This document shows, in pieces, positions 1 to 64,000 of a DNA stretch of 64,000 nt. The translations under genes and the position numbers were made by a program. This DNA comes from Entophlyctis helioformis (Eukaryota; Chytridiomycota; Chytridiomycetes; Chytridiales; Chytriomycetaceae). The stretch is taken from the NCBI GenBank assembly GCA_025526915.1, contig JAHLKH010000050.1, positions 62,001 to 126,000 on the forward strand, in the 5' to 3' direction. How positions within the stretch are numbered: position 1 is the stretch's first letter; every line of letters starts with the position of its first letter. Under the pieces are notes generated by a model. It saw only the letters and a program-made list of their open reading frames with translations. It searched no databases and was not told the origin of the DNA.

Positions 1-1
1 T

Positions 2-178
2 GCCATCCTCATCGAGCGCATCTGTAACGAGGCTCAGGGCGACTGCAAGGCCCTCTGCCTCAAGGGTGCCGATGCCTTCAAGGCCCAGCCGCCCAAGACC
101 GGTGCTCAGGCTGATGCGTTCAACCTTGCTGCTGCTGGTGTCCAGACCAACTTTGCTGCCATTGCTCCTGTCGCCTGA
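2..178 (+). CDS. 3' end of an uncharacterised protein gene
   Basis: Frame 2 is open from the left window edge to a TGA at 176-178 and gives about 58 C-terminal residues. The residues are Ala-rich with three cysteines in the first third (IERICNEAQGDCKALC) followed by a low-complexity Ala/Gln/Pro tail. Codon use is strongly GC-ending, as in the real genes further right, which supports true coding. I do not recognise the family. The Cys spacing would suit a secreted or extracellular protein, but no signal peptide can be judged because the 5' part lies outside the window. Confidence 0.5.
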   Translation, partial: AILIERICNEAQGDCKALCLKGADAFKAQPPKTGAQADAFNLAAAGVQTNFAAIAPVA

Positions 179-394
179 TTGATCGCTCTGCATGCCACTC
201 TTACTGTGAACAAATGAAATGCCACTTTGGTCCATGAGTTCAATATCAAACGAATCTCAGAAGCAAGACTTTGTTGACGTTGTCACTGTAGTCACTTGTG
301 TATGGCGTCTGCTGGGCATCAGTTGGTATTGTATATCCTGTCGCTTTCTGCCTTGGCAGATTCGCGATGTTGGCTGCAGACATGGACAGGGCAA

Positions 395-985
395 CTCTTA
401 CCAGATGCACTTGCTGTTCTGACATCCTCACACAGGTCGCTGTGTGACTCCTGGAACTTTAGAGTACTGTTACTGACGCGACACACCGCTCTGTCGGCAG
501 ATGCAGCAGACGTGAGTTTCAGATATGCCGCGTCTGGACAATGCTGACTTACGCGGCAAACAACAGAACGACTTGCTTGCATGACCCTTGTTGCGTGGCT
601 GGATGCGCCATCCATTCATCCAACTGCTCGCCGCATCGCATCATTGCATACTTGCTGGACCCATGCTGCAGTATCAGCTGTATCTCTTCCCTGCCACGCA
701 TTGCCAGTCAGTCATGTCAGTTTCCAGCCACACACACAACAGGCATCAACTGAGCAACCTTTGAATGCGCGACTCTTCAGCTGTCAGTGGCCGACGTTCC
801 TTTGTGCCTTTCTTGGATGGATTTGGAAACAGACGACGCCTGATCCGCTCAAGAGATGAGCCAGCTGGATCGGGCAGCTGACCAAGATTCCTTGGCGCAA
901 CGCCTGCGAGCATCCCGACATTCGAAGTCTTGAGTGCCACAAAAAGCTGCTGTTGTTGGTCTTGTGTCAACGAGGCGACTGTCAG
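395..985. repeat. Left copy of a ~590-bp tandem duplication
   Basis: Matches 1172-1761 at a constant offset of about 777 bp. Anchors are 'cttaccagatgcacttg' (about 397 and 1175), 'cgtgagtttcag' (about 509 and 1286), and 'gttgttggtcttgtgtcaac' (about 952 and 1729). Both copies keep the same minus-strand coding block and the same short intron, but have diverged by many substitutions, so the duplication is not recent. The minus-strand reading frame of this copy stays open at 1033-746. Confidence 0.8.
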
Positions 986-1171
986 ATCCAGAGACGGGAC
1001 ATCGAGCCTGCTGCTGATTGTCTCGTCATCCACAGACTGGCAGGCGTCCTGCCATGCTTGTGAGGTGGCGCGGGCTACATCGGCTGTTATCTCTGAGACA
1101 GCCCAATCATCGCATTAATGGTCTCGCAGTCCAGCTGCTCATGCAAACATCCAAGGCAGATCCATCCATCC

Positions 1172-1761
1172 TGCTTACCAGATGCACTTGCGCGTCTGAT
1201 CTCCTCAAACAGGTGGCTGCGTGACTGCTGAAACGCTGCTGCATTTCTAATAACGCGATAAATCACTCTGTTGGCAGATGCAGCAAGCGTGAGTTTCAGG
1301 TATGTCATGCATGACCATGTTGACTTACGCAGCAAACAACAGAACGACTTGCTTGCATGACCAATGCTGCGCGTCTGGATGCATTATCCATTCATCAAGC
1401 AGCTCGCGGCATCGCATCGTGGCATACTTGCTCCATCCTTGCCGCAGTATCAACTGTATCTCTTCCCTGCCATACATTGCCATTCAGTCATGCCAGTCTC
1501 CAGCAACACACACTGCAAGCATAGCAACAGCAACCTTTGAATGCGCGACTCTTCCTCCGTGAGTGGTCGACGTTGCTTTGAGCCATTCTTTGATGGATTT
1601 GGAAGCAGGCGACGCTTGATCCGCTCAAGAGATGATCCAGCTAGATCGGGCAGCTGGCCAAGATTCCTTGGTGCAACGTCACTGAGCATCCAGGCATTCG
1701 AAGTCTTGAGCGCCACGACAAGCTGCTGTTGTTGGTCTTGTGTCAACGAGGCGACTGAGCA
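1172..1761. repeat. Right copy of the ~590-bp tandem duplication
   Basis: Partner of 395-985. It contains the 3' coding exons of the minus-strand coiled-coil gene. Divergence from the left copy is moderate, and both keep splice-like signals (GTAAGT donor on the minus strand at about 1330 and 555). Confidence 0.8.
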
Positions 1762-2525
1762 GCCAAGCAATGCAGACAGGCCGAGACGATCCAATGATCT
1801 GGCTGTTTTGTCCGGCAACGGCATGCTTTGCAGTTGAAGCAAGACATCGTCTGTTGCTGTCGATGATGGCGAGCCTGTGCGTTGTTTGAACGACTCGGAT
1901 CTGCGTCTGCGAGTCTGGCGATGGTGATCAGGCGATGCAAGCGAAAGGCTGCTGTCTGCATCAGATAGGTCAGATGCAACCGATGTGGCCGCTGATGAGC
2001 GAGATCGTTTGGCAAGGCGGCCGGTGTGGATGGCATCTGGTGCGTCTGCATCGACAGCCATGCTGCGCTGTGCCATCCACAACGGCTGCTCATCATGGCG
2101 CTCCTCGTGCAGCTGGGCCATCGACAACGGTGGCTGTGTTGTGCTGCAAGCGGTCAGCCAGACAGCGCAGGCAGGACAGCAGAGGCAGGCCAGAGCGACG
2201 GGACACAGACTCACTCGGTGTCTGCACGAGGGCAGGCTGCGCAACAACAACAGCGACCGCCTGGTTGAGGTGCCGGATGGCTGCAGTGTGCTCGTTGCAC
2301 ACTTCCGCCAGCTCAGTCACATACTGCGACAGGCTGTCGTGCTCGCCGCTCAGCTGTCGGTGTGCCTCGGACAGCCGGTCGACCTTGTCGTGCAGCTGCC
2401 TCAGCAGCTCCTGTGGTGCACGCAGTGTAAGCCAGCCAGCCAGCCACTCTCTGCCACTCCCAGCCCGCCGCACTCACCGCCACATCCGCCAGTGTCGGCT
2501 GGCTGCCCTTCCCTCGCGTGCTCAT
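1450..2525 (-). CDS. Uncharacterised coiled-coil protein with internally duplicated 3' part
   Basis: The likely start is the ATG at 2525 (MSTRGKGSQPTLADVA), followed by a GTGAGT donor at 2477 and an acceptor at 2411. The second exon encodes a heptad-rich stretch beginning ELLRQLHDKVDRLSEAHRQ. The next exon (about 2160-1560) is Ser/Arg-rich with a basic patch (RQTRRRRSESFKQRTG) and then a conserved block, SLTQDQQQQLVVALKTSN through RRLLPNPSKNGS. Further exons with ~70-nt introns (donor near 1335, acceptor near 1275) appear to follow to the left. The same block recurs at 1033-746. The join between exons 2 and 3 is not phase-perfect by eye, so a base may be missing or another splice site used. 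Family not recognised; a nuclear or DNA-binding role is only a guess from the basic patch. Confidence 0.45.
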
Positions 2526-2648
2526 TCGCGTCGTGTTGCTGCGAGCCAAGCAAACCAGATCCTTGACATCCCAGATCGTGGCTGGCCAGCAGATGCACTT
2601 CCATCCAAGCACGACCATGGACACACTCGACCGACAAGTACAAATGGC

Positions 2649-2654
2649 TTTATT
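2649..2654 (-). promoter_or_regulatory. Polyadenylation signal AATAAA for the exportin-4 gene
   Basis: The minus strand reads AATAAA 42 nt past the exportin-4 stop codon at 2696-2698. Spacing is right for a fungal 3' end. Confidence 0.55.
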
Positions 2655-2695
2655 CGGGTGACAATCATCAGACAACAACAACAACACCAGGCGAC

Positions 2696-5600
2696 TCACA
2701 TGTGGAGCAAGAGCCCACGCACATCGCCCAGGAACCTGGAGAACATGGCGCGGAACGGCACCATATCACGCGAGCTGGAGAGCGTGACAGAGCCGCCCAG
2801 TCCGATCTGGAGGCTGCCGTTGACGAGTTTGGTCTGCTGCACCGCTTCGTGGGCCTCGATGGACGCGGTGAGGGCAGCGAAATGGGCCGACAGGCGTGCC
2901 TGGGCAGCGGGCGGCTGCTGGGCGACGAGCCGTTGCACGAGCGCCTGGTACGTGGCCTTGCGCGCAATCGCGAGCGCAAAGAGCGTGCACGATGCCGCCT
3001 CGATCATCTGCGAGTCCAGCGGCTTGTAAACGACCATGAGCAGCGTCTGGTGGAGGAGGTAGTCCATCTGGTGCGAGAGCGACGGGTAGAGCGTGGCCAT
3101 GTCGACACCGGCGTGCGCGTGCTTGATGCTTTCGGCCCACAGGTAGAGGGCTAGAGACTCCATGGCGCGGAGGGCCGAGACGCTCAGCGCGCTCATGGGC
3201 TGGTTGACGCCGCTGACAAGAGACTTGACAAGGCCGGCAAGGAGCTCGCTGGGGAGCTGTGCGAGCTTGTTGGGGAAATACTCGACCAGGTTGGACACGA
3301 GGTTGATAAAGTCGGAGCAAAGACGCGGGAACTGTCCAGAGACTGCGTGTTAGACAGCTACCTCTCTGCTACTCATGCCATACCAGCAGGCAACGCACAG
3401 AAAGCATGTCGTCGGTGATGAGCGGAATCAGCTCGTTCACGCCAAAGAACACGACCTGCACAACGTCGGCACCGCCATGTGCAGCAGTCTTTGCCTGGCG
3501 GTCAAGCACATCCTGTCGAGCTGAAAGCACACGGGTCAGTCCGACATCGCCATGGCGCTTGTTCAACCCCCCTCGAGCAGTACGTACCAAGACCCTCGTA
3601 CTCGGACGAGATCAGGCCAGCAAGCATCTCCAGGAGCACCGACAAGTCGATGTTGAGGTCCTCTTCATCCGTTCCACGTCCACGCGAACGCTTGCGGCCT
3701 GCATTGCGTGCACACCAAACCACTCGTGTGAGAAGCCAGCCAAGCACACACACGCACTCAGCAACCCGAAGCCACGCACCAATCTCGTTCTTGGCATAGA
3801 CGCGGATCAGCTCCATCGACGCACGGTACAGATCCCTATAATGATGGTCCTCGAGCACATCAAGTGCCTATCATGTCGCGTCGCATTACATCAGCCACCT
3901 TGCCATCAACCGTCGCACGCCATCCAACCCCACCAACCCACTCACATGGAACTTGACCAGGTCTCTAAAGAACTGCAGGATGTAAAACTCGACCTCGGGG
4001 AACGAGTGGTACAGGTCGAGCAGCCGGACAAACGCGTCAAACTGCTTGGCGCACATGTCAAAGATGGGCCCCATGTTGGTCTCGTCCATGGCAAGCACGA
4101 GGCCGTTGTACATGTCCATGATGTTGATGACCTGCTCGCACATCTGCGCGGACTGGTACACGCTGCCGAAATCTGGCCGGTGGATGACGGCATTGAGCAT
4201 TTCTGTCATTTGCGAGGGAGGCACAGATGTGAGCCGGTGGGCGAAACTGGAGACGGCGGATCAGAGGGGGAGTATAGGGGAGTTGTTACCTCGATGGCTT
4301 GGCTCATGTTCTGGAAATACGATTCGCGTTGCACGCCAGACGTGTGCGTGATAATGTATGCAATGGTGCGGATGAGATCGCTGTGCACCGAGGCTGGCAG
4401 ACGCTCCAGGTTGGCCAAAAAGAACTGGACAACCTCGTTGAATTTGGCTACACGACACATACACACGCACGCACATACGCAGCAGTCGAATGTCAGTCAG
4501 ACGGTACTCCCCATATCCACGGCGAGATGCACGACGAGATGCACAGCGTCACTCACGGCTCTGGATAAGGGCGTCGCGAGTAAACTTGTTGGCAGCGAAC
4601 CCATCCAGCACAGCGACAATCTGGCACACGACATCCGCCTCGGCGTGCCAAATGACAAAGTTGCGCTGGATCTTGTCGAGCAGAAAGTTGAGGGCCTGGG
4701 GTGCGCCGCCTGAACTTCCAAACGCATTCAGGATGGAAGGACTGGCCCGGATTGCACCGCCTGGTCAGCCTGCCAGCTCGACTCGTTCAAGAGGTGCCGC
4801 GATGCACGTACCTGATCCGCTCGTAGTCGGATGGGTCGACAAAGAGGTATGTGCATCCCCAGCGCTGGACGAACCATAGGAGCGTCTCGACAAGCAGCGG
4901 GCTGCATGCCTGGCTTTGCGGCGATCCCGGCTCGACTGTCAGCAGATCCAGGATGTTGAAGAGGCACGTGGGCAGTCCAATGCACGGATCGTTGCCCTGC
5001 TGCATGGCAAGCTGTGTCCGATTATCGATGGATGGGGGTGTGAGTAGGCTGGTGCGGGACTCCCCTCACGCCTCCTGCGAATCCGCTTACAGAGAGCTGC
5101 AAGAGCGAGCGCGGGATCATGGGCTTTTCGCCATCGGCCGCGTCGGCAAGAACGTGCCCGGCAATGAGCGTCAGCCAGTGGATCTGCTCACTGATCAAGT
5201 CGCTCTCCAGCCCTGCGAATGCCATGGCGATGATGGTGAGATGGACATGGTTTGACGGATACGCCAGCGACGACACGACCCACCTTGCGACGAGAGGTTG
5301 GGGCTCGAGAAGATCAGTGCCAGAGCATGGTGCCGCTCCACCAGCATTTGCCCAAGCAGCGTCAGGCTCTTGTCGCAGGAGAGACGCGCAATGCTGCCAA
5401 TGTACATCAGTTGATCGCCAAACAGATCCTGCCAGCGTCGCCAAGCCGACGCACGAGAGCGAGTTAGCAACCGAAAGCCGCAGGCAGTCGACACCATCCT
5501 CTGCACGCGGCCCCTACCAAGTCTTTGAAATGGTTGTCGACAATATCGTCGTCGTCAATGGCCTGCTGGGCCAGTTTGAGTCGCACCTCGACATACGCCT

Positions 5601-7777
5601 TGAAGATATCAAACGTCACCGTAGGCAGGTACTGCGCAACAGCGGCAACCTGCTCCGCACCTGCATTCGCAGCCATGAGCCGCTGGTCGTCATCGCTCAT
5701 AAACTCGAGATCATACACTGCACCCCAAAGGTCCGCATTAGTTTGTGGCGCGTGCCTGACGCGCAGTCAACCCACAACAGCCGGTCGAGTCGTACCGAGT
5801 GACGACCACATGGCTAATAACTCTTCGGCGACTTCGCCACTCCAGCTTTCGTCGTCGTCCTCGGTCATGGTCTGCAGACACGTGATGGTGATTTTACCGA
5901 TGCCGTCGAGGTACTGGCGGAAAGCAGGGACGCCGACAAGGATGCCGGCCTTGAAGTTTGTGAGCAGCTGCGTTCCAATCTGCGCCATGTCTAGCAGATG
6001 GTCCTCGATGTTGGCTGGAGGATTGTTGGCAATGGCGTGCTGCAAACTGCTCACCCAAGGCCGATCCAGCGCAAAAGGTGAGCAGGACGCCTGGAGTGCG
6101 CAGAGCGAGAGGAGAGGCAGGCTTACTAGGCAAGCTGCTTGAGAGACTGCTCGATGAAGTGCGCGGCATATGCTCGCCTGTCTTCAGGGCCGGCAAACAC
6201 CTCGCCGTGAAGGCCAGCCAGCTGGACCAGGCAGCGCCGCGCCTGCTTGGAGAGTCTAGCCTCTGCAAAGTACGCCAGGTTCAACTGCACGCCACGCCAC
6301 GCCATGCCACGCCACGCCAAACAAACGACTGTCAGATCCAATGCCAAGCCACGGCTCAGTCAAAGCCTCGGGCTTAAACTCACTTCAAAGAAGAGTCCGA
6401 TGACGGCAGGCGCCAGCAGCAGGTCGCGCCAGACAGCCGGGAACCGCGGCAGATCGTTGCTGTCTTCTTCGTCAGCGTTCGGCGACGGGCGGCGTAGGGT
6501 AGACAGCGACGCAGCGTTCTCGGCAGCAGGTGTCCAAGAGAGGATCCGCTCAGCACCCAGGAGACAGTTGTGCACAATCATCGAGTGGCTGTTGGTCGTC
6601 AGGGATGCCGGGTCCTGCATTTCCAGGTGAATGAGACGCAGAAGAGTCTCGAACACGAAGCGTTGGTGTGATCTCTGTCCAAGCCGGATGGTTCTGTCAG
6701 ACGCGCAGGCCAGACGCCATGGGCCACGCGAGCGGGGGCACCCACCTCGAACATGGTCTGGCAGTCGCGGTGGTGGTCGTATGGCAGGCCCACAGGCGTT
6801 GCTTTGCTTGCAGAAAACTCGTCCAGAAGAGCCACGACAATGAGGACCGATGCGAGTCGCTGTCCACGACCAAGAGCGGCCGGTCAGCATGAGCGTGGAG
6901 CAACAGATCCGTCGACGCGACTGGCGCAGACAGAGGACAAACCTGAGAGACGCCGGGCTGGGTCGTGAGCTGCGCAATCTGCTGCATCGCCTGATCTTTG
7001 ACGGCGTCGGGATCGGTGAGGTACCCGACCTTGATGGCGATGGCGGCCGTCTGTGCGAGTTTCTGCATGACATAGTTTGGCAGCCTGCAGGGCACGCGTG
7101 GTTGAAAGAGGGGCATGTCAGCACGGCATGCCAGCAGGGTTGTTGTGAGACGTGATGAGCAGACGAGAAGACGCACGATGACCGCTGCATCATGAACGCG
7201 ACGAGATACTGGCGCAGCGACAGCTGCTCGTCGAGCGACGGCATCTGCCTGTAGATGCGGGCAATCGAGTCCTGGAGCGCGACGGCAGCGTGGAACAGCG
7301 CACGCACTTCCTGCGAGTTCTCTGTTGGGTGGATGCAAGGTGGTTGGTTGGCTGTTGCTTGTCCATGTGCAGCAAGCGAGCCCAGCAAGAGCGAGAGCAA
7401 GGGCGAGCGTGATACGGACCAAGGATGTGCTTGCATGCCGGAAGCAGGTTGGGCAGCCGCTTGAACTCTTTGATGACCTGCTCGCCCTGCACACGGAGGC
7501 TGGGCTGTCCATCCAAGCGTCGTCCGTCCAAGCGTCCGTCCAGCACGGCGAGGTGTCAGTTGTCTGAAAGGAGGCGACGCCGTTGTTGGGCCGAGGCGTT
7601 ACAGCGAGTGGCGACGGCAGCGAGCCGTGCAGCGAGTGGCCACCGCACAGGCAAGACTGCGCGGCTGCACAGCTTCACGTCTGCCGTCAGAACCGAGCGC
7701 ACAGCCACGGCACGCACCTGCTCCAGCTGAACCACCGCAGTCTCGAACTGCTGCTGCAGCGCTACAAAATCACCCAT
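2696..7777 (-). CDS. XPO4: Exportin-4 (karyopherin-beta nuclear export receptor)
   Basis: About 19 minus-strand exons read from MGDFVALQQQFET (ATG at 7777) to the C-terminal FLGDVRGLLLHM before the stop at 2696-2698. The order of conserved blocks follows exportin-4 along its whole length: ACKHILG near the N-terminus; ERILSW then WRDLLLAPAVIGLFFE; LVQLAGLHGEVF and AHFIEQSL; IHWLTLIAGHVLADA with GEKPMIP; VYAKNEIG; VVFFGVNELIPLITDD; EYFPNKLAQLPSELL. This family exports cargo such as eIF5A and Smad3 with RanGTP and can also import Sox-type factors. HEAT-repeat helices are evident from the regular Leu spacing. No frame break was noticed. The first intron begins right after the 20th codon (GTGCGT donor). 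Exon borders are approximate; family assignment is firm. Confidence 0.88.
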
Positions 7778-8007
7778 CTCGACGGCGACGACGTTGAGTT
7801 TTCAGCCACGAGCACGAGTTATCTCCTGATGGCAGGCTGCCAACTCTTGGGCCATGGCATGACTCGTTGGCCATAGAAGACAGCGAGTGCACAGAGGCAG
7901 TGAGGCATATGTACATTCACTATAAAAGATGCGGGTTGATAAACGAGAGGGAATGGGGTGCCAGTTGGGATCCAAAAAAGGAGACACAGGGGACAGCGAG
8001 ACCCATT

Positions 8008-10359
8008 TCACATGTCCAGGGGTGGCCCAGACACGAGCCACGGGTGCATCACAACCTGCGCCATGGTCGGCCGGTCGGCAGGAGAGACCTTGAGCATCGA
8101 GTTGATCAGGTCCATGAGGATCGCGGACCGCTTGAACCGCGGATGGCGGTACGAGGCCGTGGCAATGTCCTCGGGCGTGCGGAACGGCAGGCACGAGAAC
8201 GCCATGGTGTAGAGGAGGACGCCCATGCACCAGACGTCGACCTCGGGGCCTCTGTACTTTTCGTTGCGCAGGACCTCGGGCGGCATGTAGTGGATCGTAC
8301 CACGGAAGCCCTCAAAGTAGTCACACGAGCTGGACGGGATGTAGTTTGCCGCGCCAAAGTCGATCAGCTTGGCGTTCAGGCTGTTGTCAATGACAATCTG
8401 TCCGTTCAAGAATGTCAGCTGGCTGCGGGGTGGGCCACTCCACAGCTATTCCAGAGCTACTCGAAAGCGTTTCTGGATCTGCAGTTCAAGGGCAAGCACA
8501 GTCCAGGCCAGCAGTCCCACATACATTCTCATCCTTGATGTCCTGGTGGACAATGTTGTTTTGGTGGAGGTAGTTGACCGAGTCGCTGATCTGCATGAAA
8601 ATATGGCGAATCTTGCGCTCGGCAAAGAAGGGGTTCCTCTCGATGAACTCGAACAGATCCAGCGAGGCGTGGCGGGTATGCAGCCTCTCTGTGGCAGCGG
8701 CGGCTGCAGCCACCGTCGCAGAAGAAACGCTGCCGAGGGTAGCGACAGAGTTGCTCGTGCTGACGGAAATTATGGTACATGACTGCGCGCTGCTGGTGGC
8801 ATGCGAGTGGCTGTGTGCAGACGAGTGGCCCGAGGCTGGCTGGGGAATGGCAATCGAGGGCGACGGCGCGTGGATGGACGATGGTCTGCTGACGCTGCCG
8901 ACCGTGACGGGCGTGGTCAAGGACAGACGGGGTGGTGCTGACGGAGTTGTGGTGGACGACGCTCCAGATGCAGCCGAGGGCCGCAGAGGCGTTTCGACGT
9001 ACGACGTGGGCTCGAGATCGGGTACCATGTGGCTTTCCTTCCAGCGGGCACCGTGCATCTCCATGGCCAAGTAAAAGAACTGGGCAGACACATGTCAGCG
9101 ATCCAGCAGGATCCGGCGAATGGGCATCGGCACAGCCCGCTTTGCTTAGGCTCGGCTGCGTGAGATGGGACGCAAGGCTGCTCGCACAAGGGCCAAGCGC
9201 GGCGGACAGCACAGCGAAGGGGCAGAGTGGAAGCAAAGGCATGCAGATATGTGTGTGCATGTGTGTGTGCGTGTGGGAGTGGGCGTACCTTTGAGTCCTC
9301 AAAGACGTCGTAGAACCGCACGATGTTGGGGTGCTCGATCCGCTTCAGGATGAATACTTCCAGCGGCACGATGCCGAGTGCACGGTCTCGGCGCCAATTA
9401 GCCAGCGGGATGCGGTTTTTGTACAGGAACTTGATGGCCACGGGCTCGCCGTCGTCGAGGCACTCGCCAGCGACGACAAAGCCGGTCGCGCCGTGACCGA
9501 GCTCGTGGCCAAGCGAGTACTTTGCCGTAAAGGCAGGCAGCAGCTGGTGCGATGCCAGCTCCCGCTCTGCAATGGACAGATTCTGGAGGTTCTGGTGCTG
9601 TTGCTGTTGCTGTTGCTGCTGGTGCGGGTGGTGGTGGTTGTGGTGGTTGTGGTGGTTGTTGAGGGTGGGTTTCCGAGAGGGGTATGGCTGAACGGCAGCG
9701 TGGGCGTGCTGCGAGTGCGACTGTGGATGGTGGGATGCGAGCGGGGCCTGCTTCGTGCCCGGGCTGGCACTCGCGGCGGGACTGGTGGCCGCCGCTGGTC
9801 CGGCAGGCGACAGCGGACGCGGAAGATGGATGGCCAGCGACGACGAATGCATGGACGGCTTGCGGTGAAGCGACGAGCCGGCCGACGCAGCGACCGACGC
9901 AGCGGCAGAGGCCGCAGACGGCAGGATCGTGTCCGAGTCTGCCATGTAGTCGCTGCCGGGCTGCAGCGCCGACGCAGCAGCAGCGTTGGGCTCGGCCATA
10001 GGTGCCGGCATCAGGAACGACGAGCCGGCAATGTTTGTCAGCAGCGAGCCATAGGACGACGAGTGCGAGTGCGAGTGTGCTGGCAGAGGCGATGCTGTGG
10101 AGGCGTGGCTGGCCGACGGCGACGGGGCGGGCGAGAGCAGGGCCATGGACGCAGGCGAGGCGAGCGACTTGCCCATGGGCAGCAGCGGAGCGGGAGGGAG
10201 CGCCGTAGCCGTCAGCAGGTCGAGCCAGTCGCCGGCCCAAGTCTTTCTTTTCAGCTCAGCCTCGGCAATGCTGCTGTTGGTGCTGCTGTTGGTGCTGTTG
10301 GTGTGGAGCTGGTGCTGCGGGCGAGGCCTCGGACGGGGGACGGGCGAGGACATCATCAT
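8008..10359 (-). CDS. PAS-kinase-type Ser/Thr protein kinase, HRD changed to HQD
   Basis: Three minus-strand exons. The kinase domain begins YSLGHELGHGATGFVVAGE, with the VAIKF lysine, then PLEVFILKRIEHPNIV and MEMHG. After a Ser/Pro/His-rich insertion of roughly 110 residues it continues with DLFEFIERNPFFAERKIR, IVHQDIKDEN (8542-8550 encodes His-Gln-Asp), LIDFGAAN, GTIHYMPPEVL and a C-lobe ending WLVSGPPLDM. The pattern (LG..PLE, MELHG, DLFxFIE, KDENV) is that of PASK/Psk1/Psk2, which couple nutrient state to sugar and glycogen metabolism. No PAS domain is seen: the N-terminal third is low complexity (poly-His/Gln/Ser/Pro). The first in-frame ATG is at 10359 (MMMSSPV), though the frame is open further upstream, so a 5' exon may be missing. 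Confidence 0.8.
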
Positions 10360-10647
10360 GGCGGTGGCCTGCGAGGGGCCAGAGCCGGCGGGGATGGGGA
10401 TGGCGATGGGGGCGGAGGCGGCAGGGGCGGGCACGGCGATGGGCGACGAGCCCAGGTGGCTGCTGCTGCTGCTGGTGCCGTGCGGGTGAGTCGAGTGAGC
10501 GAGGTGATGCGGGCCGGCGTGCACACCACCACCGGCACTGAAAGCCGACTGCGCCGAGGCGGCCAGGCTGGCGAGGCCGGGCGACGCGGGGCGGCCGAGC
10601 GACGGGCCAGCAGACGAGTAGTGCAGCAGGCCTGCGGACGAGTGGTG

Positions 10648-10720
10648 GTGTGCGTGTGCGTGTGCGTGTGCGTGGCGTGGGCGTGGACATGTGCATGTGC
10701 GTGTGCGTGGTTGTGGAGCC
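10648..10720. repeat. GTGTGC/GTGCAT microsatellite
   Basis: Alternating purine-pyrimidine run dominated by gtgtgc and gtgcat units, upstream of the PAS-kinase gene. The 10360-10954 stretch around it shows no convincing gene; the open minus-strand frame here is Ala/His/Arg-rich and has no ATG. Confidence 0.7.
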
Positions 10721-10954
10721 GCTGTCGCTGCATGTGTGCGTGAGCGGGTTCGGGGTTGCGCGGTTCGGGGGAAGCCTGCAGGAAGACAGCCGGCGGTGGT
10801 GATGAAGAAGAAGGGCGGCGGGGGTCACGTGGCCGCGAGGTCGTGTGCCAGTGGTGGCACGCGGGCGGCGGAGTTTGCCTCGAATTTTGTTCAATTTGGC
10901 ATCCAATTTCCAATCTTTTTGAATCCAATTTCATTTTCTTGTCCGGATTCCCAG

Positions 10955-12711
10955 TCACTCTGAGCGGTCTGCAGCCGATGCCTTCTCAAGTCGTCGTCGC
11001 TTTGACGCTTGCTTGTGGACTGCTGAGCCTGTCCAAGGGGCAGCAGTTGGTTGCGTGTTGGTAGTGTCACGAAGAACTCTCGTGCGACTGCCTGTTGCGG
11101 CTGCTGTCCTTCTGCATCCAGTCGGCGCACTTGTGTGTGCTGTTGGGGCTGCCTGCTGCAATGTCCGAACGGGCGACGTCACAGCCGACACAGACGCACT
11201 GGCACCAGCTGCTGGTGCTCTCTTCCGCTTGCTTGGTGTTCTTTGGCGGCTGGCTGTTGGCGTGGCAGCCACAGCAACGGCTGGCTCTCCAGGCTCATCC
11301 GTAAGGTCCTTGTCGTCGTCGAGATTGTCAAGGCACACAGTGTCAACAGAGTCGCAACTGTTGACAGCCATCGCACAAGAGGCAGACGAGCTCACCAACA
11401 AGGACGTGGATGGATCACTCGGCGGATCGTTGAGCTGCCGCGTATCGTCGAGCTGCTGTAAGGCATCGTGCTTGGATTGGTCTGACTTTCAGAACTGTCG
11501 AGGCGATACACACAGAATGCCTGCAGCAATTCTGCTCACTCATGTCAACCTCTGTCCTGGCTGCCTTTGTGTAGACAGCATACTCTTTCTGGATGGCATC
11601 GCTGATGGATCCCCATACAAAGATGTTGTATGATCTGTCGTAGGATGTGTATGTGCTGTTTGTGCAGTTAGTCTGCTGTGCGATCAGTGCATACACATCC
11701 TATGAGAATATCCTACCGGCATTTGGAGGATGGCTCAACAAGGAATCCGCACTGCTCAACGTCCATCGACCTGATCTTGAAGATGAGTTGCATCTTTCGT
11801 GTGACTGACATGAACTCTTCCAGGTCTGACTTGTCATTCCGGCCCTTTCCAGTCCGTCGTAAACTGTCTCGCCACGCGTTAAACAGCTGTGTTGCATGCA
11901 ATGGTTAGTGCTGATCGTCAAGGAGAGTGTGTCGCCTGCATGCTTGTAAGCTTACTTGCTCCACGGGATAGGACGTAAGCGCGCGACCATACAGGTGCGT
12001 AAAGGTTACTCCTTCTGGGACTGCAAACTCTGCTTTTGGATCAAGTGTCGCAAGCATGCCCAGATTCTAGCTGTTGGCTGCTGCAAAGACGCTCGTCTCG
12101 GCAAACTGCCATGTGAGGTTTAGAAGTCAGTGAGCGATTGCGCTGCTTATTGTGCGTTGTGGGTGATCAGACTTACCTTGTGATGATCGCGGTACTTTGC
12201 ATAGTGCTCAAGGAGTTGGAAGACGCTGCTCTTGAACGAGGGATCAGGATGCAATGCCATGCATCATGATGTCAGGGTTGCTGGGATCGTCGAGGCATGG
12301 GAGCTTGACGAGAAGCTTGTCAATGTCTTTGAGAAGCACCACCAATACTTCACGGCCGCCAAGTTCCATCTTGATGGCAAGAGCAGGGACGTTGTTGTTA
12401 AGTCGTCTTGGCACAAAGCTTGTCAGAACCAAGGGGAGTCGAGACGGCTGGATGCATATGACGCCTTTACGCGGGCCATCTGTGAGCTTGATGAGTGGCA
12501 GCAGCGAATGTATTTGGTTCTTCTCGTCCTCCAGTGTCATGCTTTCGAATGAACCATTGTCGCAGTGGAAGCACAAGCTGTTGTCCAGAAACTTCCCTGT
12601 TGGGTCGATGACCTGTGGGTCTGCTTGACTCGGATCTGGCTCTGTGGCGGCTGCTGCGTCCATGTCGTCCTGCTGGTGCACAGCGGCATGTGGTGGCTGT
12701 TGCTCGTCCAT
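10955..12711 (-). CDS. Uncharacterised protein with basic C-terminus; frame interrupted
   Basis: Minus-strand exons from MDEQQPPHAAVHQQ (ATG 12711) through LVLTSFVPRRLNNN, a short exon ending LLEHYAKYRDHHK, AVPEGVTFTHLYGRALT, LFNAWRDSLRRTGKG, and YNIFVWGSISDAIQKEY, to an Asp/Thr/Ala-rich tail with PSKRKRAP and KQASKRRRLEK (probable nuclear localisation signals), stop at 10955. Good introns (GTAAGT at 12180, GTAAGC at 11955) separate the parts. Two problems: the first exon meets a TGA at 12243-12245 while the coding sense continues in another frame, and a TAG near 12070 interrupts one splice choice (a later acceptor, aaagcagag, would avoid it). It may be a decaying gene or carry sequence errors. 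Family unknown. It is transcribed divergently from the XPG-Fanzor gene. Confidence 0.5.
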
Positions 12712-13063
12712 TCCAACTGTGTCGCCAGAGCACCACTGCCACTGGTGGTGGGATCGCTGTGATTGGTCGAGCCCAGATCTGGTCGCGGCACTTGCCCAAA
12801 TGTGCGCCATCAATAGCGAGCACAACACGGGCGACGACACAGCGGCAGCTGACGGGCGGATGGTTCCGACAGGCGGATGGTTCCGACGGGCACGATGGAC
12901 ATCGGGAAGCGGGCGAACAAAGGCACCGAGCGAGCGGAAAATTGGGCCAAGCTGCCACGTGGCAGGTGGATCTGATGCAAAAAAAAAGTGGATATGGGCA
13001 GCGCTGGGTTTTTCCCATCCCAACAAACAGGCCTTGTTGCACTACACACCCACGGCCGCTGAC

Positions 13064-13155
13064 AGGTGTGTTTGTGTGCCTGTGTGCCTGTGTGTGTGTG
13101 CCTGCGTGTGTGTGTTTCTGTGTGCCTGCGTGTGTGTGTGTGGGTGTGTGTGTTG
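13064..13155. repeat. TG-rich microsatellite
   Basis: Runs of (TG)n interrupted by cctg and cctgcg units. Simple repeat, not coding. Confidence 0.85.
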
Positions 13156-13289
13156 GAGAGGGACGTGTGCATGCAGGCGCAACTGAGCGGCAGACAGCAG
13201 GCTGCACCGATGCACTGCTGGAAGTAGAAGCGCTTGCTGGTACTGACCGTCACGCTGTTCTATGCCCCTGCCTGCCACGCTCTTCACAG

Positions 13290-13383
13290 CCCAAGACCTC
13301 ATCAGCCCACGACTGCCGCCTGCCCAAGACAACCAGCCCACAACTACCGTCTGCCCAAGACCTCGTCATCAGCCCATAACTGC
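13290..13383 (+). repeat. Three imperfect direct repeats of ~32 bp before the XPG-Fanzor gene
   Basis: Units start at 13290, 13323 and 13354, each opening with 'cccaagac' and containing a 'cagccca..aact.c' core. They lie 130-220 bp before the ATG at 13514. They could be transcription-factor sites or a subterminal repeat of the element; sequence alone does not decide. Confidence 0.7.
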
Positions 13384-13513
13384 CACAGTACGCCCCACTC
13401 CTTGCCGCCCATTCTGTTTCGCCGCTGCCACGTGCTTTCTTGCTGTGTGTTTTCTTGCAGACACTCTCTTCACTGCCACATGCTGACGCCCCCGCCACTC
13501 GCCTTGACACAGC

Positions 13514-16500
13514 ATGGGAATCACCGGGTTCGGCCAAGTATCCAAGAAGGGGTATTGCAGCGTCGCAATACACCCCGACGACAAGGTGTCCGATGCATTG
13601 GACGTGGCATTCGGAGCCACACAGCAGCACCAGCCTCATCAACAGCATCAGCCTCATCAGCCAGCCGCACCCAGCATCATCATCATCCTCGTCGACATGC
13701 TGAGTGTGTTCTACCCTCAGCTCGCGGCAGCAGCCGCACTTCAGCCGCCATCGTCCATTGGTGAGTGGCTGGAGATCGTCGCACCCATCCTTGAGGCATT
13801 CCTCAAGTCAGTCGGCGACGGCCGGATCATCATCTTCCACGTCGACGGCCAGCACGGCGACTCTGGCATCAAGCAGCAGGCGCATACCAGCCGCGCCTTG
13901 AGCGTCTTGCGCGCAGCGGCCAAGGTCCAGCAGTTCTTTGCCAAACGTGCAACCAATCAAGGGTTTAGACAGCTAGCAATGCAAGTTCCCTGCTTTGTGT
14001 TGCATGATGCGATCCTAACTAACAGTCGATGTTGCAGAAAAGAGCTGCAAGCCCTCCTCCATTCATTCACGTTGACACGCGACCATAAGGGCCACATTGC
14101 CGAGGCTCTCAAGATGCTGCTTGGACCCACTTCCCCGCATAGGGTCTGTTGGTGTGCCCACGAGGCCGACGTTTGCATTGCACGCGACGCTGCCGAGTAT
14201 GCAAGCCAGCCAAGGTACAGATAGCCATGACATCCGTCTGTTGTGATTGATGGCTGACAATCTGCATCTCACAACAGCGACATTCCCATGGCGGTGATCG
14301 CCAATGACTCAGACGTCATTTTCCACTGCGCCGGACGTTGTCCTGTGATCACGACACGCATGTACCGCGGCCGCGCCACCAATATCCACACATACAATCA
14401 CCAGGGCATTGCGACTGTTGCAGCTGCCCTGGGATTGCGCAGTTTCCCGGGCGCTTGCCAACTGGTCGCCGCCCTTGCAAAAAACGACTATCACGATTGT
14501 TACGGGCGAGGTGTGTGCGATTCCTGGCTTCATGCTCTGTGTTGTCATTGATCCTGTGGTGTTGACTAACTCGCGTTGCCACTCACATCATCTTGCAGGC
14601 ATTGCTGCTGCCGTCAAGTTCGTTAACAAGCAGTTTGACGCCACAGCAAAGAAGCGCGGCTTCAACAACCCGGCCGACTTCTGTGCGCTCCTTCACGATC
14701 GTATGGAGGCCATGGATTTCGCGTACACTGTCGGATTCGCGTACTACAACGACCTCCTGAAGGTTGGAGGCGTGGCTCTTGCCAAAACTTTCCTGAACGC
14801 CTTTGCCGTTTTCATCCTTCACGAGGAATCTGGGGCTTTCGCCAACACGGTCGTCGCCCAGACTGGCAACAGCAGTCAATCCACTGCGCCAGTGCCGAGG
14901 CAAGTCTTTGCTTGACCGGTCGAGGACGCTGCATTGTGGATGCATTTGCATGCATAGCAGCATACTGACCATTCATTGCTACGTGTCAATGACAGCAGCC
15001 AGGCTGCCAACACGACCACCACGCCCCAAGAACGGTATGTATGCATGTGATCTCTACGGGTTCTCGCATTACTGACTTATGCTCCTATTTTGATGTCATT
15101 GTTGGATCGTGATGCAGATGCCAGCTGCGCAACGGCTGCGTTCTTGTTCACCCCAAGTCACAGAAACACAACCCCAACTCGATCGCCGTACATCTGACTC
15201 TGGAGGACGTCGAACGGCTTGGCATCGACATTCTCAACACGAGGGAGATGGATGCAACTTTGGACAAGATCAAGAACTGCCCAATCGCTCTCGACTGTGT
15301 CCTCAAGTACACGGCAGATCGCCTTGCTGGCATGCCAGACAGTGTTGCTGCCCGTGATCGTCTGGCCGAGATCAGCAGGTCGGCGAGCTCGAAACTGTTA
15401 TGGATTGTCCACGAGCAGTCTCAAGCAGCGACAGTACGCGCGACGCTCGAGCCAGTCGATCAGGCTGTTTGGGATGGACACGTAAGTTGCTGCATGTCTC
15501 TGATGCATGTGCACTCCTCGCCTGGACGTGTCAAACTCAATCCACTGCTCATTGTACAGGGCGCTGCTGAAAGGATGAAGAAGCAGTTGGGCAAGATTGT
15601 CAATCGTCCATGCAAACCACACCGCCACTTATCGACACCGCGTACGTACTGCTTGCATTGGGATCATGCCAACTCGTGTACTGACAGCACCTTCTTTGCT
15701 GAACGGTGCCATTACAGAAACAGAAGCGGAGAAAGACTCACAGAAAGACCCACAGCAAGTCAAGCATCAAGGCAAGGCCATCACCCGAGGCGGTTCCCCA
15801 TTGACCGCTGCCGACATCTGCAACAAGGCCGCGGACAGGCTGAACGAACTGAGAAGCCTCACGGATGGCCAACCAGTGACACGCCGCGAGCAGCTGAAAG
15901 CGGCCATCGACTTGCTAGAGTCCATCATCAAGCAAGCCACGGTGCGTCTTCATCTTCACTGGCTGTGTGTGCATGCCATGACTTGGCACGATTGCTCATT
16001 GTTCCACTTGACAGGAGGCTCAAGTGCCCAAGCTGCCCGAGCAAGAACCGCCATCTGCCGACGGCCAGGCTGATCAAGCAGACCGCAAGATCTTGTATCT
16101 CAATCAAGATGCAGACATCCGGACGACGGTCAGTTCTGGTGTTCGTGCTCCATTGCTGCTTGCGTGTACATTGTGTGCACTTGGAATGCATTGCTGATGG
16201 TGCATCCAACCTCCACAGGCGCGACGCCAAATCACCAAGCAACAGGAGGCTGCGAACAAGCAGAAGCGCGAAAAGCAAGCTGCCAAGGCCATGGCAGACA
16301 AGGCCATCGACAGGAACAAGGAGAGTGCACGCCGGCAAGACCGCCACACCCAACCAGTGGACCCGAAGCAGACGTGAGTGTTGTACACTGTGCCATGTGC
16401 CTTGGGCATGCTTGCTGACATCTGTGGGGTTTGCAGACGCAAAGGTGGAGCACGAGTGACACAACGTTGGGTTGACAGAAAGGAGGGACGCCTCACGTCA

Positions 16501-19500
16501 GGGGCACCCATGACGCTCCCTGCGGCCACTGCCAGCAACAATCAACAGCCTGCTACAGTCACCAGCGGCGATGATCAACAGCCAGCCGCGGACACGCCCG
16601 GCCATCCCACCAATGACGCACCTGATCCACCCGCTGCAGACGCACCCGACCATCGTAGCATGAGAGTGGAGCTGGAGGTAAGATTTAGGATCACCATTCT
16701 GCCTGCCTGCATGCATGTATGACTTTGCATTTACTGACATGTTGGCTGGCATGGTGCTCAGGACATGCTGTCCAGTGGCCCGCAGAGTGCCCCGATCTTT
16801 GGCGTTCATGCCATCAGGTCATCGGCAGGTTGGACGCGTCCTCTGCTCTCCCAGGACGTCGTCGCAAGGGTGCACTCGTTTACCGTCGGTGCGCGGCATG
16901 CCGGCCTCGTCATCATCGGCGCCATCCTCGAAGAGCTGCTTGAGCTCGATCAAGACGCACCCCTACCGCCCAAGTACCATGTCTACGGCTGGCTCGATGG
17001 CCAGACAACGCGGTACTGCTTCCTGGATGTCGACTTCAAGCAACTCGACAACCTCGGTGACAAGGACATCATCAAGGGCCTCGGCGCTGTCACGAAAGCG
17101 GAGCTCCTGTCTGGCCGGTTCACGCTTTGCGAGGGCATCACTGCGCGGGCCATGTACGGACGGAGTCGATACAACCACACGAGCCAGGAACGTCGCTTTG
17201 GGCACCCAGTGAAACTGGCAAAGGGTACAACACTCGAGTGCTGTACATTCGAGTCGCCTGAGTCGCCTGAGCATGACACCGCCAAGCAGCCCGACGATCA
17301 ACCAGTTGCACCCCAGCCAGCTGTGCCTGATGATCACGGCAAGCCTGAGCAGCCAGCAGCAGCAGCACTGGCAGTGCCAACACCAGATGACATTCTCTCG
17401 ATCATCACCACAGACGAGTCGTCCATGGCATCCCTCTTCCGGCACGTGTCGTATGTGTTGACTGGAAGCGGGATGGAGCAGCCGCAGTCCACCATGCTCC
17501 AGCTCAATGCTTGGCTTGTGACCATCGCCCAGCTCATGATCCATCGTTGCTGGACGCCGAGCACGTTGCAGGCCAACGCGACCAAGAGAGCCAACGCGAC
17601 CAAGAACAACGCGCGGCAGAAGGGCACAACCAAGAACGACGCGCGGAAGGCTGAGTGGAAGGCAGGCGCACGGCATCCGACCAGATGGTGGTCGAGCTCG
17701 CACCCAGACAATGCACAACGGGCTGATGCACAGCAGGCAGCTGTGCCCTATCGGCTTGTCAACACCCTGCTGACCGCGAGCGGCGACATATTCAAAAACC
17801 TGGCGAGGGAGGTGAGCGCCACACTCGCCACACACTTCATCACAAACCGGTCAAAGCTGGCATTGGTCGCAGCCCAGAGAGCAATGCCTGCTGCGACTTC
17901 TGAGCAGATTGCAGCGTGGGTTGATGCCATATTCGCGACCGTTGAGACCACGAAGGTCGCCAGGCGTGCCGCCACTCAGGACACTGCTCAGGCTGCTGCT
18001 CAAGACGCCCCATTGCTGGCCATCGAGGACGACGCCATGGACGACGCCATGGATGCCACCCAGGATGTCGCTCATCCCGCCCCAAGTCTCAAGCGGACCG
18101 CGTCACAGCTTCTGCTGGCCACCGATGGCAGCACATCCAAGAGGCAAAAGGACGAGACTACTGCCCCTGTCGCCACAGATGCCACGCAGGACACACCACC
18201 AGCCGCACAGGACGGGGACGCCATCGAGATCCCGCAAGAGCTGCATCCAATTCAGGCGATTGTGCGCAGCATGTCAACATCGGACATTGGACGGTTCTAC
18301 CAACTCCTCAAGCTCGCTGGCACTTCAGTGATGAAGCTATGCCCGCAGCCAGCCAGCCGCGATCCTTTTATCCTCATCACCGAGGCCACGCTCTTTTGGG
18401 CAGTGGTGGGGCAGCAAAGGGATCGCATGAATGGCAAGCGCGATCCTGTCCTCCAAGCATTGCGAGAGGAGCTCCTGGCCGCAGTTGGTAAGTTGCATGT
18501 GTCTATGCCACGTCAATGCTATTTGATGCTGACACTCCACTTTTATCCAAAACTGCAAAGATGGCACGTTGACTCTCGAGTCGACTAACAACGACATCCA
18601 AAGGGCTTTCAGCAATAGCAAGGAGCTGGCCATCCTCGACATCCTCCTGCCCGGCCTCCGCCCCAAGAATCGACGCCTTCCAACACAGGCTGAGGGTGAT
18701 GAGGCTGCAGTTGATTCTCAGCCTCTGGTGGCTTCAAAGCAAGTGATCAGACAAGGCAGCATCATGACGGATGGATACACGGTCTATCAGCTGGCACTGG
18801 ACTGCCGCGCAGACCGTCCAGAGTCGCCTCGCAGTATGTGCCATGCTTGGATGCTTTGGTGCACGCATTGATTCTGACCACTGCCTTGCTCTGCAGGTCC
18901 CAACGCGGCGTCTCCAGCCCAGCAGCCCAGTCTTGCGGATGCTGCTGTTGGCATCCTTAATGCCTTGAATGGTCAATTTATTGAGCCTGACCACATGGAC
19001 ATCACATGTGAGTTGCTGTGCCAATCCAGACGCATGCTTGTTGTCCACACCGACTGACATGCCATCCACAGCCGCCGATCCTGCCGACTCATCAGCCACC
19101 AAGCCATACACGCCCAATCCTGTAAGCCACTTGCATGCTAAACTCGCGCATTGGTGCCCATGCATTGCACATTCCTCACTCATGCCATGGCATGGCAGGC
19201 TCAGCGCAACTTTAATGCATCCCAGCGACTGCCCAATGTTGCTGATGCCAACAAGCTGCTCGCCGACAAGGGCTACCAGACTGTTCGCGTTGTCAGCTTT
19301 GATTGGGGCCAGCGGTACCTGTATGGCGCGTCCAGCATGCTGGTCAATGTTAAGGAGGAGACATACACCATGGAGTCCAACTACGTGCTCTCTTCTGGCA
19401 TGGCACGAGCCGAGCACAGCCTTCAGCGGTGGTATGCATGCAATGACTCTGCCACGCGCACTCTTGACCAGATCAACTCACAGTGCCTGCCTCTTGTGCC

Positions 19501-20376
19501 AGGTTCAACAATCGATATGCCAAGGCGACCGACGTCCACGAGGCCATTGCATTCAAGACAGCAAAGCATGCCGATCCAGCCGTCTCAGCAGGCGAGAGAG
19601 CCTTTTGGGATCTGCGCTGCCATGCGTACTGCACGCCATTCCTGAATGCACGGGTACGTTTTCTCTGTTTCTGGATGCCCATTGCCATGACCGCCATACT
19701 GCTTGATCGCCTGCTGATTGCACTGGATGGCATGGCGTGACATGGCATTCCACAGAAGGTCAAGGCCAAGCGGTTCACCATGCGCAGCAACAGCATGTCT
19801 TTTCGCGGACATGCTCTTGAGGGCATCATGAATCTGGCAGGATCGACCACTAGATATCGCGCATCTCGTGCGTCTCAAGGCCTCCCTGTCAGCAACCCAG
19901 AGAAGGACATTCCCGTTGTGTGGGCATTTGGCATCGACTTTACAGGCCAAGGTGGCCGGCACGCTGTGTTTGAGAGGTTTCTCATCAGGCATCTGCGGTC
20001 GTCTGGATATGCCTATGTGCGTCTGATGCCAACTATCCATCCATCCATCTGTGCACCAACTGACCACACGATCATGCACACACACACACACACACAGATC
20101 TACCGCTGCAACGAGAACCTGACCAGCCAGATGTGCCCGCAGTGCAAGCAGCGGATCCCAGACAAGAACCGCACCAACCTGCGACGCTACGAGTGCACAG
20201 ACTGCAAGACTGTCTACCACCGCGATGTGCTTGGTGCCACCAACATCGGAATGGTCGCACTGGGGCATCTGCTCTTTGGACACCGGCCGCTCTACTTGAC
20301 GCACACGCCAGCCGGTCAGCCTGTCAACAGCATCGCAGCAGCATCCTCCATGGACACAGCACGTCACTCCATGTGA
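13514..20376 (+). CDS. XPG/FEN1-type nuclease fused to a Fanzor (TnpB-like) RuvC nuclease
   Basis: Nineteen exons: 13514-13980, 14038-14214, 14278-14510, 14599-14899, 14996-15034, 15118-15481, 15560-15641, 15718-15941, 16015-16128, 16219-16373, 16437-16677, 16762-18487, 18561-18833, 18897-19007, 19072-19121, 19199-19431, 19503-19653, 19756-20016, 20098-20376. They total 5,481 nt (1,826 residues) with matching phases and no stop. Introns 1 and 4 are GC-AG. N-terminus MGITGFG is FEN1-like; acidic ligands fit D61, D111 (HVDGQ), E198/D200 (HEAD), D225/D227 (NDSD) and D285 (NDY). Residues ~520-1500 are a linker with a helical Lys/Gln-rich exon, an unknown block (16762-17260) and a likely NLS (LKRTASQ...KRQK). 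The C-terminus has RuvC-I VVSFDWGQR (D1554), RuvC-II RCNENLTS (E1740), zinc ribbon C1747/C1750/C1767/C1770 and RuvC-III HRDVLGATNIG (D1777). Fanzors are RNA-guided DNA endonucleases. Two separate genes cannot be excluded without transcripts. Confidence 0.85.
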
Positions 20377-20466
20377 CTTCCAGCACAACCACCAACACTT
20401 TGAATCGGGGCACCTCCCGATCGACCTAACGGGTCACTTATCACATCATTATTTCAATAATAATGA
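20377..20466 (+). ncRNA. Candidate omega-RNA scaffold or structured 3' end of the Fanzor gene
   Basis: Three hairpins follow directly after the stop codon. Stem 1 is ATCGGG (20404-20409) with CCCGAT (20416-20421) and a 6-nt loop. Stem 2 is GACC (20423-20426) with GGTC (20432-20435). Stem 3 is TCATTATT (20446-20453) with AATAATGA (20459-20466) and a 5-nt loop; it is perfect. In known Fanzor and TnpB loci the guide RNA scaffold overlaps or follows the 3' end of the nuclease gene, so the position is suggestive. A terminator or UTR structure would look the same. Confidence 0.35.
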
Positions 20467-20849
20467 AAGGTAAGCATCTCGTTGGATGTGCCTCGCCCGC
20501 CTGTCGTCGCATGCTCGTTGCTGACTCGAACCTTCCATCGTGTGATGTGCTTGCTTGCATTCGACGCTTCTCGGGTTGAATCCAATTCCAAAACGCTTGG
20601 TAATTGTTTGAATGTCGGGCCATTTGCCGGCGGAGTTTGGTTGGTCGACGGCGACGACGTCATGGGATTCGCCCTGGATTCGCCCTGGGTTCGCCTGCGG
20701 TTCGCCCTGGATCAGCCCTCAGATTGGAGCAGGCTGGGAGGTGGGCTGGAGATGGCTGGAGCTGGACGGCGGCAGTGCTGTGTTGATCGGCAGTGCTGAA
20801 CAGCGCTCGAGGGCTGGAGCGTGCGGCAATGGAGACAGGCAGGCAGTCT
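20467..20849. other. Non-coding stretch between the Fanzor 3' end and the LAMTOR5-like gene
   Basis: No convincing gene on either strand. It contains repeated 'ttcgccctgg' motifs at 20669-20710 and Gly/Trp-coding purine-rich sequence. Nothing identifies its function. Confidence 0.5.
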
Positions 20850-20855
20850 TTTATT
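20850..20855 (-). promoter_or_regulatory. AATAAA polyadenylation signal on the minus strand
   Basis: It lies about 35 nt beyond the probable stop of the small minus-strand LAMTOR5-like gene, which supports that gene's 3' end. Confidence 0.5.
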
Positions 20856-20888
20856 GGTGGCCCGCGGCCTGCTGGGCGCGGTGCTGGC

Positions 20889-21250
20889 TCAAACGTGGCC
20901 ACAGCAATCGTCGAGTTGCCCTTGATGGCGATGCGTCTGTCGCGGCAGTCAGCCAGGCGGTCAGTCAGCCATGCACATGCACACACACAGTCACAGTCAC
21001 AGTCACAGTCACACACCTGGTTGCAGACTCGATCGTCACCGTGGGCGAGTCGGCCTCTCCAGCACCACTTGCACCACTTGCAGCAGCAGCAGCCTCGCCC
21101 AGCAGCGCAGCCAGCCTCTGTGCCCGCACAGCAACCTGTCTGACCAGCCCGCTCGTGCCTGCGAGTGCCGCCGCCGTCTGAGGCCCGTCGGTGCTGTCGG
21201 CTGTCCGTGCCGTGCCGTGCCCGTACCATTGCCCGTACCAGTCAGTCGTC
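20889..21250 (-). CDS. LAMTOR5: LAMTOR5/HBXIP-like Ragulator subunit (roadblock fold)
   Basis: A minus-strand exon ending at 21017 reads LAGTSGLVRQVAVRAQRLAA, an Ala/Gly stretch, then DSPTVTIESATR, followed by a GTGTGT donor. A second exon from 20936 reads RRIAIKGNSTIAVATF. The order helix - short loop - IES - I.I.....I.VAV is that of LAMTOR5, which in animals helps tether Rag GTPases and mTORC1 to lysosomes. The frame then runs past the expected end, but one extra T in the TTT at 20891-20893 (minus strand) would give ATF-stop, matching the family's length and the AATAAA just beyond. The 5' end is unresolved: no ATG is in frame in the first exon, so 21250 is only a limit. The gene overlaps the ADE2 upstream region and is divergent to it. 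Confidence 0.45.
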
Positions 21251-21584
21251 TCGCCATACCAGCCGCCATCTCAGTCCAAGCTGGCCCGCATGCGCAACTC
21301 GCCGCTCACAGGCAACGCAGAAGCCGTGGGCGTCCGACACGACACAGAGCCTCGACTGTCGCTGGCGCTGCAAGGTGTGCGGCCAGCCAGCCCGTCCGTC
21401 CGTCCGTCAGTCACTCAGCCTTCCAGCCTGCCTTCCAGCCGCCTTCCAGCCTGCCCCTTCACCAACCAGCCAGCCGCTCAACCAGCCGCTCTCACATGTC
21501 GCGCACGGCCTCGTGGACGGCCGTCTCTGTCGGTGCTCCTCTCGCCAGCATCTCGCTTGGCGCCAATCTCGACAACCACCGACC

Positions 21585-23679
21585 ATGGACAAGCGCTCGA
21601 TTGGCATTCTTGGAGGCGGCCAGCTGGGCAGGTGTGTGCTCGGTCTGCCTGCCTGCATGTCTGCATGTCTGCTGCTGCTGCTGCATGTCTGCATGTCTGC
21701 ATGTCTGCATGCCCATCTGTCTGCCTGAAGACCAGCCTTGGACACTGCCAGGCGCTCATGCACTCGCTCCGTTGCTTGCACGCCTGCGGCTGACCACTCA
21801 ACCCACAGAATGCTCACAGAGGCGGCCAACCGCCTCAACGTCCCGGTCGCCATCCTCGACAGCGCCCACAACCCGGCCGCCCAGATTTCCGCCCCTGCCG
21901 ACGCCCGCCATGTCGTGGGCAGCTTCAAGGACCCGGCCAAAATCCGTGAGCTGGCCGCCGTCTCGGGCGTCCTGACCGTCGAGATTGAGCACGTTGATGC
22001 CGATGCGCTGGCCGCCGTCGAGGCCGAGACCGGCGTCCCTGTTCACCCGTCGCCCAAGACGATCCGCATCATCCAGGACAAGTACCTGCAAAAGACCCAC
22101 ATTGCCGCCCACGCCCCTGCCGTGCCCATCGCTCCCTTCCGAGACGTCACGCCCGGCAGCGAGGCCGAGTCCATCCTCGCTGCCGCGCTCGACTTTGGCT
22201 ACCCGCTCATGCTCAAGTCCAAACGCTCGCCTACGACGGCCGCGGCAACCGCGCTGTCCACAACGCTGGCGAGATCGGCGACGCCATCGAGGCGCTCGGC
22301 GGCGGCGCGGCAAAGAACGGCCCGTCGCTCTACGTCGAGAAGTGGGTCACGTTTGTGCGCGAGCTGGCCGTCATGGTCGTCAGGTCGACCACCGGCGAGA
22401 CCGTCACGTACCCGTGTGTGGAGACGGTGCAAAAGGACAACATCTGCCACCTGGTCATTGCGCCTGCGCAGATCGACGGCATGATTGCCGACAAGGCCCG
22501 TGCTGCTGCCAAGAACGCCGTCTCCGTGCTCGACGGTGCTGGCATCTACGGCGTCGAGCTGTTCCTTCTCAGCGACGGTGAGTCTGGAGCAGAGTGCACT
22601 CGGTGTGCGGCGTCCTTCTCAACCTGTCTTGTGCCATGCCGACAGACTCAATCTACCTCAACGAGATCGCCCCCCGCCCACACAACTCGGGCCACTACAC
22701 CATCGAGGCGTGCAACACGTCCCAGTTTGAGAACCATGTCGCGCCATTCTGGGCATGCCGCTCGGCTCGCCGCTGCTCAAGGTGCCTGCCTCGATCATGA
22801 TCAACATCATCGGAACGGGCTCGGACGATGCGGCTCTTGAAGAGACGCTCAAGGCGTGCCATGCATCGCTTGCCATTCCAGGCAGCACCATCCACCTGTA
22901 CGGCAAAGGCGGCGTGCGCAAGGCGCGCAAGATGGGCCACATCACGCTGGTGGGCGAGACCATGGCAGATGTCATTGCCAACACCAAGCAGATCCTGCAG
23001 CACATCCCCGGCAGCGGCGTCACGGCCGAATCGCTGGCGTCGCAGTCGCCCGACGCGTCCGAGCCGCTGTGGGCACAACCCAACCCGCTGGTTGGCGTCA
23101 TTATGGGATCCGACTCGGACCTGCCCACCATGCGCGCTGCTGCCCTCATCCTCAAGGGCTTTGGCGTGCCGTTTGAACTCACGATCGTGTCCGCTCACCG
23201 CACGCCCGACCGCATGGTGCACTACGCCAAGACGGCCCACGAGCGCGGCATCAAGGTCATTATTGCCGCTGCTGGTGGTGCGGCGCATCTGCCCGGCATG
23301 GTGGCGGCCATCACGCCGCTGCCTGTCGTCGGTGTGCCCGTCGCTCTCAAGGTTCTTGACGGTGTCGACTCGCTGCACTCGATTGTCCAGATGCCTGTAA
23401 GTCACAGACGGCCGCCCCTCCCATACGCTTGCGGTGATCGCCTTGCTGGTCTGACACTTCTTGTGTGCGTGCGTGTTCTCTGTCTAGCGCGGTGTTCCGG
23501 TCGCGACGGTCGCCATCAACAACTCGACCAATGCGGCGCTGCTGGCGATCCGCATCCTTGGCGTGCACATGCCCAGCTACCTCGAGCAGCTCCAGGACTA
23601 TGCGCGGCTGCAGGAAGACGAGGTGCTCCGCAAGGTCGATGTGCTGGAAGAGGTCGGATGGGAGCGCTACAGCGCATAG
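21585..23679 (+). CDS. ADE2: Phosphoribosylaminoimidazole carboxylase (PurK-PurE fusion)
   Basis: Starts [16 protein letters not shown] at 21585, then a first intron of about 220 nt. The N-terminal PurK-like ATP-grasp part includes [10 protein letters not shown], a DGRG block and [12 protein letters not shown]. The C-terminal PurE-like part has [22 protein letters not shown] and [12 protein letters not shown], ending [10 protein letters not shown] at 23679. It converts AIR to CAIR in purine synthesis; this two-domain fusion is the fungal form. Other introns: GTGAGT at 22577 and GTAAGT at 23398. Two single-base gaps break the frame: at AAA 22221-22223 (an added A restores [10 protein letters not shown]) and at 22740 (an added C restores [11 protein letters not shown]). 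These look like consensus errors rather than inactivation. Confidence 0.93.
21653..21712 (+). repeat. TGCATGTC tandem repeat in ADE2 intron 1
   Basis: About seven copies of tgcatgtc, split by a (CTG)4-5 run at 21670-21682. Located inside the first ADE2 intron. Confidence 0.8.
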
Positions 23680-23793
23680 GCCGCTCGCCGCCAACCCAGA
23701 TGCGATGCGATGCGATGCGAGTGAATGAATGGGCCGATCTGAATCTCACTTCTCCTCCCGTTCATCCTCCGCCTCTTGAGCGGCATCGGAGCT

Positions 23794-25806
23794 ATGGGCT
23801 TTCAACGGCTGGTGGCAGATGCGGCCACTCCACAAGACCGGGCTGCTGGTGGCTATGCACTGCTTGACAGCCACTCGGCGCTGGTCCAGGAAGCGGCGGC
23901 AGTGGAGACGAGCTCAACTGCGACCTCATGGACGGTGAGCCAGACCTGCATGCTTTCGAGTCTCGGCTGTGGCCTGCCTGCGTTCAACGCACCACACGCA
24001 CACACACACCACGCACACATACGATGCACGGCTGACAGATGTGCCATTGCAGGGTTCGCTATTGTGGTGCAGGTGCTGTTAGCAACCATTGCGCTCGGGT
24101 CGCTGTTCATCAAGCGGTGGCGTGAGCGGCCACAGCGGCCGCTTCTTGTCTGGTATGGGGGCGGCTGGCTGCATCTGCCTGCATCTGGCTGCATCTGGCT
24201 GCCGATCGTGTCCGACTGGCGCTGACACTCACTTGCGGGGCATGCGGTCCCGTGTGCAGGGCCATGGACACCTCCAAGCAGGCGCTCGCAGCCTCCATGG
24301 TGCATTTCGTCAATGTGTTTGTGTCGTCCATCTCGGGCATCGACGCTGAGGGCCGCGAGGGACGGTCCACCAACCCATGCGTGTGGTACTTTTTGAATGC
24401 AAGTGTCGCTGGCGGCGGATGTGGCGGGCGAGACACTGGCACTGACTGTCACTGACTGACTGGCTGACTGCTGGCTGGCTGGGACAGTTGGGACTGGACA
24501 CGACGATCGGCGTGGGGATCCTGTACGTGTTCTTGAAGGGCTGCACGCCGTTGCCGAGGCACTCAAGATCACGGACATGGAGTCGGGCATCTACGGCAAC
24601 CCACCACGGTGCGTGGCTTCTCTGCTTCTCTCTGCATCTCTCTGCCTCTCGGTCTCTCAACAACCGCGCCATCCTCCAACGCGGCCATGACAGGTTCGGC
24701 CCATGGATCAAGCAGCTCACCTTATTCATTACCGCCTGGTTCTTTGTCAAGCTGAGCATCGTCATTGCGCTCGAAGTGTTCCCCATCTTTGGCATATTAG
24801 GCGTGTGGATTCTGTCGCCGCTGGCTGCCACGGGCGACCCGCGGCTGCAAGTCATTGTCGTCATGCTCGTGTTCCCGCTCATCATGAACATCATCCAGGC
24901 GTGGCTGATCGACTTTGTCATCAAGGGCAAGATCGGCAAGGCGCGTGTCAGGGTGGGCGGCAACCGCGGCCAGCAGCAGCAGTGGGTAGTGCAAGCGCTC
25001 GTCGTCGTCGCAGCCATCTGGCTGGACGCGGAGACGGTGGCGATGGCGGTCAAGACGCGATATCGCCAGTCGGCTCAGGCAGTTTGGGGCCGTATGATGT
25101 GGAGGAGGATGCCAGCCATGTTGGCGAGTATGACGAAGGGTTCTATGCCAGCCACGACGATGATATTGAGCAGGCATTCATGGACGACAGCGACGCCGAC
25201 TCTCCTCATTCTTCTCGAGTTGCATCAGCAGGATCAGCATCAGCAGTCGACGGTGGATCTGTCTCGGCCGGGCTACGCGGACGGCGAAGGCGGACGGGCA
25301 GTGGGCATATTGCGCATTCGGACGGATGGGCACGATGGATTGGCGGGTTCTTTGGCGCAGGACACGCACAGCCGCCCCTGAGCGACTACACGGCGCTACG
25401 CCGCACTGCGTCTGACGAGGCTCTTGCCAATCCAACCAGTATCGGCAACAGTGGCAGCGCGACGCATTCCGTCGCGACAGAGGCAGCACCAGGATCGCCG
25501 ACATTCTCTGAAGAGTCGCAGGCTGCAACACCCAGGGCGTCGCAAGCTGCAAAATCTGGGACAGCAGGTGCATCTGGGACGGCGTCTCGCGCAGGACCGT
25601 TGCCGCCTCTCAAGACGCCGAGCGGCGTTGTTGCTGCATCCAGCCACAATGCATCTCTGCTCTCGCCGCAGTCGGCAGCGCTGCAGCGTCCAGGCGGTGG
25701 TGGCGGCCCGTCCGCAGCAGCAGCAGACAACGGCGCGCCGTCGCCAGCATCCATCTACTATTCGGCGCGCACGTCGCCGGCCACCAGCCATTCGCCGCGC
25801 CAGTGA
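23794..25806 (+). CDS. STIMATE/YPL162C-type multi-pass membrane protein
   Basis: Exons encode [81 protein letters not shown] and [19 protein letters not shown], giving about five membrane helices. This pattern is that of the fungal vacuolar-membrane protein YPL162C and animal STIMATE (TMEM110), which sits at ER-plasma-membrane contacts and aids store-operated calcium entry. A long Ser/Ala/Gly-rich cytosolic tail ends SPRQ at 25806. The frame breaks at GGG 24538-24540; an extra G restores [14 protein letters not shown]. Another frame change between about 24950 and 25090 could be an intron with a weak donor or a second missing base. Start [11 protein letters not shown] chosen as the first ATG. 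Confidence 0.75.
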
Positions 25807-26210
25807 CGGCCTCTTCTCGTCCAGCGACCCAATACAGACTCTGCCATGACGCCACTCTTAACACTCTTTAAAAGCGCCGTGGCCTCATCGGGCCGTCATC
25901 TGGCAGTGGCAGCCAGATGCGTGCGCGAGTCGCGCGTCATCTGGGCCAGATCTGGGCGGCATTCAGCCGCACCGCCGTCGGCTCACCGCAGACGCTGGAG
26001 CGGCAGGCAGGCAGGTGCCAGAACGCACCCGAACGCACCCGAACGCACTGACCCGCACTCTTACAACCTCGCTCGCCGTGCTGCCGCCTCGCTGGCTCGC
26101 ACCCCTGCCCTTGCCCAACCGCCGCGGTGAGCCACGCACGCCGCCTGCGGACCGCCCAGCTTTATCTTTATCGACGCCGTGTCAGCACCACAGGTGGTAT
26201 CTTGCACGGC

Positions 26211-28075
26211 ATGAGCTCGCCCCGTGCACCACCGCAGCCGTCGCCCACGCAGGCCGCACCTGCCGCACCTGCCCCGTCTGCCGCACCTGCCCCGCGTGCT
26301 CCTCCTGCCGCCCCGTCTGCCCCACCGCAGCGGCCGCCAGGGCAGCCTGGGCCAGACGGGCCAACGCGACCTTCTGCTGCTGCTCCACCTGTCGAGGCTC
26401 CACCTGCCGCCGACCCCTCCGAGGCCCCTCCCGAAGCGCCCGAGCCGTCGCAACCGCCGTCGCAACCATCACCACAACCACCACCACACCACCACCACCT
26501 CCTCCTCCAAGGCCGCCTGCTCCGTCTGCCGAGCCTTCAGGTGCGTGCACAACGTTTTATTGTTGTTGCCATCCGTCGATCTCTGCGTGCCGTTGCATCG
26601 TTCATGGCGACCCGCTCAGGTGCGTCGATAACGAGGCGTGCGTGGGACGTAACGAGGCGTGAGACAGCAGGCAGCAGGCAGCAGGCAGGCATGCTGGGCG
26701 TCGCTGCCTCGCTGTCTCTGCCTTGCTGCCTCGCTGCCTCGCTGCCTCCACACGCTGCCTCTTCACGCACGCCAGCAGGCCGTCGCTCGGCAGCGCAGAT
26801 GCGTGAGACATTCTGGCCAACTGGCTTGCTGACCGACCGACCGACTGCCCGACCGACTACCCGCCTGGCTGGGCGATGCCATCCATCTCCTGCGTCTCTC
26901 CTGCGTCTCTCCTGCGTCTCCTCTGCCCCGGCACCACCTGCACCACCACCACCACCACCACCACCACCACCAACGACGTCCCTGGCTGCTGGTGCACAAC
27001 GCATCCGTTGCTTCTGTCGCTGCTCGTCGCTCTGGCCATTCAACATGACTCCAATCGACGCATGCGCTTCCAGCAGCACCTCCACCGGCCGCCCCATCTG
27101 AGGGCCCCCCGCCTGCCCAGCCGACCCGGTCTCCAGCTCCTCCTCCTCCTCCTGCTCCAACCTCTCAGCCTCCGCCTCCTCCAACTCTTCCTCCCGTCCC
27201 TCCCGTGCCGCCCACCGTGGTGCAGCCGTCGCCGCCGCCTCCCTCGCAATCGCCTCAACCGCCGCCCTCACCACCACCACCACCACCACCACCGCCGCCT
27301 TCTCCAAGTGCACAGCCGTCACCTCTTCCTCCCCCCGTTGTGCTGCCATCCCAGCCGCCAGCACCCTCTCCGACGCGTCCTCCGGTCGTTGTGCAGCCAC
27401 CTCCAACGTCTGTATCTCCATCTCCTGCCCCTCCCTTCCCCCAGATACCATCATCCCCTCTGCTGTGCCTGCGATCCCTCGACCGCAACCACAGCCCTCG
27501 CCCGTCGCTCCTCCCATGCCAAGCAATCCATCTAACCCTGTTGCTCCTCCTCTTCCTCCTCCTCCTCCTGTGGTCCAACCTGCTCAACCCCCGCCTCGTC
27601 CCAACGTCTTGCCGCTCCCGCCTCCAAGCTCTGCGGCCCCATCGCCAGCGCGTCGTAAGCCCTTGCGCGTCAAGATGTGGCACATGCACACACGCATCCA
27701 CCCTGCAAAGCTCTGACAACCACTCATTCAACCCAACAGGCGACCCAGCTGCATCCATCCCAACGTCTGGCAACTTTGTGCCCATTCCTCCAAGGATCGT
27801 TGCTGGCCCCCTGCCGACCGGCACCAATATCGTGCCCGTTGGTGGCGGCAATGGCGGTGGTCCAGGAAACGGAAGCAGTGTCGGTGCAGCTCCAGAAGAC
27901 TCGAGCTCGACTGGACTTCCTATCGGAACCGTCCTCGGAACAGCCGGCGGTATCTTTGGTGGCGCCATTCTGATCTTGCTCCTTGGCATCTTCCTCATCC
28001 GCCGTCGCCAGCGTCGCTTGAACACCTTTGACGAAGAGACGCTGAACGAGATTCTCAAGGACGCGCCGCTTCCAA

Positions 28076-28106
<31 letters not shown>

Positions 28107-29470
28107 ACAGCAACAGCAGCTTCGGCAGCCCGCGATTGTCGCCGTCAGCACAGTGAGCGGCACCACAGTCGTGTCGTCGACCAAACCCGAATCCGCGCCG
28201 CTCCAGAAAATGCCAGACTCGTCTGTGGCTGCCAGATCGGTACCACAGCATCCCGCTCCATCCAACGCCAGTGCGCTCGGCTCGCCTGCGTATTCGGCTG
28301 CTGCGGAAAGTGGATCGGCCGGCTCTGCTGCCGCTGGATCCGGGCCTGCACCGGCGTCGCCCAATTACCCGATCCGATCTGCGTCTGCAACCGCTGGCGT
28401 TGGACTCACACAGGCGGGAGCCTTGGCCTCTGCCAGCCAAAGCAGCATTGTCGTCAGGCCGATTGTTCCTCGCGCATCAACCTCGAGCCTCGCCAACCCT
28501 CTAACGCGCAGGAGCAGCAGCAGCTACTTGACCACCACAACAACAACAGCAGCAGCAGCTTATGTATGACCAAGACCAGCATCAGCAATACTACGACCTT
28601 CAGGCCCAGCAGTACGAACAGCAGCAATATGACCAGCTCCAGTACGGACAGCACCAGTACGACCTGGCCATGTACCACCACCAGCAGCAGATGCAGCAGT
28701 TTGACCAGCACCCGCACCTGCACCAGCTCCACCATCACGCCTCGTTTGACTACATGCCATCACCTCAATACGTCTCATACGACACGAGCATGCAGATGGG
28801 ACAGCCCATGGATGGCGTCATGATGCAGCACCCAGGCGAGATGCCCGCCCAGTACAGCTACGCGACAGGCTCGATGCATCCGCCTATGCCCTACCCGCAT
28901 CCGATGGCTCCTTCTGCTGGATACGGATACGTGTCGCCTGTCCAAGGTCACTCTGTGCTTCCGCTTCTCGGATCGTACTCGTATGCCCCGCATCCAAGCA
29001 CGGTCTACAGCGAACACTCGTCGGACCTGAGCGTTCTGCAGACCATGATTGACGGCTCGGTTGGCCAGTCTGAGCATCCGATCACGGACGACGTTGAGGC
29101 TGCCGGCCTGCCCCTCTTGCTGCCATTGGAGCCCGAGCCGCTCCAGGAGACTGCCGACCAGCCCGACGCGCTCGAGCCTGTGCCGTCTGTGAATCGCCTT
29201 GGCCGCCGTCAGGAACAGGAACAGGAGCAGGAACAGGAGCAGGAACCGCAGCAAGAGCAGCAAGAGCAAGAGCAGGAGCAAGAGAAGCAGCAGCGTGTCT
29301 TGCACAATCGCAGCTCGAACCAGTTCAAGTTTGAGCCGACTCTGGCCCCCATCGCGGATGCCCACTCTGACATGGACAGCAACGCGTCGCCGCCGCGCTC
29401 CGACGTGAGCGACAGTGCAGCCAGAACCGGGCATGCGTCTGTGTCTGCGTCTGTTGCGCCGTCGCACTGA
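26211..29470 (+). CDS. Proline-rich single-pass membrane protein with Gln-rich tail
   Basis: Several exons. N-terminal blocks are Pro/Ala-rich (MSSPRAPPQPSPTQAAP), then long Pro runs (PPPSPPPPPPPPPPSPS). After an intron at 27656-27739 comes a Gly-rich stretch, one hydrophobic segment (GGIFGGAILILLLGIFLI) and a stop-transfer RRRQRR. The tail starts with an acidic-amphipathic LNEILKDAP, a Gln run, Ser/Ala-rich sequence and a Gln/Tyr/His-rich region (MYDQDQHQQYYDLQ), ending SVAPSH at 29470. The layout suggests a cell-surface sensor or wall-anchored protein, as in fungal mucin-like receptors; no named family is recognised. The frame changes at CCCCC 27438-27442 (one more C restores PPFPPDTIIPSAVP) and in the low-complexity run near 28550. 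The first exon is uncertain. Confidence 0.6.
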
Positions 29471-29481
29471 GCGCACCCACA

Positions 29482-30058
29482 ATGAATCGTGTTGTTGCAT
29501 TGGGGATCACGTTGGCATTTGCGGGTCCAGCCGTGCTTTCCCATCCAATGGCCGACAGCGCGACCCTCCTCCGCAATCGCGGCGCGGCAGCAGCCAAGAC
29601 AGCCGTCGAAGCCAGCGATGACAACGACGACAGCAGCAACTACGTGGACGAGCCCGGCGCACCCGATGCCTCTGCAGGCGACGATGCACACGGCGCAAGG
29701 AACGGCGCGGCAGCAGCAGGCGGCCCGCACGAGCTTCGCCGTCCACGCAGCCGCCAGGGCAGCAGCAACCGCAAACACAACCCGCATTCACACACGCAGC
29801 ACGATAAGCACCATGCAAGCAACGGCGCCAATGGCAGCGCTCCGTTCTCGCACACGTATCTCATCCACACGTCTGTCCGTGCATCGCCGCTGTCCAAAGA
29901 CGTGAGTTGGACTGGACTGCACTGGCTGGACTGCACTGGGCGGCTGCTGTCTGCGCCTCGCTGTACCTGGCATGGCTGTCCCTGGCATCACATCGCATCT
30001 ATAATCATCCGCGGGCTGGCCGTTGATCCGCTGTCTGCCGCTGCAGGCCCTCGGACTG

Positions 30059-30092
<34 letters not shown>

Positions 30093-32187
30093 TGTCTACC
30101 TGCCTGGCTGACACTCTTGTCCCCATGAACCCCATCGACAGTCGCCCGAGCAAAACTACCGCGGCTTCTTCAACCTGTCGATGCTGCTGCTGGGCGTGTC
30201 CAACCTGCGGCTCATCATCGAGAACTTTATGAAGTACGGATGGCTGCTCAACTTTCCCAAGGCCGGCCTCAAGCTCAACGACATCAAGTGGAGTCTGGTC
30301 TCGATGGCCTTCCAGCTGGTGCGTCCGATCCGCCGTCCGCCCTGGTCCTGTTGTTGCGATAAGCTTGGCTGGCTGGCTGTTTGGCTGGCTCCGCAAGCAT
30401 CGGGCTTGCACGCGTGTTCCGCATTGCTGAGCCACCGCGGACTTTGTTGTGGATATGTGTGGGTTTGCTGACCTTGGCTCTTTGGATGCAGGTCCCGATC
30501 CTGGTGGCATTTCTGATTGAGAAATGGGCTGCATACGCAAGCAGCGCCAGTATCCGCACAGGCATTGCCCCTTCCCTTCCTGCTGCCAGAGTCTTGAACA
30601 CGGTCAATGTGTGCGCCGCGCTCTTTGTGCCTGCGTGGATCTCGTGGTCAATGATATGGAGCCCTGTAAGCCACCATGCATCTTCCCGAGCCCCCCTCTC
30701 CTCTCCTCCCTTATCGTGTGCCGCTTGTCTCACAGTGTCATGGTTGGCAACCCCAGGTGTCGGCCAGTGCGCCACTGTTCACCTCCATCGTCTTGTTCCT
30801 CAAGCTCGTCTCCTATGCACTCGTCAACAGCGATCTACGCCGTGAATCTGTGCTCAAGGTCCATCTGAGCCCTGTCCAAGACGACACCTCCTTCACACCA
30901 ACGCCTCTCACGGATACCAGCGGCGAGAAGTTTGATCCCAACCACTGCCCGTACCCGGCCAACATCACTCTGAACAACCTCGTGTACTTTTGCTTAGCCC
31001 CAACCCTGGTACGCGTTTTGGCTGGATGCAATGGGCAATCGTTGAATGGCCGGCGATGGTGCTGACGCCCATGAATCGGGGGGATATCCGGGCACATAGA
31101 GTTATCAGCCAGTGTATCCTCGCACCAAGCGTATACGCAAGGTGTTTCTGATGAAGCGATTCATCGAGCTGTCGACTGCCCTTGCAGGGATGTTCTTTTT
31201 GTCTATCCAGTATGCAGGTGAGTCTTGCTGATCAAGTCCATTGGTCTTGATACTCGGCGCTGACGTTTGCGGCTACAACCAGCACCGACACTGCAAAACT
31301 CGATCGAGGCACTCGACAAGTTTGACATTCCGCGACTTGTTGAGCGTGTTCTCAAGCTGTCAATCGTCAGGTGACTGGCTGTCTCTGCTTGCCGTCGGCT
31401 GATGTCCCGCAACACTGACCATCCGCACCCATGTTGTGCGCGACAGTGTTGTCATTTGGCTGCTCATGTTCTGGTCCTTTTTCCACTGCTGGCTCAATAT
31501 CCTCGCAGAAGTGCTGCGCTTTGGCGATCGCCGTTTCTACGAACCGGTGAGTCTTGTCTTGTCTTGGACCCTCGGCTCTATCCATGCCTTGGATGCATTG
31601 ACTGACCGTCGGACTGCCCGCTCGACAGTGGTGGAACGCGCGTGACATTTCAGAGTACTGGCGTCTATGGAACACGCCTGTGTACTACTGGGGCAAGCGA
31701 CACGTGTACTTGCCGCTCATTCGAACTTATCGTGTCCATCCGACCATCGCCATGGCGGCCGTGTTCACCGTCTCGGCCGTCCTGCACGAGCTCGTGGTCG
31801 GCATCCCAACACATTCTCTCAACGGCACTGCCTTTATGTATGCCTGATATGGCATTGATCGCACGACGTCTGCGCTCAACCTGTAGACTGACTGGGTGCA
31901 TGGCACATGCAGCGGCATGCTTGGCCAGATCCCGCTCATCTTTTGCGTCAGGGCAATCATGTCATATGGCCGACGCCTGCTCAAGCGACCAAAGAACGAT
32001 CAGCTGTTTGACACGATTGGTGAGTCTCTGGACTGCTTGAAGCGGTGCATTGATCAGACTGCCGGCTCACACCATGTCGTCGGCTGCAGGAAACTACCTG
32101 TTCTGGATCACATTCACCATCGTTGGACAGCCTGCATGTGTCCTGGTGTACTATTCGCAGTGGTACAAGCAGAATGTCAAGGCTTGA
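29482..32187 (+). CDS. DGAT1: Diacylglycerol O-acyltransferase 1 (MBOAT family)
   Basis: About nine exons. Conserved order: YRGFFNLSMLLLGVSNLRL, NFMKYGWLL, LAPTLSYQPVYPRT, FYEPWWNARDISEYWRLWN, PVYYWGKRHVYLPL, VLHELVVGIP (catalytic His, near 31785) and MLGQIPLIF, ending YYSQWYKQNVKA at 32187. It esterifies diacylglycerol with acyl-CoA in the ER to make triacylglycerol for lipid droplets, the main fuel of zoospores. The first ATG (29482) lies only 11 bp after the previous gene's stop and gives a signal-like MNRVVALGITLAFAG. The second Met (29548, MADSATLLRNRG) would fit DGAT1 better, since the family has a cytosolic N-terminus. Acceptor cacatag at 31099 gives the best join for the LAPTL/SYQ exon border. 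Confidence 0.9.
30062..30092 (+). repeat. (CCAG)n repeat in DGAT1 intron 1
   Basis: Seven near-perfect copies of ccag/ccagc, intronic. Confidence 0.85.
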
Positions 32188-32374
32188 TGGGTTGGGTGCC
32201 TGTGCTTGGTCTCCATGTTGAGATTTGCGAGGTAAAAATATATTTGGATAGCCCGAGGGAGCGAGGTGTTACATTGCTGAGCCGGATCTGCGATACTATA
32301 ACGTCACGTGCCATCTCACGTGACTAGCTTTTACCGCTGCCACATTTTTCTGACCTTTGCCAATCGACCTGAAC

Positions 32375-32882
32375 ATGAGGTTTGAATGCAGCCGAGAGGA
32401 CCACACAGACACACAGACAGAGCGACTGACGGATTGCCGCACCTAGGAACCCAGGCAGTGGTGCTGGCACCAAGGGCAAGTCGTCGATCCTAGCCAAGTC
32501 GCTGTCCAAGACCAAGAAGCCGTCGGCATCCACAGTCCACAAGAAATCCAAGTCGTCGGCATCATCATCCACAGCATCAGCATCGGCATCAAAGAGCACA
32601 GCATCCACAGCAGCATCCACAGCAGCGTCGGGATCGTCCAGCATACCGCAAGGCAAGCGCAAAGCAGCCAACGACAAGCTGGCCGCCTCGATCAACGAGT
32701 CCGTGGACGATGTGCGGGCCGTCTACAACTCGGTGCTGCAGCGACACAAGCGGGACGAGATGGCCATTGAGCGGTCGATGGAGCTCAAGCGCAAAGAGGC
32801 GGCCAGACGGGCCGAGGCACTGCGTGCGACGCAAGAGGCAGACGACATGGATGCTGCGTTGGCGGCATTGTCGGCGCTGTGA
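32375..32882 (+). CDS. Small Ser/Lys-rich coiled-coil protein
   Basis: The main exon (from the acceptor near 32450) reads NPGSGAGTKGKSSILAKSL, a Ser/Ala/Thr-rich stretch with basic patches (KKPSASTVHKKSK), then a predicted helix from AANDKLAASINESVDDVRAV to MDAALAALSAL, stop at 32880-32882. The short first exon (ATG AG at 32375) with donor gtttga is a guess that keeps phase. Basic linker plus acidic/basic C-terminal helix suits a nucleolar or chromatin accessory factor, but no family is recognised. Confidence 0.5.
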
Positions 32883-32905
32883 ATGAACTGCCCCGTCGAC
32901 ATTTT

Positions 32906-33444
32906 ATGGCCCAACTTGCCCGGATCGGCATGCTGTTGTCGAGCGTTCGAGGCTTTATGACGTCGAAAGCGGCTGCCAACATCAGACGCAGTGCAGCAGC
33001 AGCAGCGAGTGCAGCAAGCGAGAGCGGGCTGCCCGTGTGGGTGCAGACGATGCCAGATGGCGCAGTCAAGGTGGCTGCGCATGTCAAGCCAGGCGCCAAG
33101 GCGTCGCAGGTTGTCGAGACGGCAGGCGACGCCGTTGGCATTCAGGCAAGCCATGCCGGCTGCCAGATCCACGCGACCCTGCTGAGCCGCCAGCCGCAGA
33201 AGGAAGCTGACTCGCTCGCACCTGGATGATCGCACTGCAGCTGGCAGCGCCTGCAAGAGACGGCGAGGCAAACCAGGAGTTTCTGCGGTTCATGGCAGAC
33301 ACGCTTGGGGTCCGCAAGCACCAGCTGTCGCTGATCGCTGGCCACAAGTCTCGAGACAAGGTGCTCAGGATCGAGTCGTCCATGACGGCGTCAGCTGTCC
33401 ACACGCGGCTGCAAGACTCTGCATCCGACCGATCAGCCAAATAG
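32906..33444 (+). CDS. UPF0235/DUF167 (YggU-like) protein
   Basis: The first exon starts MAQLARIGMLLSSVRGF at 32906 and reaches VKVAAHVKPGAKASQVVETA and VGIQ. A GC-AG intron (donor AG|GCAAGC after 33144, acceptor CTGCAG at 33239) joins to LAAPARDGEANQEFLRFMA, DTLGVRKHQLSLIAGHKSR and DKVLRIES, stop 33442-33444. The pattern PGAK...(L)AAP..DGEAN..(F)..LGV.......G..SR.K is the DUF167 signature. The family is small, conserved from bacteria to man (C15orf40) and of unknown biochemical role. The Arg/Ser/Ala-rich, acid-free N-terminus looks like a mitochondrial presequence. Upstream in-frame codons include no ATG. Confidence 0.8.
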
Positions 33445-33540
33445 ATGCCCTGCAGCATGCATTCAATGTGCCCAGCCAGCATTTGCTGTTCATTACATTT
33501 CGATCATGCCAAGGCATGCCATGGCACGGCCATCCGTCCA

Positions 33541-36500
33541 TCATACATGAAGTGCACGCAACTCAACCACAGGCACCGTGGCACCGCCGCCCAGCATGCC
33601 CTTGCCGCCCATGACGTTCTCGCGGGCAATCTCGTCCAGCAGCTCCTGCTGCTCGCGTCGCAGGTCGCGTCGCTGCATCATGTACATCTGCTCAGCCTCG
33701 TCCAGATCGTCCCACTTGTCCTTTTCAGACAGCGCGGCCGTGCCCGGTCGGCTGGGCAGCATCGGCGTATGGCGTTTGGACGCAAGCGCGCTCGGCGGTT
33801 TGGATCCGCCAGGATGGGGCGACTGCCGGTGTTGCCACTGGAACGCAGCAGCCGCGTTGATGCCCGTGCCTGCGTTTCCTGGAACACCTACTTTGGCCTT
33901 GAGGCGAGCTGCACAGTGGGCTGGGTCAGTCGGCAGCTTTGAGCGCAGTCGAGACGGCCTGCACACACATACCTGCTTTGCGCTCAAGGATCTTGGCTTG
34001 CAGACTACGCAGTGCGGGATCCTTCTCAAGCATCATCTCTCGCATGGACTCTGTCGTCGATCTGTCGCTGCCAATCGACATCACAGACAGACCGCGCTCG
34101 GGCAGCGTCTTTTGCACACGCCGTGCCCGCCGCTCCTCGCGCTCGTGGTCAATCTCCTGCAGCTTCTGCATAATCTGTCCGATCCGCTTCTCCTTGCGGT
34201 CCACAATCTCGCTGCGTCTGCGCTCCTCGGTGTCCTTGTGTCGGAGCTTCGCAAGCACCAGCCGCTCTTGCAGCTGTTGTCGCATTCCGCACGTCAGTCG
34301 TCTGCAACATGCCATGCACACATCACCGGTTGATTGATCGATCAACCGATCGGATCTGGTTTGCCTTTACGCTTACCTCAATGACCGACATCTCGCCTAG
34401 CAGCCCGATACCCGACGTCTCCGTGAGATCGACATCCTTCTGGTACGTGCCCACGGGCGGGATGCTCTTTTCAAGCAGCCGAATCTGCTGGATGATCTCT
34501 GTCTTCCTTGCTCGCTCCTCCTCGGCCTCGCGTGCCGCCTGCTCCTGCAGCAACTGGTTCTCCAGTATCACCTCGGCGGCTGTGGCATTGATGGTCAGTG
34601 TTGCCACATGCGGACGAGGCGTTGGGCCGACTCACCTATGCGCGACTTTTCGTCAATAACGCGAGCCTTGGCTTTGAAAATGCCTTCCTTGATGACATGC
34701 ACTTCGTCAATCTTGCGCTTGTTGTCTTCCTCTTGTTCTTTGCGCTGGATCTCTGAGATGGTCTTGATCTCCTCTCTCACTGCCTGTACCTCTGCTGCCT
34801 TTTCCCTGTTGTACCACACCTGTCAGATTGTGGCCATGTGATACAGGCGTGACGTGTGCCCTGGGGCATGCTTTACCTGTTCTCCTTGACTTTCTCCTGC
34901 CGTGCGACATAGGCCTCTTCGTGCGTCATCTGGATCTCGAGTCTGCGTCTCTCCTGCTCCATCTGTCTGTCCTCGTCATCTTCGCATCCAACGCAAGAGT
35001 GGTTAATCAGCAGTCTCCAACCGATTCCCCCCTAGCCAGACATGGCATCACCACGAACACACACCTTTGAGCTTCCATTCTTCGCGCCACTGCTCAAAGT
35101 CGTTGTGGTCCCTCAATGCCATCTCTGCCTGCGCCATCTGCTCCTCTTCGCTCCGTCGCTGCCGCCTCACCAGCGCGTCCTCGCGCAGAATGGCGGCTGT
35201 CGTGAGCTTGACCGGCACGTGCTGATGCACAAACGCCGGCACCGTCTTGTGCGACTTGACACGCTCGCGCTCAAACTTTTCGCGCTGCTCCTGCTCGATC
35301 TGGTCACGGATCTGGTCCACCTTGTCGGACGGTTTGCGCAGGGCGACTTTGAACTGCTCCTTTTGCGCCACCTCGTACAGTTGCTGAAATGCAGGCGTGG
35401 TTGTCAATCTCCAGTCGACTGCTCGACAAGCCAGTGCGATCCGCCGCTCACCTTGACCTTTGTGCGGTTCTCTTCTTTCAGTTTGGCGAGCTGGCGCTTC
35501 TCGACCGACTCTTCATACTGCGTCTTTGGAATGGGATTGGCCTGTCGGTCAGTCGATCGACCAGTGAATGCGTCAGCAATTCTCCTCTGTGAACAATGCA
35601 AAACAAAACGCTGAACAGTTGTACCTTGACGACAGTCGATATCTTTTCAGTCGGTTCGGGCAGCTTGCGTGGCTTGGGCTTGGTCAGCAAGAACGGCACC
35701 AGCTCTGTCACCAGCTCTGTCAGCCGCGTAGATCGCCTGGCAGACGCTCAACTTGGTGCAATAGTCGACTACCTGTGGCCTTCTTATCTGATGGCTTGGC
35801 CACCATGCCATAGTCTGCGCGATCACACAGCTCCTCGAGCAGTTTCTGAGCAACGCTGACGTGTCTCAGGATGGGATCAATCACATGCTCCTATCATGGC
35901 CATTCTGGTCAGTCAAGCGTCTCCATCCAGCGTGCATCCAAATCACTGTTGGCATACCTTGAGGAACTGGTGGTCGAGAATGGTTCCCCAAACCTTCTTG
36001 AGATCCACTTCCAGGTTGGCAGGGTTGAACAAGAACCCGACAAGCCGCGACATCTTGGCGGGGTCAAAGCATCGCACAAACTTGCTGAACCGCGGGAACC
36101 CGAGCTCCTCCAAGCGCCAGAGAGTCAGGTAGCAAAACACTGGTCAAGCAGACAGCGCGTATCAAACACGGTTGCTGTTCAGAGATCGCCAGTGCGGGAC
36201 GCGCACGTACCTGCAAACAGGTAGTACTCGTTCTGAAGGTATCGGCCTCCGCTTTGCTCATAGAACATCCGAAGAGTCGCCTGCACGGTCGTTGTCAGCT
36301 CCACACAAAAGCATAGCGTAGTGTCTGGTGCAGTCAAACCGCATTGGGCCCACCTCGAGAATCTTGCGATGCCGCACACATCCAAGGAACGTCTCTGTCA
36401 GAAACGTGCGGTCGTTGGTATTCGCAATCTGTGTTGCGTCGCGACACGTCCGTCAGCACAGTCAGTGATACCCGGCCACAGCCGCCTGCGTCAGTGTCTG

Positions 36501-36790
36501 CGTTTCCACAGGCGACTCTAGAGCCGGTCGCTCTTATTCACAGATGCGAACAAGCAGGCCGTATCTGCTCGTCGCTCGTTGCCCACCTTGTTCTCGGTCA
36601 GGTAGCTGGCCAGAATATCTTCTTCTGGAACAACGACTGGCAACGTCAGGTCGCGTTTGGCCTTGTCGCCAATCTTGAAGAGCTCGTCCTTGACGTCCTG
36701 GGTGTGGATGCCGAGCCTGGCCAGCTCATGTTGTACCAGCAGGTTGCGGGTATGTTCAATCAGCCGCTTGGCGTTCATTGCGACGCTCAT
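33541..36790 (-). CDS. CFAP99: CFAP99-like flagellar protein
   Basis: Starts MSVAMNAKRLIEHTRN (ATG 36790). The conserved N-terminal block includes TETFLGCVRHRKIL, MFYEQSGGRYLQNEY, VFCYLTLWRLEELGFPRF and FDPAKMSRLVGFLF. The C-terminal two thirds are charged coiled coil (for example REEIKTISEIQRKEQEEDN and DRKEKRIGQIMQKLQEID), ending VVELRALHV at 33541. About ten exons with normal GT-AG introns. The FLGC.R...L / YL...RLEELG pattern followed by a long coiled coil fits CFAP99, an axonemal protein of motile cilia. It lies directly downstream of IFT80 on the same strand, in keeping with a flagellar role in zoospores. Family call by memory of conserved blocks, not by search. Confidence 0.7.
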
Positions 36791-36829
36791 GTCTGCGACT
36801 GCCAAGAACACGGAAGAAGCCAAATGTGT

Positions 36830-36835
36830 TTTATT
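36830..36835 (-). promoter_or_regulatory. AATAAA signal between IFT80 and the CFAP99-like gene
   Basis: On the minus strand AATAAA begins 15 nt past the IFT80 stop (36851-36853) and lies 40 nt before the next gene's ATG, showing how tightly the two genes are packed. Confidence 0.55.
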
Positions 36836-36850
36836 GTGTCTGGCGGCATT

Positions 36851-39800
36851 TCAACGAACGGGCTTGGCCGTTGCGCCACTCTTCTCCTCCTCGGCGGCAA
36901 TCTTTGCCTTGATCTTCTCCCACTCGACTGGCACACCCTGCGCGTACTGGATGAACCGCTTGTTGGTCTCGCTGCGTCCGAGCGTCTTGAGATACTTGTC
37001 ACGGAAGTACAGCACCGTGTCAACGTGCGTCTTGTACTTGAGCGCCAGATCAAGAGCACTGCCACCGCACGCTATAGTGTCAGCCAGCGTAGCATGCAGG
37101 CGATGCTGGTGGATGGATGCACTGGCCACGACTCACCGGTCCCAGTTGAACAGGTTGATCCACATGCGAATGGCGCGGTAGATGAGATTGGCAGAGAGCA
37201 AGATCGACTCGGCCTCGCGTGGCTGGTGTCGCATGAGCGCAAGCTCGGCAGCACGGCCTTCCGGCGTTGGAATGTCGCGAATGTACGTCACATACTGCAC
37301 TTTGTGGACTTCCTCAATCGCTGCATACGCCACTTCGGCCGTGTTGAGATCTTGTCCAAACAGCGACATGACCGCCAGACATGCCCACATCTCCTTCATC
37401 TTGACGTGTCGGCAAAGACGGATGGCTTCTTCCCACTGCTTGCGTCGTGCAAACTCTTGCAGCATGCCTGGAAGCGGCGATATGTTGCTCATGGTCACGA
37501 TCGCGCCGTCTGCGCGTCTCAGCGTGCAGTGTGTGCCCACAAACGACAGACACTGGGCATTCTTTCCAAGCGAGCTGCTCATAGCACGTGTGTGAGTTTT
37601 TGCTTGGCACATCCACGACGCAACGCCGGCAAACGTCTCCCCACCTTGCATCACGCTCCAGTCGCGTCAGTGGCGCAATGTCCTCATCCACAAACACGGC
37701 GTTTGGATAGTACCACACCGCAAACTTGGCATCCATAATTGCAAACAGCATGTCTGTTTCGTCGTTCCACGCAAACGTCTCGACCATGCTGCCAAGCTTC
37801 TTCAGCTGCGGCTTCAGCACGCGCGTGATGAACAGATCACGGTTCTTGTCGAGCACAACAAGCTGGCGGCCGGCTGGCGATGTCGGCAGGTTAAGCGCGA
37901 CTTCCAAGATATCCTGCGTGTGCTTGAGTGGCCCGTCGCCTAGTTGCCGGCCCGACGACACATCAAAGATGTAGATTGCTGCAGGTTTGTATGTAAAGGG
38001 CCGTGTTAGCAGGGGGTCACAAAAGCTGCGTGTTGTTCCACTCGCCTTTTTCGTCTGTGTGATCTTTGATAGCCAGGATGTCGCTTGAAATGGAAATGTT
38101 TTGCGCAGTCATGAACTCGGGCCGCACGCCAGGATACTTTGGCTGGCTGACAAGACGTGCCTCGTATGTAAAGATTTGGATGCCAACCAGGTTATCGACC
38201 AGCACAAAGAACCTGGTGTGATTTGACGCCATCATCGCAGTGTGTGTCAGCGCAGGAACGTGCAGACGAGAAAAGTGCGACATACTCTGCACACTGCTGG
38301 ATGCATGTGACGCGGCCGTTGTTGGACAGATCCACAATGACCGGCGTGTTCCAGTTGCGATCGCTGTACACATAGCACTGTGATGATGTTGCGACCACGA
38401 GGTGTCCAAAGCCCAGACACGCCTTGATGACCCGGTCGCGGAACTCTGGCATGCCTTGCAAGTCAGTGCCTGGCAGCAACCGAGCATCAGCGTCGTCGCT
38501 GACCCACCAAGGTTTTCTTTGGATCCCTGCGTCACGTCATGGACCAGAATCTTGTGGTCGTCGAGCAGCGTCACCTCGTAGTTCTTCCAATCATATCGCC
38601 TGCCCATGCCCAGCATGCCGTGTTAGCATAACTCCCGGCGATCGGCAGCACAGCCCACGAAGCGTAACTTGTTGACCAGATGGCCAAACACGATGGCGCC
38701 AGATCCGCCCGCGCATGCAATCTGAGTCCCGTCAGGCGTCCACGCAATGTCGTAGATGGACCCGCTGTCTGGCTTCTCCATCGCATACGACCACTGCTCG
38801 GTCCATCGGGCATCGGACATTGCATCCATTCCACTGTCAGCATCATCCCAGGCGTCATCGGCAGCCATCAACAGCGCACGACTCACGCCTTGCTTGTCGC
38901 ACACACGCAGCAGATTGAATGACCCGACTGCGAACATCTCGCCAGACGGGTTCCACGCAATCGACGTGATGGGATGGTCGTGCGGCGCGCTCGAAAACAG
39001 CTGCCTGCCATACGTGTCCCAGACCTTGTACTTGCGATCCTCGCTTGCTGACAATATGGTGTTGTTGACCAGGTTCCAGTCCACCTTGAGAATGAGCCCA
39101 TCGTGCGCCTTCCACTGTGTCAAGCAAACCATGCATGTTAGTGTGGGAGGAAGGTGGCTGGAGGAAGGACATGCTCGCTGCTGACTCGCCTGTGTGGGCT
39201 TGTTGGAGGGCTGCAGTGGCTTGATGATCAAGTTGCGGCCGTTGGTCAGCAGCACTTGGTCATTGTTGGGCGACCAGACCACGCAGTAGACAGGATACCC
39301 AGTCTGGGCAAGAGTCGATCGCAGCATGCCGCTTCGCGACCAGATTTTGATCTGCCCGTCCTCGCCCGCTGTACAGCTCGCGTGTCAGAAAGGCGCATCG
39401 TGGCCGGCAGTTGGCAGCAGGACGGGCACGTTACCTGTCACAAGGGCCGTGCCTTCGTAGTTCCATTTGAGCGACAGCAACGCGCCTTTGTGTGCCTCGG
39501 CAGCCTTTTCGATGCGTCCGCCCTTGGAGCATATGTAAAACTTGCCTGTGACGGCCAAGCGTCCGTGTCAGGCCAACGCACGAAACAATGCGTTGGCAGG
39601 CATACACAGTCTTACCATCCGTGCCGCCAACGGCATACACGTCAGAGCTCGACTGGCCCTTGCCAGGCGCAGACGGAAACCAGTGGTTGGCCGTGATGTA
39701 GACCGGCGCTGGTGTTTCGCCTGCTGGCAGGTTCTTGGACGGTGGCGGGTCGAACGTCATGAGCGTGCCAAGCGGCTCGCCGTCGCCCGACCATCGAAGC

Positions 39801-40054
39801 ACCTTGCGGTCGTCACTGGCAAGCAAGCCCCGTCTCAGCAGTGTTGTCATGGGCTGGCATGAACCGGACTGCTGGCTTTACCTGAACGAGTAGAGTTCGT
39901 TGTTGGACGTCCATCCAACGCAGTTGACAATGTCCGTGTCTGCCAGATATGCGATGGCGGGATGTGTAGCGTGAGGTGAGCGTGCAGCAGGTCATGGAAT
40001 GCAGATGGCACACTCACGCTTGTTGATGGCGTCTTGATGCAGCTTGAGCTTCAT
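36851..40054 (-). CDS. IFT80: Intraflagellar transport protein 80 (IFT-B, WD40)
   Basis: Starts [12 protein letters not shown] at 40054 with a GTGAGT donor right after. The N-terminal WD40 repeats include [35 protein letters not shown] and [15 protein letters not shown]. The second propeller contains [46 protein letters not shown] and [15 protein letters not shown]. The C-terminal solenoid has [40 protein letters not shown] and [16 protein letters not shown]. This is the full domain order of IFT80, a peripheral IFT-B subunit needed for flagellar assembly. About twelve exons; no break noticed. Strong marker of a flagellated fungus. Confidence 0.93.
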
Positions 40055-40152
40055 CGTTTGGTTCTTATCGTTGTTTGCGGGAGAGTGTAAGGTCGCGACG
40101 CGTCCTGGATGCTCGTCTTGGACACAGACACACTCAGTGCTCTGAAACCGCT

Positions 40153-41399
<1,247 letters not shown>

Positions 41400-41646
41400 G
41401 GCTACAGACGAGTGTGGGCGAGTGGCTGACAGTTGTCGATATGAACGCGACGCGGCCTCGAGAAACCTCGTTCAGCAACAGTTGCCAAAATATAGGCTGT
41501 ATTAATGATGACGCCGTGCGCTCGTCCAACAAGCTCGGCACGGCTCATGGTGGCCGATCCCCGGCTCCAACTCACGCAATCTCGCTGCCCTCCCAACTCG
41601 TGCGAGGCACTGTCCAGGCGATGTGCGACGGAAACGGCGACGGTTC

Positions 41647-44600
41647 TCACTTGGACGGACCCTTGCGGATGGCAAAGATCAGATCCGACTCGTTGACAAT
41701 GTCGCTGGGCCGGCAGTTGGTGTAGACGTATGGCGTGTTGTCCGACTCGCTCATGCGGTTGGTGCCAACCCGCGGCTTGGTTGCCGATCCAGGCGTTGAC
41801 GCTGTTGCAGAAAACGGAATGTCCGACATGGGCGATGTCATGATTGTCGAAGCGGCAATCGCAGCATCAGCAGCCGCCTGCTCAGCAGCAGCGCCTCGGC
41901 GGTAGAGTCCAATAGGCACGTATCCGGCAGCGAGATAGTACTGCACCGCGTGAATGTATGGCTTGTTGACGCACTCTTGGCTCACAGGCAAGTGGATCAC
42001 GCTCAGGATCAGTGCTCGGACAACATCCACAATGTACGGTCGCATGTACGACTGGCACAGGAGCGAGTGGATAAAGGACGATGTAGAGACCATGCCTGCC
42101 GCAAAGTGCCGGTCAAAGTGGTAGACTGGGTACGGGCTGAGTCCAGACTCGTTCAGCTCGGCTTCTTCGAGCAGTCGCTGGAGATACGCCTCTGTAATGG
42201 GCACCTCGGGTTTGGTCTCGCGCTCCTCTGTTTCGCTCTCGCTGTCACTGTCGCTGTCACCAGTGTTGCCCTGTCGATCGGCATCCGTCGTGCGTTTGGC
42301 GCTGTCGTCGCCAGTAGCTGTGCCATTCGTCTCGCGCGCTGGCGGCGACGCGTCTGGCTGAACACGCTGTGCCCTTGATGCTCTTGTTGATTCGGATGGT
42401 TGAGAGACGCCTGCGTCAGTTGGCTGTGCTTGCGCGTTGCTGCTCGATCCCAAGTCTGACATGCCAATGCCTCCATTGTCGCCCTCCTCATCATCCTCCT
42501 CGCCGTCAGGAAAGATGTCATCGGCACGCAAGCTCTTGAGCGCATCGTAGTCGCCTTGAGTTGTGGTTGGCTTCATCGCGCTTGCGGACGTGTACGATCG
42601 CATGGCAAACCCGCGTTTCCCGCTCGTCTTGCCCTGGCCATCTGCCGTCTCGCCTTTCCCCTCGCCCTTGTTCCTGTTCTTTCCCTTCTTGACCATGCCT
42701 CCTTGGTTTTGTGACGAGCTTGACGAGTCGCCAGGTCCAAACACTAGCTGCACAAGCTGGTACCAGATGGTCGACTGCTCTGCGTGTTCCGTGCGCAGCT
42801 TGCGGTACAGCTCGAGACGGTCGCTGATGCTCAGGGCGTAGTTGCTGAGGATCGCCTGGATTCGCATGTTGTGCGTGTCCCACTCGAGATTGCGCTCGGA
42901 AAAGTACTTGACATTGGCGCCATCGATGAGCTCGACCAGGAACCGTACACGAGGCCATTCCTGATTTGCGGATTTAACCAAGCCAAACAGTCAGTCGGCT
43001 AGCCTGCGCCATGAACCATCCGAGCGAGACATTCTACTCACACGCTGGAGCATCTTGACTATAAAGAGCGAGTTGCCATCTGCAATGCTGTTGTTGGCCG
43101 ACGAGCTCGAGTCTTTACGATCAGGCTTGGCCAGAATGACAATGCGCGCACATGTGCTCACACCGGCATGCAGCAGGCTGGTTCGCTTGATGGCTGTGCC
43201 TTGAACAATGAACACGTTTTCGTACGACAGAATGTCCGACCACACGCCCAGATCATCCATCTTGGGCAGAGTCTCGACGAGGCAGACAACAGGCACGCGG
43301 CGAGCAGGAGCCGCCATCAGCGACAGGGTGTGTGCCGTGGTGCCGTCTGGATGGTTGACACCGCGCAGCGAAATGACAAACTGCCGCACCGCACGGGCAG
43401 TGATGTGACCGCAGAGAACAATGTGGCCAGCAAGGCCGGCTGGGATGCTGCCAACCTTGTTCTCGTAACTGTTGCTCTGCGGCATTTCTTGAAAGTTGCT
43501 GCTATCGGCTCTGAAATTGCCGCCACCGAGACCTGTGTTGAGCAGGCTCGGCAGAGACGGCGAGCTGGCATACCCAAACGCCGAGTGGGCATTTTCCTTG
43601 ACATTGATGACGCGAGACATTTCGGCTTCCAAGTCGCGGCGGTCCAGCTCGTACTTTTTATAGACTTCCTTGAAATGGATGCAGATGCGCAGCACTGTCT
43701 CGTCGCCACCAGTTGACATGCAGAACGCAATGTCGTCGTTCTTGATGCGGTAGTCGCGGTCCATGCTCATGCGAACAGGGTTCTGGTTGAATCCGGCATT
43801 GATGGACATGAGCGCGATGATGATGGTGCCATACGAGTTGTACACTTCGGCGGCAGCGTCATAGAATTTCATGCCAACAAGGCCGTTGGGGACTTTGAAC
43901 GAGTAGACTTGGTTGGCCACGCCGCCTTGGTACTCTTGCATCCAGAATTCGGGCAGTGTGCTGTTTTCGAGCTCACGGTACGAGTGGATGAGGTTGAGGA
44001 TAAGCGTCTGGATGCCCGGCACGACACAGTTGGCTGCCATGAGCGACATTTTGATTTCGTCAATGCAGAGGATACGGTCGCAGCCGCAGTGGCCCGAGAG
44101 CTCCTTGGACCGAACGTCTTGCACTTGCGCAAAGATGGGCAGGCCGGGAAATCCGTTCTTGGCGACAAGAGCCTGCATGAGCACTTGGGCGTCCATGCCC
44201 CGCGTCTGCTTCAGCTCTTCTGCCTCGTCGATAACATCCGAGCTGCCACTGCCACTGCCTTCGGCCGCGTTCGAGTTGAGCAGGAACATGCCCGTGGCGT
44301 ACTGGGCAGCTGCACGGCGCAGATCCGGGATGGACATGAGGTTGCCGCGAAGATACACGAGACGGTTGCGATAGAAGGGATGGTTGAGCAGACGGCGAAT
44401 GTCGATGTTGGGCTCCTCAGTGTGCAAGACCACAATGGTGCCGACATTGTCCGAGATGAAGTACTCGCGGCAAAAATCGACCAGGCCGCTTGGCGTGACG
44501 CTTCCGCTGAGAATGACGTGAGGCGAGCTGCTGGATGCCTGGTGTGCTGCACGCTGGTACTTGCTCAGACTGTTGTAGAGCTCAAGGATCTTGCCAGTCT

Positions 44601-46180
44601 GGTACGGCACATAGACAATCACAAGGATGATGAGAACATGACGATGATGCGCGAGATGGTTGATGTGGGTGTCAGGTCACCAAAGCCAATCGTGCTGTTG
44701 AAGCCAGATTAAGGTGCGTCTCGAGTTTTCAGTTGTGCGATCAACGAGTGCAAAGGCAGAAAGCATGATTGGCCAGCACATGATGCACAAACCTGAACGT
44801 GACCATGATGTAGTACAGCGAGTCGTGCCAGTTGAGCAGGGACGGTGGCGCACTCCATTGCATGACAAGCGTCTCGGTGGCATTGATGACCGACGCCGAG
44901 AAGAAGATAAAGTTGAGGAAGTTGAGGATAAATGCCGTCAACTCCGCGTCTCTTCGGACTGCGAAAAGGCCAGAATGCGATAGGTGCGCAGAATGCGCGT
45001 GGCACGGAAGATACGGATGAGGCCCACAAACCACACAAACTTGGTGTCGCTTGCAACAAGCACAAACACAAACGGGGAGACAATCGAGACAAGATCGACG
45101 AGGGACGTGTAATGGAAGTAGAACCGCAGCCGGTCTTCGGCAATGTAAAAGGACAGCGAATAGTCGACGAGGAAGACGGCAGCGTAGAGGAGATCGAGGT
45201 TCTTGATCAGTTTGCGCTGGCCGCGATCTTCGCGATGAACCAGGTAGGTGAGCATCACATAGTTGACGATGGCGAGCACGGTGCAGAAGACTTGGAACAC
45301 CATCCAAGCGCGTGCGAAGCGAGAAACGGTGAACCAGCGACGGACGGCATCAGGGGACAGCTTGTCGATCCAGGTGCGGCGCGTCTGTCTACGCAGGGTC
45401 GCGAGGTAGGTTTCGGCAGCTTGGATGGGCAAGATGTTGCGGACAAACGAGCCGGCAATGTTTGTAGAGGTGGAGCGAGGGAGGCCCTGTGCGCGCTTGC
45501 CATCGCGGCCGGAGGGGTCGCCCATGTTGTCAGCCAGCGCCATCTCGTTCTGTTTGGCACGCCGATGCATCTCTGCCCTCAGCTTGCGCTGCTCCTTGCG
45601 GATCTTGCGGATCTCTGACGTGTTCTCATAGCCACGGCGGATCTTGAGACCCAACTCGGCGAGCGGGTCCTCAAACAGGTCGTCATCTGCAAGGGGAGGG
45701 AGTTGCCAGCCACGTACGTTAGTGCCGCTTTGTGGCTCTTGGATGAAAGACGCGTCGATGGGACACGCAACAGCAACGCGACGGCTGCAGGCAACAACAT
45801 TTGTTGTTGTTGTAAAGGCATGATGTTCTGCATGCCGTGCCTTGGAGCAACAGCTGGGGGGCAGCAGCAGTAACTGCACGGCTGGAGCAGCGCATCGAGC
45901 GGCAACGGTGCAGACAGGCTGAAGCATAGAGACATCACAACTCACCATAGCCGTACTTCTTCGCCTGGTAGATCTTCCAGCCATACTTGAGCAGACGTGC
46001 GCCAATGATGGCGCTGGGGATGACCAGAAACGGACATATGAGAGCCCAGATGGCCACGTCAAAGGAAGCGTCAATGAGCGGGTCTTCGTCTATCGTGCCA
46101 GCCGGCTGTGTTGCCGTTGATGCCGGCGACGTCGCTGCTGTCGTTGCAGACGCAAGCACACTGAGCGCGACGGTTGCCAT
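41647..46180 (-). CDS. BK/Slo-type potassium channel with RCK domains
   Basis: Starts MATVALSVLASATTAAT at 46180. The first exon holds an extra N-terminal membrane segment (AIWALICPFLVIPSAI), matching S0 of BK channels. Further helices follow (MVFQVFCTVLAIVNYVM, LYAAVFLVDYSLSFYI, VSPFVFVLVAS), then an S4-like LIRIFRATRILRTYRIL, a pore with TIGFGDLTP selectivity filter and an S6 ending YVPYQTGKILELY. The cytosol has RCK1 (HVILSGSVTPSGL, IVVLHTEEPN, LVYLRGN) and a second RCK-like half (GHIVLCGHITARAVR). A Ser/Glu-rich insertion lies in the C-terminal part; stop FAIRKGPSK at 41647. Role: voltage- and probably ion-gated K+ efflux. No calcium-bowl motif was recognised, so Ca sensitivity is open. 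Shares a very short divergent promoter with OSTF1. Confidence 0.85.
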
Positions 46181-46259
46181 GCCCTGTTTGTCCTGTTTGT
46201 GTGGTTCGGTTGAACCGTGACTTGACCGTCGCTTCACAAACACGACAGGCCAGATCGAA
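46181..46259. promoter_or_regulatory. 79-bp divergent promoter between K+ channel and OSTF1 genes
   Basis: Only 79 bp separate the two start codons, on opposite strands. It contains 'ggttcggttgaaccgtg', an inverted repeat (ggttc...gaacc, 46202-46216). No TATA box is seen. Both genes must use this stretch or each other's leaders. Confidence 0.5.
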
Positions 46260-47466
46260 ATGTCCGCGCCACCGCCGCCGTCAAGGCGAGTGTGCAGCCA
46301 AAGCGACGAGGGCCACGAGGCCCAGACGCTGCCGGCTCCGTCCCAGCGGCCATCACCAACTAACGTTGCATATCTGTGCCGCCTGTCTCTGCAGACCAGG
46401 CAAGAAAGACATCCAGGTCGTTCGTGCGCTGTACAGCTACACACCGCAGAATCCCGACGAGCTTGCGTTTGAAGAGGGCGATGTGCTCTAGTGAGTGCTG
46501 TGCATGCTCGTCTGATGGCCCGCCGCTCTGTGCTGCACACACTGCACAGACTGCTCACGCTGCTCACGCTGCTCACGCTGCACACACTGCACACACTGCA
46601 CACAGCGTGGTGAGCAAAGACGATGCCAACTGGTGGAAATGCCGCTCAGGCGACCGTGAGGGCATGGTGCCCAGCAACTACTGTCAGTTCAACGCCGGCG
46701 GGTGCTTTGCTCGCAGCACTGGCGGCTGAATCCCAGATGAGCTGACATGGCTGCCGCAATGTGTAGTGGGCGAGAACTCGGCCCAGATTGACAACCCCTT
46801 GCACGGTAGGTGCAGATCGGGCAGTGTGCATGCCGTGCTGCATCCGTCACAGACTCACAACTGGTGTTCTTGTGGTCGTCGACAGAGGCGGCCAAGCGCG
46901 GCAATCTGGCTTTTGTCATGGAGCTTCTTGCTGCCGGTGTCTCTGTGAATGGCAGGTCGATCGCTGGTCCGCTGCGTCCGGCTTGTGCTTGCTCACACAA
47001 CGATCCCGCCAGGTCTGGACAAGGCTGGCAACGCACCCCTGCATTGGGCGTGCCGTGGCGGCCATGCCGACGTTGTGCAGCAACTGCTGACCAAGTCGCC
47101 TGCACTGAATGTTCCTGTATGTGCACGCATGCGGCATGCAGATATCTGCGACGCGGCTGACTTTTTCGCCCTTTTCCAGAACAAGCTTGGTGATACGCCG
47201 CTACATCTGGCCGCATGGGGTACGACCTTTTGCATGGCTCATGCGTCGGATAGATCAAGCTGACATTTTCTGCACGGACAGGCGGCCATGCCACGGTTGT
47301 CGAGCTGCTCCTTGGACATCCAGACATCCGCATTGATATCAAGAACAAGGACGGCCAAACGCCACGCGATGTGTCCAAGACAGACGCCGTCGCTTCGCTG
47401 CTCATCAACTTTGCTGGCAGCTCTGCAGCAAACTACCTTGGAGGATCGGATGACGACGACGACTAG
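46260..47466 (+). CDS. OSTF1: OSTF1 homologue (SH3 plus ankyrin repeats)
   Basis: Starts MSAPPPPSR at 46260, then a probable GC-AG intron (donor AG|GCGAGT). An SH3 domain follows ([37 protein letters not shown]), then [65 protein letters not shown] and [15 protein letters not shown], ending in an acidic tail SDDDDD (stop 47464-47466). The order and wording match osteoclast-stimulating factor 1 along its whole length. It is a small cytosolic adaptor binding proline-rich partners. About seven exons; the SH3 is split by an intron carrying a CTGCTCACG repeat at 46550-46605. Confidence 0.9.
46540..46608 (+). repeat. Short tandem repeats in an OSTF1 intron
   Basis: Units 'ctgctcacg' (x3) and 'ctgcacaca' (x3), within the intron that splits the SH3 domain. 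Confidence 0.75.
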
Positions 47467-47553
47467 CGTCTTCCTGGTGACCTCCATCATCCACCGCCAC
47501 AAGGGCAACAAAGTCATCAATCCATACCATCTCCATTCCTTTATTTGTATCCT

Positions 47554-49888
47554 TACTTGTATGGCGGTCGTGTCTTGGACGACAGGCTTGTGATGCAGCG
47601 GATCTGCAGGTCGACCTTGTGCTGGAGTGCCTGGCACTCGTGGGGCTGCAGCCCAGACTGCGACCGGTCAGATAGCATTCGCGCAATGTCGTTTGTGATG
47701 TCGCGCAGGAGAGACAGGTTGCCGCCATGGACACCGACATGCGCGGCGACTCGGACTCGCTCGTGTACGGCATAGCGCTGGATGCACGCGAGAGTGGCGA
47801 TACTCGTGCTGCCGGCCCATCAGCAGCAGCGGAGGGCGAGATGGACACCGTGACGGGCGACGATCGATTGTGGATGTGATCACTGACAGCTGGGTGTGTG
47901 GGAGTGGCTGTTGCTGCACTGGTGGCAGATGTCGCAGGGCTGATTGTGTCGGCTGCTGCTGGCGATGAAGACGATGCAGGTGCTGCTGGATCGCCTGCTG
48001 TCGATGATGGCATGGCGAGCGCAATGGCGACACTGCTGCCGGGCGTGTTCTTGCGCGTTGGCGGCGGGGAAAGCGGGTTGGCTGGAACTGGCGTCTTCCC
48101 CCCATCGGCACCTGCAGATGTCGCAGTGGTCGTTGGCGCAGTGGGAACTGGCGTGATGCCTGTATCGCGTGGGTCGGGATTGGACGCAGATCGTGGCGAC
48201 GGCTCGTCAGGCCGGTGTTCAGTGTTTCTTGACGTCCCACGCAGCAGAGCTTCGACTATTTTTGAGTGTTCGCGAATGGCGCCTGGGAGTGCAATGCTGG
48301 GCTGCTGTTGCTGCTGGTCGGAAGCGTGTGCCGAGCCCATCAGATCCAGCACAGACTGCCTGGCTGTGACCGGAGGCCGTTTCCATGCTTCGGTTGTGCT
48401 TGCGATGCTTGCTGTCGAGCCGCGATGGGCAGACGAAGATGGATAGTCGCTAGTGTACGGCTTGTCATGGCGATCGCCGGCAATCGTGGATGCTGCAGAC
48501 GAGGGCAGATATCGAGACGCAGTGGATGCGTAGCGTGTGTAGGCGCTAGGCTGGCCAGCAGACGTCATTGCAGTAGGGTCTGTTGGCGGCACAGCAGTTG
48601 CTTCGCGCACAATGCCGGATGCGTAATGCTCGCGTGTTGGCGTTTCGCGCCTGGCACCGTAGTCGGACCATTCACGGGCATCTCCAGCCGAGGCTTGCCC
48701 ATTCATGGATTCGTACGACGGCATGTGGCGACGAACGCTTGCCGAGCTGTACGGGCGGGCCGACGACAGGTACTGGCTTGATCCGCCAGCTGCTGAGGAT
48801 GTTGGCTGGTACACGCTTGCGCCATAGCCACTCGGTGTTGCAGCCGCCGATCCTGCCACCGAAGCAGCACCTGAGCCGCCTCCGCCAGAGATGTACATCT
48901 GGCGATGGATGCTTTCGGCCAGACTGGTATGGCTGGCGACCGACGAAGTGGATGGACGGCGGTACCCATACTCTGAGCCGCGATCGCTTGGCGCATAGGC
49001 TGACGCCGACGAATGCAGCGGCGGCTGCGGCTGCGGCGGCTGGCCGCGAACGGAGCTCTGGTAGTTCTGACTCTGGCTGCTGGTGTATGGGCTTTGGTAC
49101 GGCGAGCGGGCGTACATCTGCGTCGGCGTTGCAGGCGGCTGTGGATGGTACGCCGGCTGCTGCTGGTACTCGTATGGCGAGGCAGGCGGCAAGTCGCGGC
49201 CGCCCCCATACACGGACGACGTGGTTGATCCGCTGAAGCTGGGACGATGCTGCAGCTGGTGCTGGTAGTCGTCGTAGCCGCTGCCGCGATGATCCAAGTG
49301 CCGCGACTCGAACGAGGTCATGGGTCGCGGTGCTGCGTAGCTGGATCTCGAGTATGGCCGGCTGTAGCCAGCAGGGTCGCCTCCCGACAGCGACATGGAC
49401 GAAGACGCAGCGGACAGCGACGGCGGCTGGCCCATGGCGATTGCCGTCTGGTGGTGGCCGGCGCCGGTCGAGCCAGACAGCGAGCTGATCGAGGGGCCAC
49501 GACGGACTTGGCGCAGATGGTCGTACGGCATCTGCTCGCCATGCACAGAGTGCGGGGCCGGAGATGCAATGCCTTGTGGCGGCTGGCCGTATGCAGACAG
49601 CGGCGACGGCTCTGGCTGCTGCTGGTGGTGGTAGTGCGACGAGTACGACAGTCTCGACGACGACGTCGAGGACGTTGGCGGCGGCTGCGGCGGCGGCGCA
49701 TGGCTTGGCTCTTGCCACGAAGGAACGCCTCCAGCAGACGATGGCTGATAGTGGTGCGGCTGCGGCCCGTGCTGTGGCTGCTGGGGCATGCCGCCATACA
49801 CAGAGCTCGTGTCTCGGATGCCCATCTGGCTGCGTGAGCCAGTGCGCAGAAGACGCTGTGCCTGGAGGTCACGCTCGCTGGAGCGCAT
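47554..49888 (-). CDS. Long intrinsically disordered Ser/Pro/Gln/Tyr-rich protein
   Basis: Starts MRSSERDLQAQRLLRTGS at 49888 and runs ~730 residues of low-complexity sequence rich in S, P, Q, Y, H and T (SSVYGGMPQQPQHGPQPH, YSRPYSRSSYAAPRPM) without intron signals. Short blocks such as SVLDLMGSAHASD may be ordered. Near 47715-47735 the coding sense shifts frame into an amphipathic helix, NLSLLRDITNDIARMLS, followed by ECQALQHKVDLQIRCI and KTRPPYK, stop 47554-47556; one extra base would join them. AATAAA lies about 10 nt beyond the stop. A scaffold or condensate-forming role is possible; family unknown. Confidence 0.6.
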
Positions 49889-50265
49889 CTGCTTGTCGAG
49901 ATGTGTGGTCGGTGGGGGTTTTGTGCGCGTCGCCGTATTTGGGGCGATGGAAGGATGACGTCAGCGGCCGGCAGAGTCGCAAAGACAACCCGCAGGCAGG
50001 CAGGCAGGCAGGCAGCCTGGCCAAGGGGCGAGGGGCAGGGGGAAGGGGGCATGCAGCAGACTGACCAGCGAGATCGCATTCATTGCATACGTTTGAAAAG
50101 AAGAAACAGCAAGGGATTGCCCAACATCGCGAATGACCCTCCAACACCCACATCCCGCCACGCGTCTACAGAACCACCGAAACGACAAGCAACTCTTGCC
50201 CCACCGCCAAACCCACCCATGCCAGCAACACGGCCGTCTCCAGGCCGAGCAATCTTGGCCGGTGC
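49889..50265. other. Intergenic stretch with a (GGCA)n run
   Basis: About 380 bp between the disordered-protein gene and the kinase stop. Contains (ggca)6 at 49991-50014 and an otherwise unremarkable sequence. No gene seen. Confidence 0.6.
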
Positions 50266-53118
<2,853 letters not shown>

Positions 53119-53517
53119 TCCAGTCGTCCTTTATGCTGGTTCTATTGCTGCGTCTGGTGCTGGTGCAGTGTGCCGATTGCAGATGGCGAGACAGAAACGA
53201 GGCGAGGAACCTGTGCTGTGCAGCTGTTCGCGGTCGAGAGAACGTTTGGAGGAAAGTGCAGCTTTGGGCAAATTGTTTGGCCAGTGGCTTCCCGTGTCTG
53301 TCCTGCAGGCGTGGATGTCCAAGCTCGCCCGCACGGGCCGCTCATCCGGGCGTGGATCTGCGCAGTGCTGTGCCGCGCCAAGTGTGCAAGGCGTGCTGCG
53401 ATGCCATGCGCCGGCGGGGACTCGGCTCTTATCCAGCGCGACACGCTACGTGGCATTCACATGCGCGGCATTTCGATCTCTGGCCAACACTCGCCAACCG
53501 ACCGCACCGTCCGCGCC
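53119..53517. promoter_or_regulatory. Divergent intergenic region between the MARK kinase and DDHD genes
   Basis: About 400 bp, no gene seen. No clear TATA box or repeat. It must hold the 5' leaders and promoters of both genes. Confidence 0.5.
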
Positions 53518-56500
53518 ATGGCCGACTCGGTGCCCGACGTCGCTCCAAGGTGCGGGCGGTCTCTGTCTCTTCTGCCTCTGCCCATCTGCCCGTTCCCGTG
53601 TGCCTCTGTCCGTCTGCATCTCTGTGCCCTCCCAGCTTGCACCCTGCGCGGGATTGAATGCCAAGACGTGCATGCCGCCTGTGCATGCCGCAGCACACAC
53701 GCCCCGTTCATGCAGCCAACGCTGGTGACTGCGGCTGACTCGACGCATGCTTTCCTGCCGGGCTGGCCTGTCGCTCGGCGTGCGTGCGACACTTGCACCT
53801 GCGTCGCTGCCTTGCTGTGCCTGCAACCACCATCTTGCGACCCTTTCGCCTGGGCCGCCGCCACCACCACAACAACAACCACCACGGCACAGGTGGTTTC
53901 GGTCCACAGACTTTCCCAAGAGAGATGCGACGCCGTACAAGTTCATCCCCCAGAACCAACCGGCACCAACTCACAAGCCGCCAACCCAGTGGTATGCTGC
54001 CCAGCGTGCATGCATCATGCCCACAGACCGCCACCCTGACAACTGACACGCCGCCCTCTGGATGGCGTGACAGGGTGCCGTTCTCCAAACGCGACTCGGC
54101 CGCAATCGAGACGGTTCACACAAAGATCCCCCGCGTCTCGCAGACAACGGGTCTGGCCAGCGTCAAGGTGGGCACGTCGCCAAGCCGTGGCCCAGACCTG
54201 CTCCTTGATCGTGGCTCGTCCAACCCAGACTTTCGCATCATTGGTGGGGAGGACAACCTCTATGAGATTGACGTTGAGAACAAGGAAGTCTATCCATGTG
54301 CGTCCATGCCCGCCGTCCACTGATGGCGTGCCGACATCTGACCGTTGTTGTATCCTGTGCGTCTGTTGCTCAGTGTACTGGGATGGTCCCACATACGACA
54401 TCCGTCGCGGTACTTGGTTTGCACAAACTGGCAGCGGCGGCACCTTCCAGCCGTGCGACGAGAACCTTTCACGGCAGATCGAAGACGGATATCGGTGGGT
54501 GCACGCTCGCCATGACCGTCCACACTTTTGGTCCATATCACATACTTTGTTGCTCACACGCCTTGCTGTCCTGGCACTCGCAGCAAGTTCACGCCTTGGC
54601 AGTCTGTGCGTCTCTCAACAACACAGCCTTCGATTCCAACATCGCTCTCGTCAGCAGCCGAACAGGAGTCAACTGCGCCTGCAGTCAGACCCGAGGCTGT
54701 GAGTCTTGGACGCGGACCTATTCCTCTAATCCTGACTTACATGTTTGGCTTCCAGAGATGGGCTTTGTTTGGGCCATACATGAACCAGTATGTCGTGTAT
54801 GCCGGGCCAGCCACGGCCTGGCTGCAGTCGGACATGCTCTCGAGCAAGTTTACGCGCACTCTGATGAACAGCTCGGGCGTCAAGCTTGTTCGCGGCTGGG
54901 ATGAGGTTGTGAAGCTTGACTCGCGTGCGCGTACCACGGCTCGCCAGCAAAGGCAGGAGAGCACGCCTACGGCACCCACCTCTGACGCCGACAAGCCGCC
55001 AGCCCGTGATCAGTCGCCTACGAAAACTGGATCCCGCAGCGCATCTGTCGCGCCATCTACGGGAGACCCTGCCACAGCAGCAGCCGCTGCCAACCCTGCA
55101 ATGCAGGATGAAGACGTTGACCCAGACCGCCAAATCGACCATCTCATCCTTGTCATCCACGGGTGCGTCGAGTCCTTGCTTCTTGTACCATTCCCGACTC
55201 GCAGGCATCGCCTTCTGATTCGTGCCATGCTTTCAGGATTGGCCAGAAGCTCAGTGAGCGCGTCGATGCTGTCAACTTTCCGCAAGGTCCGTTTCGTTGA
55301 TGCATCAGAGGTTGGATTGTTGTATGCTGACCAAGCATTGCCCTTTGCAGACTGCAATGTGCTGAGAAAGACCATCAAGGATGCTGCAGAGCATATCCAT
55401 GAGCGCGCTCTGCCATCCAAGGGCCAGGAATCTGTCACGGTGCCGAAACGCGGCGGTGTGCAAGTGCTGCCCATTCAGTGGCGTCAAAAAGTTCAGTTTG
55501 GCATCCATTCACGCGGCGAGCCTACGAATGATGATGACGAAGAGGACGTTGTGCTGGACGACATCTTGCCAGAGGGCATTCCCGGCATCCGAATGCTGGT
55601 CTCGGATGTTATCCTCGACGGTGAGTTGGCTCTGCCAGCCTGGCTTCTCATGCCGACTTGACACTTACCCTGTACACGCCAGTGCTTCTGTACCTCACGC
55701 CACGTTACCGTCAGGAAATGATCAAGCACGTGACGCTCGAACTGAACCGCGTTTATGCACTGTACAAGGAGCGCAACCCGAACTTCCAGGGCCAAGTATC
55801 CATCTATGGCCACTCTCTCGGCAGCATCCTTGCGTACGACATTCTCAGCCACCAGCACATTGCCAAGTCACTGCAGCCAGACCAGCCGCCGACCCCGCGT
55901 GCTCCAGAAGTTGACATCACCGACATTCTGGCCGCGTCGCTCCAAAACGGCCGTGTCTCTGGACTGATGGAGACAGTAGACAACCTCTCCTATTTGCCAC
56001 TCGACTTTCACGTCAATGCGTTATTCGGTATGCCGTCCATTGCATGCGCTTTGGTTTGTGCATGACCACTGACCTGGCTCACTCTCGTTGCAGCTGTTGG
56101 ATCTCCAGTCGCGCTTTTCCTGCTTCTTCGTGGCATGAAGATCAGATCCATTGCAAACGAAGCTGCAGCCGATAACCCGCGCTACTCTCGTCCCGATGTC
56201 AAGTCTCTGTACAACATCTTCCATCCATTCGACCCTGTTGCGCATCGCTTTGAGCCGCTTGTGCTGCGATCACTGGCGCAGTTAAAGCCAATGCAGGTGC
56301 CGTACACAAAGGGTGGTCTCACGGTAAGGCGTGCATATCCGATGACCTGGGCCAGCTGATGACAGAGAATCCGCTCGCCACTGATCCAGTCTCGATTGTA
56401 GAAAACCATTACTGGCATCCAAGATATCGGATCGGATATTGTTGAGCGTGGCCGCAGCATCTTTCAAACCGTACGCTGGGGATTGTTCACGGGCCTTACT

Positions 56501-57094
56501 TCCACAGCCGAGATGGTCAACCAGGCTGGCCGAGTTATTGGCTTGGCGGGCCAGGCTGCTGCTCCGGGTCCAACGGCGAGCACACCACAAGACTCACAGA
56601 AACAGGCATCGCCGCCGCTTGCACAGCTGAGTCTTGCGCAGTCTCTGTCGACTCCAACGAGAATGCCATCGCTCCATGACGTCAACAAGACGACAAGCTC
56701 GGTCGTTTCCGACGATCTCGCGTCTTCGCCGAGCCAGACCGCCATGGGAAGCAACAAGTCTCTTGAGCACCGCACATCCGCAACCGACATCAAGGCATCA
56801 ACAGGCGACGACGTATCTCTGCAAGATCGCATCGCCAAGGCCACAAGGGCCGCCGAGCAGAACGTGGATCTGCTTGGTCTCAACCCAAACGGCCGCGTAG
56901 ACTTTGCCATCCAAGAGAGCGTGCTAGAGAACCCGTACCTGTCATCGCTAGGCGTGCACATGAGCTACTGGGCCGACAGCGACTGCGCCATGTTTGTGCT
57001 CAAGGAGCTGTACGGCATTCCCAACTTTCCTGCATCCCGCGGCCACCGTCGAAACCCGTCCACAGCCGAGGTTCCAGTTACGCCTGTCGCGTAA
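53518..57094 (+). CDS. DDHD-domain phospholipase (PA-preferring PLA1 family)
   Basis: A probable first exon MADSVPDVAPR (53518) is followed by PYKFIPQNQPAPTHKPPTQW, a WWE-like region (YWDGPTYDIRRGTWFAQ), KFTPWQSVRL, RWALFGPYMNQYVVYAGP, and the lipase core: LILVIHG/IGQKLSERVDAVNFP, VLPIQWRQKVQFGI, GIRMLVSDVILDVLLYLTP, SIYGHSLGSILAYD (nucleophile in GHSLGS). The DDHD part has FFAVGSPVALFLLLRGMKI-like AVGSPVALFLLLRG, LYNIFHPFDPVAHRFEPLV and HMSYWADSDCAMFVLKELYG. The enzyme cleaves the sn-1 chain of phosphatidic acid and related lipids on ER/Golgi membranes. The phase from exon 1 to exon 2 does not fit cleanly, so the first exon may differ. Stop at 57092-57094. Confidence 0.88.
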
Positions 57095-57334
57095 CCCTCA
57101 CATATTGAATGAAGCCTTCGTTTTTATGGATCTGGCAGTCTGCGTATGTGCCATCTCTTATCTCCTGCCCAACAGCACGCTGTTTGTGTGCCCAGAGTCC
57201 ACCAAGTCAGCCACACTGTGCACCATGGCATGCCGTGTCGGTGCATGTTCCACATTCTCATGTGTTGTAATGGCGTTTGTTGGACGATCGCGTCGAGTGG
57301 ATCTTGTCCCCAAAGCGAGCAAGCGGCTGTGACG

Positions 57335-58629
57335 ATGACGACGCAGCGACAGACGGCAGGCAACGCAGACGCAGAAGCAGCAACAGCAAGTGACGAGCAG
57401 GTCGTTGGAGAGAGTGGCAGCCAGACAGTCGAGCCAGGACAGCCAGCAGCAACGACACCACAGCCAGGTGTGCCTCGCTATGTGGTGCCGCCAGCGACCG
57501 GCGACCTTGCTTTCGGCAGCAGCCACTGGGACGGCAAGCCCGCCGAGATCCACGCCATGATCCTCAAGCACGCCGGCCCGCTCACTCGCTTCCTGTGTGG
57601 ACTGCTCGGCGACACGGCGACACTCGACGAAGCGACCAAGTTGGAGCTGTGGACCGATGCGTTCAAGATGGACTGGCAGGGCGATCTGGCGCTGCTGCCT
57701 GACGCCGACCTGACGGCCGACAACGGACTGCTCCTCGCACACTCTCGCTCCATGTACGACCGTCTGTGCAAGCGCTTTCCTGACAACACTGAGCCCTCCT
57801 GTGCGAGACACGACGGAGGCAGCAACAACTACGACGGCCCGTTTGGTACATCTTACGGGAACGACCGCCGGCTGATTCTCATCCCCATGCGGCACTGCTG
57901 GTTCGATCTGATCGACTTTACGTATCCGATCACGCTCGCTCGTATGGCCATCCGCTTTGGCTGCCTTGATCTGCTCAAGCATCTCGACAACGAGTACGGC
58001 ACTCTCCAGCACTGGATGGTCGAGAAAGATGTGGCAAGCGCGTACTGGCACAGTGCAGTGGATCAGGCTGCGCGCTTTGGACATCTCGATGTTGTGCAGT
58101 TCCTGTTTGAGGCGGGTGTGACAGGATGCACGACTGCTGCGATGGACTACGCGGCCAAAAACGGCCATCTTCATGTTGTCATCTGGCTCCATAAGAACAG
58201 GACGGCAGGATGTACATACTGGGCGATGGACGGCGCAGCTGGCAACGGCCACCTGGATGTCATCATCTGGCTGCATGCCAACAGAACGGAAGGATGCACA
58301 GATCAGGCGATTGGCTGGGCGGCTATGAATGGCCACCTGGATGTCGTGCAGTGGCTCCATGCCAACAGGATGGAAGGACGCACAAAGCGAGCGATGGACT
58401 CGGCGATTCGAAACGGCAACCTGGATGTCATCAAGTGGCTCCATGAGACCCGCGGTGAAGAGTGCACGTCCGAAGCACTCGACGCCGCCATCAGGAGGGA
58501 CACATGGACGTTGTCATGTACATGTACTCGAAGGGCAGCCGCGCATCAAACGACGCCATTGAGCGTGCAGCCAGAACGGGCAACATGGAGCTGCTGCAGT
58601 ACTTGGAGGATTTCGGATATGCCAGATAA
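57335..58629 (+). CDS. Ankyrin-repeat protein of the expanded chytrid/oomycete type
   Basis: Starts MTTQRQTAGNADAEA at 57335, intronless. The N-terminal ~100 residues are disordered, followed by a conserved-looking domain (MILKHAGPLTRFLCGLLGD). From about residue 240 there are six to seven divergent ankyrin repeats of the NGHLDVVQWLHANR type, each with C/T-rich loops (EGCTDQAIGWAA). The frame breaks at GGG 58497-58499; one more G restores IRRGHMDVVMYMYSKGS through YLEDFGYAR and the TAA at 58627-58629. Such arrays are abundant in chytrids and also in giant viruses; binding partners are unknown. Confidence 0.8.
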
Positions 58630-59011
58630 ACTGATGTATTCTGCCACATGGCGAACGCCGCTTTGCCAAAGTTCATTCCAAGACGATTCCCAGTCCCCAA
58701 GACACTAGATGCCATACCCTTTCGAGCTTTAGGCCGTGCGTAGATCCCTCAGTTATGTCATCCCCCTGGTCCGGCACGTCCATGGTGATGTATCCATAAA
58801 GTACGCTGGAACACACCATGGGCAGCCTGAAGAAATGCGCACATTCGCGAGGCGAGTGGACGCACGTCTATCTGGAGAGTGCCTGAGCGTGGCATAAGCA
58901 GCGACAGACGGGCAAAAAGAGGCTGGCTGTGCCGTGCGACGTGGACGCATGCGGCCAGAACACATTTGACCAGAGCAGCAAAACAGTTGCCGCCAAGGGC
59001 AAAAGATAAGC
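58630..59011. other. Non-coding stretch before tRNA-Ser
   Basis: No gene seen on either strand. Codon pattern and base composition change from the flanking coding regions; slightly AT-richer. Confidence 0.5.
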
Positions 59012-59092
59012 GTCAAGAGCAGGATTTGAACCTACGCCTCCAGAGGAGACTGCATTTCGAGTGCAGCGCCTTAACCACTCGGCCATCTTGAC
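59012..59092 (-). tRNA. tRNA-Ser (anticodon CGA)
   Basis: The minus strand folds as a class II tRNA: acceptor stem GTCAAGA/TCTTGAC (59092-59086 and 59019-59013), D-arm with GCCGAGTGGTTAAGGC, anticodon loop CTCGAAA between TGCA/TGCA stems (anticodon CGA, reading UCG), a variable arm of serine type (CTCCTCTGGAG), and T-loop GGTTCAAATCC. No intron, no encoded CCA. Discriminator G, as usual for serine tRNAs. Confidence 0.93.
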
Positions 59093-59166
59093 TTGCTTGT
59101 CAAGTCTCTCGCCCTGATGCTACATATTCATTGTATCGTAGTTGTCTCAGATGCTTGACCAACACA

Positions 59167-59196
59167 GCTGCACACGGCTGCACACGGCTGCACACT
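59167..59196 (+). repeat. GCTGCACACG tandem repeat
   Basis: Three copies of a 10-bp unit in the gap between the tRNA and the 3' end of the last gene. Confidence 0.75.
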
Positions 59197-59366
59197 GACG
59201 TATCTGCTCGTGCAGCGTCACTCAACAACCCTTGAAGCAGCGTGGCATACACAGCAGGCAGAGTGGACACCCCTATACAAGCGCATCGCAGGATCCATCT
59301 CCACAGCTCAACACCAACTCAGACTCTCATCACTCACGCAAGAATCTTCATTAGAAAGAGCTAAAA

Positions 59367-62300
59367 TCAGCTACCACCAACGCCACTACCGCCGCCGCCA
59401 CGCTTGAGTTTGTGCACATAGGTCGCCTTGTCATCCGGCTCCGTCTCTGTGTCGCCTGACCCTATCGCGTCATCGTGTCAGTCACAGACCGCCAATCACA
59501 GCCAGATAGGCAGTGAGGCAAGCCACTCACCAGCCAGTGTCGCGAGGGGAGGCAAGACGGCGCGCGGCTCGCCAACGACACACACACGGCCATCCACGAC
59601 CACGTCCAGAGCACAGAGCCGCGTGTCCGCATCGGTGTAAACGAGGCTGCCGGCTGGTGCGGCGGCTTCAAACACCTGGCCCAGCCGCTGCACAATGATC
59701 TCGCGCGTGGCAGCCGTCCACTCGATGAGCTGCACGTCCAGGTCCGTGATGCGCAGACCCACGCCTCCGTCGCTGCCGCCAACGACAACCGTCTTGACCC
59801 ACTTGACCGTCTTGGGCGACACGGCGGCCATGGTGGCATACAGCGACACGACCACGCGCGAGTCCTGCAGCGCCTCCTTCTCCGCCATCGTCGCCACGCG
59901 CCGCTCGAGGCTCGGGTACGCGTCCAGCAGCGCGCGGCCCGACTTGAGCCCCAGGAACAGCGCAAACTGGAGGTCGATAATGTACAGCGGCGGCGGCGGG
60001 CGGTGGTGGTGCTGGTGGGGAGGTGGCGCTGCAGCGTGTGCATCAGATGCCGGCCGCGACTCGATGACGTACAGCGGCAGGCAGTGCGGCGTGTACAGTG
60101 CAGCCACGGCAGCCACGCGCTCAGGATCAAGCGGCGGCAATGGCGGCGGACCCTTTGCCGCTTGGGCCTCGGCATCAGCGTCGGCTTTGGCTTGGGCATC
60201 AGCATCCATGTCTGTGGATGGCACTCCCGGTGCCGCCTGCGTGCCGTGGACATTTACACTACCACTCATGTCGCCCACCGACCCACTTGACCCGCGACGC
60301 TGCCCGCCGTCGGTATCCATGCTAGCCGCCGTCCGCGGGCCGTCACGCTGGGCATCACGGTCGACGCCTGTCGCTGGCGCATGGCCCTGCTCGGCAGCCA
60401 CAGCACCACCGCCCAGCCCGCCAGCATCCTCCTGTACGCTGGTCTCAGCCGAGTCGTCCATGGCACCGGTGCCAGTCGCGTCGGCGTGCTGGTATCCCGA
60501 GATGCCCAGCCACGACTTTTTCTTCTTTTTCGGCTTCGGTTGCTGCTGCTGTGGTTGCTGTGTCTGCTGTTGTGGTTGTGTGGCTGCTCCACCGGCCGCC
60601 AAAGACACCGATGCAGCACCACCAGATGATCCAAGCGACGCAAGAGTCTTGGCAGCAGCGGCCGTCACCACCACCACGCCTTTGTTTCCACTGCTCTTGC
60701 GTTGGTCGATGCTTACTGTACCCGCACTCGGACCAGGAGCGGTAACAGGAGCCGTGGCAGACACTGCAGGCGGGACAGGCGGGGCAGAAGCCGTGGGTTG
60801 GACGGGCGACAGAGGCTGTGCAGATGGCCGCGTGGTTGAAGCAGTTGCAGCACCTTTGCCACTCTCCGTAGCGCCATCCTCGCCATCGCCAAACAGCAGA
60901 GACGCGAGGGAATCTCCAACAGTCGACGACTGGCGCGACATGGACGGCGGTGTTGCTGTTCCTGGCTGTTGCGATGGCTGCTGTGGCTGCTGCTGTTGGC
61001 TCTCGGTGGCTGGTGTAGAGTGCGTCGCGGGCATGCTCGCATCTTCCAGATCGTTGTCGTCCATGCCGGCATGCTGGTACCCGCTCACCACATGCCGCTT
61101 CTTCTTTTTGGGCTTGCGTTCGGCAGACGGCAGGTTGAGCCGCGCAGCCGATGCAGCCGATGCCGACGATGCTGATGCGGTTGCCGACGGCGTCATGGAT
61201 GCCGCTTTGGCCGCCACATCCGACAACCGGCGTTGCTGCTGTTGTTGTTGTGAAGACGCTGACATGGCACGGTACTCGGACAGACTCGTGCTGCTAGTCC
61301 CGCTGAGTCGACGCATCGGGTCTCCTCCAGATCCCGCATTGGCACCTGCAGCGGTCGCAGAGGCAGGCGTCGTGTCGGCCCTTTGGCGCTTGTCACGCGT
61401 CGCGTCAGAGCCACCCACGTCGTCTGCATTGACCTTGCGCTTGGTAGGCACAGCAGGCCGTCCGTCCGAGCCGCTCGCAGACACTGCAGCGACACCGGGC
61501 AGCATGGCGTTCGACTCCCGCCTGTCCTTGTTCGACGCTGATGCTGCTGCTGATGCTGCCGATGCTGATGCCGATGCTGATGCCGATGATGCCAAAGGCG
61601 TTGATGCAGCGGCAGTCGGCCGATCTCTCTCCTGTTCCTTGTCTTTGAGAGGCAGTCCTGACTGCCCGCTCGACAGCTTGGGTCGCTTAGCCTGCGGCAG
61701 ATCAAGCTTTGGAGCAGACGCAGATGCAGATGCAGATCCAGATGCACCCACTGCACCAGCCGTAGGCCGTTTTGTAGAGCTGTTGCGGCTACCCGACTCG
61801 TCCTTGACACGTGTACTCGCAGAGGGATCACGACTCGTGCCATGGCTTGCATCGCGCTCCTGCTTGAGTGACGGCTGCCGATGGCTGCCAGCGTCTGGCG
61901 ACCTCGACTTGGTATGCGGTCGCTGCTGCGCAGGTTTCCGCTGCGGTGGCTGGTCAGGATGCCTGTCACGAGCAGGAGCAGCAGCAGCATCTTCCGACGG
62001 CATCCGTCGTCCCCGGCGCTCGCTCGCCGAATCCTCGTCATGCACACGCGGCGCGGACGCCTCATGGTACGTTTTCGGTGCCCGACGCGGCGGCTTGTCC
62101 TGCCCACCACTGCCCTGCAGATGATCATCATCATCGTCGTCGTCGTTGTCTGCACTGTCGTCGTGTGACGACGGTCGGCGTTGTCCCGTCGCGCTGCCGT
62201 CGTCTTTGGGTTTCCGAGAGCGGCCAGACGTGCTGCGGCGTCTGCTGTCCTTGGTCTGCAGTTTCCCGCTTCCGCTTCCACTTCCGCTTCCACTGGCCCC

Positions 62301-63429
62301 GCCCAAGCCAGCCCCGCTGCCACTCGGACCGCCAGGGCCGCTGCCCGATTCGCTGCCCACGCCCTCGAACCCATGTCCAGCCTCGCCGTCGCCATCGTCG
62401 GTGCGCGAGATGGACCGCCAGAGTGCCATAAACTTCTTCTCCTCGCGGTTCGACTCGAACGGGCCGGCGCGCGGGTCTAAGCCACCCCAGGCGAACCGGT
62501 ACGAGGCGGCAGCGGCCGTCGACGGCAGGCCGGCCAGCATGCGTTTGGTCGAGCTGGATCCACCGTTGCCATTGTCGCTCGACTCGCCTGCAGCAATGCT
62601 GTGCCGTCTTGCGGCTTGGCCAGAGAGCTGCTGCTTGGCCGCCTTATTCCGCCCACGGGCCGCTGCGGCCTGCTGCTGCTGCTGCTGCTGGTATGTGGTG
62701 GCCGCCGCGGCTGTTGAGGATGCGGTTGACGACGACGTGGAGGTGGATGCCAGCGGCCCCTGCCCGGAGTCGCCGGCAGCAGCAGCAGCCAGCAGCAGCA
62801 GCAGCAGCAGCAGACACAGAGCCGTCGCGGCCCTCGCGCGCGTCTCGGTCAGGGTCGTACGGCTCAATGACGCGAGGGACAAAGTCGGGCGTCTTGTGCG
62901 GCAGCCAGGCGTCGGGGGCCTCGACAGCAGCTCGGCCAGCTCGTCGTCGCTGCTGCCGCGCTGTGCTAGGCGCACCAGGTCGGCCGGCGTCTGGCCCTTG
63001 CTGTTGGCCGCAGCGGGGTCCGCGCCGTACTCGAGCAGCAGCCGCACAACGTGCGTGTGTCCGTTGGCCGCAGCGTCGTGCACGGGGGTGTCGCCGGCAG
63101 CCGACGCCACTCCAACGTGCGCGCCATAGCACAGCAGCTTGGCGACGCAGTCGGCGTATCCATGGAGAGCGGCATCGTGGAGCGGCGACAGCCCCGAGTT
63201 GTCCTGCACGTTGATGTCGGCGCCGTACATGAGCAGACGGTCGATGGTCTCGAGGGATCCGGACAGGCAGGCCTCGTGGAGCAGTGTCTGCCCCGACGGG
63301 TCGCGGGCCGTGACGCGAGCCGTCATGTCCTGCCACGTCACCAGGATCTCCGCAATGGCGTGTGCAGCCGACTGCTCGCGCTCGAGCTTGGCTAGCCGCG
63401 ACGGGTCGGGCTCATCGTCATCATCGTCA

Positions 63430-63460
<31 letters not shown>

Positions 63461-64000
63461 TGTTGTCGTTGTTGTCAGCATTGCCAACATTGTTTCCTTT
63501 GCTATTGCTGGTCTTGTCGTCCTGGTCCATGCCATAATCGTCTTCGCGTTTGATGCGATCACGGTCAGGGTCAGACTCGTGACGACCAGATCTGCTGATA
63601 TTGTTGCTGTTGTTGCTGCTGGTTGTGGTTGTGGTGTTGGGTTGGGTATCATTGTTGCTGGAATCAACATCCATGTCCTGTGCAGACCGGTGCTTGAGTC
63701 GCTGTTGACGTCGCCGTATCCAGTCGGCCTGCTTCTGACGCTCGTCCTGCAGCGACTCGTCGGCATCGCCTGCGCGTTCCTGGGCAAACTCGAGCGGCGT
63801 TTGGCCAAGCTCGTTGACGGACGTGATGGAGGCGCCTTGGCGGAGGAGCAGGTCGACCACCTCGACGTGGCCGTTTCCGACCGCATCATGCAGCGGGGTA
63901 TCGCCGTCGCCGCCCGGCACATTGGTGTTTGCGCCATAGGCCAGCAAGAGCTCGACAATCTTGACATGGCCCTTGAGGCAGGCCTCGTGCAGGGGCGTCC
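59367..64000 (-). CDS. Large ankyrin-repeat, nuclear-type protein (Hos4/ANKRD11-like), 5' part outside the window
   Basis: Open from the right window edge: TPLHEACLKGHVKIVELLL, GDTPLHDAVGNGHVEVVDLL, an acidic spacer with ~15 Asp, QTLLHEACLSGSLETIDRLL, GLSPLHDAALHGYADCV and GDTPVHDAAANGHTHVVRLL. A ~900-residue disordered region follows, with Ser/Gly/Ala-rich and basic patches and three near-identical GYQHA motifs. The C-terminus is an ordered module (LYIIDLQFALFLGLKSG, YPSLERRVATMAEKEAL, GLRITDLDVQLIEWTAA). A GTGAGT donor at about 59530 joins to a final exon ending KLKRGGGGSGVGGS, stop 59367-59369. The TPLHDA..NGH repeats resemble Hos4 of the yeast Set3 histone-deacetylase complex and animal ANKRD11/12, so a chromatin role is inferred, not shown. 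Confidence 0.7.

Follow-up and report, generated by a model that had tools for sequence, protein, structure and literature searches.

The window analysed here, a stretch of 64,000 nucleotides from the chytrid Entophlyctis helioformis, holds a transposable element that in this copy is kept from 10863 to 20633, with its left limit drawn from a DNA search and its right limit from alignment to six other copies. Inside it, 19 exons at 13514-20376 on the forward (+) strand splice into a single stop-free frame of 1,825 amino acids plus stop, which reads from a 5'-nuclease through a linker into a Fanzor-like RuvC nuclease and is also intact in two of the other copies (L074 and L075). The original prediction had proposed one 19-exon frame of 1,826 residues without a stop, and we reproduce it to within one residue, the longer product resulting when the intron 4 acceptor is placed at 14995 in place of 14998.

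The FEN1-class domain occupies the first four exons. Exon 1 (13514-13980) opens on an MGI start and carries the first part of the domain with D61 (LVDML) and D111 (FHVDG); exon 2 (14038-14214) contributes the HEAD motif (E198, D200), exon 3 (14278-14510), which served for copy counting, supplies NDSD (D225, D227) and NDY (D285), and exon 4 (14599-14899) completes the domain at its C-terminal side. The linker begins with exons 5 (14999-15034) and 6 (15118-15481) and runs on through exons 7-11 (15560-15641, 15718-15941, 16015-16128, 16219-16373 and 16437-16677), which evolve fast with the frame mostly kept. There follow exon 12 (16762-18487), whose 575 residues gave no match in the Pfam search, and exons 13-19 (18561-18833, 18897-19007, 19072-19121, 19199-19431, 19503-19653, 19756-20016 and 20098-20376), which encode the Fanzor-like part with D1553 (in DWG), E1739, a C4 ribbon and the final D1776.

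Intron lengths in the window gene range from 57 to 102 nt, and since the longest inter-exon stretch is 102 bp, the end of one gene and the start of another would not fit between exons. In the window, introns 1 and 4 (the latter at 14900-14998) have GC donors, whose placement is supported by the GT that stands there in other copies: four of these (L075-L078) have GT exactly where we set the intron 1 donor, at 13981, and one (L078) has GT at intron 4, where the window and five other copies have GC.

The two nuclease halves

A Pfam search of the window protein for XPG-type models returned 0 families above the cut-off, and in five of six nr paralogues XPG_I_2 appears at E 0.006-0.04, below the cut-off. 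Alignment of the N half by hhalign to single host FEN1 and XPG sequences did not rise above shuffles, and a first structure model gave no significant Foldseek match. In the predicted fold, a low-confidence model (mean pLDDT 58, pTM 0.45), the best 40 Foldseek matches are all 5'-nucleases, and all 50 matches listed by VIA-align are DNA 5'-nucleases (FEN1, EXO1, T5 Fen, T4 RNase H, ExoIX, plastid Exo1, mycobacterial FEN and Pol I). On this low-confidence model, a 5'-nuclease fold of FEN1/EXO1 class is confirmed for the N half. Seven acidic metal ligands can furthermore be matched by motif alone (D61, D111, E198, D200, D225, D227 and D285, with one E-to-D change), and we take them to be the counterparts of D34, D86, E158, E160, D179, D181 and D233 of hFEN1; FEN1 proteins likewise begin with MGI. 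One nr paralogue, P0005, has N at the second acidic ligand position.

Entries for XRN1, XRN2 and the Xrn1-ribosome complex also occur among the Foldseek matches and, together with the candidate scaffold that the nuclease message carries in its 3' untranslated region, would suit an XRN-like 5'-nuclease that acts on RNA and trims a guide RNA from the element's own message. We regard this activity as unlikely, given the uniformly DNA-directed enzymes among the VIA-align matches listed and the ability of TnpB to process its guide RNA without a 5'-nuclease domain.

The C half is matched by PF07282 (TnpB/Cas12f1-like zinc-ribbon) at E 1.3e-11, scoring 44.9 bits against a cut-off of 26.3, and keeps the D-E-D residues of RuvC (D1553, E1739, D1776). 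E1739 stands at the shifted position (Ealt), six residues before the first zinc-ribbon Cys, in an ExxxxxxCxxC...CxxC...D pattern. The half also matches the Fanzor motif D-X(125,275)-[TS]-[TS]-X-X-C4 finger-X(5,50)-RD set out by Bao and Jurka 2013 (PMC3627910), with 188 residues from the RuvC-I Asp to TSQMC and then the C4 ribbon and RD. The fingerprints described in Yoon 2023 are a RuvC2 glutamate six residues before the zinc finger and a RuvC1 DPG near exclusive to Fanzors (PMC10711439); the shifted glutamate is present, but RuvC-I reads DWG, not DPG, in all four aligned copies, and for this reason we call the C half Fanzor-like. Of the two identities originally assigned, the XPG/FEN1 one is therefore upheld by the Foldseek and VIA-align matches of a low-confidence model, whereas the Fanzor one stands as regards PF07282, the D-E-D residues, the shifted glutamate and the Bao-Jurka motif and departs from the family in the DPG fingerprint. 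The predicted catalytic residues of both nucleases are thus present, from which activity does not follow.

Copies, reading frame and selection

The genome (29.57 Mb in 482 contigs) was scanned with nuclease exon 3, which gave 150 matches, and with a divergent exon 3, which gave 149; merging, in which the rows of the first search were joined by one row of the second, left 147 nuclease loci, some partial and some perhaps assembly duplicates. Fanzor loci number at least 175 in two genome searches combined. Among the matches listed, the nearest Fanzor is downstream, same-stranded and no more than 15 kb away at 92 of the 147 nuclease loci, the distance being less than 9 kb at 81 of them (80 at 4.9-8.2 kb) and 9-13 kb at the other 11; it lies upstream on the same strand at none and on the opposite strand at three, and 52 loci have no listed Fanzor within 15 kb. 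As a control, the Fanzor positions were displaced by four fixed offsets, which left 0 to 4 pairs with the Fanzor downstream inside 9 kb, and a separate count with a different query found 38 of 65 paired. Homologues in which the halves are always separate genes had been named in advance as an outcome that would speak against a fusion; within this genome the opposite is found, more than half of the nuclease loci (the 81 above, among the matches listed) being co-linear with a Fanzor. Counted from the Fanzor side, 81 of the 175 loci are paired within 9 kb and 94 are unpaired among the matches listed, so that solo Fanzor loci may also be present.

Six other copies (L073-L078), each read as a 10-kb stretch, were set beside the window. 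The whole 19-exon frame is intact in three of the seven, namely the window, C1/L074 (1,841 aa) and C38/L075 (1,876 aa), and breaks in L073, L076, L077 (for which the stretch taken starts inside exon 1) and L078. Splice consensus, GT or GC plus AG at the aligned columns, is kept in 103 of 108 introns of the six other copies. Exons that differ in net length do so by a multiple of three in 6/6 cases in L074 and 6/6 in L075, as against 1/2 and 2/8 of the introns, respectively. The NG86 dN/dS over the frame is 0.35 between the window and C1 and 0.43 between the window and C38; for the same two pairs, exons 1-4 give 0.23 and 0.27, exons 9-11 give 1.00 and 0.55, and exons 16-19 give 0.58 and 0.74; the RuvC part is under modest constraint in pairs as close as these. 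The breaks in four of seven copies might suggest a chance or decayed arrangement with no working fused protein, an explanation largely refuted by the three intact frames, by dN/dS over the frame and above all in exons 1-4, and by a layout kept in 81 loci among the matches listed. Chance splicing or a fusion confined to one copy is ruled out by the occurrence of this layout in dozens of loci and by the frame kept in two other copies.

Another question is whether each locus yields two proteins, through separate transcripts, alternative splicing (for instance read-through of the intron 4 GC donor) or precursor cleavage. The nr model P0001, from a sister copy, has the same intron-1 donor and ends in KKRQVLA, which corresponds to read-through of the intron 4 GC donor and could be a real alternative product; model P0002, from a divergent copy, carries on past the nuclease into sequence that corresponds to exons 5 and 6, and then ends. 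The linker, moreover, is poorly conserved, and the halves diverge differently among copies: the window and C2, C14, C123 and C331 are 93 percent alike at their left ends and 42-63 percent in the nuclease exons, while the window and C38 and C178 are 91 percent alike in the C half and 77-78 percent in the N half. Because similarity differs part by part in this way, the halves appear to have been exchanged between elements or to be diverging at unequal rates. Set against a two-protein locus are the splice consensus, the absence of any window intron longer than 102 bp, and the length changes of linker exons 5-11 in the six copies, where 11 of 12 net changes and 19 of 23 single gap runs are multiples of three. 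From these patterns the linker looks translated but under loose constraint, two proteins per locus are improbable, and the two halves are very probably one protein.

Relatives were sought in nr, where a profile of the nuclease half, run against proteins of about 200-640 aa, found seven proteins at E <=0.01, all from Entophlyctis helioformis and 151-520 aa long; one of the species' nr proteins is 96 percent like the nuclease half across a quarter of its length. Full-length and Fanzor-side searches, each scoring the 7,994 candidates with the most shared words, returned no homologue at E 0.001, and across all searches, each covering about 8,000 top shared-word candidates within a length window, none was found beyond Entophlyctis helioformis. 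A virus origin was considered and rejected, pattern scans of viral_contigs, built from four-sequence alignments, having turned up nothing related to either half. In print, no title among those listed by full-text literature searches describes a 5'-nuclease/Fanzor fusion in one protein.

Element ends, second gene and candidate RNA

The left limit of the element is common to 35 of 40 places in the DNA search, and at seven of ten left ends read a GAGGGG run is followed by TAATTGATTTCG; on the right, 18 distinct ends terminate in CCCACCCCTC or a one-base variant of it. The window copy is without the outermost ends present in other copies, about 70 bp on the left and about 36 bp on the right. Compared with the criteria for Mutator-like (MULE) elements, an 8-9-bp target duplication together with inverted ends, the inverted ends are short (GAGGGG), and a 9-bp repeat, AGAGTAAGC, flanks copy C178 and not C1 or C125, the three copies with both ends read. 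A second element gene, at 10955-12712 on the reverse (-) strand and in divergent orientation, belongs to no recognised family and, judged by eye, may be broken in the window; its pieces have no Pfam match, and its first exon has 48 genome matches, pieces counted.

In the element we recognised no transposase of a known type. This, with a second gene whose pieces are without Pfam match and a 9-bp repeat around one copy, leaves a place for the 5'-nuclease as the transposition nuclease, working on branched excision or insertion intermediates while the RuvC part protects the donor site or cuts it again. The repeat, however, occurs at only one of three copies with both ends read, and the SPu-1 Fanzor elements are also without a transposase of their own and yet have no such domain (PMC10432273); we accordingly give a transposition nuclease little credence, about as much as an RNA-trimming one.

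The 3' untranslated right end of the element carries tandem stem-loops at 20400-20470 (+), predicted by RNA folding, as a candidate guide-RNA scaffold. Such stem-loops lie between the stop codon and the right end in 20 distinct sequences; in L025, SL1 shows a compensatory change from G-C to A-U, and the sequence of SL3 varies widely between copies. When nine right-end variants were folded singly, SL1 and SL2 formed in all nine and SL3 in seven (z -1.3 to -4.1), but RNAalifold, applied to the 20 right ends together, awarded no covariation bonus (covariance term 0.25) and missed SL3, and for this reason we treat the right-end RNA as a candidate only. It matched no family in Rfam. Fanzor guide RNAs are described at the same position, between stop codon and right end (PMC10432273).

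A proposed cut-then-process role and its precedents

Halves that are co-linear in dozens of copies, a single spliced frame in three copies and selection on the protein together argue for a fusion, and the explanation we favour, with reasonable though far from complete confidence, is a DNA transposon, present in Entophlyctis helioformis in high copy number, that encodes a single polypeptide of FEN1/EXO1-class nuclease, linker and Fanzor-like nuclease, for which we infer a role in cutting and then processing. Taken by itself, a cut-then-resect role is put forward tentatively, at somewhat less than an even chance. The right end would be transcribed into a guide RNA, the guide portion of which extends into the flanking DNA, and the Fanzor-like part would cleave a site that matches, an empty allele or a sister chromatid for instance; the 5'-nuclease tethered to it would then trim 5' flaps or resect 5' ends to expose 3' strands, and repair would copy the element into the cut (recombinational copying). 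More speculative by a further small step is the notion of an RNA-guided cut-and-resect enzyme that, by making its own break and its own 3' strands, may steer repair to recombination with no wait for host resection. Such a cut followed by 5' trimming fits the cut-and-copy idea for TnpB, which PMC10432273 also considers for Fanzors.

The closest comparison is with the Fanzor1 element SPu-1/SpuFz1 of Spizellomyces punctatus, which, as described in PMC10432273 and PMC3627910, is likewise multicopy, fungal and bounded by inverted ends, with a C-end RuvC plus zinc ribbon and a structured RNA region from the stop codon to the right end. SPu-1, however, encodes 633 aa in a single frame within a 2.1-kb element, whereas the present gene, in an element of about 9.8 kb, encodes 1,825 aa spread over 19 exons, and the protein differs in its extra N-terminal FEN1-class nuclease, in the 575-aa exon of unassigned kind and in DWG in place of DPG. 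With FEN1/EXO1/XPG-class enzymes, represented in the host by XPG and FEN1 (L031, L033), the N half shares the fold class, the acidic metal-binding residues and the MGI start, but it has diverged beyond the reach of the Pfam XPG models, is fused to RuvC and is borne by a transposon. In PGv-1, too, a Fanzor travels with a second nuclease in one element; there (PMC3627910) the partner is a GIY-YIG nuclease in a separate gene beside a mariner transposase, whereas here the second nuclease is of FEN1 class and shares one frame with the Fanzor-like part. The cut-and-copy of IS200/IS605 TnpB, in which an RNA-guided break followed by recombinational copying is proposed (PMC10432273), is similar in outline; the present protein differs in having a resection-type nuclease, of putative role, built into the same polypeptide.

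According to PMC10432273, it is unknown what biological role Fanzors play. A Fanzor-like protein that carries a flap-removal or resection-class nuclease in dozens of copies is a clue that the guided break is meant for processing, and with it the cut-and-copy idea becomes directly testable. If true, this arrangement would be a natural precedent for a programmable nuclease joined to a resection enzyme.

Insertion site and ends of the window copy

The element is inserted between two genes recognized from their translations, at window 8917-10824 on the minus strand, which we take to encode a protein kinase, and at window 21729-23867 on the plus strand, presumably an ADE2-type purine gene. At its limits the window copy carries CGGCGGAGTTTG on both sides (window 10863-10880 and 20622-20645) and lacks the canonical outer ends, about 70 bp on the left and 36 bp on the right, that are seen in other copies; the presence of this motif at both ends may reflect insertion or repair of an unusual kind. 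Elsewhere in the window, ARAGORN called a tmRNA at 48255-48918; a tmRNA is unexpected in a fungus, and the call is probably false.

Gene content and other copies

Besides the nuclease-Fanzor-like gene, the element carries a second gene on the minus strand (window 10955-12712), which is without Pfam relatives; a stretch related to it (about 41 percent) also lies near other nuclease copies, for example on contigs C49 and C78. The nr protein P0007 begins like the nuclease half and continues as a stretch of Pol_BBD type, matched at a sub-threshold E of 0.012; a retrotransposon may have landed in one of the copies. The left flanks of the copies on contigs C14 and C331 look identical across the stretch read (L087, L088), and thus one of the two may be an assembly duplicate or a second haplotype.

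Uneven divergence along the element

Six other copies (L073-L078) were each compared with window 13963-20097, setting introns against the third codon positions of flanking exons, where the counts place the edge of intron 1 at 13963 and the 19-exon model has its donor at 13981. Introns were the less diverged in 16 of 18 cases for L077 and 17 of 18 for L078, and in only 10 of 17 for L073, 11 of 18 for L074 and 12 of 18 each for L075 and L076. Introns 13 and 14 of L077 differ from the window by 5 percent, their adjoining exons by 33-39 percent.

Among several copies, the left end (window 10863-12800) and the right 3 kb (17671-20633) are more alike than the middle; the right end of L078 shows only 79 percent likeness. 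This greater likeness of the ends suggests module exchange or gene conversion among element copies.
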